Positions 1 to 64,000 of a DNA stretch of 64,000 nucleotides are shown in pieces. The notes beneath the pieces were generated by a model. The model had not been told where the DNA came from and did no database searches. It saw nothing but the letters and a program-made list of their open reading frames with translations. Source of the stretch: Streptomycetaceae bacterium (GTDB lineage Bacteria > Actinomycetota > Actinomycetes > Nanopelagicales > Nanopelagicaceae). The position numbers and the translations under genes are program-made. How positions within the stretch are numbered: the first letter of the stretch is position 1; every line of letters begins with the position of its first letter. Where the stretch lies: positions 62,001 through 126,000 of the forward strand of contig JAIXXJ010000021.1 in the NCBI GenBank assembly GCA_027490815.1, given 5' to 3'.

Positions 1-2
1 AG

Positions 3-269
3 CAGCTCAAAATCGTCAACGTTCTGCTACCTGAGATTCGAGATTTGCGCCGAATAGGTTCTGCCGCTGCAGATATCTGTCATGTGGCCACAGGACTAGT
101 TGATGGTTATTTTGAAACTGGTTTGTTCGAGTGGGATCTAGCTGCTGCCCAGCTAATTGCCCGAGAGGCAGGAGCCATTGTTAGTACCCGGCGCTGGCAT
201 GGGCTTGATTTGACCGTGGCCGCAGGTCCTCACCTTTACGGACAACTCAACGCTCAAATTCCTGAGTAA
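3..269 (+). CDS. Inositol monophosphatase family protein, 3' part (5' end outside window)
   Basis: Frame open to the window edge (QLKIVNVLLPEIRDLRRIGSAAADICHVATGLVDGYFETGLFEWDLAAAQLIAREAGA), typical IMPase C-terminal motif with WD and AG. Confidence 0.85.
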   Translation, partial: QLKIVNVLLPEIRDLRRIGSAAADICHVATGLVDGYFETGLFEWDLAAAQLIAREAGAIVSTRRWHGLDLTVAAGPHLYGQLNAQIPE

Positions 270-377
270 GTTGCAGGGGTAGGACCCGATTTAGGCTTAC
301 AACCCTGTGTGTGGCACAATACGCAATCTGCACCGCCAAAGCGTGTGCTTAATTGAAATGACAAAAGGATCGAAAAT

Positions 378-932
378 ATGAACATTCTTGACGCAGTAGA
401 TGCAGCCTCGCTACGCAAAGACATCCCACAGTTTCGTGCCGGCGATGAGCTCAAGATTCATGTTCGCGTTATCGAAGGTAACAAGAGCCGTCTTCAGGTT
501 TTCCAAGGAATTGTTATCCGTCGCCAAGGTGATGGTGTCCGTGAAACTTTCACTATTCGTAAAGTTTCCTACGGTGTTGGAGTCGAGCGTACATTCCCAG
601 TACACACTCCAGTTATCGAAAAAATTGAATTAGTTAAGAAAGGCGAAGTTCGTCGCGCCAAGCTTTACTACCTACGTGACCTTCGCGGTAAAGCTGCAAA
701 GATTCGCGAAAAGCGCGATGGCATCGAAGGTTATGGTGATGGAATCCTTTCTACTCCAGTTGCTGAAGTAGTTGTAGAACCAGTTGCTGCTACACAAGAA
801 GTTGTGCCTGAACCAGTTGAGGCAGTTACTCAAGAAGCACCTGAAGCTATTGTTGAAGCGGCAGCTGAGGCTGTTGAGGAAACTTCAGATGTGACAGTAA
901 TTCCTGCATCTGATGAAGAACCAAAAGCCTAG
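378..932 (+). CDS. rplS: 50S ribosomal protein L19 with long acidic/Ala-rich C-terminal extension
   Basis: [63 protein letters not shown] is the L19 core; Glu/Val/Ala tail follows. Confidence 0.97.
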
Positions 933-949
933 TAACTTCATTTATTTCT

Positions 950-1603
950 ATGCGAAGTAAGGGATCACTCCTTAAGGAGCTCCCAATCCTGATTGTTGTT
1001 GCTTTAGTTGTCTCTCTGTTTATTAAGAGCTTTCTTGTTCAGTTTTTCTATATACCTTCTGGATCAATGGAAAACACATTGCAGGTTCAAGATCGAGTTG
1101 CGGTCAATAAAGTCCCATTTATTTCTGACAATATAGAGCGCGGAGATATCGTTGTTTTTCGTGATCCTAATAACTGGCTTCCAGAGAACTTAGAAAACTC
1201 AAGTAACTCTCTAACTTCTAAGGCCAAAAGCCTTCTTGTAACAGTGGGAGTTCTCCCAAATCCTGCAAAGCAGTATTTGGTGAAGCGAGTAGTAGGAGTG
1301 GCTGGAGATCGAATAGTTTGTTGCGCTGATAGCGGCAAGCTCTCAATCAATGGCGTAGAAGTTACAGAGCCTTATATCTATGGGGGAGATGCTCCATCGG
1401 ATATGAAATTTGATGTGAAAGTTCCTGAAGGAAAATTATGGGTAATGGGTGATCACCGCGGGGCAAGTGCCGATTCTAGATATCACCAAGACGATATCAA
1501 CAGTGGATTCGTTCCCTTAAAAACGGTTTCAGGTCGAGTAGTGGCTGTTATTTGGCCCTTCAAAAACATTACGTATGTTCCAAAAATAGACGTCACGAAG
1601 TAG
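950..1603 (+). CDS. lepB: Signal peptidase I
   Basis: N-terminal TM, IPSGSMENTLQ catalytic Ser motif, VKRVVGVAGDRI Lys motif, MGDHRGASADSR box. Confidence 0.95.
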   Translation: MRSKGSLLKELPILIVVALVVSLFIKSFLVQFFYIPSGSMENTLQVQDRVAVNKVPFISDNIERGDIVVFRDPNNWLPENLENSSNSLTSKAKSLLVTVGVLPNPAKQYLVKRVVGVAGDRIVCCADSGKLSINGVEVTEPYIYGGDAPSDMKFDVKVPEGKLWVMGDHRGASADSRYHQDDINSGFVPLKTVSGRVVAVIWPFKNITYVPKIDVTK

Positions 1604-1606
1604 CAA

Positions 1607-2215
1607 TTGAAGGTTATCGAGCAGCTGCTCACTGCGGCAGGCATCGCTCCGATTGCAGGAGTAGATGAAGCAGGCCGCGGTGCATGTGCTGGTCCTTTAG
1701 TAATCGCATCAGTTGTTTTACACGATCCCTTTGCACCTGAATTAGCACCTATTCGTGATTCAAAAGAGTTGTCAGAGAGTAAACGTGAAACGATATTTGA
1801 TCTTATTCAAAACTGCGCGAAGGCAATTAGCATCGTAGTAGTCCCATCTGAAGAGGTTGATTCGCGAGGCGTGCATGCTGCCAACTTAGATGGAATGCGC
1901 CGAGCAGTACTGGGTTTAAACGTAGAGCCAGAATATGTTTTAACTGATGGGTATGCCATTGAAGGATTAGGAGTTCCTAACTTGGCTGTGTGGAAAGGAG
2001 ATCAAGTTGTTGTTTCAATTAGCGCTGCTTCAATTATCGCAAAAGTTACGAGGGATCGAATGATGAGAGAACTTGATTTAGAGTTTCCAGAGTATGGATT
2101 TGCAGGACATAAGGGATACATCACGGCCGGACACACCAAAGCTCTTGAAAAACATGGCCCAACCCCACATCACCGAACTTCTTTTTCAAACATAGCAGCG
2201 CTCATCCACAAGTAA
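1607..2215 (+). CDS. rnhB: Ribonuclease HII
   Basis: IAGVDEAGRGACAGPLV, DSKELSESKRE, AASIIAKVTRDR, GHKGYITAGH motifs. Confidence 0.95.
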   Translation: MKVIEQLLTAAGIAPIAGVDEAGRGACAGPLVIASVVLHDPFAPELAPIRDSKELSESKRETIFDLIQNCAKAISIVVVPSEEVDSRGVHAANLDGMRRAVLGLNVEPEYVLTDGYAIEGLGVPNLAVWKGDQVVVSISAASIIAKVTRDRMMRELDLEFPEYGFAGHKGYITAGHTKALEKHGPTPHHRTSFSNIAALIHK

Positions 2216-2251
2216 TTCGAATCGGCGCTTGGGTTGCGAAGTGAGTAATTA

Positions 2252-3127
2252 TTGTTACTCACTATGAATGATTTGATGGCTCGTGCAGCTCTATTTAGCG
2301 TAATTGAATCAGGACATAAATTCTGGTCTCAAGAAATCTTTAAGTTGGGTGCACTCGATGTCCATGAGAAACTGATTAAAGGTGAATACGGCCCGATTAA
2401 GCATGAGAAGTTAGTCTCTGCGCTTCAGTTGACTTCAGGTGAGAAAATTCTCGAGTTAATATCCAATCATGGCGCTCAGCTATTAACACCACAAGATTTA
2501 GATTGGCCGGAGCAGTTAAACGATCTAGCTAATCCACCGATTGCACTTGTGGTCAAAGGCGATGTTCATGCATTGAAAATTCCTTCACTTGCAATCGTTG
2601 GAACTCGAAATCCAACAAGTTATGGCGCTCGAATAGCCGGTGATTTTGCTACCGGTTTCGTTGATCGCGAATGGGCAGTGGTAAGTGGAGGTGCATATGG
2701 GATCGACTCATATGCGCACAAGGGAGCCTTAATTGCCGAGGGAGTAACAATTGCAGTCATTGCATGTGGGGTAGACGTTAACTATCCAGCCGGAAATGCC
2801 AGATTGTTTTCAGAGATCTGTGAGAGCGGAGCGATAGTAAGTGAGTTCTTGCCAGGACAAAGAGCATTACCCAATAGATTTTTAACACGCAATCGATTAA
2901 TTGCTGCGCTTTCAAAAGCTACCTTGGTTGTCGAAGCTGCTTTCAGGAGTGGTTCGTTGCGTACTGCAAGGGATGCAGCAGAGATATTTAGACCAGTTAT
3001 GGCCATTCCAGGTCCAATTAATTCACCAACTAGTGAGGGTTGCCATCGATTAATTGGAGAACGCTGCGCCGAAATAGTCACTTCGGTCGCCGATGCCGTG
3101 GAGTTTGTTGGAGTTCACTCAGGGTAA
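2252..3127 (+). CDS. dprA: DNA-processing protein A
   Basis: LAIVGTRNPTSYGARIA, VVSGGAYGIDSYAHKGAL, PNRFLTRNRLIAALSKATLVVEAAFRSGSLRTA Rossmann motifs. Confidence 0.93.
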   Translation: MLLTMNDLMARAALFSVIESGHKFWSQEIFKLGALDVHEKLIKGEYGPIKHEKLVSALQLTSGEKILELISNHGAQLLTPQDLDWPEQLNDLANPPIALVVKGDVHALKIPSLAIVGTRNPTSYGARIAGDFATGFVDREWAVVSGGAYGIDSYAHKGALIAEGVTIAVIACGVDVNYPAGNARLFSEICESGAIVSEFLPGQRALPNRFLTRNRLIAALSKATLVVEAAFRSGSLRTARDAAEIFRPVMAIPGPINSPTSEGCHRLIGERCAEIVTSVADAVEFVGVHSG

Positions 3128-3146
3128 ACAGTGAGAGAATAGAAGT

Positions 3147-4067
3147 ATGAGTGGTTTTCGATCAGGGTTTGTGGCAATTGTTGGCCGCCCAAATGTTGGA
3201 AAATCTACTTTGATTAACGCACTTGTTGGTAGCAAAATTGCAATCACATCACACCATCCAAATACAACCAGATCAGCAATTAGAGGAATAGTTCATCATC
3301 CTGATTATCAAGCAGTTCTAGTTGACACACCGGGAGTACATAAACCAAAAACTCTACTTGGGCAGAGACTAAATCAAGTCGTTGATCAGAGCATGGACTC
3401 GGTAGATATTGTTCTTATGTGCATCCCTGCTGATGAAACTTCTGGTGCAGGGGATATCTTTATTGCTCAAGAAATTGCAAAACACCGTAAGGCAAAGAAG
3501 TTTGCAGTTGTCACTAAGACAGATTTGATTTCAAAGGAAAAATTAGCGGCTCGCTTACTTGGGATTATGGAAATTGCTCAAGGTTTTACTTGGGATGAGA
3601 TCATTCCTGTTTCGGCGGCCATTCATGACCAAGTTGAATTACTCAATGAGTTAATTGGGAAGAATTTGCCAGAAGGACCTGCCTATTATCCAGAAGGCAC
3701 CAATAGCGATCAGAATATTGAAACTTTGATTTGTGAACTCATAAGAGAGGCCGCGCTACAAGATGTCCGCGAAGAACTTCCTCATTCGATTGTTGTGACA
3801 ATTGATGAATTTGGTGAACGAGAAGAAAAGGGTTCAAGGCCCTTTTATGACATCCACGCAACCGTTCACGTTGAGCGAGACACACAACGTGCGATTTTAT
3901 TGGGCCATCAAGGCTCTAGGTTAAAGGAAATAGGTATTCGAGCCCGCGCCGATATAGAACGCACGCTTCATGCGAAGATTTTTCTTGGACTTCATATTAA
4001 AGTCTCAAAAGAATGGCAGAAGGATCCAAAACTTCTTGAACGTTTAGGGTTTGGCGACAAGAGCTGA
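3147..4067 (+). CDS. era: GTPase Era
   Basis: GRPNVGKSTLINALVG, DTPGVHKP, TKTD and C-terminal KH domain (GHQGSRLKEIGIRARADIE). Confidence 0.96.
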   Translation: MSGFRSGFVAIVGRPNVGKSTLINALVGSKIAITSHHPNTTRSAIRGIVHHPDYQAVLVDTPGVHKPKTLLGQRLNQVVDQSMDSVDIVLMCIPADETSGAGDIFIAQEIAKHRKAKKFAVVTKTDLISKEKLAARLLGIMEIAQGFTWDEIIPVSAAIHDQVELLNELIGKNLPEGPAYYPEGTNSDQNIETLICELIREAALQDVREELPHSIVVTIDEFGEREEKGSRPFYDIHATVHVERDTQRAILLGHQGSRLKEIGIRARADIERTLHAKIFLGLHIKVSKEWQKDPKLLERLGFGDKS

Positions 4068-4922
4068 TTGACTCTTCTTGCTCGCCAAATATGATCCAAT
4101 AAGTACTAATGGGAGTCCTACGATCAAGCCGATTGTTATTGGTTCATCCAACACAATTACACCTAGAACTACTGCGACAGAAGTATTGAGATAAGTAACT
4201 AGAGATCCTCGTGCTGGACCAATCTCAACGAGAAGTTTGAAAAAGATTAGAAATGCAAGAGCGGTGCAGAGAACTCCCAGTGCAATCAAGGACAGTGCAG
4301 GCTTGAGCGAAACCTGCGCTGGCCATTGTGCAATTGCAAGAGGGGCCCAAAAGATCGAAGTAATTGCCATCGCTAAACCGTTGATCGCAATTCCATCTAC
4401 TAATGGCAAGTTAGTTGTGACCATAATGATTGCGTAGGAATACCCCATAGCGGCAAGAATCATCATTGCAATTGATGCAGGATGGCTATTTCCCGAGAAA
4501 CTTTCAATTCCAACAACAGCTATCAAGCCAATGAATCCAACGACAATCCCAAACATCCGTTTGAACTGCCAAACTGAATGGTCGCCTCGCAGAGAAGTAA
4601 TAATTGCGGCAAATATTGGCACAGTTGAGATGAGCAAACCGGCTAGCCCTGAATCAATCTTCTTTTGGGCTGTAGAAATAAGAATCCAAGGGCCAATCAT
4701 CTCTAGCAGTGCATAAAAGGCAACATATTTAAATCCAAGTACGGCGCCTTTGAAAGTTTTTCTGTAGAGAGCAACAGGAATAAGAATTGCTGCACCAATT
4801 AATGTTCGTCCAGCAACGATTGCAGAAGGTGGTATCTCTTCTACTGCAACTTTCATGAGCAAATATGGAATTCCCCATAAGAATCCAACAAGTAGAAAAT
4901 AAAATAAAGATTTGCGACTCAC
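4044..4922 (-). CDS. EamA/DMT-family transporter
   Basis: About ten hydrophobic segments, GFLWGIPYLLMKVAVEEIPPSAIVAGR EamA signature. Confidence 0.85.
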   Translation of the reverse strand: MSRKSLFYFLLVGFLWGIPYLLMKVAVEEIPPSAIVAGRTLIGAAILIPVALYRKTFKGAVLGFKYVAFYALLEMIGPWILISTAQKKIDSGLAGLLISTVPIFAAIITSLRGDHSVWQFKRMFGIVVGFIGLIAVVGIESFSGNSHPASIAMMILAAMGYSYAIIMVTTNLPLVDGIAINGLAMAITSIFWAPLAIAQWPAQVSLKPALSLIALGVLCTALAFLIFFKLLVEIGPARGSLVTYLNTSVAVVLGVIVLDEPITIGLIVGLPLVLIGSYLASKKSQSALVAKP

Positions 4923-5144
4923 TTAGTGATTACCATTGCTTCGTATATTCCTTAGAAGGTAGGCATTTTTCCATGTCAGTTGTTGACCAGAAATAGAAAT
5001 TGCTGAAGTAGCTTTTCTGGCGCCTACTTTCAAAATCGCGGTATTCAATCCCTTCAACAAATGAACTGAATCGACCTCAGTGCCATCTAGGTGGCTAGCC
5101 CGACCCTGCCGGAGTAATTCACCCTTGAGTTGTCGTTTGGCCAT
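4923..5144 (-). CDS. Small hypothetical protein (73 aa)
   Basis: ORF immediately upstream of the EamA gene with no other ORF explaining the interval; no recognised domain. Confidence 0.4.
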   Translation of the reverse strand: MAKRQLKGELLRQGRASHLDGTEVDSVHLLKGLNTAILKVGARKATSAISISGQQLTWKNAYLLRNIRSNGNH

Positions 5145-5231
5145 GGGTCAAGGCTAGACTGTCCCAGTCAGTGTTGACGACAGGTAGCATGATTTAGCTA
5201 CATAAAATCAAGCATGTTCTTGGAGTTTCAA

Positions 5232-6257
5232 ATGCGTATTGGTGTGCTAACTGGCGGCGGAGATTGCCCCGGACTAAATGCTGTAATTCGTGCAGTAGTT
5301 CGAAAAGGTGTCAAAGAGTATGGTCACGAGTTTGTAGGTTTTCGTGATGGTTGGAAAGGACCCTTAGAAGGTTTAACAATGCCTTTAAGTCTTGAGACTA
5401 CTCGAGGAATTTTGCCCCGCGGAGGAACAATTCTTGGTTCATCACGAACCAATCCATTTAAAATTGAAGGTGGCGTTGAGCGCATTAAGGAAAACCTTGA
5501 AAAAACCGGAATCGATGCCTTAATTGCAATCGGTGGCGAAGATACTCTTGGTGTGGCAACAAAGCTAGATGCCCTCGGTGTGAAGGTTATTGGCGTTCCA
5601 AAGACAATTGATAACGACCTCAATAACACTGATTACACATTTGGTTTTGATACATCGGTCAATATTGCAGTTGAGGCGATTGATCGTTTACACACAACTG
5701 CCGAATCACACCACCGAGCATTAATTGTTGAAGTAATGGGTCGCCATGCTGGATGGATCGCACTTCATGCCGGTCTTGCCGGGGGAGCATCATGTATTTT
5801 GATTCCAGAACAAAAGTTTTCAATTGAAAAAGTATGTGAATGGGTAGAGTCTCGATTTAAGTCGCACTATGCACCGATCATCGTTATTGCAGAGGGTGCG
5901 ATTCCACAAGATGGAGACATGGTTACTAAGGATCAAACCCTAGATTCATTTGGCCATGTAAAGTTGTCTGGAATTGGTGACTGGCTTGCACAAGAGATCG
6001 AGAAACGAACCGGAAAGGAAGCTCGGACATCTGTCTTGGGCCACATTCAGCGTGGTGGATCACCGAGTGCCTTCGACCGAGTGCTTGCTACTCGATTTGG
6101 ATTGCATGCGATAACTGCCGCTCATGAGGGTGACTGGGGCAAAATGGTTGCACTCCATGGCACTGATATTGTCCGCGTTCCACTGGTATCTGCCACTGAG
6201 AAACTCAAATTAGTTCCTCTAGAGTTGTATAAGGAGTCAGAGATATTCTTCGGTTAA
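5232..6257 (+). CDS. pfkA: 6-phosphofructokinase, probably pyrophosphate-dependent
   Basis: MRIGVLTGGGDCPGLNAVIRAVV; GGEDT and PKTIDND signatures. The track start at 5214 gives six extra residues; 5232 is more likely. Confidence 0.93.
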   Translation: MRIGVLTGGGDCPGLNAVIRAVVRKGVKEYGHEFVGFRDGWKGPLEGLTMPLSLETTRGILPRGGTILGSSRTNPFKIEGGVERIKENLEKTGIDALIAIGGEDTLGVATKLDALGVKVIGVPKTIDNDLNNTDYTFGFDTSVNIAVEAIDRLHTTAESHHRALIVEVMGRHAGWIALHAGLAGGASCILIPEQKFSIEKVCEWVESRFKSHYAPIIVIAEGAIPQDGDMVTKDQTLDSFGHVKLSGIGDWLAQEIEKRTGKEARTSVLGHIQRGGSPSAFDRVLATRFGLHAITAAHEGDWGKMVALHGTDIVRVPLVSATEKLKLVPLELYKESEIFFG

Positions 6258-6298
6258 TTGCCCTGCGCAGTTAACTAGTCATTCTCTACACTTTCCCA

Positions 6299-7645
6299 AT
6301 GAGCGCAAACTTAGAAAATCTCTTTACACCTGGCCTAGTAGCGGCTCAACAGCCACAGTGGCCTGGCGGTCCAGAAGGTCCTGCGATCAAATCTGCGGTA
6401 GCCCAACTTCAATCACTACCTCCACTGGTTTTTGCTGGTGAGTGTGATGATTTAAAAGCGCGCATTGCATTGGCCGCAGAAGGGAAAGGTTTTTGGTTAC
6501 AAGGTGGAGATTGCGCTGAAACTTTTGTGGCGGCAACTGCAGATTCAATTCGAAATCGAATAAAAACAATTTTACAGATGGCAGCGGTACTGCAGTATTA
6601 CTCCAGTCTTCCAGTAATCAAAGTGGGGCGAATGGCTGGACAGTTTGCAAAGCCTCGCTCCAGTGATTTTGAAACACGCGGTGATGTCACACTTCCTGCC
6701 TATCGTGGGGATGCTGTAAATGACATTGAATTCACAGAAGCTTCACGCACTCCAGATCCTCAACGCTTAGTACGTGTTTACAACACATCGGCTGCAACTC
6801 TTAATTTGGTGCGTGCATTTACTCAAGGTGGATTTGCAGACCTTCGCCAAGTTCACGAGTGGAATAAAGGATTTATTCGTGACTCTAAAGTCGGTGACCG
6901 TTACGAGCAGATGGCAAATGAAATTGGTCGGGCGCTTTCCTTTATGAAATCTGCTGGAGTAGATCCAGAGAGTTTTAAGTCTGTAGATTTCTTTTCAAGT
7001 CATGAAGCATTGATCATGGAGTATGAAAAGGCATTAACTCGTATCGACTCGCGCACTGGTGACGCATACGATGTTTCGGGCCATTTCATATGGATTGGGG
7101 AGCGCACTCGTCAATTAGATGGTGCACATGTTGATTTCGCCTCTAAGGTTCGAAATCCAATCGGAATCAAATTAGGTCCAAAGTCAACTGTCGAAGATGC
7201 TCTGGCGTTAATTGATAAGTTAGATCCAAATCGCGAACCAGGCCGAATTACATTTATAACTCGAATGGGAGCGGGCAAGATCCGCGAAGTACTACCTGCT
7301 CTAGTAGACGGGGTTACAAAATCTGGAGCGAAAGTTTTGTGGGTCTGTGATCCCATGCATGGAAATACCTACGAAGCACCAACTGGATACAAAACTCGAA
7401 GTTTTGATGATGTTATGGATGAAGTAAAGGGATTTTTTGAAGTTCATAAAGCACTCGGAACTCATCCTGGTGGGGTACATATTGAACTAACAGGAGATGA
7501 TGTTACGGAGTGTGTTGGCGGGGGAGAAGAGATTTCACACGATGATTTGGCATCACGCTATGAGACTGCTTGCGATCCTCGACTCAACCACTCCCAATCA
7601 TTAGAGCTTGCATTTTTAGTTGCTGAAATGTTGCGCGATCGCTAA
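6299..7645 (+). CDS. Class II 3-deoxy-7-phosphoheptulonate (DAHP) synthase
   Basis: PLVFAGECDDLKARIALAAEGKGFWLQGGDCAETF, RMAGQFAKPRS, CDPMHGNT, GGVHIELTGDDVTECVGG: plant-type/class II AroF-II family. Confidence 0.96.
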   Translation: MSANLENLFTPGLVAAQQPQWPGGPEGPAIKSAVAQLQSLPPLVFAGECDDLKARIALAAEGKGFWLQGGDCAETFVAATADSIRNRIKTILQMAAVLQYYSSLPVIKVGRMAGQFAKPRSSDFETRGDVTLPAYRGDAVNDIEFTEASRTPDPQRLVRVYNTSAATLNLVRAFTQGGFADLRQVHEWNKGFIRDSKVGDRYEQMANEIGRALSFMKSAGVDPESFKSVDFFSSHEALIMEYEKALTRIDSRTGDAYDVSGHFIWIGERTRQLDGAHVDFASKVRNPIGIKLGPKSTVEDALALIDKLDPNREPGRITFITRMGAGKIREVLPALVDGVTKSGAKVLWVCDPMHGNTYEAPTGYKTRSFDDVMDEVKGFFEVHKALGTHPGGVHIELTGDDVTECVGGGEEISHDDLASRYETACDPRLNHSQSLELAFLVAEMLRDR

Positions 7646-7654
7646 CTTAGGCGT

Positions 7655-8128
7655 GTGCCTTTTCTAATTTCATCTCACAAGACTCCCATCGGAGTTCTCA
7701 ATCTTTTGGCTGATGATCAAATTCTAATTGGTGCCAATCTTTCAACGGTTGCAGATCTTTCTGCTGGCAAGGATTCAAAAACTGTTAAATCAATTCCTGT
7801 CATCTCTGAATTGATACAGGACTACTTTGATGGAGACTTAACAGCGCTCAATGGAATTCAAGTGCGACAACCAGGGGCATCGTTCTCTCAATCAGCATGG
7901 AAAGCGATGCGAAGAATAACCGTTGGCAAAACTTGGACCTATTCTGAGCTTGCTGCCAAAGCAGGATCACCAAATGCCGTGCGTGCAGCCGGCACAGCAT
8001 GTGCAAACAATGCGATCATGTTGATTGTTCCATGTCATCGTATTGTGAAAACAGGTGGTGCGTTAGGAAACTATGCATATGGAGTTGAAAAAAAGAGATG
8101 GCTTTTAACGCATGAGGGTTTTCTCTAG
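7655..8128 (+). CDS. ogt: Methylated-DNA--protein-cysteine methyltransferase
   Basis: ANNAIMLIVPCHRIVKTGGALGNYAYGVEKKRWLLTHE active-site motif; GTG start. Confidence 0.94.
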   Translation: MPFLISSHKTPIGVLNLLADDQILIGANLSTVADLSAGKDSKTVKSIPVISELIQDYFDGDLTALNGIQVRQPGASFSQSAWKAMRRITVGKTWTYSELAAKAGSPNAVRAAGTACANNAIMLIVPCHRIVKTGGALGNYAYGVEKKRWLLTHEGFL

Positions 8129-8165
8129 AAACAAAGATAAACTAATTTTGGTGAATGATCTAGAT

Positions 8166-9032
8166 CTATTTATTCTCTCTAAGAACGATCAAATACATCG
8201 CAAGAAGAACCAATAAACCTCCAAGTAAAACTTGAAGCGTTAAAACCTCACCGCCAAATATGACGGCAAATAATGCAGCAAAGACAACTTCCATTGTTAG
8301 GATCACAGCAACTTTTGTTGCGCTAATGTGAGCTTGAGACCAAGTCTGGATAATGAAAGCTCCAGCAGTAGCAAAGACTGCCGTAAATACAACAACAGCC
8401 CAAACACCACTATCTGGTGGAGGGGCATATCCCTCGGGGATGGAAGCGATACCCGCCATCAATGCGCAGACTGTTAGTTGAACAACGGTCATCGCATAGA
8501 CATCTCGACCTGATGACCATTTACTAAGAGCGATGATATGAGCGGCAAAAAATATTGCACTGATGAGAACGAGCATCTCACCAAATCCAACAGAAAAACC
8601 TTGTACCGATAACAAAGCTAGCCCTATTGTTGCTATGAAGATGCAGAACCATACAAATTTACTAATTCGCTCATTTAGAATTACCGATGCCAAAAGTGGA
8701 GTAACCACAACATATAAGCCAGTAATAAAACCTGTGATTGCAGCACCAGTTCGCTCAAGTCCTAGAGTTTGAAAGATATATCCAAAGCCTAAAAAGATTC
8801 CAGCCAATCCTGCGCGCGAAAGCAGTTCCTTGTTGATCTTGCGAAGGACCTGAGGTCTAATTGCGATCATGACCAGAACTGCTAAAGAAAAGCGAGTGAA
8901 TAGAAAATTATTAACACTCTGTCGCTCAATTGCATCTTTCATTACTACAAATGCAAGACCCCAAGCCGCTGCGACCCCAAGTAGGGCCCATGGGGCAAGC
9001 TTTAATTGAAGCTGATGGCGCGCAGTCATCAT
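8166..9032 (-). CDS. EamA/DMT-family transporter
   Basis: LLGVAAAWGLAFVVMKDAIE and paired 5-TM repeats. Confidence 0.87.
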   Translation of the reverse strand: MMTARHQLQLKLAPWALLGVAAAWGLAFVVMKDAIERQSVNNFLFTRFSLAVLVMIAIRPQVLRKINKELLSRAGLAGIFLGFGYIFQTLGLERTGAAITGFITGLYVVVTPLLASVILNERISKFVWFCIFIATIGLALLSVQGFSVGFGEMLVLISAIFFAAHIIALSKWSSGRDVYAMTVVQLTVCALMAGIASIPEGYAPPPDSGVWAVVVFTAVFATAGAFIIQTWSQAHISATKVAVILTMEVVFAALFAVIFGGEVLTLQVLLGGLLVLLAMYLIVLRENK

Positions 9033-9892
9033 CCGCGCAGTTTCTTGAGAAGTGCCACTTCTTTTTTATGTGCTGGCTCTAAGCCAGGTGTTTCCAGAAT
9101 AAGCGGTGCGTTTGCTACTGCTGGGTGCTTTAGTAGCTCTTTGAATGGCTCTATTCCAATATGTCCATCACCAATATTTTGATGTCTATCCTTTAATGCC
9201 CCGCACACATCCATGGAATCATTTGCGTGGACAAGTTTAAACCGCTCGATGCCAGCAATTTCTACTAAAAGATCGATAGTTGCAGTCATTCCACCTTTGG
9301 TAGCAATATCGTGGCCAGCAGCAAATACATGACATGTATCTAAACAGATTCCAACTTTAGGGTGGTATTCAAGTGCCTTGAGGTACATTTCTAAATCATC
9401 TAATTTCTTGACTAATGATTGACCTTGTCCGGCAGTGGGTTCAAGTAATAGAAATGGTGATGAGTCATCTAACGCATTGAGAATTGGCATCATGCCCTCA
9501 TGAATCTGTTTCCATGCCTGATCAACATAGGTAACATCAACTGCTGAGCCAGTATGAATCACAACTCCGAGTGCACCGATTTCGTAGCCTCTTTTAAGTG
9601 AATACGCAGTTGAAGCTAATGAGTTTTCATAAGTTGAAACTGTTGGAGAACCTAAGTTGATAAGAAATGGTGCATGCACATATGTTTCAAGGTCCATTCC
9701 TGTTGCTTTGATTTTAAATGCTTCATCAAGTTCAGGTTTTGCTGCAGGCATTGCCCACATTCGAGGACTTGAAGCAAAGACTTGAATCGCCTCTGCGCCA
9801 ATTTCTTGGGCGTAATCAATAGAACGCTTAGCCATTCCGCCAGTTGTAGGAGTATGCGCACCTATTCGTGGCTTTTTAGCAGGCTTAGACAT
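9029..9892 (-). CDS. nfo: Deoxyribonuclease IV (AP endonuclease family 2)
   Basis: RIGAHTPTTGGM, LLEPTAGQGQS, GICLDTCHVFAAGHD, HANDSMDVCGALKDRHQNIGDGHIG, LILETPG. Confidence 0.95.
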   Translation of the reverse strand: MSKPAKKPRIGAHTPTTGGMAKRSIDYAQEIGAEAIQVFASSPRMWAMPAAKPELDEAFKIKATGMDLETYVHAPFLINLGSPTVSTYENSLASTAYSLKRGYEIGALGVVIHTGSAVDVTYVDQAWKQIHEGMMPILNALDDSSPFLLLEPTAGQGQSLVKKLDDLEMYLKALEYHPKVGICLDTCHVFAAGHDIATKGGMTATIDLLVEIAGIERFKLVHANDSMDVCGALKDRHQNIGDGHIGIEPFKELLKHPAVANAPLILETPGLEPAHKKEVALLKKLRG

Positions 9893-9896
9893 TCAT

Positions 9897-11795
9897 CTAC
9901 TGTACTTTAATCGTTACTGTGCTGCCACGTTCAACTTTTGTTTTCTTACCAGGAGAGACAGATATAACGTACTTGACCTTATTTTTTCCTGTCGAAACTA
10001 CCTTTGGCTTTAGACCAAGAGATTTCAGGAGATTTTGAGCTGCAACAGATTCCATGGCAATAATGGTTTCTGGAATAAAGGTATAGCGAGGACCCTTTGA
10101 AATAACGATAGAAACTTTTGCACCTTTATTTATTGCCGAACCACCGGCGGGGCTTTGTGAAATGACTGCAAGCTCTAAAACACTCTCGCTGTATGCATAT
10201 GTTGGTTGGACATCAAAACCAGCTTCGGTTAATTCATTAAGGGCTTGCTCTCCGCTTTTGCCAAGATATGAGGCCAAAGCAATTTGCTCAATTCCTTTAG
10301 AGACAATCACTTCAATTTGAGCATCTCGTTTTACTGATGTTCCTGACTGCGGAATTGTTTCGATCACAAAGCCTTTGGGGATTTCACTGCTAAAGACTTC
10401 TTTTATTGGGAGAAGTTCTATTGGATATTTCAAGATGGCATTTTGGGCGGCTGAAACAGTTAATCCTGTTGTTTTAGGAATCGTGTATCGCTCAGGTCCC
10501 TTGGAAAGGATAAAACTAACGCTGCCATTGGCCTGAACTTTTCCACCACCGGCTGGGTTTGATTCGATAACGCTACCTTTTGCAATTTCTTCATCGAATC
10601 TGCTTTCGAGTACTGTGGCTGTAAGTCCCAGCGGCTGCAGAATAGATACTGCTTCATCATATGTTGCTCCGACTGTCGATGGAACTACCACTTGTGATCC
10701 TGGACCAACCAAACTCCACCAACCTGCCACACCAACTGCGACTGCAAGAATTAAAGCAACCTTACGATTTCTGCGCACACGCTTACTTGCTCTTTTTTTC
10801 TTTTCTTCTTTCCGCCTCAATTGACGAGTGGTCTCTATTTTTTCTTCTTCAACTACCGGTTCAGACTTAAGAGCTTCTTTCTTTTGGGTTTTCTCACGAA
10901 TTGGTTCAACGGGCAGGTCTAAACCAAGTGACATTTGATTTTTCTTCGGATCTAAATCAACTTGTATTTGCGCGAGTTCATCCAAAAACTCAGATGCAGT
11001 GCGGGGTCGATCGTCTGGGTTTTTTGAAGTTGCTCGGGCAATTAAGTCATCCAGTGCCTTCGGAATCTCTTTGCGCTTACTGCGAAGGCGAGGAACTTCT
11101 TCATTAACATGCATATAAGCAATCTGAATGGGGGAGTCGGCAGTGAAAGGTTTATCACCAATTAACATTTCGTAGGCAACAATTCCTGCCGCATATACAT
11201 CACTTCGAGAATCAGCGATTCCCCTTTGGACCTGTTCTGGAGAAAGATATGAGACGCTTCCTAAAATCACACTGGATTCAGCTGTCATTGTTGAGCCAAT
11301 AATTTCACCTCTTGCTAAACCAAAATCAGCAACTTTAACTCGTCCCTCATTTGAAATCATTATATTTTCTGGCTTAACATCACGGTGAACAATGCCTAAT
11401 GCGTGAGCTGCAGATAATGCACTCAGAATTGGAGTTAAGTAGTTCATTGCATCTTTAATCTCGAATCTTCCGCGTTCATTCAAATACTCTCGTAAAGTGT
11501 GACCTTCTATAAGTTCCATAACTAAAAAGACAGCAGGGACACCATTTTGGTTCCAGCCTTGATCTTGGACAGCCACGATGTTGGGATGGGAAAGTGCAGC
11601 TGCTGCTTTTGCTTCGCGAATAAAACGTGAAACGTAGGAATCATCTTGTGCCAGATGTGAGTGCATAATCTTTACTGCAACTTTACGATCTAATCGAGTA
11701 TCGATCGCCTCATAAATAGCTGCCATGCCACCATTGGCTACCTGACGCAATAATTGATAGCGACCGTCAATGAGTTCACCGGTCAGATCAGACAT
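9897..11795 (-). CDS. Ser/Thr protein kinase with four PASTA repeats
   Basis: GGMAAIYEAIDTRLDRKVAVKIM, GIVHRDVKPENIM, VADFGLARG; TM (VALILAVAVGVAGWWSLV); four PASTA units ending in xxxSKG or TIKVQ. Confidence 0.95.
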   Translation of the reverse strand: MSDLTGELIDGRYQLLRQVANGGMAAIYEAIDTRLDRKVAVKIMHSHLAQDDSYVSRFIREAKAAAALSHPNIVAVQDQGWNQNGVPAVFLVMELIEGHTLREYLNERGRFEIKDAMNYLTPILSALSAAHALGIVHRDVKPENIMISNEGRVKVADFGLARGEIIGSTMTAESSVILGSVSYLSPEQVQRGIADSRSDVYAAGIVAYEMLIGDKPFTADSPIQIAYMHVNEEVPRLRSKRKEIPKALDDLIARATSKNPDDRPRTASEFLDELAQIQVDLDPKKNQMSLGLDLPVEPIREKTQKKEALKSEPVVEEEKIETTRQLRRKEEKKKRASKRVRRNRKVALILAVAVGVAGWWSLVGPGSQVVVPSTVGATYDEAVSILQPLGLTATVLESRFDEEIAKGSVIESNPAGGGKVQANGSVSFILSKGPERYTIPKTTGLTVSAAQNAILKYPIELLPIKEVFSSEIPKGFVIETIPQSGTSVKRDAQIEVIVSKGIEQIALASYLGKSGEQALNELTEAGFDVQPTYAYSESVLELAVISQSPAGGSAINKGAKVSIVISKGPRYTFIPETIIAMESVAAQNLLKSLGLKPKVVSTGKNKVKYVISVSPGKKTKVERGSTVTIKVQ

Positions 11796-11850
11796 GTGGC
11801 GATTTTATGGAACCTGAGTGGTAGGTCCTCATCTGGCGCGCCCAAAGGGA

Positions 11851-12360
11851 CTATGAAGTAAGTTTCACATCACAGTTTTCGGCTGTTTTATCCACCTTAA
11901 AGTGCACATCTTGATAGCTCTGCCAAATGAGCATTAAATCTCTCAGGTGGTATCCATCTCGATCTAACACGCGTTGTAGCCCGATTTCTGGCGGTGTTTC
12001 AATCCAATAAGTCTTTGCACCTGCATCTCTGACTATTTTTTGCGCAGCACCAACACCTTCGAGAATAAGAACCTTTGTTGATTGGATTAACTCCGCTTCA
12101 CCATATTCCATCGTGATCCAATTGAATCTTTTTATGTAGAAATCCTTGCCAGCTTTATGTGCTTGAACAATTTCTGAAAGCTTCAAAGTAAGCTCTTCGG
12201 ATAAGGCATGTTCCCACCCGTTATAGAGATCATCCATATGAATAACTTGAACTGTCAAGGTTGGTTGGTACTCACTTTGAAGTTTTGCAGCCAACGTTGT
12301 TTTACCCGATCCTGCAGGGCCATCAATTGCTAAGAGCACGTTGCCAACGTCGCCAACCAA
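11851..12360 (-). CDS. Small uridine-kinase-like P-loop kinase
   Basis: LLAIDGPAGSGKTTLAAKL Walker A, VIHMDDLYNGW, ILEGVGAA. An alternative GTG start at 12339 still overlaps the pnuT stop. Confidence 0.8.
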   Translation of the reverse strand: MVGDVGNVLLAIDGPAGSGKTTLAAKLQSEYQPTLTVQVIHMDDLYNGWEHALSEELTLKLSEIVQAHKAGKDFYIKRFNWITMEYGEAELIQSTKVLILEGVGAAQKIVRDAGAKTYWIETPPEIGLQRVLDRDGYHLRDLMLIWQSYQDVHFKVDKTAENCDVKLTS

Positions 12361-12898
12361 TAATTGCTACAGCTGTAAACACTACATACAACATCGCAGT
12401 AAACCAGTATCCCAAGAGCAAGTACTGCGTGCTTCCAACAATATTGATGATGAGCCAAAGAAACCATGCCTCAAATTTTTCGTAAATCATCATTACTTGG
12501 GCAAATAAACTGCCAACAAGAATGAAGGCATCTGACCAGGTTGCTGCTGCTCCAATGCCAGATAGCACTGGAGATAAAACTGCAACCGATGCTATAACTC
12601 CAACACCTATGTAAAGACGTTTTCTGGTAGATAACACTCCTGGCTTGGCGCCCTTTGGTCCCCATCCGCGCCAGCCATAAATGGCGGCAACAATAAAAAT
12701 TATTTGAAGCGCGGCACTTGCAAAGAGTTCGACTTGGTAGAAAAAGACTGCATACAAGATGCTTCCGGTGGCCCACCATGGCCATGTAATTCGCTTTCCG
12801 GTTGTTCCCAGCCAAACTCCAACAAATGAGGTAATAGCTGCTATAAATTCCAAGATAGAGACTTCGTATCCCCAGGCAGTAAATAAAATAGATGACAT
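12323..12898 (-). CDS. PnuC-family transporter; predicted thiamine (PnuT-type) transporter from its TPP riboswitch
   Basis: PnuC-type Trp-rich TM protein (WPWWATGSILYAVFFYQ, IYGWRGW, WFLWLIINIVGSTQYLLLGYWFTAMLYVVF). Track start 12916 lies inside the riboswitch; MSSILFTAWGYEV at 12898 follows GGAAAGG. Confidence 0.88.
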   Translation of the reverse strand: MSSILFTAWGYEVSILEFIAAITSFVGVWLGTTGKRITWPWWATGSILYAVFFYQVELFASAALQIIFIVAAIYGWRGWGPKGAKPGVLSTRKRLYIGVGVIASVAVLSPVLSGIGAAATWSDAFILVGSLFAQVMMIYEKFEAWFLWLIINIVGSTQYLLLGYWFTAMLYVVFTAVAIIGWRRWQRALSN

Positions 12899-12907
12899 TG
12901 TGATTTT

Positions 12908-12987
12908 CCTTTCCATATCCGCATTACCGGATCGGTCTAACGGTCGGTCTGAATTTCAGACCCTCTCAGCCGTGGTGGCTCCCGTTT
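12908..12987 (-). promoter_or_regulatory. TPP (THI-box) riboswitch upstream of the PnuC-family gene
   Basis: Minus strand reads ACGGGAGCCACCACGGCTGAGAGGGTCTGAAATTCAGACCGACCGTTAGACCGATCCGGTAATGCGGATATGGAAAGG: conserved GGGAGCC..GGCTGAGAGGG, GACCGATCCGG-TAATGC and 3' GGAAAGG elements. Confidence 0.9.
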
Positions 12988-13007
12988 TCATATAGTAGCG
13001 TTATCTC

Positions 13008-13334
13008 GTGCTTAAGTTCGGTTATCTTGCCATGATTGCATTCACAGTATGTGGCTCCATTTGGCTTGAGTTTGTACTTAAAGTAAAGGTTTTGAAAAGA
13101 TATAAAAGGGCAATCAAGGCAATTCTTCCAGTCTCTTTAATCTTTATTACCTGGGATGCCTATGCAATCCATCAAGGGCATTGGTTCTTCGATAGAAATC
13201 AGATTCTGGGGATTTTTGGACCCTTTGGTATTCCGCTGGAAGAGTACTTGTTCTTTACCGTAGTTCCATTGGCTGCGATATTAACAATAGAAGCAGTGCG
13301 AACAGTGAAAAAACATTGGCAGGTATACAAATGA
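13008..13334 (+). CDS. crtYc: Lycopene cyclase domain protein (heterodimeric cyclase subunit)
   Basis: Three-TM lycopene cyclase domain: WDAYAIHQGHWFFDRNQILGIFGPFGIPLEEYLFFTVVPL; GTG start. Confidence 0.9.
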   Translation: MLKFGYLAMIAFTVCGSIWLEFVLKVKVLKRYKRAIKAILPVSLIFITWDAYAIHQGHWFFDRNQILGIFGPFGIPLEEYLFFTVVPLAAILTIEAVRTVKKHWQVYK

Positions 13335-13633
13335 CCTATACGCAGTTAGCGATCAGTGCTGTTGTAATTGTCATAATCCTTGATCTCTACGTTATCAAAA
13401 CCGGCTTACTTAAGCGGAAAGTTTTTTGGACTTCTTACGCAATAATTGTGGGTTTTCAGCTTCTTACAAACTGGTGGCTAACTTCTCGAAATATCGTGAT
13501 GTATAGCCCCGATGCAATATTGGGACTTCGAATAGCATCTGCCCCAGTTGAGGACTTACTTTTTGGTTTTGGGCTGGTTGTAGGCGTTTTAGTTAATTGG
13601 ATAAGGCTAGGCGCTTCAGATAAGCAGCACTAG
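13316..13633 (+). CDS. crtYd: Lycopene cyclase domain protein (second heterodimeric subunit)
   Basis: LTNWWLTSRNIVMYSPDAILGLRIASAPVEDLLFGFGLVV; overlaps crtYc. Confidence 0.9.
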   Translation: MAGIQMTYTQLAISAVVIVIILDLYVIKTGLLKRKVFWTSYAIIVGFQLLTNWWLTSRNIVMYSPDAILGLRIASAPVEDLLFGFGLVVGVLVNWIRLGASDKQH

Positions 13634-14495
13634 CCACACGCAATCTTCTTCCAGTTGAAGTTTTGGCACGTTTGTTGAAAATATCGTAATTAATCTTTTC
13701 TACCTCTTCGACAATTCCACAGTACAAAGTACTTGCCGCTTGGATACATGGACGACTAGATGGCTCCAATAGTTGGATTCCTGGCGCAGCCTGCTCTTGC
13801 AATCTCTTTACTCTAGCAATTTGAAACTTAAGGGCTTCAACTATTTCTGGAGTAAGAATCCTTGCTTCAAGCATTTTGCGATCTACTCCAAATTGTTCTA
13901 ACTCTTTTTTAGGTAGATAGACACGTGATCTATCTAAATCTTCCCCTACGTCCCGAATGAAATTGGCTAATTGAAACGCAATGCCTAATGTTTTTGCCGA
14001 TTCATAAGCATCAGCGTGCAAGGGACCTAGTATCGGCACCATTTGTAATCCGATAACGGCTGCCGATCCATAGACATACTCCATCAAATCTTCATAGGTT
14101 TCATACTCTTGAACAGTTAAATCCATTTCCATTGAATGTAAAAATGCTTCAAAGTATTCATGCGGGATATCAAACCTATTGACGGTATCTATCAGAGCTC
14201 GACCGACAGCATCTTGACTATTACCTATCTTTAAATCTGATAAAACTTTGCTACCCCATGTGTTTAACTCTTTGGCTTTTTCTTGGACAGATAACTGTGA
14301 TGCTAAGTCGTCCACGATTTCATCGGCATAACGGGCAAAGCCGTAAAGAGCGTGAACAAAGGGCCTTTTGGCCTTGGGTAGTAAAAGAGTTGCAAGAAAG
14401 TATGTTTTTCCGTGAAGAGCATTGAGTCTTTTGCACTCGGCATAGGAAGCACGCAGATCGGGATCGATGATTCCCGCAGCGGTTAACTCATCCAC
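13593..14495 (-). CDS. crtB: Phytoene synthase
   Basis: YGFARYADEIVDD, YVYGSAAVIGLQM, LGIAFQLANFIRDVGEDLDRSRVYLP squalene/phytoene synthase motifs. Confidence 0.96.
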   Translation of the reverse strand: MDELTAAGIIDPDLRASYAECKRLNALHGKTYFLATLLLPKAKRPFVHALYGFARYADEIVDDLASQLSVQEKAKELNTWGSKVLSDLKIGNSQDAVGRALIDTVNRFDIPHEYFEAFLHSMEMDLTVQEYETYEDLMEYVYGSAAVIGLQMVPILGPLHADAYESAKTLGIAFQLANFIRDVGEDLDRSRVYLPKKELEQFGVDRKMLEARILTPEIVEALKFQIARVKRLQEQAAPGIQLLEPSSRPCIQAASTLYCGIVEEVEKINYDIFNKRAKTSTGRRLRVASAAYLKRLALSN

Positions 14496-15980
14496 TTATT
14501 TAACCGGACCCACAATGCGTTCAGCTGCTAAGCGACCTGAAATCAATACCATCGGAACACCAACACCTGGTTGTGTTCCAGAACCGGCAAATACAACATT
14601 TTCAATTCCAGCAGCAATATTGCGAGGTCTAAATGGACCCGTTTGAAAAAAAGTATGGGCACTTGCAAAAGGAGCGCCTGCTTCCATTCCTTGAGACCGC
14701 CAATCCAATGGAGTTGTTAGCACTTCAGTTTCAATTGCATCACCAAATCCTGTGTATCCACGCTTTTCCATAGTTTCAACCATGTGATCGCGATATGGCT
14801 TTGCTTGCTTCTTCCAATCTATGTTGGCAGTTAAATTGGGTGTTGGAAATAGTACGTAATAAGAATGCTTGCCAGGGGGAGCCAAGGTTGGATCATCTTT
14901 TGAAGGTAATGTCACCAAAAGACTTGGATCACTCATCAAAACCTTTTTCTTAATTAGCTCATCAAATATTCCATCCCACTGCTGACCAAAGTGAATATTG
15001 TGGTGGGCTGCAAAATCGTATTCTCGTGAAGATCCAACCAGCATCGTTACACAAGAAGGAGAGTAGTTAAGACGCTTTACTGAAAGTGGAGTCTTTCCCA
15101 ATAAATCACGCCAAGCAACGGGTAGATCAGGATTTAAAATTACGGCATCACATTCAATTCTTTGACCATCTTCTGTAATCACGGCCTTTGCGCGAGAGTT
15201 AACGACATCAATCTTTGAAACCGTGGTGCTGTATTTAAACACGACACCGTGTTTTTCAGCTGCTGCTGCCATCGCACGTGGAACAGCGTGCATACCGCCC
15301 TTAGGGAAGAAAACTCCGTTTACTGAATCCATATATGCAATGACGGCATAAATCGCAAGCGCTTGTTGAGGACTAACACCTGCATACATTGCTTGAAATG
15401 AATACACCCGCTGCAGCCGGGGATCATTCATAAACTGATTAACTTTTGGAGACAGGCGCCTAAAACCACCCAGCGCAATGAGGCGAGCCAGATTTGGAGT
15501 TAATAGATTAAGAGGAGAGTCGATATTTCTATCAATGAAATCATTCATCTCGTACTTGTATAACTTAGTTACGAAATCTACATATCTTGCATATCCTGCA
15601 GCTTCTTCAGGACTAATTTTTTCTGCAATCTCAGCTTCCATTTGAGCAGTATTTGCATGAATATCTAACTGTGATCCGTCAGCATAAAAAGCACGGTAGA
15701 GCGGTGAGACTGGCATAAGTTCAAGCCAATCCTTCATGTCTTCACCGACGCTACTAAAAGCATCTTGAATCAAAGATGGCATAGTTAAAACAGAGGGACC
15801 TGTATCAAAAGAGTAACCATCTTTTTTCAGTAAACCATTACGGCCGCCGGGAACAGATTCTCGCTCTATCACTGTGACTTTACGACCGGCACCTGCTAAA
15901 CGTAGTGCGGCACTGAGCCCAGCCAAACCAGCTCCGACCACAACAACATGATCTGTAGGTCCTTTAACGCGAGCAGGCAT
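14496..15980 (-). CDS. crtI: Phytoene desaturase
   Basis: VVVGAGLAGLSAALRLAGAGRKVTVIERESVPGGRNG FAD motif; C-terminal NVVFAGSGTQPGVGVPMVLISGRLAAERI. Confidence 0.96.
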   Translation of the reverse strand: MPARVKGPTDHVVVVGAGLAGLSAALRLAGAGRKVTVIERESVPGGRNGLLKKDGYSFDTGPSVLTMPSLIQDAFSSVGEDMKDWLELMPVSPLYRAFYADGSQLDIHANTAQMEAEIAEKISPEEAAGYARYVDFVTKLYKYEMNDFIDRNIDSPLNLLTPNLARLIALGGFRRLSPKVNQFMNDPRLQRVYSFQAMYAGVSPQQALAIYAVIAYMDSVNGVFFPKGGMHAVPRAMAAAAEKHGVVFKYSTTVSKIDVVNSRAKAVITEDGQRIECDAVILNPDLPVAWRDLLGKTPLSVKRLNYSPSCVTMLVGSSREYDFAAHHNIHFGQQWDGIFDELIKKKVLMSDPSLLVTLPSKDDPTLAPPGKHSYYVLFPTPNLTANIDWKKQAKPYRDHMVETMEKRGYTGFGDAIETEVLTTPLDWRSQGMEAGAPFASAHTFFQTGPFRPRNIAAGIENVVFAGSGTQPGVGVPMVLISGRLAAERIVGPVK

Positions 15981-17056
15981 TAATTACTCCTCTTTGTGGC
16001 GATATGGGCAAGTTCAGTTAATAGTTGTTGACCCACTTCTGAAAATTCTGGTGAGGCTATTGCCGCAATGGATTTTTCAGTTAATTCTTCAATCAACTTT
16101 TCTAACTTATCTTTTGCTCCAGAGTCCAAGATTATCTGCTGAAGGGCGGTTACGCCCTCTGAATTCAAATCTGGTTGTCCAAAGTATTTTTCAAAGGTCT
16201 GGGATTGAGATGGAGTTTGAGTTTCACGGGAAAGGGCGATCAAAACGGTTTTTTTACCCTCACGCAAGTCATCCCCGGTTGGCTTTCCAGTGACAGAGGC
16301 ATCTCCGTAGACACCTAATAGGTCGTCACGAAGTTGAAATGCTTCTCCAAGAGGCAGTCCATATTCAGAGAGTGCAGAGATCCTCTTTTGATTTATTGAA
16401 GCAGCCATTGCCGCCCCAAGGTGGAGTGGCCGTTCAATTGTGTATTTTCCAGATTTATATCGCGCAATCTTCATTGAGCGATCAAAGCTTGAACTTTTTT
16501 GTGTTTGTTCGTGAATATCTAAAAACTGTCCTGCCATTAATTCAACGCGCATTTCATTGTAATAAGAAATAGTTCTTGCAAACTGATCAGGAGTTAATCC
16601 AGCCGAGTTAAGCATTTGATCAGACCAAACAAGCGCCAGGTCTCCAAGTAGAACTGCTGCAGATACTCCATATTGTGGGGCAAAACCTTCAAGTCGATCC
16701 TGCACGTGAATAGATTCAAAGTGACGATGAATCGATGGTTTTCCACGGCGGGTATCAGATGCATCCATTAAGTCATCGTGTATCAGCGCACATGCTTGTA
16801 GAAGTTCCAAACTTGCTATCGCTTTTAATGTAGATTTCTCAACAGTTCCACCGGCAGCTATGAATCCTGCATATGCAAAAAGAGGGCGAAGACGTTTACC
16901 CCCTTCAAGTAGAAAAGATGTTAAAGAACTACAAACGAGGGTTAGGTCTGGTGAGATATCTTGCAGATAGGCGCCTTCACGGCTTAGAAATATTCCAAGC
17001 TCTTCTTCGACGGAAGTACGAACGGCAAGCAGGCTCGTTTTTGGCGCTGAATTCAC
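15980..17056 (-). CDS. crtE: Polyprenyl (geranylgeranyl) diphosphate synthase
   Basis: LIHDDLMDASDTRRGKPSIH (FARM) and LRDDLLGVYGDASVTGKPTGDDLREGKKT (SARM). Confidence 0.94.
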   Translation of the reverse strand: MNSAPKTSLLAVRTSVEEELGIFLSREGAYLQDISPDLTLVCSSLTSFLLEGGKRLRPLFAYAGFIAAGGTVEKSTLKAIASLELLQACALIHDDLMDASDTRRGKPSIHRHFESIHVQDRLEGFAPQYGVSAAVLLGDLALVWSDQMLNSAGLTPDQFARTISYYNEMRVELMAGQFLDIHEQTQKSSSFDRSMKIARYKSGKYTIERPLHLGAAMAASINQKRISALSEYGLPLGEAFQLRDDLLGVYGDASVTGKPTGDDLREGKKTVLIALSRETQTPSQSQTFEKYFGQPDLNSEGVTALQQIILDSGAKDKLEKLIEELTEKSIAAIASPEFSEVGQQLLTELAHIATKRSN

Positions 17057-17078
17057 GTGATAACGGTACCCTCACTCA

Positions 17079-17933
17079 GTGGTACTTGGCACATCCTATT
17101 CATTTGAATTCTTTCCTCCCAAAGACTTAGAGGGGGAGGAAAGATTGTGGCGTGCAATAGAGGGGCTTAAATCTATTGCTCCTGATTTTGTATCCGTTAC
17201 CTATGGAGCTGGTGGGTCAACAAGGGATCGTTCTATTCGTATTGCCCGTGAGATTACAGACCGCACCGGTATTCCTACAGTGGCGCACATTACTTGCGTT
17301 GGATCAACGCGTGAAGAGTTACTAGAGATTTTAAACAGTTACAAAGATGCCAAAATTACTAGCATTCTGGCACTTCGTGGTGATCCAGTTGGCGGGCCTT
17401 TAGCGCCTTGGATACCAACTGAAAATGGATTTACTCATGCTGATGAGCTTGTTGAATTAGCAAATGAATGCGGTGGATTTAGAATAGGTGTTGCAGCCTT
17501 CCCAGATGGACATCCAAGTTCGGGAGGAGATTTTGAAAAAGATATCGATGTGCTCATTAGAAAAGAAAAACTGGGTGCAACTTTTGCAACAACTCAATTC
17601 TTCTTTGATGTAAAGGTTTATAGCAATCTCATCGAACACCTTGCAAAGCGAGGTTCCGCCCTCACAATCATTCCCGGAATTTTGCCGGTTACTAATGTGA
17701 AGCTTCTGCATCGAATGGCAGAGCTTGGGGGAACGCCAATTCCAGTTGAGATTGCCAAAGCGTTTGCAGAGGTTGAGTCTGATCCTCAAGCAGTTAGAGA
17801 ACTGGGTGTAGAAATTGCCACAAAACTATGCAAAGAACTGTTGGAAGCTGGTGCTCCTGGATTACATTTTTACACTATGAATAGCTCAACTGCGACAGTT
17901 GAGATTTATCGAAGGATTAATAATGCTAAGTAA
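17079..17933 (+). CDS. metF: Methylenetetrahydrofolate reductase
   Basis: SYSFEFFPPKDLEGEERLWRAI, FVSVTYGAGGSTRDR, ALRGDP, FATTQFFFD, PGLHFYTMN. Confidence 0.96.
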   Translation: MVLGTSYSFEFFPPKDLEGEERLWRAIEGLKSIAPDFVSVTYGAGGSTRDRSIRIAREITDRTGIPTVAHITCVGSTREELLEILNSYKDAKITSILALRGDPVGGPLAPWIPTENGFTHADELVELANECGGFRIGVAAFPDGHPSSGGDFEKDIDVLIRKEKLGATFATTQFFFDVKVYSNLIEHLAKRGSALTIIPGILPVTNVKLLHRMAELGGTPIPVEIAKAFAEVESDPQAVRELGVEIATKLCKELLEAGAPGLHFYTMNSSTATVEIYRRINNAK

Positions 17934-18546
17934 GCAGGAGTTTAAACTTAGGTGGAGTGCTTTGCACAGTGATGCAAAGATAGATGGCATCGTTGGCGCA
18001 TGGTTGAATATTTCATATCGATTTGGACTGGTTTGCACACTTCTTCGAATCTCCCCAAATGTATTGACGTTGTTGGGCCTGCTCGGAGCATTGGCAACTG
18101 CAATTACTTCACAAACAGTTTGGGCCATTTTCTTTCTTGTTTTTTCACTGTTTTGCGATGGAATTGATGGAAGTGTTGCAATCTTTCAACAGCGAGAAAG
18201 TGATTGGGGAGCAACCCTTGATGCTGTAGCAGATCGAATTAGCGAAGCTTTTTGGTTCTATGCTCTTTATGCAATCGGTGTTCCTGCGTGGATTCCTATA
18301 ATTTTATGGAGTATCGCCTCTTTTCAGGAATATGCGCGTGCAAAGCTCAAATCCCTGGGAGTAAGTGATTTAGGTGTGGTAACGCCAGCCGAAAGACCCA
18401 TTCGAGCCAGTTTTCTTTTTATTGCATTGGTAATCAATTACGTTAATCTTCCAGGAATTTTCTGGCTATCAATAGCTTTCTTAATTGTTCAAATTTATAG
18501 TTTTGTTAGTGTCGTAGTTTTCGCTCGAAGCCAATTGCTTGACTAA
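17923..18546 (+). CDS. CDP-alcohol phosphatidyltransferase family protein
   Basis: SPNVLTLLGLLGA and DGIDGSVAIFQQRESDWGATLDAVAD (DxxDGxxA-I-x8-GxxxDxxxD). Track start 17899; 17923 preferred. Confidence 0.85.
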   Translation: MLSKQEFKLRWSALHSDAKIDGIVGAWLNISYRFGLVCTLLRISPNVLTLLGLLGALATAITSQTVWAIFFLVFSLFCDGIDGSVAIFQQRESDWGATLDAVADRISEAFWFYALYAIGVPAWIPIILWSIASFQEYARAKLKSLGVSDLGVVTPAERPIRASFLFIALVINYVNLPGIFWLSIAFLIVQIYSFVSVVVFARSQLLD

Positions 18547-20002
18547 CTAAATCTGCGCTAATTCCAACTAGGGGAAGTCCACCACCAGGATGGGCAGAGC
18601 CCCCAACTAGATACAGTCCCTTAATTGGGGAACGATTTTTTGCACGAAGAAATGCTGCTCGCGCTCCATTACTTGATGTCCCATATATGGCACCCCCTGG
18701 AGCAAGAACTTGGGATTCCAGATCCGCAGGGGTGCGGACAGTCATTGTCTCTAAACGAGATCGGATTGCAATTCCCTGTTCCTCAATTTGATCAATGATC
18801 TGATTGGCATATTTTTGATTGAAATCCTCATCGCTCCAATCAAAGCTTCCATGGGTGGGTGCGTTAACAAGTACAAACCAGCCCTCTAGATTCTCATCCT
18901 TACTCATTAATGGATCCTTTGGAGCACAAATATAAATAGTTGGTCTTGCAACAGGCTTTCTTTCCTTGAAAATCGCATCAAACTCAGCATCGTAATCTTT
19001 TGGAAACAAAACTGTGTGGTGATTCATGCCATCATTTACATCTTTTCGCATTCCTAGAAGTAAAGAGAATCCAGCCACGGAGACATCAGCTTTTGCGATG
19101 TTTCTACGCACTTGCTTAAGAACTCGATTGTTGCCAGATATCAGCTTGTTGTACACCAAAGATGCATCAGCATTTGCGATCACTGCATCTGCATCAACCC
19201 TTTCTCCACTTGCTAAAATAATTCCTGTTGCCTTTCCATTTACTGTATTGATCTGCGCAACAGGAGAATTTAGATGAAAAGTTACTCCAACATCTTTTGC
19301 TCTTTCGTGAACCTGAACAGCCAGATTTCCTAGCCCACCTTTAACATGCCAGGCGCCAAAACTCTCTTCAACAAAGGCGATCGTGGACAAAACTGCAGGT
19401 GCTCTTCGCGGATCAGATCCACTATAGGTGGCATAACGATCCATTATGAATCGCAAATGTTGATCTTTAAGAATTTCATCTGCATGTTTACGCAATGATT
19501 TCCATGGCGCAATGATCAGGAGATCTCTAAAAAAGGTTATGCGTTTGAGCAATGACAGAGGCGACTTTAATTCCGACTCAACAAATGGCCCCCGACTAAC
19601 ATCCCACATTGCCTCCGCACGTCGCATTATTTGATCCCATTGGCCGGATGCTTGCTCACCAAAACATTCTGCGATTGCATCAAGTGTTTCTTTACGAGAC
19701 AGGTTTGCAAACTTAACTCTTGACTCATCTGCAAATCGATAATCAAATGCTGGGTTTACTGTTTCTATTGGACAAACCAACCCCATAGGTTTTCCAGTCC
19801 TTTGAAAGAAATCTTTGTAGACAGCCGGCAGAGTTAAAAGCGAGGGGCCTGTATCAAATGCAACCCGACCGATCCATTCGGTTCTGCATTTACCACCAAC
19901 TTGATCACTGGCTTCATAAAGTGCAACCTCGTGGCCGCCGCGAGCTAGTCGAGCAGCCGAAGTCATTCCACCCATTCCTGCACCTATGACAACAATTTTC
20001 AT
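18506..20002 (-). CDS. Second CrtI-type carotenoid desaturase/isomerase (CrtD-like candidate)
   Basis: IVVIGAGMGGMTSAARLARGGHEVALYEASDQVGGKCRTEW; C-terminal GLYLVGGSAHPGGGLPLVGISADLVSQAI. Confidence 0.9.
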   Translation of the reverse strand: MKIVVIGAGMGGMTSAARLARGGHEVALYEASDQVGGKCRTEWIGRVAFDTGPSLLTLPAVYKDFFQRTGKPMGLVCPIETVNPAFDYRFADESRVKFANLSRKETLDAIAECFGEQASGQWDQIMRRAEAMWDVSRGPFVESELKSPLSLLKRITFFRDLLIIAPWKSLRKHADEILKDQHLRFIMDRYATYSGSDPRRAPAVLSTIAFVEESFGAWHVKGGLGNLAVQVHERAKDVGVTFHLNSPVAQINTVNGKATGIILASGERVDADAVIANADASLVYNKLISGNNRVLKQVRRNIAKADVSVAGFSLLLGMRKDVNDGMNHHTVLFPKDYDAEFDAIFKERKPVARPTIYICAPKDPLMSKDENLEGWFVLVNAPTHGSFDWSDEDFNQKYANQIIDQIEEQGIAIRSRLETMTVRTPADLESQVLAPGGAIYGTSSNGARAAFLRAKNRSPIKGLYLVGGSAHPGGGLPLVGISADLVSQAIGFERKLRH

Positions 20003-21039
20003 ACTGTGCGACCTTTCCAGGTGATGCTACTTCGAGCTTTAAATGAATGGATAATCAAATAAATGAGTAGGGCAGCAGAGATTGGGTGCAGAAAACTGTC
20101 AACAATTCTGCCTTGTGTCTTGATCGCACTTAGCATTCGAGAGAAAACGATCAAAACGTATCCAAGCCAGCCGTAGAAACTTCCAAACAACGACAAAAGG
20201 AATGGAAGGATACTTGTGAGAAACAAAAATAGAACAACAAAAGATGCTCCAACGATACTGCCGAAGGCTTTGTTGAGAGATTTTCCATAACCAGATTTAA
20301 TGAGGCTCCATGATGCATACATTCGGCATTGGGCAATAGATGCCCCATTGATTACTCCACCATGAAAACCACTTCGAATCAGTTCACGAGCTAAGAAAAC
20401 ATCGTCGATGACCGCGTTTTTTATGGTTTTGTAACCGCCTATTTTTTCAAGGGCTATTCGGCGAACAACAAAGAACTGCCCATTGGCAATTGCCATTGAA
20501 GGGCGTGAAGATTTTTCAGCGACTCGAAGAGGTACCGTTGATAACCATGACCATTGCAGTAAAGGTTGAATCATGCGCTCACCAAAAGAGAGTGCAATCT
20601 GGCGTGGGTAGGGTGAGATGAAATCAAGTGAAGTTGATTTCAATGTTGACACTGATCTAGCGATGGCATCAGGAGTTAGCCGAACATCTGCATCAATTGA
20701 CACTATAAATTCTTCATTTGATTGATCAAATAACTGTTGGAGCGCCCATGTCTTGCCTATCCATCCCTCTTGCAGTGGGGCGCCCTTTATGACTCTAAAT
20801 CGAGAGTCACCTGCTGTGTATTGTTTTAGCAGTTCATAAGTGAGATCTTCGGAGTTGTCATCCAAAAGATAAAAGTGAAAATCTCCTACTTGTTGAGACA
20901 AAGTTGCAATCAAATCTTTAATATTTTCTGCTTCATTGCGCAGGGGGACTAGTACTCCTGCAATTTGATCGCCAACAGTATGAGGGCTTCGAATGAGAAA
21001 AAAATTAATAAATGTCATAGCCAGTAACCCAAGAGGCAA
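19999..21039 (-). CDS. GT2-family glycosyltransferase, carotenoid-associated (CruG/CrtQ-like)
   Basis: AGVLVPLRNEAENI, LLDDNSEDLT, VSIDADVRL, GQFFVVRRIALEKIGGY; coupled to cruF-like and desaturase genes. Confidence 0.85.
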   Translation of the reverse strand: MPLGLLAMTFINFFLIRSPHTVGDQIAGVLVPLRNEAENIKDLIATLSQQVGDFHFYLLDDNSEDLTYELLKQYTAGDSRFRVIKGAPLQEGWIGKTWALQQLFDQSNEEFIVSIDADVRLTPDAIARSVSTLKSTSLDFISPYPRQIALSFGERMIQPLLQWSWLSTVPLRVAEKSSRPSMAIANGQFFVVRRIALEKIGGYKTIKNAVIDDVFLARELIRSGFHGGVINGASIAQCRMYASWSLIKSGYGKSLNKAFGSIVGASFVVLFLFLTSILPFLLSLFGSFYGWLGYVLIVFSRMLSAIKTQGRIVDSFLHPISAALLIYLIIHSFKARSSITWKGRTV

Positions 21040-21063
21040 AATGTAGAGCAGTGAATTAAAGAT

Positions 21064-21867
21064 TTACGGCCTTCCGATCCATCGATTGAAAAAATACGGA
21101 ACAAGAAGTATTCCTAGAATCAAACCAGAGAACATAGCTATTCCGGGCCGGCCAAAGAAAAAGAGATTTCCCACAACGCCAGAGAAAAGAGTCCAGAATA
21201 AAAGTATGTCAGCGGGAATTAAAGAGCCACTATTTTTGCGACGATCGCGAGGTGTAAAGAAGTGAAGTAGAGACATTAATGCCATTCCAGAGAGCAACCA
21301 ACCAAAGGTATTTGAAAGAGGAATCTCTGGTTGAAATGGAACATGTGCACCAGTTACCTGCCATGTCCATCGGCCCGCACTGACCATCAGTGGATCTAGA
21401 AACAAATCCCATGCACACATGAGAGTTGCTCCATATAAAAACACCCAAGACTTTGCGATGCGTCGAGCAGCTATTAGACATGGGTGAGCAATCATCAACC
21501 ATGCAAAAGGAACAACCAAAGGAACATCAATGACTTTAGGTCCCAAAGTATCTGAATAAACGTAGTCGCCGAAAGGCCACCCAGTTGTTACACCCAGTTG
21601 TTCAATCCAAAATCCAAACAAGAGTGCAATAACAAGGAGAGTAAATCCATATCTAGCTCCATAGACAGCAAAACCATGTAGGAACATTGCAGTTGCCGCT
21701 GTGTAAACAGATGCAACTGTTATGAAATCTAAAGCGAATCCATCGACAAGGGGATATGCAATCTGCATTGCAATTGTCAGTCCGAGGAATAAAAAGATTG
21801 GAAGCGTCAAAAAAGGTGAGGTACTGCGTCGCACAAATTTTCTTGGAGTGAATTGGCGCATAGACAT
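21064..21867 (-). CDS. cruF: Carotenoid biosynthesis membrane protein (CruF-like, carotenoid hydratase family)
   Basis: Multi-TM, GFWIEQLGVTTGWPFGDYVYSDTLGPKVIDVPLVVPFAWLMIAHP, AWDLFLDPLMVSAGRWTWQ motif of the CruF/DUF422 family. Confidence 0.85.
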   Translation of the reverse strand: MSMRQFTPRKFVRRSTSPFLTLPIFLFLGLTIAMQIAYPLVDGFALDFITVASVYTAATAMFLHGFAVYGARYGFTLLVIALLFGFWIEQLGVTTGWPFGDYVYSDTLGPKVIDVPLVVPFAWLMIAHPCLIAARRIAKSWVFLYGATLMCAWDLFLDPLMVSAGRWTWQVTGAHVPFQPEIPLSNTFGWLLSGMALMSLLHFFTPRDRRKNSGSLIPADILLFWTLFSGVVGNLFFFGRPGIAMFSGLILGILLVPYFFNRWIGRP

Positions 21868-21896
21868 AGGGATAATTCTGCCCTATAAATCTCTAC

Positions 21897-22577
21897 CTAC
21901 TTGATCAAACCCCGTTGCTCAAGTACTGCAAATCTGGCAAAAAGCTCTTCGGCATACCAGTTGTAGCGCGCAGTATCTGCGATTGCCTTTTGATGGGCTT
22001 GCCCACGGTATGCAAAATCTCTCACGGCTGTCGCAGATTCCCACAGTGAAAAAGTACCTTGCAATCCAATTGGGGCCTCCCCAATACCGATCGCACTAAC
22101 CAATCCTTCTGCAGATTTTAATGAGATAGTCACTGGTGGCACTGATCGCCAAAATCGAAAATTCTGATGCCATTTAATCCGAGCACGTGTGATTGCAACA
22201 ACTTGCCCATTCCATGCATTCATTGAATCCCTTGCATCTGCATTCTCTAATTCACTACCAAAGGGATCTTTTCTGGCCCACTTACCGTGCGAGGAGATTG
22301 GAGAAAGCACTGCTCGAAATTCACTCACACTATTTTTGCGCCACAGTGAAATCACAGGAGAACGATCGAAAGTTTCAATATCTTCCACTACTGCAATTAA
22401 TCCCCAACTCAATGGATCAGCATCTCGGGGAGTAAAGGTTTCACCTTTGCCCACTCCAAGAGATTTATGGAATCCAACATTTTTGTCCCAAAAAAGAAGA
22501 ATGCGATTTAAAGCCATGGAGGCAAGTGCGAAAGGAATTCTTGAGGGTTTAATTCTCCAGAAATAAGCGATGACCAT
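21897..22577 (-). CDS. Spheroidene monooxygenase-like (CrtA-like) carotenoid oxygenase
   Basis: GIGEAPIGLQGTFSLWESATAVRDFAYRGQAHQKAIADTARYNWYAEELFARFAVLEQRG C-terminal signature. Confidence 0.82.
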   Translation of the reverse strand: MVIAYFWRIKPSRIPFALASMALNRILLFWDKNVGFHKSLGVGKGETFTPRDADPLSWGLIAVVEDIETFDRSPVISLWRKNSVSEFRAVLSPISSHGKWARKDPFGSELENADARDSMNAWNGQVVAITRARIKWHQNFRFWRSVPPVTISLKSAEGLVSAIGIGEAPIGLQGTFSLWESATAVRDFAYRGQAHQKAIADTARYNWYAEELFARFAVLEQRGLIK

Positions 22578-23062
22578 TAAGACCCTACAACCATCGGTTT
22601 TGCCCCCGTGCAGGCAACCAACTCATTAAAAGAGGTTGGGTAAACAGCATGAGGATGGCCAGCTGCAGCCCACACAATTTCATAGTCATTGAGAGCTTGA
22701 TCAATCAGAATTGTTGCTGGCGAAATCCAACCAAGTGGGGCAACTCCTCCAATAGAAAAACCTGATTTTTCCTTCACATAGTTAGCATCAACTCGAGTGA
22801 GTGTTTCTACTCCTAAAGTGCGCGCAACTAAATCAGTATCTACTCGATGTCGCCCACTTGTGATTATCAATAAAGGTGAGCCATCTAGAAGCTGGAAGAT
22901 TAGCGATGATGCGATCTGACCAACTTCAACCCCTAAGGCATCAGCTGCCTCTTGGGCAGTACGTGCACTTTCAGAGAGAATGTGAACTTGTCCATTGATT
23001 CCATGGTCCTTTAAAGCAGCAATGACTCGTTTGACTGCAGCTTTTTCGATCACGCCTTCCAT
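22577..23062 (-). CDS. YbaK/EbsC-family aminoacyl-tRNA deacylase-like protein
   Basis: QEAADALGVEVGQIASSLIFQ, SGRHRVD, GFSIGGVAPLGW, YEIVWAAAGHPHAVYPTSFNELV. Confidence 0.9.
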   Translation of the reverse strand: MEGVIEKAAVKRVIAALKDHGINGQVHILSESARTAQEAADALGVEVGQIASSLIFQLLDGSPLLIITSGRHRVDTDLVARTLGVETLTRVDANYVKEKSGFSIGGVAPLGWISPATILIDQALNDYEIVWAAAGHPHAVYPTSFNELVACTGAKPMVVGS

Positions 23063-23102
23063 GCATCAACTTTAACAACTTATATTTGGAGTTCCCACAC
23101 AA

Positions 23103-23852
23103 TCAAGGAGCAAGAATCCAGGTTTCTGCGAGAGTAAAAATTGATATCGAGAAGAGCAAGAGGACAAAGCCATAGCGCAGTATTTCAGGCTTCACATCTA
23201 CACTTTTTATAGAAGCTAAACGGGCGACGACAACTGCGGCAATTGCCATTGAGATGGGAACAGTCCAATCAACAGAACTCCAGCCTTGGAAGTGGCCAAG
23301 AAAGGCTGTAAGTGAGTTAAGAGAGATAATTGCCAGGGAAGTACCTGCGGCTTTAGCAGGAGTATTTTTGAAAAACAGAACCAAAATAGGAATAGCCAGA
23401 AAGCCTCCACCAATTCCAAAGAAACCTGTTATGCATCCAATAATGAGTGAGATCAAAATGAGCCAGATAATTGGAACTTTCTTCTCTGTTCCAGATACTG
23501 GTTTTATCAGCATCGATGCCCCAGCCAACAACATAACAATTGAAAAACCAGTTGTAATGAAGTTGTCAGAGAGTTTGTAGGCGATAAGCGAGCTAGCAAT
23601 ATTTGTTACAAGACCTAGGCCCCAGATGACTAAGGCTTCTTTAATCAGAACATCATTTTTTTTGAGCTTCGGGATTACTCCTGAACCAGCAGCAAGTAAG
23701 ACCACAGCTAACGCTGCTGTAGTTGCAGACTGTGGTGTGAAGTCAAAGAAATATATAAGAATGGGAACGGTAAGCATCGCACCACCGGCGCCTACAAATC
23801 CAAGAATGGCACCTATAAAGCAGCCAGCTACAAGACCAGCGATGATTTCCAT
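23103..23852 (-). CDS. Sulfite exporter TauE/SafE family (TSUP) permease
   Basis: GAILGFVGAGGAMLTVPILIYFF and GCITGFFGIGGGFLAIPILVLF repeated glycine motifs. Confidence 0.9.
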   Translation of the reverse strand: MEIIAGLVAGCFIGAILGFVGAGGAMLTVPILIYFFDFTPQSATTAALAVVLLAAGSGVIPKLKKNDVLIKEALVIWGLGLVTNIASSLIAYKLSDNFITTGFSIVMLLAGASMLIKPVSGTEKKVPIIWLILISLIIGCITGFFGIGGGFLAIPILVLFFKNTPAKAAGTSLAIISLNSLTAFLGHFQGWSSVDWTVPISMAIAAVVVARLASIKSVDVKPEILRYGFVLLLFSISIFTLAETWILAP

Positions 23853-23869
23853 GGAGCAATGATGGATGC

Positions 23870-23905
23870 AAAAGGCCCGTCAGTAATTAACCGACGGACC
23901 TTTTG
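23870..23905 (-). terminator. Hairpin between the doxX-like and TSUP permease genes
   Basis: AAAAGGcCCGTCagtaattaaccGACGGaCCTTTT long inverted repeat, A/T flanks on both sides. Confidence 0.6.
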
Positions 23906-23922
23906 AAGTGAATTTCTAGAAA

Positions 23923-24336
23923 CTAGAGGTTAAAGAACGCACCTGTAATTGATGGACCAAAATCTGTTCCTGTTGAAACTAGAACAAAGATAATCAGTGC
24001 AGCACCTGCTAATGAAAGATCTTTAAAGAAACCGATTGATTCATTTTGCTTTGCCGTTGGATCAGTTTCTTTCCAGAATGCGTGCATCAAAAATGCTGTT
24101 GGGAGAAGAAACAGCGCGATGAGAAGTCCACCAAGGTCGGCATAAACACCAAATGCGATGTAGAGCCCACCAACAAGGATCATCAGACCTGATAGGACCA
24201 CACTAAACTTTGCTGCTGGAACTTTCTTGTACTTGGCATATCCAGTCATAGCTTCCAGTTTGGTCAGGTGCGATACCCCTGAGCTGATAAAGATCAGCGC
24301 GAAAAGCACGCGGGCGATTACGAGAACGATGTCCAT
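23923..24336 (-). CDS. DoxX family membrane protein
   Basis: VIARVLFALIFISSGVSHLTKLEAMTGYAKYKKVP, four TM segments. Confidence 0.88.
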   Translation of the reverse strand: MDIVLVIARVLFALIFISSGVSHLTKLEAMTGYAKYKKVPAAKFSVVLSGLMILVGGLYIAFGVYADLGGLLIALFLLPTAFLMHAFWKETDPTAKQNESIGFFKDLSLAGAALIIFVLVSTGTDFGPSITGAFFNL

Positions 24337-24443
24337 GAGACTCCTTAAGTAGATTAATTACGGCAATAGTAATTGAAGTTTCAACTATTTATTGCATCTG
24401 ACACCCCTGAGGGCTTGCTATTTGTCAGTGGAAAGGACTATTT

Positions 24444-24461
24444 TTCGAACATCTGTTCGAA
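24444..24461. promoter_or_regulatory. LexA/SOS box
   Basis: TTCGAACATCTGTTCGAA: perfect outer palindrome around the actinobacterial SOS core GAAC-N4-GTTC, 52 bp upstream of the DUF6504 ORF. Confidence 0.9.
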
Positions 24462-24512
24462 TTTCCTAATACTCAACCGATTACCCACAGCCGTGAAAGG
24501 TACCCGCAGAAA

Positions 24513-24794
24513 ATGTCAGCTCCACAGATCAATCCTTCAGCCGATGTAACTATAGATGGGGCAACAACTCCCATTGAATTTACCTTCAGGGGCAGGCGTT
24601 TTCGCATACATGCAGTGCTTTCTAGATGGTGTGAAGCCGGGGGATGGTGGAATCGCATTAGTGATGGCAAATACCGCCCTGATGATCAAGCCCGTGCACT
24701 ATGGCGAGTAGAGGCTGCACCTATTGGATCCTTAACGACCTTTGAACTCGAACGTGATGAATTAACAGGTCAATGGATTATTCGTAGCGTATGA
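24513..24794 (+). CDS. DUF6504-family protein associated with the DnaE2/ImuB module
   Basis: IEFTFRGRRFRIHAVLSRWCEAGGWWNR...ALWRVEAAP...TFELERDELTGQWII, directly upstream of dnaE2. Confidence 0.8.
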   Translation: MSAPQINPSADVTIDGATTPIEFTFRGRRFRIHAVLSRWCEAGGWWNRISDGKYRPDDQARALWRVEAAPIGSLTTFELERDELTGQWIIRSV

Positions 24795-27700
24795 GTTTTA
24801 TTCACCTTAATGTTGCTAGCGCCTACTCACTAAAGTACGGAACAACTCGACCCAGTAATTTAGTAGAGCGAGCTGCACATTTTGAAATGCCTGCACTGGC
24901 CTTAACTGACCGCGATGGTTTAGCAGGTGCCATTGAATTTGCTCAAAGCTGTGTTGAGTATGGCGTTGCACCGATTATTGGAGTCAACTCTGCAATCGAG
25001 TTAGGTGGGGTTAAGGGCCGGATTACATTACTTGCCCACGGCGATGGCGGATGGCGCTCGCTGTGCAGATTGATGACATCACTAGCGATGACAAGTGATA
25101 CTCGTAAGCCATTTCTGACTCTAGATTTTTTACAGCGTTTTAGTAATTACAGCACCAATGTCTATGCACTACATGGACCTGAATCCCCAATGAGTAATGC
25201 GATACAGGCACATCGCTTTGATCAAGCTCTCTCTATTTTTAATCAAACCCGAGATTTATTTGCCAGTAGTGCAGTCGAATGTGTTTCACATTTAATCGCC
25301 GGTAAGGGCCCTCGATCTACCGAGCACGCTGCTAGATCCCTAGTTTTTGCTCGTGATAATGATATTGATGCAGTTATTACTAATGCAGTACGAATGTTAG
25401 ATAGAACAGATGGACCAGTAGCTGATGTCTTGGATTGCGCCCGCCAATTAGTGCCCTTACATGAGCGCCATCTTGAACGTCGCAATGCCGAAGGATTTTT
25501 GAAATCTAGTGATGAAATGATCTATCTAGCTAGCGAAGTTGCACGCGCTGCTGGGGAATCAACTCCGCGGGCGTTACTTAAAACAACTCGCCAATGGGCA
25601 GAACGTGCTCTCTTATCGCCTCACAGAGATATTGGTTTAGGGGGAGCGCATTTACCTGAGCCTCATGTAGTGGGCGCTGCAAATGCACAAGAGATGCGCG
25701 CTCTACTGCGCACTCGTAGCGAAGCTGGGATCAATCGCAGATACAGCAAAAACGATGCTATTAAAAAGGCACGGGCCCGTTTAGATGATGAGTTAGCAGT
25801 AGTTGCAACACTTGGCTATGAATCATATTTTTTAACTGTTGCAGATATTGCAGCAATGGCCAACGATGCCGGTATCCGAGTTGCTGCCCGAGGCAGTGGT
25901 GCAGGTTCATTGATCTGTCATCTACTTGGGATATCAAATGTAGATCCCATGCAGCACGGCTTACTCATGGAGCGTTTTTGCTCCCCGCTGCGCAAAGCCT
26001 TGCCAGATATTGACATTGATGTTGAGTCCGATAGACGTCTTGAGATCTATGACATGGTTTTTAAACGCTACGGTGATAACAACTGGGATGTAGCAAATAA
26101 TCAATCTCGATGCGCCGTTGTTGCAATGGTTGATACCTATCGCGCCCGACATGCTATTCGTGATGCAGGTGCAGCTTTAGGTCTACCTGGCATGGAGATC
26201 GACATGCTTGCAAAATCTATGCCACATATCAGGGCGCGCAACATATCTAAAGCTATCGAGTCACTACCTGAACTTCGAAGACTCAATATCTCCGCACCTC
26301 TTATGGCTGCAACTATTGAGATAGCACAACGACTTGATGGTCTACCGCGACATTTGGCGATGCATCCCTGTGCGATCGTTTTATCTGATGGTGGTTTTCT
26401 AGATCGCGCACCGCTAATGGCCAGTGCTGGTGGATATCCCATGGTTGCCTTTGATAAAGATGGTGTTGAAGCAGTTGGCCTACTCAAGCTCGATGTATTA
26501 GGAGTCAGAATGCAGTCAACGATTGCTTATTCAGTTAAAGAGATTGAGCGGGTTCATAAAGAAAAAATTGATATTGATTTAGTGCCACTTGATGATCTGG
26601 CAACCTATGAACTCATTCAATCAACTCGCACGTTAGGAATTTTTCAAGTAGAAAGTCCTGGCCAACGCGAATTAGTTGGAAAACTTGCACCCTCTAATTT
26701 CACTGATTTGATTATTGATATTTCTTTATTTAGACCCGGCCCAGTTAAAAGCGACATGATCACGCCATTTCTTAAAGCCCGCCACGGATGGGCGCCCGCA
26801 CAGATCATCCACCCTGACCTGTATGAGATTTTGGCTAGTACCGAAGGTGTTGTTGTCTTTCATGAACAAGTTATTCAGATCATTGCCACAATGACTGGAG
26901 CATCATTAGCAACAGCCGATGAGAAACGTAGATCGCTGGGCGATAGAGATGGCCAACAAGAAGTATGTGATTGGTTTTTCCCTGCAGCAACAGCCAAAGG
27001 GTATGAGCTTGCGATCATTCATAAAATTTGGGATGTACTGCGCGCTTTTGCATCCTTTGGTTTCTGTAAAGCGCACGCTGCAGCTTTTGCTTTGCCTACT
27101 TACCAATCAGCCTGGCTTAAACGGCACTACCCAGCGGCATTTCTTGCTGGAGTATTAACTCATGATCCAGGGATGTATCCCAAACGTTTAATCGTTGATG
27201 AAGCCCGACAAATGGGACTTACTATCGCACCTCTTGATGCCAATGCATCAGATGCGGTTTATCGCGTTGAAGATCACGGAAATGCAATTCGTATTGCGCT
27301 CTCAACTATTGCTCGGATTAGCGATAGCGAAATCACATCGATTATTGCTGCTCGGCCATATATTGATTTAGCTGATTTCGTGCACCGATCAGGAGCTAGC
27401 ACACCAGTTATTGAAAGCATGATCCTTACGGGAGCATTTGACCGACTACATCCTGATGTTAATCGCCGGGACTTGCTATTGCATTTTTCAGATCTGCAAA
27501 AATCACCAGCAGCAACGGTTTCAGGTGCGCAGATGAATTTAAACTTTGCGCCCCCTGAACTTACTAGCAGCGGTCTACCGGATATGTCTTCGGCAGAAAG
27601 CGTTAAGTATGAAGTTGATCGCCTTGGAATAGATATGTCACGACATTTGATTGAATTCTATGGAGAATTTCTTAATTCAATTGGGGCCGTTCGCTCTAGT

Positions 27701-28018
27701 GATCTGCTCAAGCAGCGTTCTCAGTCATCAGTCTTAGTGGCAGGCATTAAAGTGGCGATGCAGACACCACCGGTTCGATCTGGCAAGAGAGTTATTTTTT
27801 TAACCTTAGATGATGGTTATGGATGTAGTGATTCAACTTTCTTTACCGATGTTCAGGGAGAGTACGCCAATGTTTTGTACTCAACATCTTTATTGCTAGT
27901 TAGGGGCGTAACTCGCCGAACTGGGGCCAGAGGCATATCTATAAGAGCCACTGGGGTATGGGACCTGCGCGCCGCCTACGAAAGTTGGAACACTAAACAA
28001 AGTACGCTCGTAATATGA
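24791..28018 (+). CDS. dnaE2: Error-prone DNA polymerase, alpha subunit DnaE2
   Basis: C-family polymerase (RGSGAGSLICHLLGI, LPDIDIDVESDRR, FGFCKAHAAAFALPTYQSAWLKRHYPAAFLAGVL); degenerate PHP N-terminus; ATGA overlap with upstream ORF. Confidence 0.93.
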   Translation: MSFIHLNVASAYSLKYGTTRPSNLVERAAHFEMPALALTDRDGLAGAIEFAQSCVEYGVAPIIGVNSAIELGGVKGRITLLAHGDGGWRSLCRLMTSLAMTSDTRKPFLTLDFLQRFSNYSTNVYALHGPESPMSNAIQAHRFDQALSIFNQTRDLFASSAVECVSHLIAGKGPRSTEHAARSLVFARDNDIDAVITNAVRMLDRTDGPVADVLDCARQLVPLHERHLERRNAEGFLKSSDEMIYLASEVARAAGESTPRALLKTTRQWAERALLSPHRDIGLGGAHLPEPHVVGAANAQEMRALLRTRSEAGINRRYSKNDAIKKARARLDDELAVVATLGYESYFLTVADIAAMANDAGIRVAARGSGAGSLICHLLGISNVDPMQHGLLMERFCSPLRKALPDIDIDVESDRRLEIYDMVFKRYGDNNWDVANNQSRCAVVAMVDTYRARHAIRDAGAALGLPGMEIDMLAKSMPHIRARNISKAIESLPELRRLNISAPLMAATIEIAQRLDGLPRHLAMHPCAIVLSDGGFLDRAPLMASAGGYPMVAFDKDGVEAVGLLKLDVLGVRMQSTIAYSVKEIERVHKEKIDIDLVPLDDLATYELIQSTRTLGIFQVESPGQRELVGKLAPSNFTDLIIDISLFRPGPVKSDMITPFLKARHGWAPAQIIHPDLYEILASTEGVVVFHEQVIQIIATMTGASLATADEKRRSLGDRDGQQEVCDWFFPAATAKGYELAIIHKIWDVLRAFASFGFCKAHAAAFALPTYQSAWLKRHYPAAFLAGVLTHDPGMYPKRLIVDEARQMGLTIAPLDANASDAVYRVEDHGNAIRIALSTIARISDSEITSIIAARPYIDLADFVHRSGASTPVIESMILTGAFDRLHPDVNRRDLLLHFSDLQKSPAATVSGAQMNLNFAPPELTSSGLPDMSSAESVKYEVDRLGIDMSRHLIEFYGEFLNSIGAVRSSDLLKQRSQSSVLVAGIKVAMQTPPVRSGKRVIFLTLDDGYGCSDSTFFTDVQGEYANVLYSTSLLLVRGVTRRTGARGISIRATGVWDLRAAYESWNTKQSTLVI

Positions 28019-29208
28019 GTGCAGTTGATGGGCCAACACAGGCCACAATTCTTCACGTAGACATGGATGCATTCTTTGCATCAGTTGCAGAGCGCGATAA
28101 TCCTGCGTTAAAAGGCAAAGCAGTAGTAATTGGGATGGGAACACGGGGAGTGGTCTCGGCAGCAAATTATGAGGCGCGCAAATTTGGAATTCATTCAGCA
28201 ATGCCTGTGAGTCAAGCACGTCGATTAGCCCCACATGCAGTTTTTTTACCAGTAGATATGGCCAGGTATCAAGAAGTTTCTCTAAACATCATGGAGATTT
28301 TTGAGAGCTTTACTCCAAACGTTGAACCAGTCTCAGTTGATGAGGCCTTTTTAGACGTTACTGGCGCTAAGCGATTATTAGGAACTGGTCGTGAGATTGC
28401 AACTGCAATTCGAGCAAAAGTAGAAAGCCAAGAAGGTATAACGTGTTCTGTTGGAATCGCTCCATCAAAGTTCATTGCTAAATTAGCATCGACACATTGC
28501 AAACCAAATGGAATGCTGGAAATTGCGCCAGAGCAGATTTTAGATTTTCTGCACCCACTTCCAATCTCGGCGATGTGGGGTGTTGGTCCAAAAACTGCTG
28601 AAATTCTAGAGCGCTTAGGACTTCGGATAATTGAAGATATTGCCAAGTTGCCCCGAACAACTCTCATACGTGCTGTTGGGCAAGCATCTGGAGCAACATT
28701 GCATGAGCTTTCTTGGGGAAGGGATTATCGAGATGTTGCGCCACATGACGGCGAAAAAAGTATTAGTGCGGCAGAAACTTTTCCAACTGATCTAGATAAT
28801 CCAGAAGAGATCTTGCGCGAGTTTTTAAAACTGTGCGAGCGCGCAACTTCTAGGCTTCGAGATAAAGGATTATTTGCAAAGACGATTAGCATTAAAGTTC
28901 GTTTCGGAGATTTCACAACAATTAATCGATCAAAAACTTTACCCCTTCCAATTGATGGAACACATGAGGTCTATGAAGTTGTGAAGACGATTTATGAAGC
29001 CCTTGGAATTGATCACGCTCGTCTTCGGTTGGTGGGAGTTAGTTTGGAGAATTTAACTGAAGGCGCACCTGTGCAACTGATGCTTGGCGAAAGAGAAAAG
29101 GGCTGGCGGGAGGCTGAAGGCGCCGTAGATAAAGCCCGTGAGCGCTTTGGCCCAGGCTCGGTACGCCCCGCTCGACTCATTGATTCCGGCGATGAACAAG
29201 AGGAGTAG
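28015..29208 (+). CDS. dinB: DNA polymerase IV (Y-family)
   Basis: ILHVDMDAFFASV, SVDEAFLDVTG (catalytic Asp/Asp-Glu intact), CSVGIAPSKFIAKLAS; C-terminal PVQLMLG possible clamp motif; 4-bp overlap with dnaE2. Confidence 0.94.
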   Translation: MSAVDGPTQATILHVDMDAFFASVAERDNPALKGKAVVIGMGTRGVVSAANYEARKFGIHSAMPVSQARRLAPHAVFLPVDMARYQEVSLNIMEIFESFTPNVEPVSVDEAFLDVTGAKRLLGTGREIATAIRAKVESQEGITCSVGIAPSKFIAKLASTHCKPNGMLEIAPEQILDFLHPLPISAMWGVGPKTAEILERLGLRIIEDIAKLPRTTLIRAVGQASGATLHELSWGRDYRDVAPHDGEKSISAAETFPTDLDNPEEILREFLKLCERATSRLRDKGLFAKTISIKVRFGDFTTINRSKTLPLPIDGTHEVYEVVKTIYEALGIDHARLRLVGVSLENLTEGAPVQLMLGEREKGWREAEGAVDKARERFGPGSVRPARLIDSGDEQEE

Positions 29209-29240
29209 CGAGTCAGGCAAATCTGTTCTATTCTGAGCAG

Positions 29241-29627
29241 GTGTCACTATCTGATCGTGAAAAGCGCCTTCTAGAAGAGATGGAGGCTGCCCTCTTAACC
29301 GAGGATCCACGCCTGGTATCGGCACTTTCTGCATCACCGCTATCTCCTTCCAAAAATCGGATAATTAAGGGAGTAGCTCTCTTGCTAGTTGGATTGGTAA
29401 CGGTGTTAGCGGGAGTAATTAGTAAAACCGCCCCCATCGGCATAGTCGGCTTTCTCATCGCTTTGACCGGGGTTATCACTGTGATTTCTAGTTTTTCAGC
29501 CTCTGGCAAGGTGAAGTCACTGTCTAAGAACTCCAACGGCCCAAAGACTTCCAAAAGCACATCAAAATTGCGTGATCGCATGGATAAGCGCTGGGACCAG
29601 CGCTGGGACGAGCGCAATAACCAATAA
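29241..29627 (+). CDS. DUF3040 domain membrane protein
   Basis: LSDREKRLLEEMEAALLTEDPRLVSAL signature plus two TM segments; GTG start; upstream of mraZ. Confidence 0.85.
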   Translation: MSLSDREKRLLEEMEAALLTEDPRLVSALSASPLSPSKNRIIKGVALLLVGLVTVLAGVISKTAPIGIVGFLIALTGVITVISSFSASGKVKSLSKNSNGPKTSKSTSKLRDRMDKRWDQRWDERNNQ

Positions 29628-29672
29628 GTCTCCTAAGTAAGGGCGAAGATCTGCCCATTACTCCTGAATCTG

Positions 29673-29697
29673 ACCCTCCTTTTGGAGGGTTTTTTTA
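29673..29697 (+). terminator. Rho-independent terminator between the DUF3040 gene and mraZ
   Basis: ACCCTCC-TTTT-GGAGGGT followed by a T-tract. Confidence 0.9.
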
Positions 29698-29722
29698 TGC
29701 CCAAACTCCTGCGGGGTGCAGG

Positions 29723-29788
29723 CGGGGGTAAATGGGTTAATTGTGGCGAAAGGTGGTTGAAAAAGGGGAAAAGTGGAGTAAAGTGGGG
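29723..29788 (+). promoter_or_regulatory. MraZ operator array: 10-bp-phased GTGG repeats
   Basis: cGGG/tGGG/GTGG/GTGG/aaGG/GTGG/GTGG at 29723, 29733, 29743, 29753, 29763, 29773 and 29783, exactly 10-bp spacing. Confidence 0.8.
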
Positions 29789-29853
29789 AATTACACAGGC
29801 AGTTGAGCCTGGTTTTTGGCCGAGCTTGATCTAGGGGAAGTAGGTGGGCAGCG

Positions 29854-30285
29854 ATGTTTCTTGGCACCCACGAACCCCGTTTAGATGAAAAAGGACGCCT
29901 GATTCTTCCAGCGAAATTTCGCGAAGAGCTTTCTGCAGGTTTAGTAATAACAAAAGGGCAAGAACGTTGTCTTTATGTATTTCCTTCACAAGAGTTTTCT
30001 GAAATTACACAAACCCTTAAACAAGCACCAGTAACTGCAAAGTCAGCACGTGATTACAGCCGTGTGATGTTTGCCGGTGCGCACGATGAAATTCCTGATC
30101 GCCAAGGTCGAGTAACGATTCCTCAAGCTCTTCGAACATATGCAGGATTAGAAAAAGATTGCGTTGTTATTGGCGCAAATACAAGAGTTGAAATTTGGGA
30201 TTCAAATTCTTGGAATGAATATTTAGCAGATCGTGAAAAGAGTTTCGCAGAAGTATCAGAGGAGGTCTTTCCAGGTTTGTTCTAA
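29854..30285 (+). CDS. mraZ: Transcriptional regulator MraZ
   Basis: [44 protein letters not shown]: two AbrB-like motifs. Confidence 0.97.
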
Positions 30286-30434
30286 CTCTCATTTGTGGCC
30301 ACTGCCGACCCTTCGAAAGTAGCGACACCCCTTCCCCGGTGCCGTTACAACTTCAGATCCGTCGGCCGGCAGTGACCAGAGATGAGAACAGTTGTAAAGA
30401 AATAAAGCGGGAGTTACTTAGGAAAGGGGGACAA
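30286..30434 (+). ncRNA. Structured mraZ-rsmH leader, candidate mraW RNA motif
   Basis: CACTGCCG (30300-30307) pairs CGGCAGTG (30367-30374); TTACAACT (30345-30352) pairs AGTTGTAA (30390-30397); interleaved order is pseudoknot-compatible. Confidence 0.6.
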
Positions 30435-31388
30435 GTGAGTATCGATAATGAACACATATCTGTAATGCGTGACCGTTGCATTGAACTTCTGTCTCCCGCA
30501 ATTGCCTCATCAAAAAATCCTGTTGTGGTTGATGCAACTTTAGGATTGGGCGGACATTCCGAGGCATTACTTCAGAAGTTTCCGCAGTTAACGGTAATTG
30601 CAATTGACCGAGATATGGATGCAATCACAAAAGCTTCAACCAGACTTTCTCAATTTGGCGATCGACTACTTACGGCCCATCAAAGTTTTGATGCGATTGG
30701 CGACGTTGTAAAAGATTTTGGGTTTAAGAAAATTGATGGTGCTTTATTTGATCTTGGAACATCCTCAATGCAGCTTGATCAATCAGAACGAGGATTTTCA
30801 TACTCTCAAGATGCGCCCCTGGATATGCGAATGGACCGCAGACAATCGTTGACTGCAGCAGAAATTGTCAATACATATGAGCCTGGTCAGTTAGTACGCA
30901 TTTTAAGAACGTACGGTGAAGAAAAATTTGCTACCCGAATTGTTGAATCAATTGTAAGAGCTCGAGAAATAGCACCGATGAATTCAACTGCCCAACTGGC
31001 TGCATTGGTCAAGGACGCGATTCCAGCGGCAACTCGTCGCACAGGTGGCAATCCAGCTAAACGAACTTTTCAGGCCCTTCGCATTGAGACAAATGATGAA
31101 CTGGGCAGCATCACTCGCGCTCTTCCAGTTGCACTTGAAATCCTCAATGTTGGAGCAAGGCTTGTTGTGATGTCCTTTCAATCTCTTGAAGATCGAATTG
31201 TTAAGGAGATTTTTGTATCAGCCAGCACCTCTGGTACCCCTCGAGAGCTACCAGTGGAGTTACCAGAATTTGCAGCAAAGTTTGCTTTGGTGTTTAGAGG
31301 TAGCCAAGGGCCAACAGATGTTGAAGTAGAAGAGAATTCACGATCACAGTCAGTGCGGTTGCGCGCCATAGAAAGAGTGGCTGCGTAA
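30435..31388 (+). CDS. rsmH: 16S rRNA (cytosine(1402)-N4)-methyltransferase
   Basis: HISVMRDRCIELLSPA, VDATLGLGGHSEALL, GALFDLGTSSMQLDQSERGFSYSQDAPLDMRMD. GTG start 30435 after GGAAAGGGGG; track start 30339 lies in the leader. Confidence 0.96.
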   Translation: MSIDNEHISVMRDRCIELLSPAIASSKNPVVVDATLGLGGHSEALLQKFPQLTVIAIDRDMDAITKASTRLSQFGDRLLTAHQSFDAIGDVVKDFGFKKIDGALFDLGTSSMQLDQSERGFSYSQDAPLDMRMDRRQSLTAAEIVNTYEPGQLVRILRTYGEEKFATRIVESIVRAREIAPMNSTAQLAALVKDAIPAATRRTGGNPAKRTFQALRIETNDELGSITRALPVALEILNVGARLVVMSFQSLEDRIVKEIFVSASTSGTPRELPVELPEFAAKFALVFRGSQGPTDVEVEENSRSQSVRLRAIERVAA

Positions 31389-31792
31389 TGGCACTTACCT
31401 CACTTGCACCTGCAGTCACACGATCAAGAAAAATTCTGGCCGAAAAGAGCGCCGAAGTTGCACTCAAACTCGTCCCAGAGCCAACTGCTGGTAAACAAGC
31501 CGATCGCAGATACTTTGCAGTTTTCGTCACTATGGTGGGTGTCGTTGGCTTAATGTTTTTACTCTTCATCAACACATTGTTGGCACAAGATGCATTTAAG
31601 CTTTCAGAGTTAAAAGCTGAAGCGAAATTAGTCAGCGATCAGCGAGAGGCAATTGCTCGGACGATTGACGAAATCTCCTCTCCTGAAGCTCTTGCACAAA
31701 AAGCGGCCGAACTTGGCATGAAGCCTTCAAAAGTTCCAAACTATTTAGATCTGAATTCCAGCCTTGAAAAAGGTGTGCTAAAAAATGGGTAA
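31388..31792 (+). CDS. FtsL-like cell division protein
   Basis: Single TM, coiled-coil after TM, position between rsmH and ftsI. Confidence 0.75.
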   Translation: MALTSLAPAVTRSRKILAEKSAEVALKLVPEPTAGKQADRRYFAVFVTMVGVVGLMFLLFINTLLAQDAFKLSELKAEAKLVSDQREAIARTIDEISSPEALAQKAAELGMKPSKVPNYLDLNSSLEKGVLKNG

Positions 31793-33584
31793 CTTTAACT
31801 TGGCGCATTCGAGAATAAGAGCACTAGTTTTGTTTATGGCTTTGATTATTTTCTTGTTTGGAGTTCGATTAATTCAGATTCAAGCCATTCAGGCGAGTGA
31901 TTATCGCTCGAAAGCATTTAGTGAGATGGAAAAAGTGAGCACATTGCAGGCCCCCCGGGGAGATATAACTGACATACATGGTGTGGCATTTGCCCGTAGC
32001 GTGGCTGCGATCAGCATTGTTGTTGATCAAACTCAAATTCTAAATCCAGCTAAAGTTGCAAAGCTCGCAGCACCCATACTTGGTTTACCCGAAGCAGATG
32101 TAGAGATTGCGCTGACGGGGACAAAAAAATGGAGCATGGTCTCCCGAAATGCAAAACCAGATACTTGGCTGAAATTAACCGAAGCAATCGCTGCCTATAA
32201 CGCAAAGTTTGAACCAGTAAGTTCTGAGCGAATTATTGGTTTCTATCCTGAGCGAAGTTATGTTCGCGAGTATCCATCTGGGGAGTTAATCGCATCTCTT
32301 GTAGGTTTTGTAAACCACGAAGGTATTGGTGCCACTGGCCTTGAATCGAGCATGAACTCGAAGATATCTGGAGTTAATGGAAAGTACTCATATGCAAATG
32401 GTTTCAAAGCCGAGATTCCCGGCTCACAGTCTGAAATCATTCCGGCGCAGGTAGGCACATCTGTGCGACTTACTGTTGATAGAGATATTCAATGGGTGGC
32501 ATCTAAGGCAATTGCCAAAGCGGTTAAGTCATCAAATGCATTAAGTGGAACAGTGATCGTAATGGATCCAAAGACTGGACACATTTTGGCACATGCAACT
32601 GCTCCAACTTTTGATCCAAATAACACTAAAAAAGTTTCATTAGTAGCGATGCGAAATCCATCCGTTCAAGATATTTATGAACCAGGCTCAACCGGAAAAA
32701 TCATGACTTTGGCCGCTGCCCTTGAAGAGAAAAAGATCACCCCAGATAGCGTTTTTACAGTTCCCTATAAATTAAAGCGTGCAGATAAGGTCTTTAGTGA
32801 TCACGAGCCCCATCCAACTCAACGATTAACCGCATCAGGGATTTTGGCAGTTTCAAGCAATACGGGGTCAATTTTGATTGGCGAGATGATTTCTAATCAA
32901 AGTTTGTATGACTACTTAACTAAATTCGGAGTTGGCGTTAAAACTGGAGCGGGATTACCGGGTGAATCACGAGGAAAACTTTTGGAAGTTAACCAATGGT
33001 CTGGAACCACAGCGCCTACAGTAGCTTTTGGACAGGGCTACTCACTGAACACTATGCAAGCAACAAGTATCTTTGCCACGATTGCAAATGATGGAGTGAG
33101 AGTTCCGCCAACGGTTATTGCCGGTACAAGTGATTCAAGTGGAAATTACACACCAACTGAGAAGCAAAAGGCAGTTCGAGTAGTAAGTGCTACAACAGCC
33201 AAGCAGATGAGAATGATGATGGAAACAGTTGTCTCTGCACATGGAACAGCGCCATCGGCTGCTATTGATGGCTATCGAGTAGCTGGTAAAACTGGTACAG
33301 CCCAGCGAATTGATGACACTTGTGGTTGTTATCGCGGGTATACAGCTTCATTTATTGGTTTTGCTCCGGCTGATAAACCAGCATATGTCATTAATGTAAC
33401 TATTCAAGATCCAAAAGGTATGCACTGGGGCGGCGCACTTGGTGGTCCAGTATTTAGAGAAGTAATGTCTTTTGTCTTGCAGTCGCAAGGAGTTGCACCA
33501 AGTCAGACAAAAATAAAAAAAGTTGCCCTCAATGAAGCACAGTTACTTGCTCATAATAAGGTTCTACGTGTTAAGACCAATTGA
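31785..33584 (+). CDS. ftsI: Peptidoglycan transpeptidase FtsI (PBP3)
   Basis: APRGDITDIHG, YEPGSTGKIMTLAAALE (SxxK), SSNTG, VAGKTGTAQR. Confidence 0.95.
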   Translation: MGNFNLAHSRIRALVLFMALIIFLFGVRLIQIQAIQASDYRSKAFSEMEKVSTLQAPRGDITDIHGVAFARSVAAISIVVDQTQILNPAKVAKLAAPILGLPEADVEIALTGTKKWSMVSRNAKPDTWLKLTEAIAAYNAKFEPVSSERIIGFYPERSYVREYPSGELIASLVGFVNHEGIGATGLESSMNSKISGVNGKYSYANGFKAEIPGSQSEIIPAQVGTSVRLTVDRDIQWVASKAIAKAVKSSNALSGTVIVMDPKTGHILAHATAPTFDPNNTKKVSLVAMRNPSVQDIYEPGSTGKIMTLAAALEEKKITPDSVFTVPYKLKRADKVFSDHEPHPTQRLTASGILAVSSNTGSILIGEMISNQSLYDYLTKFGVGVKTGAGLPGESRGKLLEVNQWSGTTAPTVAFGQGYSLNTMQATSIFATIANDGVRVPPTVIAGTSDSSGNYTPTEKQKAVRVVSATTAKQMRMMMETVVSAHGTAPSAAIDGYRVAGKTGTAQRIDDTCGCYRGYTASFIGFAPADKPAYVINVTIQDPKGMHWGGALGGPVFREVMSFVLQSQGVAPSQTKIKKVALNEAQLLAHNKVLRVKTN

Positions 33585-35052
33585 GACCTTCGAGGTTAGC
33601 CTAGAGTCGATCCGCTCACTGATCGATGGTGAAATCATTGGCGATTCTTCAATTCAAGTAAGCGGATTATCTCAATCAAGTAAGCATATTCAGCCCGGAG
33701 ATCTCTTTATTGCCCTGCCCGGAGAGAATTTTCATGGAGCAGATTTTGCACCCGATGCAATTGCCAAAGGCGCCGTAGCTGTCTTAAGTGATTCTCTGGG
33801 AGCATCAAAAATTAAGGGCTTGCCAGTGATCATTTCAAATAATCCAAGACGTGCTGCCGGAGTGGTGAGTGCATGGTTTTACAGGGAACCAATGCGAGAT
33901 TTGTATAGCGTTGGTGTGACTGGAACAAATGGAAAGACCACAGTTACAACTTTGCTACATCAAATTATGACTGGGGCCGGTCGCGAAAGTGGACTGATTG
34001 GAACGGTTGAAACCCTCATTGGTTCAGAAGCAATAGAAAGCGTGCGAACCACTCCTGAAAGTAGTGAGATACAGGCTTTGTCAGCTGTAATGCGCGAGCG
34101 ACACATGCGCAATTTAGTAATGGAAGTTTCGAGCCACGCCATGGCACTTGAGCGAATTCGAGGAAGCCATTTTGCAGTTGTTGGATTTACGAATCTTTCA
34201 CAAGATCATTTGGATTTCCATAAAAATATGGAAAATTACTTTGCAGAAAAGGCAAAACTTTTTTCTTTCGAGTATGCCGATCTTGCTGTGATAAACATTG
34301 ATAATGAATATGGTGTAAAGCTGGCAGAGCAAACTCAGCTGCCTATAGTGACTCTCTCGCGATTAAATACGACTGCCAATTGGCATTACACAAAGATTTC
34401 TCGTGATTACATTGGCGCACAGGTTGCAATACGCGGCACAGGTGGAATTCTGATTGAGGGAAAAGTCCGTCTTTACGGTGGATATAACTACGACAACCTT
34501 CTTATGGCTGTAGCTCTAGCTGTTGAGAGCGGAATTGACCCACTCGATATATCAGCAATTCTTCCAACACTCTCTGGTGCAACTGGACGACTAGAAGCCG
34601 TTGCACTTGGGCAAAACTTTATTGCGATGGTCGACTACGCACACTCACCGGATGCGGTTTCAAGAGTATTGGAGACAGCTCACGAAATTACAGATGGTCG
34701 AGTGATTGCGGTTCTAGGCTGTGGGGGAGATAGAGATTCTTCAAAACGCCAACTCATGGGCAAGGCACTTCACGAAGGCGCGGATGTATCAATCTTTACA
34801 AGTGATAATCCTAGAAGCGAGAAACCAAAGGATATTTTGGTTCAGATGGTTCTAGGTTTAGATATTAATGAACCTAGCGCTGTGATAGAGGATAGAACTC
34901 AGGCAATTAAAGCCGCTGTAGATGAAGCCAAAGATGGTGATCTTGTCATTGTGCTGGGCAAGGGACATGAAAAAGGACAGGAAATAAATGGAGCAGTTCT
35001 TCCCTTCGATGATCGCATTGAGTTAGCTCGGGCAATCGAGGACAAAAAATGA
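33568..35052 (+). CDS. murE: UDP-N-acetylmuramoyl-tripeptide synthase family MurE
   Basis: GVTGTNGKTTVTTLLHQI, EVSSHAMALERI, DYAHSPDAVSRVLE, TSDNPRSEKP. GTG start 33568 more likely than 33523. Confidence 0.95.
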   Translation: MLRPIETFEVSLESIRSLIDGEIIGDSSIQVSGLSQSSKHIQPGDLFIALPGENFHGADFAPDAIAKGAVAVLSDSLGASKIKGLPVIISNNPRRAAGVVSAWFYREPMRDLYSVGVTGTNGKTTVTTLLHQIMTGAGRESGLIGTVETLIGSEAIESVRTTPESSEIQALSAVMRERHMRNLVMEVSSHAMALERIRGSHFAVVGFTNLSQDHLDFHKNMENYFAEKAKLFSFEYADLAVINIDNEYGVKLAEQTQLPIVTLSRLNTTANWHYTKISRDYIGAQVAIRGTGGILIEGKVRLYGGYNYDNLLMAVALAVESGIDPLDISAILPTLSGATGRLEAVALGQNFIAMVDYAHSPDAVSRVLETAHEITDGRVIAVLGCGGDRDSSKRQLMGKALHEGADVSIFTSDNPRSEKPKDILVQMVLGLDINEPSAVIEDRTQAIKAAVDEAKDGDLVIVLGKGHEKGQEINGAVLPFDDRIELARAIEDKK

Positions 35053-36419
35053 TTACTTTAACTGCAGGAGAGATCGCTCTCTTACTCGGTGGAGAGATTT
35101 ACTGCGACAAGGACCTTTTAGTTTCAAAAGCACCAGTATTTGACTCGAGAAAAGCGATACCTGGATCAATTTTCCTGGCGCTTAAAGGAGAGCACTTTGA
35201 TGGACATGATTTTGCAGCAGATGCATATCGCGCTGGCTCCGTACTGTCACTGACGACTAAACGCATTGATGGTCCATGCATAGTTGTAAAAGATGTTGTA
35301 CTTGCTTTGTCCACATTAGCAACATTCGTTCGCACGCGTTTAGAAAATTTAATTGTTATTGGAATTACCGGTTCACAGGGAAAAACAAGCACCAAGGATT
35401 TACTCTCACACATGCTGGCAGCCGTTGGGCCTACAGTTTCACCGATCGGATCATTTAATAATGATTTAGGCCTTCCAATTACGTTGCTTGAGTGTGATGA
35501 AAGAACGAGATTTTGTATTCTTGAGATGGGTGCACGCCACAAAGGTGACATTGCACGTTTATCTTTAATTGCGAAGCCAAATATTGGTGTTGTACTTACC
35601 GTTGGTTCAGCCCACTTAGGCGAGTTTGGATCAGTTGAAGCAATCGCGAAAACAAAATCTGAGTTGATCTCCTCACTCGATGAAAGTTCAACTGCAGTCC
35701 TAGGAACATATGATTCATTCACACCAGAAATGGCAAAGCTTCATAAAGGGCGAGTGATCTTCTTTGGAGATGATAAGGATGTCCGTGCTGCTGACATAGA
35801 AATTCGAGAAGGTTGTCCTCATTTCGAACTTGTCACACCAGCAGGCCGTGACGCCGTTGGAATGAGAGTTGTAGGTGCGCATCAAATTGCGAACGCTTTA
35901 GCTGTGGCGGCGGTCGGTACAGCGCTAGAACTGCCAATTGAGTTGATTGCCAGTTCACTTTCTACAGCTGAAATAAAGAGCAAGTGGAGAATGGAGCTCC
36001 ATGACGTATTTGGGCTTCTCATCATCAATGATGCTTATAATGCAAACCCTGAATCAATGTCTGCGGCGTTGCGATCACTTACTTTATTCGCGCAGGAACG
36101 AGGTGGCGCCTCATGGGCTTTCTTGGGAAAAATGCATGAACTCGGCGAGTCAACAACGGTTGCCCACAGAAAAATTGGGACCCTTGCTCAGGAGATCGGA
36201 ATCGATCACTTAGTAGCAATTAATCAACCAGAGTATGGCGAAAGTATGGGAGCAATGCGCGTTCACCATGTTGAAAACATTGCAGAGGCTGCATTACTGG
36301 CGGAGCATTTCTCAGCAGGAGATGTTGTTTTGGTAAAAGCATCGCGTTCTGAAGGCCTTGAAATCCTGGCTCAAAAGATTGAAAGTGATTGGCTAGATAA
36401 GAGCGGAGTTGAAAGTTGA
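35049..36419 (+). CDS. murF: UDP-N-acetylmuramoyl-tripeptide--D-alanyl-D-alanine ligase
   Basis: GITGSQGKTSTKDLLSHML, SFNNDLGLPITLL, LEMGARHKGDI, INDAYNANPESMSAAL. Confidence 0.95.
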   Translation: MITLTAGEIALLLGGEIYCDKDLLVSKAPVFDSRKAIPGSIFLALKGEHFDGHDFAADAYRAGSVLSLTTKRIDGPCIVVKDVVLALSTLATFVRTRLENLIVIGITGSQGKTSTKDLLSHMLAAVGPTVSPIGSFNNDLGLPITLLECDERTRFCILEMGARHKGDIARLSLIAKPNIGVVLTVGSAHLGEFGSVEAIAKTKSELISSLDESSTAVLGTYDSFTPEMAKLHKGRVIFFGDDKDVRAADIEIREGCPHFELVTPAGRDAVGMRVVGAHQIANALAVAAVGTALELPIELIASSLSTAEIKSKWRMELHDVFGLLIINDAYNANPESMSAALRSLTLFAQERGGASWAFLGKMHELGESTTVAHRKIGTLAQEIGIDHLVAINQPEYGESMGAMRVHHVENIAEAALLAEHFSAGDVVLVKASRSEGLEILAQKIESDWLDKSGVES

Positions 36420-37474
36420 GACAGATCCTCATATCAGGCGCGTTTGCTTTAGTATTTGCACTTTTTGGCACACGGATTTTAATTCGCATTCTGGAGAAAA
36501 AAGGTTTTGGGCAGATTATTAGAGATGACGGACCAAGCACTCATCATATAAAACATGGAACACCAACCATGGGTGGAATTATTTTTATTCTTGCAAGCAT
36601 ACTTGGCTACCTTTTCTCCCACTTAGTCACTTTAACTCCTGTTACGGCGTCGGCATTACTTGTTATTGGCCTGGTTGTTGCCTTAGGAGTAATCGGTTTT
36701 CTTGATGATTGGTTAAAGGTTTCTAAACAAAACTCAAGAGGTCTTAAAGGACGTTACAAATTAACTGGCCAAGCCCTTGCAGCAGGTGGTTTTGCCTATC
36801 TTGGTTTGCAGTATATGAATGAGTATTCACTTACCCCCATTTCGCAGTACTTGTCGGGTGTGCGGGAGACAAGTATTTATCTTGGAACAACAGTTGTAAT
36901 TCTTTGGATTATTTTGATGGTCATGTCTGCAAGCAACGGAGTGAACCTAACTGATGGTTTAGATGGCCTAGCAATTGGTGCAGCAATTATGGTTTTTCTT
37001 GCTTTTGTCTTGATCGGAGTCTGGCAGTTTGGTCAAAGTTGTGGAGCAGAAGTAACAGCTGGCTGTTACGCAGTCAGAGATCCACTTGATTTAGCAGTCC
37101 TGGCCGCAGCGTTTGCAGGTGCGTGTACAGGTTTTCTTTGGTGGAACACAGCTCCGGCAAAAATCATGATGGGTGATACTGGATCACTTGCTTTGGGCGG
37201 TGCCATTGCTGCCTTTGCCGCCACACTACGTGTTCAGTTGCTTCTAATCCCACTTGGTGGTCTGTTTGTAATCATTACATTGTCAGTGTTGATTCAAACT
37301 TTCTACTTCAAAATTAGTGGAGGCAAAAGAGTATTTAGAATGGCGCCATTGCACCATCACTTTGAGTTAAAGGGATGGGAAGAGATAACGATCGTTATTC
37401 GATTCTGGATTATTTCAGGTTTGTCCGTAGCCCTAGGTCTGGGATTGTTCTATGCGCAGTGGGTTGCGAAATAA
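36416..37474 (+). CDS. mraY: Phospho-N-acetylmuramoyl-pentapeptide-transferase
   Basis: GTPTMGGIIFIL, FLDDWLKV, NLTDGLDGLA, MGDTGSLALGG, MAPLHHHFELKGWEE. Confidence 0.97.
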   Translation: MRQILISGAFALVFALFGTRILIRILEKKGFGQIIRDDGPSTHHIKHGTPTMGGIIFILASILGYLFSHLVTLTPVTASALLVIGLVVALGVIGFLDDWLKVSKQNSRGLKGRYKLTGQALAAGGFAYLGLQYMNEYSLTPISQYLSGVRETSIYLGTTVVILWIILMVMSASNGVNLTDGLDGLAIGAAIMVFLAFVLIGVWQFGQSCGAEVTAGCYAVRDPLDLAVLAAAFAGACTGFLWWNTAPAKIMMGDTGSLALGGAIAAFAATLRVQLLLIPLGGLFVIITLSVLIQTFYFKISGGKRVFRMAPLHHHFELKGWEEITIVIRFWIISGLSVALGLGLFYAQWVAK

Positions 37475-37477
37475 TCC

Positions 37478-38857
37478 ATGACTTCCAATCTAGCCGACAA
37501 AAAGATCCTAATATTGGGAGCGGGCGTAACTGGACTTTCAGTTGAACGTTTCCTTAAATCACGTGGAGGCAAAGTCACAATTGCAGATGACTACTCTGAT
37601 GCAGGCATAAAAACCAATGGGATAGAGCTCAAAGATTTTGATGCAGTTGTTGTCTCACCAGGTTGGAAACTAGACCACCCATTATTGGTTAAGGCGTTAA
37701 ATACTGATTTAGAAGTCTTAAACGAAGTTGATTTGGCTTGGCAGTTAAAGTGCGAGATTGCCCCACATCAGAAATGGTTAGCAATTACTGGAACCAATGG
37801 AAAAACAACAGCTGTAGAAATGGCCGCAAAGATTTTACAGACGGCTGGACTAAATGCTAAAGCCTGCGGCAACCTGGGAGAGACTGTGATAGATGCTGTT
37901 GATCAAGCAGATCCCTTTGAATATTTAGTTTTAGAACTTTCAAGCTTTCAACTGCATTGGGCCAAGACAGCGCAGTTTCATAGTTCAGCAATTTTAAACA
38001 TTGCACATGATCACATCGATTGGCATGGCAGTTTTGAGATGTATGCGCAAGCAAAATTGTCCCTACTTGAAAAAAGTGAGATCGCCGTGCTTAATGCCGA
38101 TGATGGTGAAGTCATGACACGCTCTGCTTCTTGGAAGGGGCGTAAAGTATTTTTCTCTCTCAATACTCCGGCACCTGGAGAAATTGGAGTTGTGGAAGAG
38201 TTAATTATTGATCGTTGTTTTGTTTCTGATCCAATGGAGGCTCAGATGATCTGCGAAATCGGCGATGTAAAACCAACAATTCCTCACAATGTCTCAAATG
38301 CTATGGCTGCTGCAGCTCTTGCTTTATCAATTGACGTTCCACATGCAGTAATTCAAAAGGCTTTGCAAGATTTCAGGCCAGGAAGGCACCGAATAGAAAC
38401 AGTTTTAGAAAAGGATTCCATAACCTGGGTTGATGATTCGAAAGCAACAAATCCACATGCAGCAATCGCATCGTTAAACTCACATTTATCTGTAGTTTGG
38501 ATTGCTGGAGGATTAGCAAAAGGTGCTGACATGGAGAGTTTAGTTCAACGCTGTAAAGGCCGGATCAAGGCAGCAATATTGATGGGTCAAGATTCAGTTT
38601 CGATTGAGAACGCTCTAGAAAAATTTGCTCCAGAAATTCCTCGGGTGAAAGTTGAGACACCAAGTGGATATGAAAAGGGCAAGGCAGATAACTCTCTTAT
38701 GGAGCAAGTAGTAACTCACGCATTAGACTTTGCCACTTCAGGAGATAGCGTAGTTTTGGCCCCGGCTTGCGCATCCATGGATCAGTTTGTTTCTTATGCA
38801 GATAGAGGGGATCGATTTGCTGCAGCTGTGAGGAAATTGGTGGGGCATGCAAACTAA
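37478..38857 (+). CDS. murD: UDP-N-acetylmuramoylalanine--D-glutamate ligase
   Basis: ILGAGVTGLSVERFL, ITGTNGKTTAVEM, ELSSFQLHWA, WVDDSKATNPHAA. Confidence 0.96.
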   Translation: MTSNLADKKILILGAGVTGLSVERFLKSRGGKVTIADDYSDAGIKTNGIELKDFDAVVVSPGWKLDHPLLVKALNTDLEVLNEVDLAWQLKCEIAPHQKWLAITGTNGKTTAVEMAAKILQTAGLNAKACGNLGETVIDAVDQADPFEYLVLELSSFQLHWAKTAQFHSSAILNIAHDHIDWHGSFEMYAQAKLSLLEKSEIAVLNADDGEVMTRSASWKGRKVFFSLNTPAPGEIGVVEELIIDRCFVSDPMEAQMICEIGDVKPTIPHNVSNAMAAAALALSIDVPHAVIQKALQDFRPGRHRIETVLEKDSITWVDDSKATNPHAAIASLNSHLSVVWIAGGLAKGADMESLVQRCKGRIKAAILMGQDSVSIENALEKFAPEIPRVKVETPSGYEKGKADNSLMEQVVTHALDFATSGDSVVLAPACASMDQFVSYADRGDRFAAAVRKLVGHAN

Positions 38858-40013
38858 AGGAAAAGAAAACCTCTTTACAAAACCAGTTAATCTTTATTAC
38901 ATGCTTGTGGGAAGCACATTGTTGCTCAGTCTTCTAGGTCTGATTATGGTTTTTTCAGCCTCCTCGATAGATTCTTTAGGAAATACAGGTTCAACTTATG
39001 CCATTGCAGTTCGTCAATTAGTTTTTTTACTCTTTTCAATTCCTATGGCCTGGGTGCTTTCAAGAATCACACTTCTGCATTGGAAAGTCATAGCTCGCGG
39101 TGGAGTTTTAGTCTCCGTTCTGATGCTTTTATTTGTTCAAATTTTTGGTAATTCAACAAGTGGAAATCAAAACTGGTTGAGTCTGGGTTTTATCATCATT
39201 CAACCTAGTGAATTCGCTAAATTCTTAATGATCTTATGGGCTGGCTATGTACTAGCAAAGCACGAGCGATCTGGTCGAATTCATTCAAATGTTTTAGCCT
39301 TAATTACTCCAGCATTCTTTCTTTGTATGGTTCTAATTTTGGCTGGAAATGATTTAGGAAGCGCATCTGTCTTCGGATTTATCCTGGTTGGATTCCTTTG
39401 GGTTTCAGGACTACAGCTGCGAGTATTTGGTGTTGTACTAAGCGCTGGTTTTCTAAGTTTGGCTATTCTTGTTCTGACATCTCCTTATCGAGTTCAAAGA
39501 TTCATCGCTTTTTTAAATCCATTCGCCGAGGATCAGTACAAACTCTATGGTTGGCAACCGGCACATAGTCTCTTGGGGTTGGCTAGTGGAGGATTCTTTG
39601 GTGTTGGGCTAGGCGCCTCGCGCCAAAAATGGGGAAATCTTGCCGAAGCACATACCGATTTCATATTTTCTGTTATTGGCGAAGAGTTAGGCCTGTTTGG
39701 AACTTTAGCTACACTGTTTTTGATTAGCATTCTCCTTTTTTCTATTTTTAAGATTGCAATGCGAGCTCAAGATCCTATGGTCAGATATGTGGCGTCGGGA
39801 ATTGGTTGCTGGATTGGGATACAAACAGTTCTAAATATTGGATCTGCAATTAGCGTTCTTCCTGTGGTTGGTGTGACACTGCCACTGCTCTCTTACGGTG
39901 GCTCTTCGCTCATTGCAACGTATATAGCTATTGGTTTTGTACTTGGTGCCGCTCGACGTGATCCTGTGATTTATCGAGAATTACAAGCTACGGGCAATAA
40001 ATGGCTACAGTAG
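38847..40013 (+). CDS. ftsW: Peptidoglycan glycosyltransferase FtsW
   Basis: SEDS-family TM protein: GNQNWLSLGFIIIQPSEFAKF, AHTDFIFSVIGEELGL, LPLLSYGGSSLIATYIAIG. Confidence 0.95.
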   Translation: MQTKGKENLFTKPVNLYYMLVGSTLLLSLLGLIMVFSASSIDSLGNTGSTYAIAVRQLVFLLFSIPMAWVLSRITLLHWKVIARGGVLVSVLMLLFVQIFGNSTSGNQNWLSLGFIIIQPSEFAKFLMILWAGYVLAKHERSGRIHSNVLALITPAFFLCMVLILAGNDLGSASVFGFILVGFLWVSGLQLRVFGVVLSAGFLSLAILVLTSPYRVQRFIAFLNPFAEDQYKLYGWQPAHSLLGLASGGFFGVGLGASRQKWGNLAEAHTDFIFSVIGEELGLFGTLATLFLISILLFSIFKIAMRAQDPMVRYVASGIGCWIGIQTVLNIGSAISVLPVVGVTLPLLSYGGSSLIATYIAIGFVLGAARRDPVIYRELQATGNKWLQ

Positions 40014-41077
40014 TTTTTGCAGGCGGTGGAACAGCAGGTCACATACAACCTGCTTTAGCTGTCGCGCGTGAATGGAAAAAAAGTCATCCTTTGGATGAAT
40101 GTTTATTCATTGGGACTGCTAAAGGCTTAGAGACAACTTTAATTCCAGAGGCCGGCTTTGAGTTGCGAATAATTCCAAAAGTTTCCATCGCTAGACGACC
40201 TTCTTTTTCATGGCTAAAAATACCTTTTGATTTGCTTTCATCAATACTTACTTGCCGAAAGATACTTTCCAATTCTGAACTCTTGATTGGATTCGGTGGG
40301 TACGTAAGTGCACCCGCATATCTGGCCGCACGCAGTTTGAGAATCCCAATAGTTATTCACGAAGCAAATGCCAAACCAGGCTGGGCAAACAAAGTTGGAT
40401 CAGTGTTCACTCCACATTTAGTAGTTGCTCATCCCGTGGAGAAAGGGAGATTTTCTAAGGCACTTTTGGCTGGACTTCCATTGAGATCAGATGTTGCATC
40501 TGCATATGAAAATGCAAAAAACGATTGGGCACTGGCACGCGCCGAAGCAAAGAGTCGATTAGGAATCGCAGTCAATATTCCATTTATCTTTATTATGGGT
40601 GGATCACAAGGTTCGGTTGCGATAAATTCAGTGATCAACGAGAGCGTGAAAGTTTTTCAAGAAAATGGATATTACGTTCTCCATTCGGTCGGACGCCTAA
40701 ATCAACTGCCGATATCTATTGATGGCTATAAAGCAGTTTCATATGTAGATCAGATGGCTGATGCATATTTGGCTGCTGATTTAATTATTGGGCGAAGTGG
40801 CGCGGTCACTTGTAGTGAATTTCGCGCTCTAGGCCGTTACGCTCTTTTCGTGCCTCTGCCAATCGGAAACGGTGAACAGTTAGTTAATGCCTCTAGCCTT
40901 GTTAGTGCAGGAAGAGCAAGAGTTATTGATCAAAAACAATTTAATGCAAGGTATATCAAAGAAAACATTGCCAACCTCATTACTGAGTCTTCACAATCTC
41001 CAATATCTGGCAGCGGAGAAGACCTTATGGCAGCAGAAAAAATCTTGACCCTCGCAGAGCTTGCAATGAAGAAATGA
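40001..41077 (+). CDS. murG: UDP-GlcNAc:undecaprenyl-PP-MurNAc-pentapeptide GlcNAc transferase
   Basis: FAGGGTAGHIQPALAVA, GFGGYVSAPAYLAA, HEANAKPGWANK, GGSQGS, GRSGAVTCSE. Confidence 0.96.
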   Translation: MATVVFAGGGTAGHIQPALAVAREWKKSHPLDECLFIGTAKGLETTLIPEAGFELRIIPKVSIARRPSFSWLKIPFDLLSSILTCRKILSNSELLIGFGGYVSAPAYLAARSLRIPIVIHEANAKPGWANKVGSVFTPHLVVAHPVEKGRFSKALLAGLPLRSDVASAYENAKNDWALARAEAKSRLGIAVNIPFIFIMGGSQGSVAINSVINESVKVFQENGYYVLHSVGRLNQLPISIDGYKAVSYVDQMADAYLAADLIIGRSGAVTCSEFRALGRYALFVPLPIGNGEQLVNASSLVSAGRARVIDQKQFNARYIKENIANLITESSQSPISGSGEDLMAAEKILTLAELAMKK

Positions 41078-42465
41078 AACCAACACTTTCAGCTTTAGTT
41101 GGTAAACGAATTCACTTTATTGGCATTGGTGGTGCCGGCATGAGTGGTTTGGCTCGTATTGCCTTAACCCATCAAATAACAGTTACTGGTTCAGATACAA
41201 AAGATTCTTCAGTAATTTCAGCTCTAATCGCCTTAGGAGCAAAAATATCAACTTCACATGCTTCAGAAAATGTGGACGGTGCAGATTTAGTGGTCTATTC
41301 GAATGCAATTTCAACGAACAATGTAGAGCGCATCCGTGCCGAAGAGTTGCATCTTCAGATGCTGACTCGCGCCTCCGCCCTATCGATCTTGATGTCAGAG
41401 TCAAAACGCATTGCAGTTGCTGGCACTCACGGCAAAACAACGACCTCATCAATGCTAGCCGTAGCCTTGCAAGCTTGTTCGGCCGATCCTTCATTTGCAA
41501 TTGGTGGAAACATTACGGCCTCTGGGTCAAATGCCCACCGCGGGACGGGCGAAATATTTGTTGCAGAGGCAGATGAATCAGATGGATCGTTTATTGAGTA
41601 CCGACCATTTGCGGCAATAGTGACCAATATCGAGCATGATCACGTTGATTTCTTCGAGACCCCTGAGGCAGTAGACAAAGCATTTGTAGACTTTGCAGAG
41701 ACGATTCAAAAAGAGGGCTTCCTTGTTTATTGCGCAGATGATTCGGGCGCTAGGAGGCTGGCAATAGATATATCTCAATCCGGACTTGAACAGATTTCCT
41801 ATGGGTTAAGTGAAACAGCTGATCTGCATATAGATCAGATTGAACTTTTGGCCATGAGCTCTAGGGCGCGAGCAATTTGGCATGGAAAAATGATTGGAAC
41901 AATTGAACTTCAAGTTCCCGGTCAACATAACTTACTTAATGCAGCATCAGCATTAGCAACTGGGTTGAAGTTAGCGATGCCACCTGCGCAACTTTTAGCC
42001 GGCCTTGGAATGTTTCGGGGGACTGGACGTAGATTTGAATTAAAGGGAACTGTCAATGGGATACGAGTTATCGATGACTATGGACACCATCCAACTGAAA
42101 TACAAGTCACTCTTGATGCTGCCCGCCGGTTTGCTGGAGATGGCCGATTAATTGTTGTATTCCAGCCACATCGTTTCTCACGTACTCGTGCATTTGCGGC
42201 AAGATTTTCAGAAGCGCTGGACATGGCCGATCGCGCAATCGTTTTAGAAATATATGCCGCAAGTGAGAAGCCAATCGAGGGGGTTACATCCAGACTCATT
42301 ACCTCCAAGATGACTAAAGGGGAGTACATACCAAACTTTATAGAAGTAACAGATTCGGTAGTTGCATCAGCCCAACCAGGTGATGTGATCATGACACTTG
42401 GCGCAGGTGATGTAAGTTCACTGGCACCGATTATCGTAGAAGGCTTACAAAGGCGATTTGCTTAA
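41074..42465 (+). CDS. murC: UDP-N-acetylmuramate--L-alanine ligase
   Basis: IHFIGIGGAGMSGLARI, AVAGTHGKTTTSSML, EADESDGSF, VIDDYGHHPTEI, FQPHRFSRT. Confidence 0.97.
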   Translation: MKPTLSALVGKRIHFIGIGGAGMSGLARIALTHQITVTGSDTKDSSVISALIALGAKISTSHASENVDGADLVVYSNAISTNNVERIRAEELHLQMLTRASALSILMSESKRIAVAGTHGKTTTSSMLAVALQACSADPSFAIGGNITASGSNAHRGTGEIFVAEADESDGSFIEYRPFAAIVTNIEHDHVDFFETPEAVDKAFVDFAETIQKEGFLVYCADDSGARRLAIDISQSGLEQISYGLSETADLHIDQIELLAMSSRARAIWHGKMIGTIELQVPGQHNLLNAASALATGLKLAMPPAQLLAGLGMFRGTGRRFELKGTVNGIRVIDDYGHHPTEIQVTLDAARRFAGDGRLIVVFQPHRFSRTRAFAARFSEALDMADRAIVLEIYAASEKPIEGVTSRLITSKMTKGEYIPNFIEVTDSVVASAQPGDVIMTLGAGDVSSLAPIIVEGLQRRFA

Positions 42466-43107
42466 ATGAGAAGACGCTTTTCATTAATTGCTTTACCAAT
42501 TCTAATTGTTATTGGCGCAACGTATGCATTGGGTTACTCATCATTGTTTACCATTAGTTCAATTGAAATAATAGGCGCACGAACGACTGTCAATCCTGGG
42601 ATTGTAGAGGGTGAGAAATTAGCTCGAATCCAACCCCGAGTCATTGCAACTAAGTTTGAGAATCTAGCGTGGGTGAAAAAAGCTGAGGTGTCGCGAGATT
42701 GGATTAGCGGGAGAGTAACCATACGAATACTTGATCGGACCCCCGTGGCTATGTTCAACGGGAAAGCTTTTGATGCAGAGGGCAATAGCTTCCAACTGCA
42801 AAGTGACAAGCCTTCTAACCTTGTTCAGATCCAAGCGATCGATGCCGAATCAGCTTTGAAAGCAGTTGATCTCCTTAGCTCTCTAGATTCACAGTTAAGC
42901 CAAACATTGCAGTTAATCAAGGTCCAGGGCTCAGGTTCACTTGACCTGCAATTGGCACAAGGTGAACGCATCCTTGAAGTTAAGTGGGGAATAAACGGCG
43001 AAAACGAGTTAAAAACGAGGGTGTATAAAGCAATTCTTGCCCTGCCTGAAAACAATAAGATAACTAAAATTGATGTTTCGGCACCACATGCACCGATAGT
43101 AAAATAA
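42466..43107 (+). CDS. ftsQ: Cell division protein FtsQ (POTRA)
   Basis: N-terminal TM, FTISSIEIIGARTTVNPGIVEGEKLARI POTRA domain; murC-ftsZ position. Confidence 0.9.
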   Translation: MRRRFSLIALPILIVIGATYALGYSSLFTISSIEIIGARTTVNPGIVEGEKLARIQPRVIATKFENLAWVKKAEVSRDWISGRVTIRILDRTPVAMFNGKAFDAEGNSFQLQSDKPSNLVQIQAIDAESALKAVDLLSSLDSQLSQTLQLIKVQGSGSLDLQLAQGERILEVKWGINGENELKTRVYKAILALPENNKITKIDVSAPHAPIVK

Positions 43108-43257
43108 AAAATCATCACATTAATTTGTTTTGCGACACGTTAAAGAAATCATGTCGGTGTTTGATAATCACCCTTGCGCGCTTTAAGTTCACCTTATTGA
43201 AAATCATTGAGCCATAACTCTCAAGGTGAGGTTTAAGGTTCAAAAGGAGGAACACTC

Positions 43258-44388
43258 GTGGCTTCACCGCAAAATTATTTGGCTGTCATCAAAGTAGTTG
43301 GTATTGGTGGCGGTGGAGTTAATGCAGTCAATCGCATGATTGATGTTGGATTAAAAGGTGTTGAGTTCATTGCAATTAACACCGATGCACAACATTTACT
43401 AATGAGTGATGCTGATGTAAAACTTGATATCGGTCGCAAGACAACTCGCGGACTTGGTGCGGGAATGGATCCCGATAAAGGACGAGAAGCAGCACTTGAT
43501 CATGCAGATGATATTGAAGAGATTCTTCGCGGCGCAGATATGGTTTTTGTAACTGCCGGTGAAGGTGGCGGAACTGGAACTGGCGCAGCACCAGTTGTTG
43601 CAAAAATTGCTCGAGAGATCGGTGCGTTAACCATTGGAGTTGTAACTCGTCCGTTTTCTTTCGAAGCGAAGTTACGTTCAGAGCAGGCAGATGTCGGTAT
43701 CGAAGCATTGCGTGAAGAAGTCGATACCTTAATTGTTATCCCGAATGATCGATTACTTGCAATCTCTGATCGCCAAATAACTTTAGCTGATGCATTCAAG
43801 AGCGCAGATCAAGTTCTACTCTCTGGAGTCCAAGGAATTTCGGAAATCATTACACAACCCGGATTAATCAATCTAGATTTTGCAGACGTTAAAGCTGTCA
43901 TGTCAGGTGCAGGATCGGCATTAATGGGAATTGGATCTGCGCGTGGTGAAAATCGTGCAATTCGTGCAGCAGAACTTGCAATCTCTAGTCCATTGTTAGA
44001 GGCATCAATTGATGGCGCTATGGGTGTATTGCTTTCAGTTTCCGGTGGATCGGATTTAGGTTTGTTTGAAGTCAATGAGGCATGTGAATTAGTTCAATCT
44101 GTAGTTCACCCGAATGCTAAGTTCATCTTTGGTACAACAATCGATGATGCTCTCGGTGATGAAATTCGTATAACTGTTGTTGCAGCAGGTTTTGAAGGTG
44201 GGCAACCAAAGAAGGTGGCAACACCATCATTTGATGCTGCAACGCTGGGTGGAGTGGCTGATCCTATTTCTGCCAATGATCCATTGGCTGTGGCACTTGA
44301 TTTAGATAGCGAGCTACCAAAGCGCCGTGTCACTTTTGAAGAATTGGTAGCTGAGGACGAGATCGACATCCCTGACTTCATGAAGTAA
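43258..44388 (+). CDS. ftsZ: Cell division protein FtsZ
   Basis: [46 protein letters not shown]-terminal [10 protein letters not shown]. Confidence 0.98.
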
Positions 44389-44400
44389 GGGAACTCTGCG

Positions 44401-45051
44401 TTGTCTTATTTTTTCACTGATCGAACTGGTGGTTTTAGTTCGGGCAGTTACGAATCTCTTAACTTCGCGGGCCATGTTGGTGATGATCCATTGAAAGTTA
44501 AAGCAAATCGCGCGACGCTACCGAACACCCAATTTATGAATCAAGTACATGGCAACGCCGTTGTAGTTGTGACTGATTACATTCAAACGGAGCCAACGTG
44601 TGATGCTTTAGTAACGGCTAATCCTGATATTTCATTAGCGGTCATGGTGGCAGACTGCATTCCACTGTTGCTTGTTTCAGAGTCAGTTGTCGGCGCTGTC
44701 CATGTTGGACGTGCGGGCTTGGTAAACAGAGTTGCAATTAACTCCATAGAGGCAATGAGGGATTTAGGTGCAAAACATATTCATGCCGTATTGGGACCTT
44801 CAATTTGTGGAAAATGTTATGAAGTGCCGCTTGGATTGCAGGAGGAAGTAACTGCAAATCATCCGGATTCTTACTCCACCACAAGGCATTCCACACCAGC
44901 TTTAGATCTTCAAGCTGGGTTAGTTGCACAATTGTTGGCACAGGATGTGAGCTTTGAAGCTTCAACAGTGTGCACGATGGAGAACACCTCCTATTTTTCT
45001 CATCGCAGAGGATCACCGACCGGTCGATTTGTGGGAGTAGTGAAGATATGA
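44401..45051 (+). CDS. pgeF: Purine nucleoside phosphorylase/laccase-domain protein (YfiH/PgeF)
   Basis: FTDRTGGFSSGSYESLNFAGHVGDD, NQVHGN, VMVADCIPLLL, HVGRAGL, GPSICGKCYEV. Confidence 0.92.
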   Translation: MSYFFTDRTGGFSSGSYESLNFAGHVGDDPLKVKANRATLPNTQFMNQVHGNAVVVVTDYIQTEPTCDALVTANPDISLAVMVADCIPLLLVSESVVGAVHVGRAGLVNRVAINSIEAMRDLGAKHIHAVLGPSICGKCYEVPLGLQEEVTANHPDSYSTTRHSTPALDLQAGLVAQLLAQDVSFEASTVCTMENTSYFSHRRGSPTGRFVGVVKI

Positions 45052-45704
45052 GTAGGAAAGCCGAATTAGAAGAAAATCTGCAAGAAGTCAAGGAAAAGAT
45101 TGCCGCCGTTGCAGATCACGAAGTGGTCTTAGTTGTAGTGACAAAGAGTTTTCCTGCAAGTGATGTGGAGATTTTAAGCCAACTCGGGGTTAGCGATTTC
45201 GGTGAGAATCGCGATTCAGAAGGGGCTGAAAAATCAATGGCGGTTCCAGCCACTTGGCATTTTCAGGGGCAGATACAAAGCAATAAACTCAAATCAATTA
45301 CTGCGTGGGCATCGGTCATTCATTCATTAGATGATCTTCGACATTTTGAGCTAATTGAAAAAATTGCACCGCACCCTCTTTCAATTTTTCTTCAGGTTTC
45401 ACTAGATGGCGCTCATCATCGTGGGGGAGCAAACAGTGAGGACCTCTATGAGTTAGCTAGGACAATTGAAAACTCTTCCAAACATCGGTTGTCTGGGATT
45501 ATGTCTGTGCCTCCGTTGTTAATGGACCCAGTCCTTGCCTATGAACAACTTCAGCAGATTCATACTGACTTTAAGAGGGAGTTTCCTGGGGCGACAGGGC
45601 TATCGGCTGGCATGAGTGGGGACTATGAAATGGCCATTTCCTACGGTGCGACACATGTGCGCGTTGGCTCATCAATACTCGGTTCTCGCTCACCCCAGAG
45701 GTAA
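45048..45704 (+). CDS. YggS-family PLP homeostasis protein
   Basis: VVVTKSFPASDV, DFGENRDSE, WHFQGQIQSNK, LSAGMSGDYEMAISYGATHVRVGSSILGSR. True start ATG 45048 overlaps the pgeF stop. Confidence 0.93.
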   Translation: MSRKAELEENLQEVKEKIAAVADHEVVLVVVTKSFPASDVEILSQLGVSDFGENRDSEGAEKSMAVPATWHFQGQIQSNKLKSITAWASVIHSLDDLRHFELIEKIAPHPLSIFLQVSLDGAHHRGGANSEDLYELARTIENSSKHRLSGIMSVPPLLMDPVLAYEQLQQIHTDFKREFPGATGLSAGMSGDYEMAISYGATHVRVGSSILGSRSPQR

Positions 45705-45713
45705 CCTTTTCTT

Positions 45714-46190
45714 ATGTCTAATGCAATCCGCCGTGTCGCCAACTACTTAGGTCTAATGGATGAGCCGGAATTTGATACTGCCCAACCACAAGCACCAGCA
45801 AAATCAAGTGATGTGCGTATTAAGAGCCGAGAGCTTCGCCCCGTACCCACTGCGCCTACTGTACGTAGGGGAGAAGTTGTTGAAACAGCTCCGCAGTTAG
45901 ATCTTCCAACTTTAGATCGCATCATTACTTTGCATCCTCGCTACTACAACGAGGCGCGAACAATTGGCGAGCACTATCGCGAAGGCAATCCTGTCATCAT
46001 CAATTTAACGGAGATGGATGAATCAGAGCACAAGCGACTTGTAGATTTTGCAAGTGGCCTGGCATTTGGATTGCATGGAACAATTGAGCGAGTTACAAAG
46101 AAGGTATTTCTTCTTTCGCCAGCTAATGTTTCAGTAAGCAGTGAAGACAAGTCAGCTGCAGCACAAGCAAGTTTTTTTAACCAGAGCTAA
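45714..46190 (+). CDS. sepF: Cell division protein SepF
   Basis: RVANYLGLMDEPEFD; EGNPVIINLTEMDESEHKRLVDFASGLAFGLHGTIERVTKKVFLLSPANV. Confidence 0.96.
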   Translation: MSNAIRRVANYLGLMDEPEFDTAQPQAPAKSSDVRIKSRELRPVPTAPTVRRGEVVETAPQLDLPTLDRIITLHPRYYNEARTIGEHYREGNPVIINLTEMDESEHKRLVDFASGLAFGLHGTIERVTKKVFLLSPANVSVSSEDKSAAAQASFFNQS

Positions 46191-46192
46191 TC

Positions 46193-46477
46193 ATGTTGAG
46201 CCTGGGCTCACTGCTAGCCAATATCTTGCAGTTGTTTCTCTTGGCTTTGCTGGGGCGACTGATCTTTGATTATGTGCAAATGTTCTCCAAAACTTGGCGG
46301 CCACGTGGACCTATTCTCTATTTGGTCGAGGCCATTTATACGATCACTGACAGGCCTATGAAGTTCGTTGCAAGATTCGTCCCACCACTTCGCCTAGGCG
46401 CCATTAGTTTAGACATGAGTTTTATCGTTCTTTTTTTCGGCACACAGCTATTGATCGGCTTCGTTAGTCGCCTCTAG
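46193..46477 (+). CDS. YggT family membrane protein
   Basis: LGRLIFDYVQMFSKTWRPRGPILYLVEAIYTITDRPMKFVARFVPPLRLGAISLDMSFIVLFF. Confidence 0.93.
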   Translation: MLSLGSLLANILQLFLLALLGRLIFDYVQMFSKTWRPRGPILYLVEAIYTITDRPMKFVARFVPPLRLGAISLDMSFIVLFFGTQLLIGFVSRL

Positions 46478-46478
46478 C

Positions 46479-49400
46479 TCAGACTGATTTAGCTAAAACA
46501 ACTTCTAATCCGTTTTCACTATCGCCCATTGCAATTGACTTATCATGGAGCATTGACACCGCCAGAACCTCATTTTCAATTCGCGGTTGATCACTCTCAA
46601 TCGCAGCAATGATTTCGGGATTACCGTTCCAGGCAATATTGATTCGATCTGAAATATCAAAGCCCTCACTTTTGCGTCGCTCTTGAATAAATCGGATCAC
46701 CTCACGTACATTTCCAGCCAGAACTAAAGAAGGTGTGAGTTGTAGATCAAGGGCAACGCTCTCACCATCGTGTGAAGAAACACTCCAGCCAGATTTTGGA
46801 ACCTCAGTAATCACCAGATCTTCTAACCCAATTGTCCATTCGGCAATGGATGTTGATCCTTCATTACGTAGTTGCTTAACAAGTTTTGTTGGATCCACAC
46901 CCGCAATTGCCTTAGCAATCTCTTGAACAGCCCCGCCAAATTTTGCTCCAAGGCTCTTGAAATTTGCCTTAACGCTTACATCCACTAGATCTCCATCGGC
47001 ATTTGCAATGTCTTCTAGTTCCAAAACGTTTAATTCATCAGCGATTTGTTCACGCATCTGTTCTGGCAATTCAGACCATCCCTTTGCAGCGATCAGTGCT
47101 CGGCCCAGGGGCTGTCGAATCTTGATTCCTGATTCGGCTCTTGTTGCTCTACCAAGTTCAACAATGCGTCGAGTTAGCTCTACTTGGTTACCTAGTTCGC
47201 CGTTAATCTGATCGCTCTTAGAGATTGGAAAGTCTGAGAGATGAACAGAAAGAGGAGCTGTTGGATCAGTTGGTATGACAAGTTCTTGCCATACATGCTC
47301 TGTAATAAATGGCACTAGGGGTGCAAGCAGTTGTGTCAGAGTTACTAGGCACTCATGCAAGGTTGCTAAGGCAGCGACATCACCATCCCAAAAACGTCGA
47401 CGTGAGCGACGGACGTACCAATTTGATAAGTCATCGATGAATTTTGCTAACTCGCGTCCAGCAACCTGTGAATCAAAACCTTCTAGCGCGCTATCGACGT
47501 TTGCAATCAAGAGGTTAAGTTCGGAAATAATCCACTTGTCCATCAATGGTCTATCTGCAAGTGATGGCGTTTGTGAAAGTTCAAAATTAGAAGCTTTTGC
47601 ATACAAGGCATGGAATGAAACAGTGTTCCAATATGTCAATAAAGTCTTACGAACGACTTCATTCAAATTCTCATGTCCTACTCGCCTTGCAGACCAAGGC
47701 GAACCAGCGGCAAGCATGTACCAGCGAACAGCATCTGCGCCATGTTGATCCATCAGCGCCATTGGCTCAAGAACATTGCCTAAGTGTTTACTCATTTTGC
47801 GCCCATCTTTATCCAAGATATGACCAAGGCACAAAACGGTTTTATATGATGATTGATCAAATACTAAAGTTCCAATTGTCATGAGGGTGTAAAACCATCC
47901 GCGAGTTTGATCTATAGCTTCACAGATAAAGTCAGCAGGGTAAGAGGCTTTAAATTTTTCAACTGAACCTTCTTTGTGCGGATAACCCCATTGTGCAAAT
48001 GGCATTGCACCTGAGTCATACCAACAGTCGATTACCTCTGGGACGCGAATCATTGTCGAATCACACTCACTGCAATCAAATGTAATGTCATCAACAAAAG
48101 GTCTATGGGGATCTAGGTTAGACAGTTCCTTACCGGCCAGCTGACCTAATTCTTTAAGGGAGTCAACGCAGATTTCGTGTTTATTCTCGCAACGCCAAAT
48201 TGGCAAAGGCGTACCCCAGTATCGATTTCGGGAGAGAGCCCAATCGATATTGTTGTTTAACCAATCACCATATCGGCCCTCTTTAATTGTTTGAGGATGC
48301 CAATTAGTCGAAGCATTCTCTCGAAGTAATGCGTCCTTAATCGACGTGGTTCGAATGTACCAAGAGGGTTGTGCGTAATACATCAAAGCAGTGTGGCAGC
48401 GCCAACAGTGCGGGTATGAGTGTTCGTATTGCTGGTGCTTATACAAGGCCCCACTTGCTTTGAGCTCTTTTACTAATGCCTTATCTGCATCTTTAAAAAA
48501 TACTCCGCCTACTACGGGAACCTCCTTTAGAAATGTTCCATCTGGTGCAATTGGATTAACTACGGGTAATCCATAACTACGACAGACTGCTAGATCGTCT
48601 GCGCCAAAGGCTGGAGATTGATGGACAAGTCCTGTGCCGTCTTCAGTAGTCACATAAGTTGCTAGGACCACATAATGGGCATCTGGAATCTCAACATAAT
48701 CAAAGGGTCTTTGGTAGGTAATTTTTTCCAAATCTTTACCCAGAATCGTTTGCAGAATCTTTTTTTCACCCTTGACTGATTCTATGAGGGCTTTAGCAAC
48801 AACGAGTACTTCATCTTCTTGCTCTTCAACGCTTACCTTTAAAACTACGTACTCAACTTCAGGATGCACTGCGATTGCAGTATTTGAAACAAGAGTCCAG
48901 GGAGTTGTTGTCCAGACAAGAAGACTTGCTTTTAGTTTTTGCAATTCACCTGAAGTGACAGGGAAGCGGACAAAAACCGATGGGTCGGTAACTGTTTCAT
49001 ACCCTTGAGCTAATTCGTGATCTGAAAGACCTGTTCCACATCGTGGGCAATATGGAGCTACTCGATGGTCTTGAACTAGTAAACCTTTTTTCCAAATTTC
49101 TTTGAGTGACCACCAAACTGATTCAACATACTCAGGCGACATGGTCCAATATGCCTGATCAAAATCAACCCAGAAACCCATGCGATCTGTCATCTCAGTA
49201 AATGCGCTCACATGGCGCTGAACTGATTCACGGCATTTGTCATTAAATTGTGAAATTCCATATTTTTCAATATCGCCTTTACCCGAGAATCCGAGTTCTT
49301 TTTCTACGGCAATCTCAACTGGGAGTCCATGACAGTCCCAACCGGCTTTTCTTTCTACATATTTTCCTTTCATCGTATGAAAACGAGGGAAAACATCTTT

Positions 49401-49595
49401 GAAAACGCGGGCCTCTATATGGTGAGTTCCGGGCATTCCATTTGCTGTTGGTGGGCCCTCATAAAACGTCCACGTCGGACCATTTTCACGGGAGTTAACA
49501 GTTTTCTCAAAGACGGAGTTGTCGCGCCAGAACTTTAAAATCTGGTGTTCCACTTCAGGCAGATCAACCGATGCAGATATTTGTCGAAACGACAT
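46479..49595 (-). CDS. ileS: Isoleucyl-tRNA synthetase
   Basis: YEGPPTANGMPGTHHIEARVFKD, KAGWDCHGLPVEI, HILDKDGRKMSKHLGNV (KMSKH). Start MSFRQISASVDLPEVEHQ at 49595; track start 49742 lies in the leader. Confidence 0.97.
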   Translation of the reverse strand: MSFRQISASVDLPEVEHQILKFWRDNSVFEKTVNSRENGPTWTFYEGPPTANGMPGTHHIEARVFKDVFPRFHTMKGKYVERKAGWDCHGLPVEIAVEKELGFSGKGDIEKYGISQFNDKCRESVQRHVSAFTEMTDRMGFWVDFDQAYWTMSPEYVESVWWSLKEIWKKGLLVQDHRVAPYCPRCGTGLSDHELAQGYETVTDPSVFVRFPVTSGELQKLKASLLVWTTTPWTLVSNTAIAVHPEVEYVVLKVSVEEQEDEVLVVAKALIESVKGEKKILQTILGKDLEKITYQRPFDYVEIPDAHYVVLATYVTTEDGTGLVHQSPAFGADDLAVCRSYGLPVVNPIAPDGTFLKEVPVVGGVFFKDADKALVKELKASGALYKHQQYEHSYPHCWRCHTALMYYAQPSWYIRTTSIKDALLRENASTNWHPQTIKEGRYGDWLNNNIDWALSRNRYWGTPLPIWRCENKHEICVDSLKELGQLAGKELSNLDPHRPFVDDITFDCSECDSTMIRVPEVIDCWYDSGAMPFAQWGYPHKEGSVEKFKASYPADFICEAIDQTRGWFYTLMTIGTLVFDQSSYKTVLCLGHILDKDGRKMSKHLGNVLEPMALMDQHGADAVRWYMLAAGSPWSARRVGHENLNEVVRKTLLTYWNTVSFHALYAKASNFELSQTPSLADRPLMDKWIISELNLLIANVDSALEGFDSQVAGRELAKFIDDLSNWYVRRSRRRFWDGDVAALATLHECLVTLTQLLAPLVPFITEHVWQELVIPTDPTAPLSVHLSDFPISKSDQINGELGNQVELTRRIVELGRATRAESGIKIRQPLGRALIAAKGWSELPEQMREQIADELNVLELEDIANADGDLVDVSVKANFKSLGAKFGGAVQEIAKAIAGVDPTKLVKQLRNEGSTSIAEWTIGLEDLVITEVPKSGWSVSSHDGESVALDLQLTPSLVLAGNVREVIRFIQERRKSEGFDISDRINIAWNGNPEIIAAIESDQPRIENEVLAVSMLHDKSIAMGDSENGLEVVLAKSV

Positions 49596-49800
49596 TAAAA
49601 AACCCCCAGAGAAAATAATCTGGAGGGACGAAATCTGCAAATGCAGTTTTCGCGGTACCACCCACCTTGCGTCTACACCTTGATGCATCCGCCGCTTTTG
49701 ATCCCACTTGCTAGTTCTAGGTGGACCTTTATCGAGGACCACTTCTTCCAGCAGGCTCGTGAGGTGATAGCCCCGTCATTGCCAGTTATGTGAGGAGATC
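49596..49800 (-). promoter_or_regulatory. T-box riboswitch (tRNA-Ile sensing) upstream of ileS
   Basis: Minus strand has GGTGGGTGGTACCGCG (T-box core) and Ile ATC in GGGGCTATCACCTC (ATC at 49768-49766), then CCTCCAGATTATTTTCTCTGGGGGTTTTTTAATG. Confidence 0.9.
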
Positions 49801-49879
49801 AGTCTAGATGATGGCCAGAAGATAAATTGCAACGTGGCGAAATTGGCAACACAGGGGTTATCGGCATAGGGTTCGCGAC

Positions 49880-50686
49880 ATGCCTAAGAAGCCTGTTAAG
49901 AAAGCGGTCGCAAAGAAGGCGGTAGCAAAAAAAGCCGCACCGGCCAAAAAAGCTGTAAAGAAGGCTGTTAAAAAGGCGACTAACAATAAGAAGCCGATCA
50001 AAAAAGCTGCACCAGTAAAGAAAGCTGCTAAAAAAGCACCAGCCAAGAAAGCCGCACCAGCCAAGAAGACGGCTATAAAGAGCATTCCCATAAAGAAGGC
50101 TTCCGGTAAAGGCTTTCCATCAAAAACAACTTTAACCGTTGATGAAAAGTCACAAACGGTTTCAGTTTCAACTGTAACTGCAACTGTTATTGCACCAGTT
50201 GTCGAAGAGCGACGGTTGGTTATGCCGCCGCCACCACGACCTGCCAAAACCGGCAAAAAGATTGCACCCCTTAAACCAATAAAGAGTGCACCAGTGCCTG
50301 TTGTTGCAACGGAGGCAGAAACACCATGGACGGCCGCTGAACTCAAGGCTGTAAGAGCAGAGATTTCTAAAGAGCTCGATCGTTTGCGCAATGAACTTGC
50401 AGTTGTTGAATTGGAAATGGACGAGCTCATTCAAGAATCCGGTGAGGGAGCAGGCGATGACCAAGCCGATGCTGGAACAAAAACATTCGAACGCGAACAT
50501 GAGATGTCCTTGGTAATCAATGCTCGTGACATGGTTTTACAAACCGAACGGGCTTTAGAAAGAATAGATTCCAAGAACTATGGAAATTGCGAAGAGTGCG
50601 GATCACCCATAGGAAAGGCCCGCCTTCAAGTATTTCCACGTGCGACGTTGTGCATGCTGTGTAAGCAGAAGGAAGAGCGGCGCTAA
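49880..50686 (+). CDS. TraR/DksA-type C4 zinc-finger protein with histone H1-like Lys/Ala-rich N-terminal tail
   Basis: PKKPVKKAVAKKAVAKKAAPAKKAVKK... tail; C-terminal NYGNCEECGSPIGKARLQVFPRATLCMLCKQKEE. Confidence 0.92.
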   Translation: MPKKPVKKAVAKKAVAKKAAPAKKAVKKAVKKATNNKKPIKKAAPVKKAAKKAPAKKAAPAKKTAIKSIPIKKASGKGFPSKTTLTVDEKSQTVSVSTVTATVIAPVVEERRLVMPPPPRPAKTGKKIAPLKPIKSAPVPVVATEAETPWTAAELKAVRAEISKELDRLRNELAVVELEMDELIQESGEGAGDDQADAGTKTFEREHEMSLVINARDMVLQTERALERIDSKNYGNCEECGSPIGKARLQVFPRATLCMLCKQKEERR

Positions 50687-50688
50687 CA

Positions 50689-51174
50689 GTGCAATATTGG
50701 CGAACACTTTATGGTGTTGCCTGGTTTGTTTGGGTTCTAGATCTAGCAACCAAGTTATGGGCCGTAAGCACGCTTTCAGATCGCTCCAACATCAAAGTTC
50801 TTGGAGATTTTTTTCAACTCACGCTAGTGCGAAACCCTGGAGCCGCATTTTCAATAGCCGAGGGCGCGACAATCTTTTTAACTCTCTTCGGCTTTTTCGT
50901 ATTGGCGATAATTTTCTATTACTCAGTCAAAATTACCTCTAAGGGTTGGTCAGTAGTACTTGGTTTAGCAATGGGTGGAATATTGGGCAACCTGGTTGAT
51001 CGGATTTTTCGCGAGCCAGGAGTTCTAAGAGGTCATGTTATCGATTGGCTTCAGGTGCCTAATTTCCCTGTATTTAATATTGCTGATTCTGCAATAGTAA
51101 TCGCAGCCGGAATCTCAATGCTGCTGTCGTTGCGAAATATTCCTCCAATAATAAGAGTAAAGTCAGATTCATGA
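50689..51174 (+). CDS. lspA: Lipoprotein signal peptidase
   Basis: LDLATKLWA, LVRNPGAAFSIAEG, GGILGNLVDRIFR, VIDWLQVPNFPVFNIADSAI; GTG start. Confidence 0.96.
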   Translation: MQYWRTLYGVAWFVWVLDLATKLWAVSTLSDRSNIKVLGDFFQLTLVRNPGAAFSIAEGATIFLTLFGFFVLAIIFYYSVKITSKGWSVVLGLAMGGILGNLVDRIFREPGVLRGHVIDWLQVPNFPVFNIADSAIVIAAGISMLLSLRNIPPIIRVKSDS

Positions 51175-52112
51175 GTCAAAGAGAGCTGCGAACACTGTCA
51201 GTACCGGAAGGTGTAGCAGGTGAGCGAATTGATAGTGCTTTAACTCGAGTGCTTGGTCTTTCCCGAACTTCGGTAGTTAAACTTCTAGAAGATGGCGACA
51301 TCACAACAAATGGCAAAGTTATGCCAAAGTCTGAACGTGTAATTGCTGGTCAAGTCATTGAAGTTTTAATGCCCGCTCCAATAAACAGCGAACCAATTCC
51401 TTTAACTCCAATTGAAGGTTTAAGCATTGTCTACGATGATGACGACATAGTTGTCATCGATAAGCCTGTCGGTTGTGCTGCTCACCCAAGTCCTGGCTGG
51501 ACAGGTCCAACCGTAGTGGGGGCATTGATGGCAGCTGGATATTCAGTTTCAACGTCTGGTCCTTCAGAAAGACAGGGAATTGTTCATCGATTAGATGTTG
51601 GTACAAGTGGTCTGATGATCGTTGCAAAAAGCGATCAGGCTTTTCACGCCTTGAAAGATGCATTTAGAAAAAGAACTGTCTCAAAAATTTATCACGCACT
51701 TGTGCAAGGACATATGGATCCCTCCACTGGAACTATCGATGCACCTATTGATCGTCATCCAAAAGAGGATCATCGATTTGCAGTGGTTGCAACAGGTAAA
51801 GAGTCGATCACTCACTATGAAGTAATGGAGTTCTATCGCGCGGTATCAATGGTCAAGATTGAATTAGAGACCGGGCGCACTCACCAAATTAGAGTTCATT
51901 TCTCGGCGCTGCACCATCCCTTAGTCGGGGACACAACCTATGGAGCCGATCCGGTTTTGGGAAAGAGCCTTGGGATGTCTAGGCCTTGGCTGCATGCAGC
52001 CGAGCTTTCTTTTGCCCACCCCGTGTCTCATTCCAAACTCAACTTCACCGCCCCATATCCTGCCGATCTCACACGCTCACTGGCGTTGCTTTCCGACGCA
52101 GTTCTGCCTTAG
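51171..52112 (+). CDS. rluD: RluD-family pseudouridine synthase
   Basis: S4 domain then VIDKPVGCAAHPSPG, GIVHRLDVGTSGLMIVAKSD, ETGRTHQIRVHFSALHHPLVGDTTYG. Confidence 0.94.
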   Translation: MSQRELRTLSVPEGVAGERIDSALTRVLGLSRTSVVKLLEDGDITTNGKVMPKSERVIAGQVIEVLMPAPINSEPIPLTPIEGLSIVYDDDDIVVIDKPVGCAAHPSPGWTGPTVVGALMAAGYSVSTSGPSERQGIVHRLDVGTSGLMIVAKSDQAFHALKDAFRKRTVSKIYHALVQGHMDPSTGTIDAPIDRHPKEDHRFAVVATGKESITHYEVMEFYRAVSMVKIELETGRTHQIRVHFSALHHPLVGDTTYGADPVLGKSLGMSRPWLHAAELSFAHPVSHSKLNFTAPYPADLTRSLALLSDAVLP

Positions 52113-52130
52113 CCACTAATCTCGCCAATC

Positions 52131-55100
52131 ATGTCTAAAGATAATTTCGTACACCTGCACGTACACACCGAGTATTCGATGCTCGATGGTGCTGCTCGTA
52201 TAAATGATCTTATGGCAGAAGTTAAATCACAGTCGATGCCAGCAATTGCAATGACTGACCACGGCAATGTTTTTGGAGCATTTGAATTCTATAAAGCGGC
52301 AAAAAAAGCTGATGTAAAACCAATCATAGGAATTGAAGCCTATGTAGCACCGGAATCACGCCTTGATAAGAAACGTGTGCAATGGGCATCTGGTGGCGAA
52401 GATGATGTTTCAGGTGGTGGCGCATACACACATATGACAATCTTGGCAGAAAATAACGAAGGACTTTCAAACTTATTTCGACTCTCATCACTTGCATCCC
52501 TAGAAGGCTATTACTACAAGCCGCGTATGGACCGCGAACTACTTGCCCGACATTCAAAAGGGTTGATCGCAACAACGGGTTGTCCAGGCGGTGAAATTCA
52601 AACCAGACTTCGAATGGGTGCCTACAAAGAAGCGATTAAGGCGGCAAGTGATTATCGCGATATTTTTGGAAAAGAAAACTATTTTTTAGAGGTCATGGAC
52701 CACGGAATTGAGATTGAAGCACGGGTTAAAGATGACCTTCTAAAACTTGGCAGAGAGTTGGGAATTCCTTTCCTTGCTACCAATGATCTTCACTACACAT
52801 TACAGGCAGATGCACCAGCACACGAGGCTTTGTTGTGCGTTCAATCCGGATCAACGCTGGCCGATCCAAAGCGCTTTAAATTTGATAATGATTCTTTTTA
52901 CGTAAAAACACCGGCACAGATGCGAGAGTTATTCAAAGATCTTCCAGAAAGTTGCGATAACACATTACTCATTGCCGAAAGGTGCAACGTGACATTGCGA
53001 GAGGGCGAAAATCTTCTGCCGCAGTTTGAAGTTCCATCTGGTGAATCCGAAGATTCGTGGCTTAAAAAGCAGGCACAGTTAGGTTTAAAAGAGCGCATGG
53101 GTTCACGCCTCACTCCGGCACATGAGGCACGTCTAGATTATGAACTTGGCGTTATGGAGAAGATGGGATTTCCAGGCTACTTCTTAGTGGTTGCAGATTT
53201 AGTTGCTCACGCAAAGAAAGTTGGAATTCGCGTAGGCCCAGGTCGAGGATCTGCAGCTGGATCATTGGTGGCATATTCACTTGGAATTACCGGTTTGGAT
53301 CCAATCGAGCATGGCTTACTTTTTGAGCGCTTCTTAAATCCAGAACGTATTTCTATGCCAGATATTGACTTAGACTTCGATGAACGCCGTCGAAGTGAAA
53401 TGATTCGTTATGCAACCAATAAGTATGGAGAAGATCGTGTTGCTCAGATCATTACTTACGGAACAATTAAATCTAAACAAGCACTAAAGGACTCAACTCG
53501 TGTTCTGGGCTATCCATATGTAGTGGGAGAAAAGTTAACAAAGGCATTGCCACCATCAGTTATGGGCAAAGACATTTCTTTATCAGGAGTATTTGATCCA
53601 AAAGATGATCGTTATGCAGAAGCCGGGGAGTTTCGCTCACTTTATGAATCTGACAGTGATTCAAAGCGAGTTGTCGATACTGCTCGCGGTCTAGAGGGAT
53701 TAAAGCGTCAATGGGGTGTGCACGCAGCTGGGGTAATACTCTCGCGCGAACCGCTACTTGATGTAATTCCGATTCATCGTCGCGAAGCAGACGGAGCCAT
53801 AATTACCCAGTTTGATATGGGTGCATGTGAGGCAACGGGCTTGCTCAAAATGGATTTCTTAGGCCTTCGAAATCTTTCTGTTTTAGATGATTGCCTTCTT
53901 AACATCAAAGCAAATCAAGGAATTGATGTTGTTTTAGAGGATTTAACCTTGGACGATCCTAAAACTTACCAACTTCTAAGCCGTGGTGAGACTTTGGGAG
54001 TGTTCCAACTTGACGGTGGACCTATGCGACAACTTCTAAAAAGTTTGTCACCTGATTCTTTTCAGGATATCTCTGCGGTAATTGCACTATATCGGCCAGG
54101 GCCAATGGGTGAAAACTCTCATAACCTTTACGCCGATCGCAAAAATAATCGTAAACCAGTAGAACCAATCCACAACGAACTTTCTGATTCATTGCAAGAA
54201 ATTCTAGGCGATACATATGGATTAATTGTCTATCAAGAACAGGTAATGGCAATTGCGCAAAAAGTGGCCGGCTTTTCACTTGGGCGCGCAGATCTTTTGC
54301 GTAAGGCAATGGGAAAAAAGAATAAAGATATTCTTGATAAAGAGTATGTTCCATTCGAAGCTGGCATGAAGGCCAATGGTTTTTCAACTGCTGCTATCAA
54401 GCGACTTTGGGACACACTCATTCCATTTTCCGATTACGCCTTTAACCGTGCTCACTCTGCGGGTTATGGAGTGGTTTCTTATTGGACTGCATATTTAAAG
54501 GCCAATTACCCAACAGAATACATGGCAGCGCTTTTGACTTCCGTTAGAGATGACAAAGATAAATCAGCGCTCTATCTTTCTGAATGTCGTCGAATGGGCA
54601 TCAAGGTTTTATCTCCTGATGTAAATGAATCTGATGCTGAATACACCCCAAGAGGTTCAGATATTCGATTTGGATTAGCTGCTATTCGAAATGTTGGTGA
54701 AGGTGTTGTTGCCTCGATTAAATCGGCTCGTGAGATGAAAGGAAGGTTTACTTCTTTTGGTGACTTCTTGGCAAAAGTCGATACTCAGGTTTGCAATAAA
54801 AAAACCATTGAGTCCTTAATCAAAGCTGGCGCATTCGGCTCCTTGGGCTCGACTAGAAAAGGTCTCATCGCAGTTCACCTCGAAGCAATAGATTCGGTTA
54901 TTGAATCTAAACGTGCTGAAGCTATTGGTCAGTTTGATCTCTTTGGCGGTGAAGCAGTGACTGCTGTTTCAGGTTTGGATATTGAAATTCCTGAAGGCGA
55001 ATGGGAAAAGTCGATTTTGCTCACTTACGAAAGAGAGATGCTGGGGCTTTACGTCTCTGACCATCCTCTACTTGGTGTTGAACATGTTTTGCGCGCCAAT

Positions 55101-55628
55101 ACTGATTTAACAATTAGCGAATTGGTTGATGATGGTGCCCAGCATGAATCGATCGTAACAATTGGTGGATTAATCACCAGCGTTGTGAGAAAAGTTTCAC
55201 GCCAAGGAGCCTCATGGGCTGTTGTTACTGTGGAGGATTTAGAGGGATCAATTGAAGTTTTGTTCTTTGCAAATACTTACAATCAGTACTCAATTACTTT
55301 GACAGAGGATCGAATTGTCACGATCAGAGGTAGAGTCGATAGGCGAGAAGACGCATTGAGGTTCACAGCACTAGAAATGTCGATACCGGATGTTAAGTCC
55401 GCTCCTGCTGGTCCACTTGTGATTAGCCTTCCTATTGCACAATGCACACCGCCTGTAGTTGAAAGGATTAAAGAGATTCTCAGATCCCATCCCGGAAAAC
55501 GGGAAGTGCATTTACAATTACGTGAAAATGGAAGCAGCACAGTCATGAAAGTTGATGCGTTAATTACTGCCTCGCCTAGTTTGAGCGCTGATTTGAAATC
55601 AATTTTGGGGCCTAACTGCTTAGTTTAG
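52131..55628 (+). CDS. dnaE: Replicative DNA polymerase III alpha subunit
   Basis: [19 protein letters not shown] (intact PHP), [57 protein letters not shown] domain. Confidence 0.97.
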
Positions 55629-55671
55629 AAACCTTCGGCGAGATTTATCCTTGAGCCGATACGATTGCCAC

Positions 55672-56982
55672 ATGATTCGCACCGTTGACCTACGCGGAAA
55701 TGTGCTATCAAAGGCGGGCTACTCCGCCCAACTTCCACGGGCAAATTTCAATATTGATCAAGCCTTAGTTTTGATTAAACCTATTCTGGACAGAGTCAAA
55801 AACGGAACAGAGGCAGATCTAATTGCGCTGGCTCAAGAGTTTGATGGAGTAAAGCCAGCGGCAATAAAAGTCTCACAATCAGATTTAGATAAGGCGTTGC
55901 AGAATCTTGATTCGGAAGTTCGAATCGCTCTAGAACTCTCAATAGTTCGCATTAAGAAAGTACACAATGATCAAGTTCGAAGTGAAAGTACGACAACTGT
56001 AGTCGAAGGCGCAACAGTGACTGAGAAGTGGATTCCAGTTGATCGTGTAGGACTTTACGTTCCTGGGGGTCGAGCTGTTTATCCAAGCAGCGTCATGATG
56101 AACGTCATTCCTGCTCAGATTGCAAAAGTTTCATCAATTGCAGTTGCCTCACCTCCTCAAAAAGAGTTTGGTGGATTACCTCACCCAACAATTCTTGCAA
56201 CCTGTGCACTTTTGGGAGTTACAGAGGTTTACGCAGTTGGTGGCGCCCAGGCAATTGCACTCTTTGCCTACGGCATGGAAGGAGTCTGTGAAAAAGTTGA
56301 TCTAGTAACAGGTCCTGGAAACATTTATGTTGCTGCTGCAAAGAGAGCTCTTAGGGGAGTAATCGGAATTGATTCAGAGGCGGGACCAACAGAGATAGCA
56401 ATCCTTGCAGATTCAACTGCATTACCCGGTGATGTTGCAGCTGATTTAATCAGTCAAGCCGAGCACGATGTAATTGCTGCGGCAATTTTAGTTACCGATT
56501 CGCCAGAACTCGCAGAGAAAACGGCAAGAGAGTTAGAGATACGAGTGGCGGCAACTAAGCACTCTGATCGCATTCGAGAGGCATTATCGGGAGTGCAATC
56601 TGCCATCGTTATAGTAAATGATATTGACCAAGGAATTGATGTTGTAAATGCATACGCGGCAGAACATTTAGAGATTCAATGTAAAAACGCTGGCCTAGTT
56701 TCTCAAAAGATAAGAAATGCGGGTGCAGTCTTTATCGGCCGCTTCACGCCAGTGTCTTTGGGAGATTACTCTGCTGGTTCCAACCATGTTCTACCAACAG
56801 GTGGATGTGCATGCCATTCAAGTGGATTATCGGTGCAAACATTTTTGCGAGGACTGCACTTTGTTGAGTACTCGGAAGAGGCATTTAAGCAGATCGCTAA
56901 CACCGTTGTAACTCTTGCTACAGCTGAGGATTTGCCAGCACATGGTGAAGCGATGCTGGCCCGATTTGAGGATTTGTCATGA
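55672..56982 (+). CDS. hisD: Histidinol dehydrogenase
   Basis: [58 protein letters not shown]. Confidence 0.96.
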
Positions 56983-58064
56983 GCTGGCCAAAGTGGTTAC
57001 CTCTTCGAGAAAACTTGCGATCGCTATCACCATATGGTGCTCCTCAAGTTCCTGCACAAGCTTTTCTTAATACAAATGAGAATCCATATCCACCTTCTGC
57101 GCAATTACAGGCTGCGATAATTCAAGCAGTTTCAGATTTATCATCTCAGCTCAATCGTTATCCTGATCGTGATGCCGAACTCCTACGTTCCAAATTAGCA
57201 AGTTATATTAATAATCTCAGTGGAACAGAGTTTACTTTCAATAATATTTGGGTAGCCAACGGCAGTAATGAAGTGATTCAATCACTCTTTCTAGCTTTTG
57301 GAGAAGGTTCAGCATTAGGTTTTACACCTTCATATTCGATGCACGGTTTAATTGGCAAAGTAAGTAATACGATTTGGATTGATGGTTTCCGTAACTCTGA
57401 CTTTACGTTGGATACCAAAGATGCAATCGATCAGATTGTTTTGCATAATCCAGCAATGACTTTTATCACCACGCCAAATAATCCTACCGCCGGGGCAGTT
57501 GCGCTGAGCGAAATTGCAAAGATTGCTGATGCCGTAAAAGCTGTAGGGGGATTGTTAGTTGTAGATGAGGCATATGCTGAATTCTCAAAGGAGCAATCAG
57601 CTGTTACTTTGATTGAGAAAAACCCTCACGTAGTAGTTGTTCGAACGATGAGCAAAGCCTTCGCATTTGCGGGCGCTCGGGTGGGATATTTAGTGTCAGA
57701 TCCAATGGTTATAGACGCAATGATGATTGTTCGCCTTCCTTATCATTTGAGTTCAATCACACAGGCAGTTGCACAGGCAGCTCTAGACTTTAAAGATGAG
57801 TTGTTATCTGGTGTCGAAACGTTGATCAAATCCAGAGAATCATTGATCGCATCTCTTTCATCCTTGGGATTATCAACTGTGAAATCCGATGCCAATTTCA
57901 TTTTGTTCACAGGTTTCAAGCAAGAGGCCCAGGAGCTATGGTCAGATCTGCTCAAAAGGGGAGTTCTGATTAGAGATGTGGGATTATCGGGTCATCTGAG
58001 AGTGACAGTGGGCACTGAGGCCGAAAATGCATTATTTATATCCGCCCTAAAAGAACTAATCTAA
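56979..58064 (+). CDS. hisC: Histidinol-phosphate aminotransferase
   Basis: [56 protein letters not shown]. Confidence 0.95.
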
Positions 58065-58075
58065 AGGAGAAAACA

Positions 58076-58660
58076 ATGAGAACAGCCCGCGTTGAAAGAA
58101 AAACTAAGGAGTCACACGTAATCGTTGAACTTAATTTAGATGGTAAGGGCGTTATTGATGTTGCAACAGGCGTTCCTTTCTTTGATCACATGATGTCTCA
58201 GTTAGGAAAGCACTCTGGTTTTGATTTAATGATAAAAACTAGCGGAGATGTTGAAGTGGATTCACACCACAGTGTTGAGGACACATCACTGGCATTTGGC
58301 CAAGCTTTGCGTGAAGCACTGGGGGAGAAGATAGGAATTCGCCGCTTTGGGGATTCCATGGTGCCACTTGATGAAGTGTTGGTACAGGCAGCTGTAGATC
58401 TTTCTGGTCGACCATATCTTGTTCACCGCCAGCCAGAAATCGTTGAACTCATTGGCACGTTCGATACAACTCTTGGTAAGCACATTTGGGAATCTATAGT
58501 TGCTGAAGCACGAATTGCATTACATATTCGAGTTCTTGAAGGTCGAAATGCGCACCATGTTTTTGAGGCGCAATTCAAAGCTGTTGCACGAGCACTTCGA
58601 GACGCAGTTTCATTAGATGGCAGAGTCGCTGGAATTCCATCAACTAAGGGTTCTCTTTGA
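58076..58660 (+). CDS. hisB: Imidazoleglycerol-phosphate dehydratase
   Basis: VPFFDHMMSQLGKHSGFDL, DSHHSVEDTSLAFGQAL, NAHHVFEAQFKAVARALRDAV. Confidence 0.97.
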   Translation: MRTARVERKTKESHVIVELNLDGKGVIDVATGVPFFDHMMSQLGKHSGFDLMIKTSGDVEVDSHHSVEDTSLAFGQALREALGEKIGIRRFGDSMVPLDEVLVQAAVDLSGRPYLVHRQPEIVELIGTFDTTLGKHIWESIVAEARIALHIRVLEGRNAHHVFEAQFKAVARALRDAVSLDGRVAGIPSTKGSL

Positions 58661-59259
58661 TCGCAATTCTCGACTATGGATCTGGCAATTTACGATCTGC
58701 AGAACGTGCATTTGCAACAACGGGGCAAGAAGTTGTTCTGACATCTGATCCTGCAATTGCCTTGGAGGCAGATGGTTTAGTAGTTCCTGGCGTTGGGGCT
58801 TTTTCCTCCTGTATGAATGGGATCAATGAGGTCAATGGCGCATCAATTGTGCAGGAGCGATTGAATAAAGAGCGTCCGGTTTTAGGTATATGTATTGGGA
58901 TGCAGATTATGTTTTCTCAAGGAACAGAAAATAGTCAGGGAGAGCCTTTTAAAGGCATAGGTATTTGGAATGGTGTTGTTGATCGCCTCAATGCTCCGAT
59001 ACTCCCACATATGGGTTGGAATACGGTTGAGGCCCACCCTAATACAGTCCTCCTTAAAGGCATAGAAGAAGAGTCTTTTTATTTTGTACACTCTTACGCC
59101 GCTAAATCTTCAGTTGGGAAAAAGCAAAGTTGGAGTTTTTACGGTGAAAAATTTCTTGCTGTAGTTGAAGATGGATATGTTTGTTCCACACAGTTTCATC
59201 CTGAAAAATCTGGAACCGCGGGGCTGAAGTTAATTAGAAATTGGGTTGACTCACTATGA
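58657..59259 (+). CDS. hisH: Imidazole glycerol phosphate synthase glutaminase subunit
   Basis: [60 protein letters not shown]. Confidence 0.96.
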
Positions 59260-59984
59260 AAGATTTTGATCTACTTCCAGCAGTTGATGTTAAGGACGGC
59301 CGAGCTGTTCGCCTAGTGCAGGGCGAGCTTTCTCAAGAAAGTATCTATGGCGCCCCGTTAGATGTAGCTCTAGATTTTCAAACAGCTGGTGCCACTTGGT
59401 TACATCTAGTTGATTTAGATGCAGCATTTGGTCGCGGTGAAAATTCTTTGCTGTTGGCAGAAGTTGTGGGCAAGTTAGATATTGATGTCGAACTTTCGGG
59501 TGGAATTCGAGATGATGAATCTCTTACACGAGCCCTTGCAACAGGATGTCGACGAGTCAATCTAGGTACCGCGGCCCTTGAAAATCCTGAGTGGACTGCC
59601 CGGGTTATTGCAGAGCACGGGGATCGAATTGCAGTGGGGCTAGATGTGCGAGGTCAAACACTTGCAGCACGTGGTTGGACAAAAGAAGGTGGTGATCTCT
59701 TCGAAACGATTGCACGTTTAGATAGCGATGGATGTGCTCGTTATGTAGTTACTGATGTTGCAAAAGATGGAACACTGATGGGACCAAACCTAGAGCTATT
59801 GAAATCTGTCTGTTCCGTGACAAAAAAGCCCGTGATAGCTAGTGGCGGCATTGCAACTCTTGAAGATATTTCAGCTCTTGCTAAACTTCAAAGTATTGGT
59901 ATCGAGGGAGCAATTGTTGGCAAAGCCTTATATGCAGGGGCGTTTACTTTGGAGCAAGCATTACAGGTGAGTAGGGGGAAGTGA
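59256..59984 (+). CDS. priA: Bifunctional HisA/TrpF isomerase PriA (predicted)
   Basis: [83 protein letters not shown]; close to actinobacterial PriA; no trpF seen in the window. Confidence 0.88.
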
Positions 59985-59991
59985 AAAACTC

Positions 59992-60765
59992 ATGACTCTT
60001 TCTGTTCGAATTATTCCCTGCCTGGATGTAACCGATGGTCGAGTTGTAAAGGGAGTTAATTTCACGAACCTAGTTGATGCAGGTGATCCCGTTGAGATGG
60101 CATCGCTATATGACATTGAGGGGGCCGATGAGTTAACTTTTCTAGATATATCTGCATCATCTTCAGGGCGTGAGACCACACTGGACATTGTTCGAAAAAC
60201 AGCTGAACAAGTATTCATACCTTTAACTGTTGGTGGCGGGATTCGCTCAGTATCTGATGTCGATAAATTACTTCGTGCTGGCGCAGATAAGGTCTCGATA
60301 AATACATCAGCAATAGCGCGCCCAGACTTAATTGCGGAAATTGCCGATCGTTTTGGATCACAAGTACTTGTGCTTTCAGTGGATGCAAGACGGGCACGAA
60401 CAGAATCAGGTTTTGAAGTCACAACACATGGTGGAAGGGAAAGTTCTGGGATCGATGCTTTGAGTTGGGTTGAAAAAGCATGCGAACTTGGTGCTGGTGA
60501 GATTCTATTGAACTCAATGGATGCCGATGGAACTAGAGCTGGCTATGACATTGGAATGATTAATGCGGTTCGATCAGTTGCAAAGGTTCCTTTAATTGCA
60601 AGCGGGGGAGCTGGCGCCCTTTCTGATTTTGCTGCCGCCCTAGATGCTGGTGCCGATGCACTGCTTGCAGCAAGCGTCTTTCATTTTGGAACTCATCGAA
60701 TTGGCGATGTGAAGGCCTATTTATCTAAGCACAATTATTCTGTGCGCAACGTCGTAGCAACATAG
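59992..60765 (+). CDS. hisF: Imidazole glycerol phosphate synthase cyclase subunit
   Basis: [68 protein letters not shown]. Confidence 0.97.
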
Positions 60766-60779
60766 GGCAGAATTATCCT

Positions 60780-61124
60780 ATGAGCACTCTAGATCCAGCC
60801 GTCCTAGCCTTGCTCAAAGATTCGACTTCACTGATTCCAACGATCGTTCAAGATGATTTAACGTTGGAGATACTGATGCTCGCATACTCAAATTCAGAAT
60901 CCTTGGCGTTAACACTTGAGACTGGGAAAGCAACATATTGGAGCCGAAGTCGAAATGAGTTATGGGTAAAGGGTGCAACCTCTGGTCATGTGCAATCGGT
61001 GCGGGCAGTTTCACTAGATTGTGATGGGGATTCGATTTTGTTTCGTGTAAATCAAACTGGACCTGCATGTCACACTGGAGAAGAAACCTGTTTCCATACA
61101 CCGTTGAATTTGGGTTCACAATGA
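60780..61124 (+). CDS. hisI: Phosphoribosyl-AMP cyclohydrolase
   Basis: [68 protein letters not shown]. Confidence 0.96.
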
Positions 61125-62605
61125 ATCTAGAAGAATTTCGCACCTACGCTAAAGAATTTAATGTAATTCCTGTTTCTCGCAGACTTCTAGCCGATGGGGA
61201 GACACCTGTTGGGGTTTATCAAAAACTCACAAAGAATGCAGAGAATACTTTTCTTCTTGAATCGGCCGAACACGATGGAAGTTGGTCACGATATTCATTT
61301 ATTGGCGTTCGAAGCGAAGCAACATTAAGTGAAGAAAATGGTCTTGCATATTGGCAGGGTATTGCACCAGCCGGAGCTCCAAGTGGTATCGATCCTCTTC
61401 TAGCTTTGAAAATTTGTGCTTCACATTTGCGCTCACCTCAAATCCCTGGGTTGCCTCCACTGACAAGTGGGCTTGTAGGTTTCATGGGCTATGACGTAGT
61501 TCGGCGCTTGGAAAAATTATCAAACCTGGCAACTAAAGATCTAGATCTACCAGAGTTATCATTTATGCTCACAAGTGATTTAGCTGTTCTAGATCACAGC
61601 AATGGAACAATTACGCTTATTGCAAATGCAATTAATTGGGATGGAAGTGATGATCGTGTTGATGAGGCCTACGCATCATGTCAGAGCCGCCTTGATCAAA
61701 TGGAGGCAGATTTAGCTGTATCACTTACTCCTGAAGTACATCGCATACCTGATTTTGCAAAGCCTGAATATGATGCAAATGTATCTTCAGAAAATTTCAA
61801 GTCAAGTGTTAAGAAAATTAAAGAAGAAATTCTTTCAGGAGAGGCATTTCAAGTTGTCCTCTCGCAGCGCTTTTCCATGCCATCACAGGCCGATGCCATG
61901 GATGTTTATAGAATGTTACGGTTGAACAATCCCTCTCCTTACATGTATCTCTTTAGATTCAGCGGCGGAATTGAGATAGTTGGTTCAAGTCCAGAGGCGC
62001 TCGTTAAAGTAAATCAAAAAGATGTGATGATTCATCCGATTGCCGGAACTCGTAGACGTTCGAAAGCTCCTCAAGAGGACGATGTTTTGGCACAAGAGCT
62101 TTTGGCAGATCCAAAGGAGCGAGCCGAACACTTGATGCTGGTTGATCTTGGTCGAAATGATTTAGGAAGAGTGTGCGCTCCTGGAACAGTTGAAGTTGTG
62201 GATTTTATGCACATTGAACGCTATTCACATGTAATGCATATTGTTTCCACTGTAACGGGAAAGCTAAAAGAAGGTGCAACACCAACAGATGCTCTCTTTG
62301 CAGTATTTCCAGCTGGCACATTATCGGGAGCCCCTAAACCACGGGCCATGGAAATTATTGAAGAACATGAAAATCTGCGCCGAGGAATTTATGGTGGAGT
62401 AGTTGGATATATTGATTTCACGGGCAACCTAGACACTGCTATAGCAATTCGAACCGCATTAATTCTTAATGGAACTGCCTATGTGCAAGCAGGTGCTGGA
62501 ATAGTTGCCGACTCTGATCCAGAGAGTGAAAATCAAGAGTGTCATAACAAGGCTGCAGCAGTGCTCAGTGCTGTCCATGCAGCAAATAGTTTGGTCAAAA
62601 GCTGA
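61121..62605 (+). CDS. trpE: Anthranilate synthase component I
   Basis: [65 protein letters not shown]; start 61121 overlaps hisI stop by 4 bp. Confidence 0.96.
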
Positions 62606-62775
62606 TGCGTGAATTAGTGCCAGTATTTATTTCAATAATTGTAGTAATTGCCTTGGTACTTTTACTGAGTTCAAAATTCAAACTCTCAAATAGGTATGAA
62701 AGAAAACCCCGTGAACTAAATACTTGGAATGCCCAAGATCATGGAATTGACCCAACAGATGACGAGAACAAATGA
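62605..62775 (+). CDS. 56-aa single-TM protein, candidate reduced Trp biosynthesis-associated membrane protein
   Basis: Absent from supplied ORF track. [56 protein letters not shown]; shares 1 bp with the trpE stop and 4 bp with the trpC start. Confidence 0.8.
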   Translation: MRELVPVFISIIVVIALVLLLSSKFKLSNRYERKPRELNTWNAQDHGIDPTDDENK

Positions 62776-63545
62776 GTGCTCTAGATTCAATCATTGCCGG
62801 CGTGCGTGAAGATTTAGAACAAAGGCGAATACCTATGGGGCAGCTTCTTGAGAGCATGGAACTGGCACCTAAAGTTCGCACTTGTTTACCCGCACTGCTA
62901 ACCCCTGAAATCTCTATCATTGCTGAAATCAAACGCTCTTCTCCAAGTAAAGGCTCATTAGCACCAATCATCGATCCTGCCGGATTAGCTGCAACATATG
63001 AAGAAGCTGGCGCATCAGTTATCAGCGTGCTGACTGAACAGCGACGCTTTGGGGGATCTTTAGCTGATTTGGATAGCGTAAGAAAAGCAGTACAGATTCC
63101 GATCTTGCGTAAAGATTTTATGATCAGTGAGTATCAATTCTATGAGGCACGTGCACACGGCGCCGATGTTGTTTTGCTCATTGTTGCAGCACTTGGACAA
63201 AATCAATTGGATGACTACTTTCAATTGAGCAAGGAACTTGGAATGAGCGCCCTAGTAGAGGTTCATACTCACGATGAACTTGAAAGGGCATTAGAGATTT
63301 CTCCAGAGATTATCGGTGTTAATTCTCGTAACTTGAAAACTCTAGAGGTAGACACACAAGCCTTTGCACAATTGATTCCACAAATTCCATCCGGTATTGC
63401 CCGTGTTGCAGAATCTGGGATTTCAAAAAGAGAAGACGTAGTCTTTGCCCATGAATGCGGAGCATCGGCAATTCTCGTAGGAGAGGCGCTGGTACGTGCA
63501 AATTCGCCATCAGTTGCGATCAACGAATTGCTCGGTAGGCTTTAG
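62772..63545 (+). CDS. trpC: Indole-3-glycerol phosphate synthase
   Basis: [70 protein letters not shown]. Confidence 0.97.
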
Positions 63546-63547
63546 CA

Positions 63548-64000
63548 ATGAAGAGTTTTGATCTCTTAGGTCATTTTGGCCAATACGGTGGGCGATTTGT
63601 GCCGGAAGCATTAATCGAGGCATTAGATGAATTAGAAGCCGTACATAATCAAACACAGAAAGACCCAGTATTTCTTGCTGAGCTAGCAGAACTTCATCGC
63701 ACCTACACGGGACGTCCTAGCATTATTACTGAAGCAAAGAGATTTTCAGAACATGCTGGTGGTGCACGTATTTTTCTAAAGCGTGAGGACCTTAACCACA
63801 CCGGTAGCCACAAGATTAATAATGTACTTGGTCAGGCGCTCTTGACTAAGCGAATGGGAAAGAAACGAATAATTGCAGAAACTGGTGCTGGCCAACATGG
63901 TGTTGCCGCAGCAACAGCAGCAGCACTGATGGGTTTGAAGTGCGTTGTTTATATGGGCGAAGAAGATACTCGTAGGCAGTCACTCAATGTTGCAAGAATG
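63548..64000 (+). CDS. trpB: Tryptophan synthase beta chain, 5' part (runs off window)
   Basis: [30 protein letters not shown]...[50 protein letters not shown]. Confidence 0.96.

Follow-up and report, generated by a model that had tools for sequence, protein, structure and literature searches.

A candidate thiamine kinase encoded with PnuT behind a divergent TPP riboswitch in acI actinobacteria

The acI actinobacteria, described as outnumbering all other bacteria in most freshwater lakes, are thiamine auxotrophs, with nearly all enzymes of thiamine biosynthesis and salvage missing from their genomes (Kang et al. 2017; PMC5301498). The same study described a THI element in front of a PnuC gene which probably encodes PnuT. 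In the portion of the paper that deals with this element, imported thiamine is left without an activating enzyme and an adjacent kinase goes unmentioned. Related arrangements are known from other bacteria. In Bacteroidetes, TPP-riboswitch-controlled PnuT is coupled to a TPK-type enzyme in pnuT-tnr3 operons (PMC5613172). The APH-fold protein ThiK (YcfN) of enterobacteria converts thiamine to thiamine monophosphate (ThMP), on which ThiL then acts. The B1 salvage enzymes listed in a large gut-microbiome reconstruction are ThiK, ThiM and ThiN only (PMC6593275).

The locus analysed here lies in a window of 64,000 nucleotides (contig JAIXXJ010000021.1, positions 62,001 to 126,000) from a Nanopelagicales (acI) actinobacterium with a genome of 1.23 Mb that is 93% complete. 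This placement follows from gene order and from relatives, one of which is a locus named Candidatus Nanopelagicales (L230). Its minus strand carries, in this order, a TPP-type aptamer, a PnuC-family gene and a gene for a small P-loop kinase (Table 1). The riboswitch and the transporter correspond to the THI element and PnuT of Kang et al. (2017), in the same lineage. This half of the locus has already been published and, measured against the above portion of that paper (PMC5301498), the kinase half is the new part. The locus is similar to the Bacteroidetes operons in that a TPP-riboswitch-controlled PnuT is joined to a putative thiamine-phosphorylating enzyme; however, the TPK-type enzyme would be replaced here by a candidate P-loop kinase working ahead of ThiL. 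The proposed reaction is the same as that of ThiK, whereas the kinase is a uridine-cytidine kinase (UCK)-like P-loop protein and the window genome contains no match to the ThiK model.

Table 1 Features of the aptamer-pnuT-kinase locus (positions in the window)
Feature	Position	Strand	Evidence
Divergent TPP riboswitch aptamer	12895..12995	-	RF00059 27.9 bits vs gathering score 54.3; covariation of P2, P3 and P5 in 13 relatives
pnuT, candidate thiamine facilitator: a membrane protein of 191 aa from the PnuC family (NMN_transporter fold)	12323..12898	-	PF04973; start and overlap read from the sequence; PnuT proposed for acI by Kang et al. (2017)
Candidate thiamine kinase, a small P-loop kinase of the PRK06547/NF005115 family	11851..12339	-	NF005115 92 bits; UCK/Udk-like fold of an aligned homologue; adjacency to pnuT conserved in at least 103 of the 118 kinase-bearing order genomes

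The original prediction, made from the sequence alone, had described a PnuC-family gene overlapping a P-loop kinase gene at its 3′ end, and this was confirmed. The PnuC-family protein matched PF04973 with 127 bits (E = 1e-36, cut-off 27.3). ATG at 12898 was taken as the pnuT start, the list of open reading frames (ORFs) beginning the same gene at 12916. The kinase gene probably starts with GTG at 12339 (162 aa) and then overlaps pnuT, including its stop codon, by 17 nt; the other choice is TTG at 12360 (169 aa), which is the form in the ORF list. Beyond the kinase, a serine/threonine protein kinase gene follows next in the same direction (start at 11795). Upstream and divergent are two lycopene cyclase halves: the cyclase is split between two half-genes that overlap and encode about 105 aa each (13008-13633, plus strand), with crtB and crtI beside them on the opposite strand. 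Scans of the region for promoters and terminators gave signals at or below the shuffled expectation.

The original prediction had also called the leader a near-consensus TPP aptamer. The aptamer itself was found: RF00059 aligned over its full length (model positions 1-105), with E = 0.001 in a short search and 0.00101 genome-wide. The label near-consensus is nevertheless too strong since the score is only about half of the Rfam gathering score (Table 1), and a scan of the whole window at the gathering threshold gave no match, the aptamer appearing only in the E-value scan. The core is complete, with the CUGAGA and GGUAAUGC motifs and paired stems P2, P3 and P5. These stems keep their pairing in an alignment of 13 sequences, where 10 of the 19 pairs show compensatory changes, and the 3′ end of the aptamer runs into the Shine-Dalgarno sequence and start codon of pnuT. 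With a relaxed threshold, a TPP match was detected in 96 of the 121 genomes analysed from the order; in 85 (this genome and 84 others) it lies directly upstream at the kinase locus, at the expected distance, mostly with 30-46 bits. The element is thus a divergent TPP aptamer, real and conserved though short of the Rfam threshold, which is predicted to bind TPP and to control the operon.

At least 103 of the 118 kinase-bearing order genomes encode PnuT directly upstream of the kinase and on the same strand, and direct inspection added two more (L051 and L053). Such conservation shows that the pair is not a chance neighbourhood. PnuC-family genes unlinked to the kinase, with PF04973 scores above that of the window gene, were also seen at L031 (G035), L032 (G110) and L033 (G113).

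The kinase carries the Walker A motif DGPAGSGKT. Its best curated family, as well as that of homologues from all four transporter contexts described below, is NCBIfam NF005115/PRK06547, a ‘hypothetical protein’ family with no assigned function. Since the window kinase reaches only 92 bits against the cut-off of 173, whereas the homologues L125, L127 and L129 pass it with 190-209 bits, it is a diverged member of this group. An AlphaFold2 model was built from a 23-member alignment headed by the homologue L125 and not by the window protein (pLDDT 93.6, pTM 0.88). The top Foldseek matches of the L125 model were uridine-cytidine kinases and phosphoribulokinases, with a TM-score (query) of about 0.7-0.77. 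In spite of this likeness in fold, identity to that group is only about 13-22%, the cut-offs of uridine kinase models are missed and the family has a YxGW signature of its own. Walker A, YxGW, a tryptophan corresponding to W80 of L125, EGxG and two arginines are invariant or nearly so in the alignment. The TPK catalytic domain PF04263 was absent from the Pfam matches listed for the window kinase. The description of the protein as a uridine-kinase-like Walker-A protein resembling neither ThiK (APH) nor ThiN/TPK was therefore borne out: a P-loop protein with a UCK-like fold is unrelated to both.

The thiamine pathway of the order has a gap which such a kinase could fill. Among the 121 order genomes, the thiamine pyrophosphokinase domain (TPK_catalytic, PF04263) was found in none, genuine ThiE in five, ThiL in 119 (108 of them above the equivalog cut-off) and the PRK06547-type kinase in 118, which leaves the conversion of thiamine to ThMP as the single missing step. 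TMP-TENI matches below the cut-off were not counted as ThiE, and G017, which passes only with frame neighbours and is fragmentary, was left out. Since ThiL is retained without ThiE, ThMP must arise by phosphorylation of thiamine or by import. The window genome itself encodes ThiL (209 bits) outside the pnuT-kinase locus and gave no match to TPK, ThiE or the ThiK model.

The original prediction had also proposed to check whether genomes with the pair lack ThiN and ThiK, and in the order the outcome was favourable: besides the absence of TPK, no protein in the 121 genomes matched the ThiK model TIGR02721 above its cut-off. APH-family proteins, present in most order genomes, were considered as ThiK and rejected on this basis. 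In about 43 of the 121 genomes, such a protein is weakly ThiK-like (55-78 bits against the cut-off of 299). The distribution of these proteins is patchy (G021, G113, G035 and about 40 others) and includes G035 and G110, two genomes without the P-loop kinase. They might be a second thiamine kinase, which is accordingly possible in some order genomes, or something unrelated. In the class as a whole, TPK_catalytic was matched in 122 of 395 genomes; the matches listed are partial (mostly about 36 residues) and lie in longer ORFs of typically about 410 aa, so they were rejected as true TPK. They would fit SteA rather than TPK. SteA is a cell-envelope regulator with one TPK-like domain and is reported to be absent from Nanopelagicales (PMC12977500).

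In eight order genomes (G007, G044, G058, G075, G080, G088, G108 and G113), the kinase has no PnuT beside it. At all eight loci the gene keeps its usual neighbourhood before the serine/threonine kinase gene (the G080 contig ends inside that gene), and in all eight genomes a TPP riboswitch elsewhere adjoins another thiamine-type transporter. The replacement is ThiB in seven of them (TIGR01254, 181-239 bits, cut-off 93) and YkoE (YkoEDC) in G044. The kinase is absent only from G035, G059 and G110, all three of which have ThiE and are prototrophs (kinase absence vs ThiE presence, Fisher p = 3.5e-5). All belong to one genus (g8), so the absence counts as one evolutionary event and not as three. 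The riboswitches examined in these genomes stand in front of thi genes and of the gene for a CytX-like HMP permease (CytX match below the cut-off), and no thiamine transporter was seen behind any of those examined. In G035, thiE, a TPP riboswitch, thiO and thiG occupy the slot that has crtB with the lycopene cyclase halves on one side and the serine/threonine kinase on the other (L086, 5473-8759), whereas the matching slot in the auxotrophs, as in the window (11851-12995), holds the riboswitch, pnuT and the kinase. Judged by gene order, this looks like an in-place swap of biosynthesis for salvage.

In the class as a whole, a search with NF005115 detected the kinase in 265 of the 395 genomes. 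A homologue is also present in the control genome C. glutamicum. In this species, the ABC transporter gene cg1227 has a TPP riboswitch in front of it (PMC3890552). A first sample of 40 non-Nanopelagicales loci was chosen by lineage before most contexts were viewed (a few of the genomes had been glimpsed earlier with short flanks). Greedy ORF calling performed poorly in high-GC loci, and the contexts were derived from stop-to-stop frames and profile searches. In nine of the 40 loci, the kinase lies directly downstream of a thiamine-type transporter on the same strand (five YkoEDC, three NMT1-type and one PnuT), and 31 have no thiamine transporter directly upstream. A second sample of 19 loci, picked partly by genus after the first 40 and thus not unbiased, added six YkoEDC and three NMT1 linkages. 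A scan of named genomes, which favours the relatives of its YkoEDC-linked query, found YkoEDC linkage in Mycolicibacterium, Mycobacterium, Cryobacterium, Leifsonia, Agromyces, Aurantimicrobium, Microcella, Pontimonas and Corynebacterium, ThiB-ThiP linkage in Leucobacter chironomi, Leucobacter luti and a Cellulomonadaceae MAG, and PnuT linkage in three MAGs, at least two of them Nanopelagicales-like by gene order or name. Taking all linkages outside the order together, the kinase follows YkoEDC directly and on the same strand at 27 loci, an NMT1-type binding protein at six, ThiB-ThiP at three and PnuT at four. At least L237 and L225 of the PnuT-linked loci are Nanopelagicales-like by gene order, L230 is named Nanopelagicales, and L164 comes from another family. 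TPP riboswitches above the gathering score precede most YkoEDC operons and both Leucobacter operons; weaker matches precede the PnuT and two NMT1 operons.

Two side observations concern these loci. The Leucobacter thiB-thiP-kinase operons (L214 and L232) have no ThiQ ATPase gene between permease and kinase; a shared ATPase, or one encoded elsewhere, may serve instead. A large ORF near the pnuT-kinase loci L164 and L230 and near L215, where the kinase stands alone, reads like a TPP-dependent 2-oxoglutarate decarboxylase/dehydrogenase (Kgd), judged by eye from its N-terminus only.

Relatives of the kinase thus adjoin four unrelated kinds of vitamin B1 transporter across actinobacteria, and it is for this reason that we regard the kinase as probably the unrecognized enzyme by which bacteria without the textbook enzymes phosphorylate imported thiamine. 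The many members without a thiamine transporter directly upstream in the first sample mean, however, that the family may be functionally mixed, the transporter-linked members being thiamine kinases and the others acting on another small molecule. This alternative concerns the family and overlaps with our preferred explanation, and we consider it possible, if rather doubtful. The unlinked kinases adjoin unrelated genes, e.g. those for DNA polymerase IV, argininosuccinate lyase and triosephosphate isomerase (read by eye from translations), and the context labels cluster on the kinase tree. In that quick tree of 148 kinases, whose deep forks have weak support, the labels nevertheless need at least 16 changes and linked members occur in several regions. 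The motifs YxGW, DW, EGxG and RxxxR are common to linked and unlinked members alike, and TPK is apparently missing from the whole class, both of which argue against a division of functions.

The links to YkoEDC and NMT1-type proteins alone do not fix the substrate since both systems can also carry HMP. These known or predicted carriers of HMP-like compounds (PMC6593275) would suit a kinase phosphorylating a thiamine precursor, HMP or hydroxyethylthiazole, instead of thiamine. We judge this improbable. ThiE, the enzyme that would condense the products, is missing from 116 of the 121 order genomes, so phosphorylation of either precursor would be a dead end there. Moreover, the prototrophic g8 genomes have a CytX-type (HMP) permease and no kinase, and PnuT and ThiB are thiamine-type transporters. 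No substrate but thiamine agrees with PnuT, ThiB and the loss of ThiE all at once.

Nicotinamide riboside (NR) is the classical cargo of PnuC proteins. An ordinary nucleoside or NR kinase beside an NR importer, in a merely incidental thiamine neighbourhood, would agree with this and with the fold and weak profile matches, which point to uridine kinase. Such a reading is very improbable: the leader of the operon is a TPP aptamer and not an NAD one, ThiB and YkoEDC, to which homologues are linked, have nothing to do with NR or nucleosides, and the window kinase scores 37 bits with the uridine kinase models (TIGR00235/PRK05480) against equivalog cut-offs of 180-220. A thiamine pyrophosphokinase making TPP in one step would close the gap left by the missing TPK equally well and has a precedent in the pnuT-tnr3 operons, but we give it hardly any credence, since P-loop kinases of the UCK/phosphoribulokinase group transfer the gamma phosphate and such an enzyme would make ThiL redundant, whereas ThiL is kept in 119 of the 121 genomes despite the loss of ThiE, which is sensible only if ThMP is made or imported.

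We conclude that the window kinase is, with high probability, a thiamine kinase which forms a TPP-controlled uptake-and-trap operon with PnuT. PnuT would let thiamine equilibrate across the membrane by facilitated diffusion, and the kinase, using ATP, would convert it to ThMP and so trap the imported vitamin in the cell. ThiL, encoded elsewhere in the genome, would add the second phosphate, and the resulting TPP would bind the leader and shut the operon down. The original prediction of a thiamine uptake-and-trap operon with an undescribed salvage kinase is in this way strongly supported by comparative genomics, which nonetheless falls short of proof. The proposed reaction is a known one; the enzyme family is likely to be new. 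A search of the open-licence literature found no described actinobacterial thiamine kinase, and an earlier description elsewhere is possible. With more moderate confidence, we favour the broader view that PRK06547, as a new family of P-loop enzymes, phosphorylates thiamine in Actinomycetia generally and enables ThiL-dependent salvage whatever the transporter; of the genomes sampled from this class, about two thirds carry the kinase, and a canonical thiamine pyrophosphokinase was not found in the class.

If this assignment is correct, the kinase would close the thiamine pathway of the acI actinobacteria. It would also give a function to a conserved ‘hypothetical’ family carried by most of the sampled actinobacterial genomes, and would change the prediction of thiamine auxotrophy and salvage for genera such as Corynebacterium and Mycolicibacterium.
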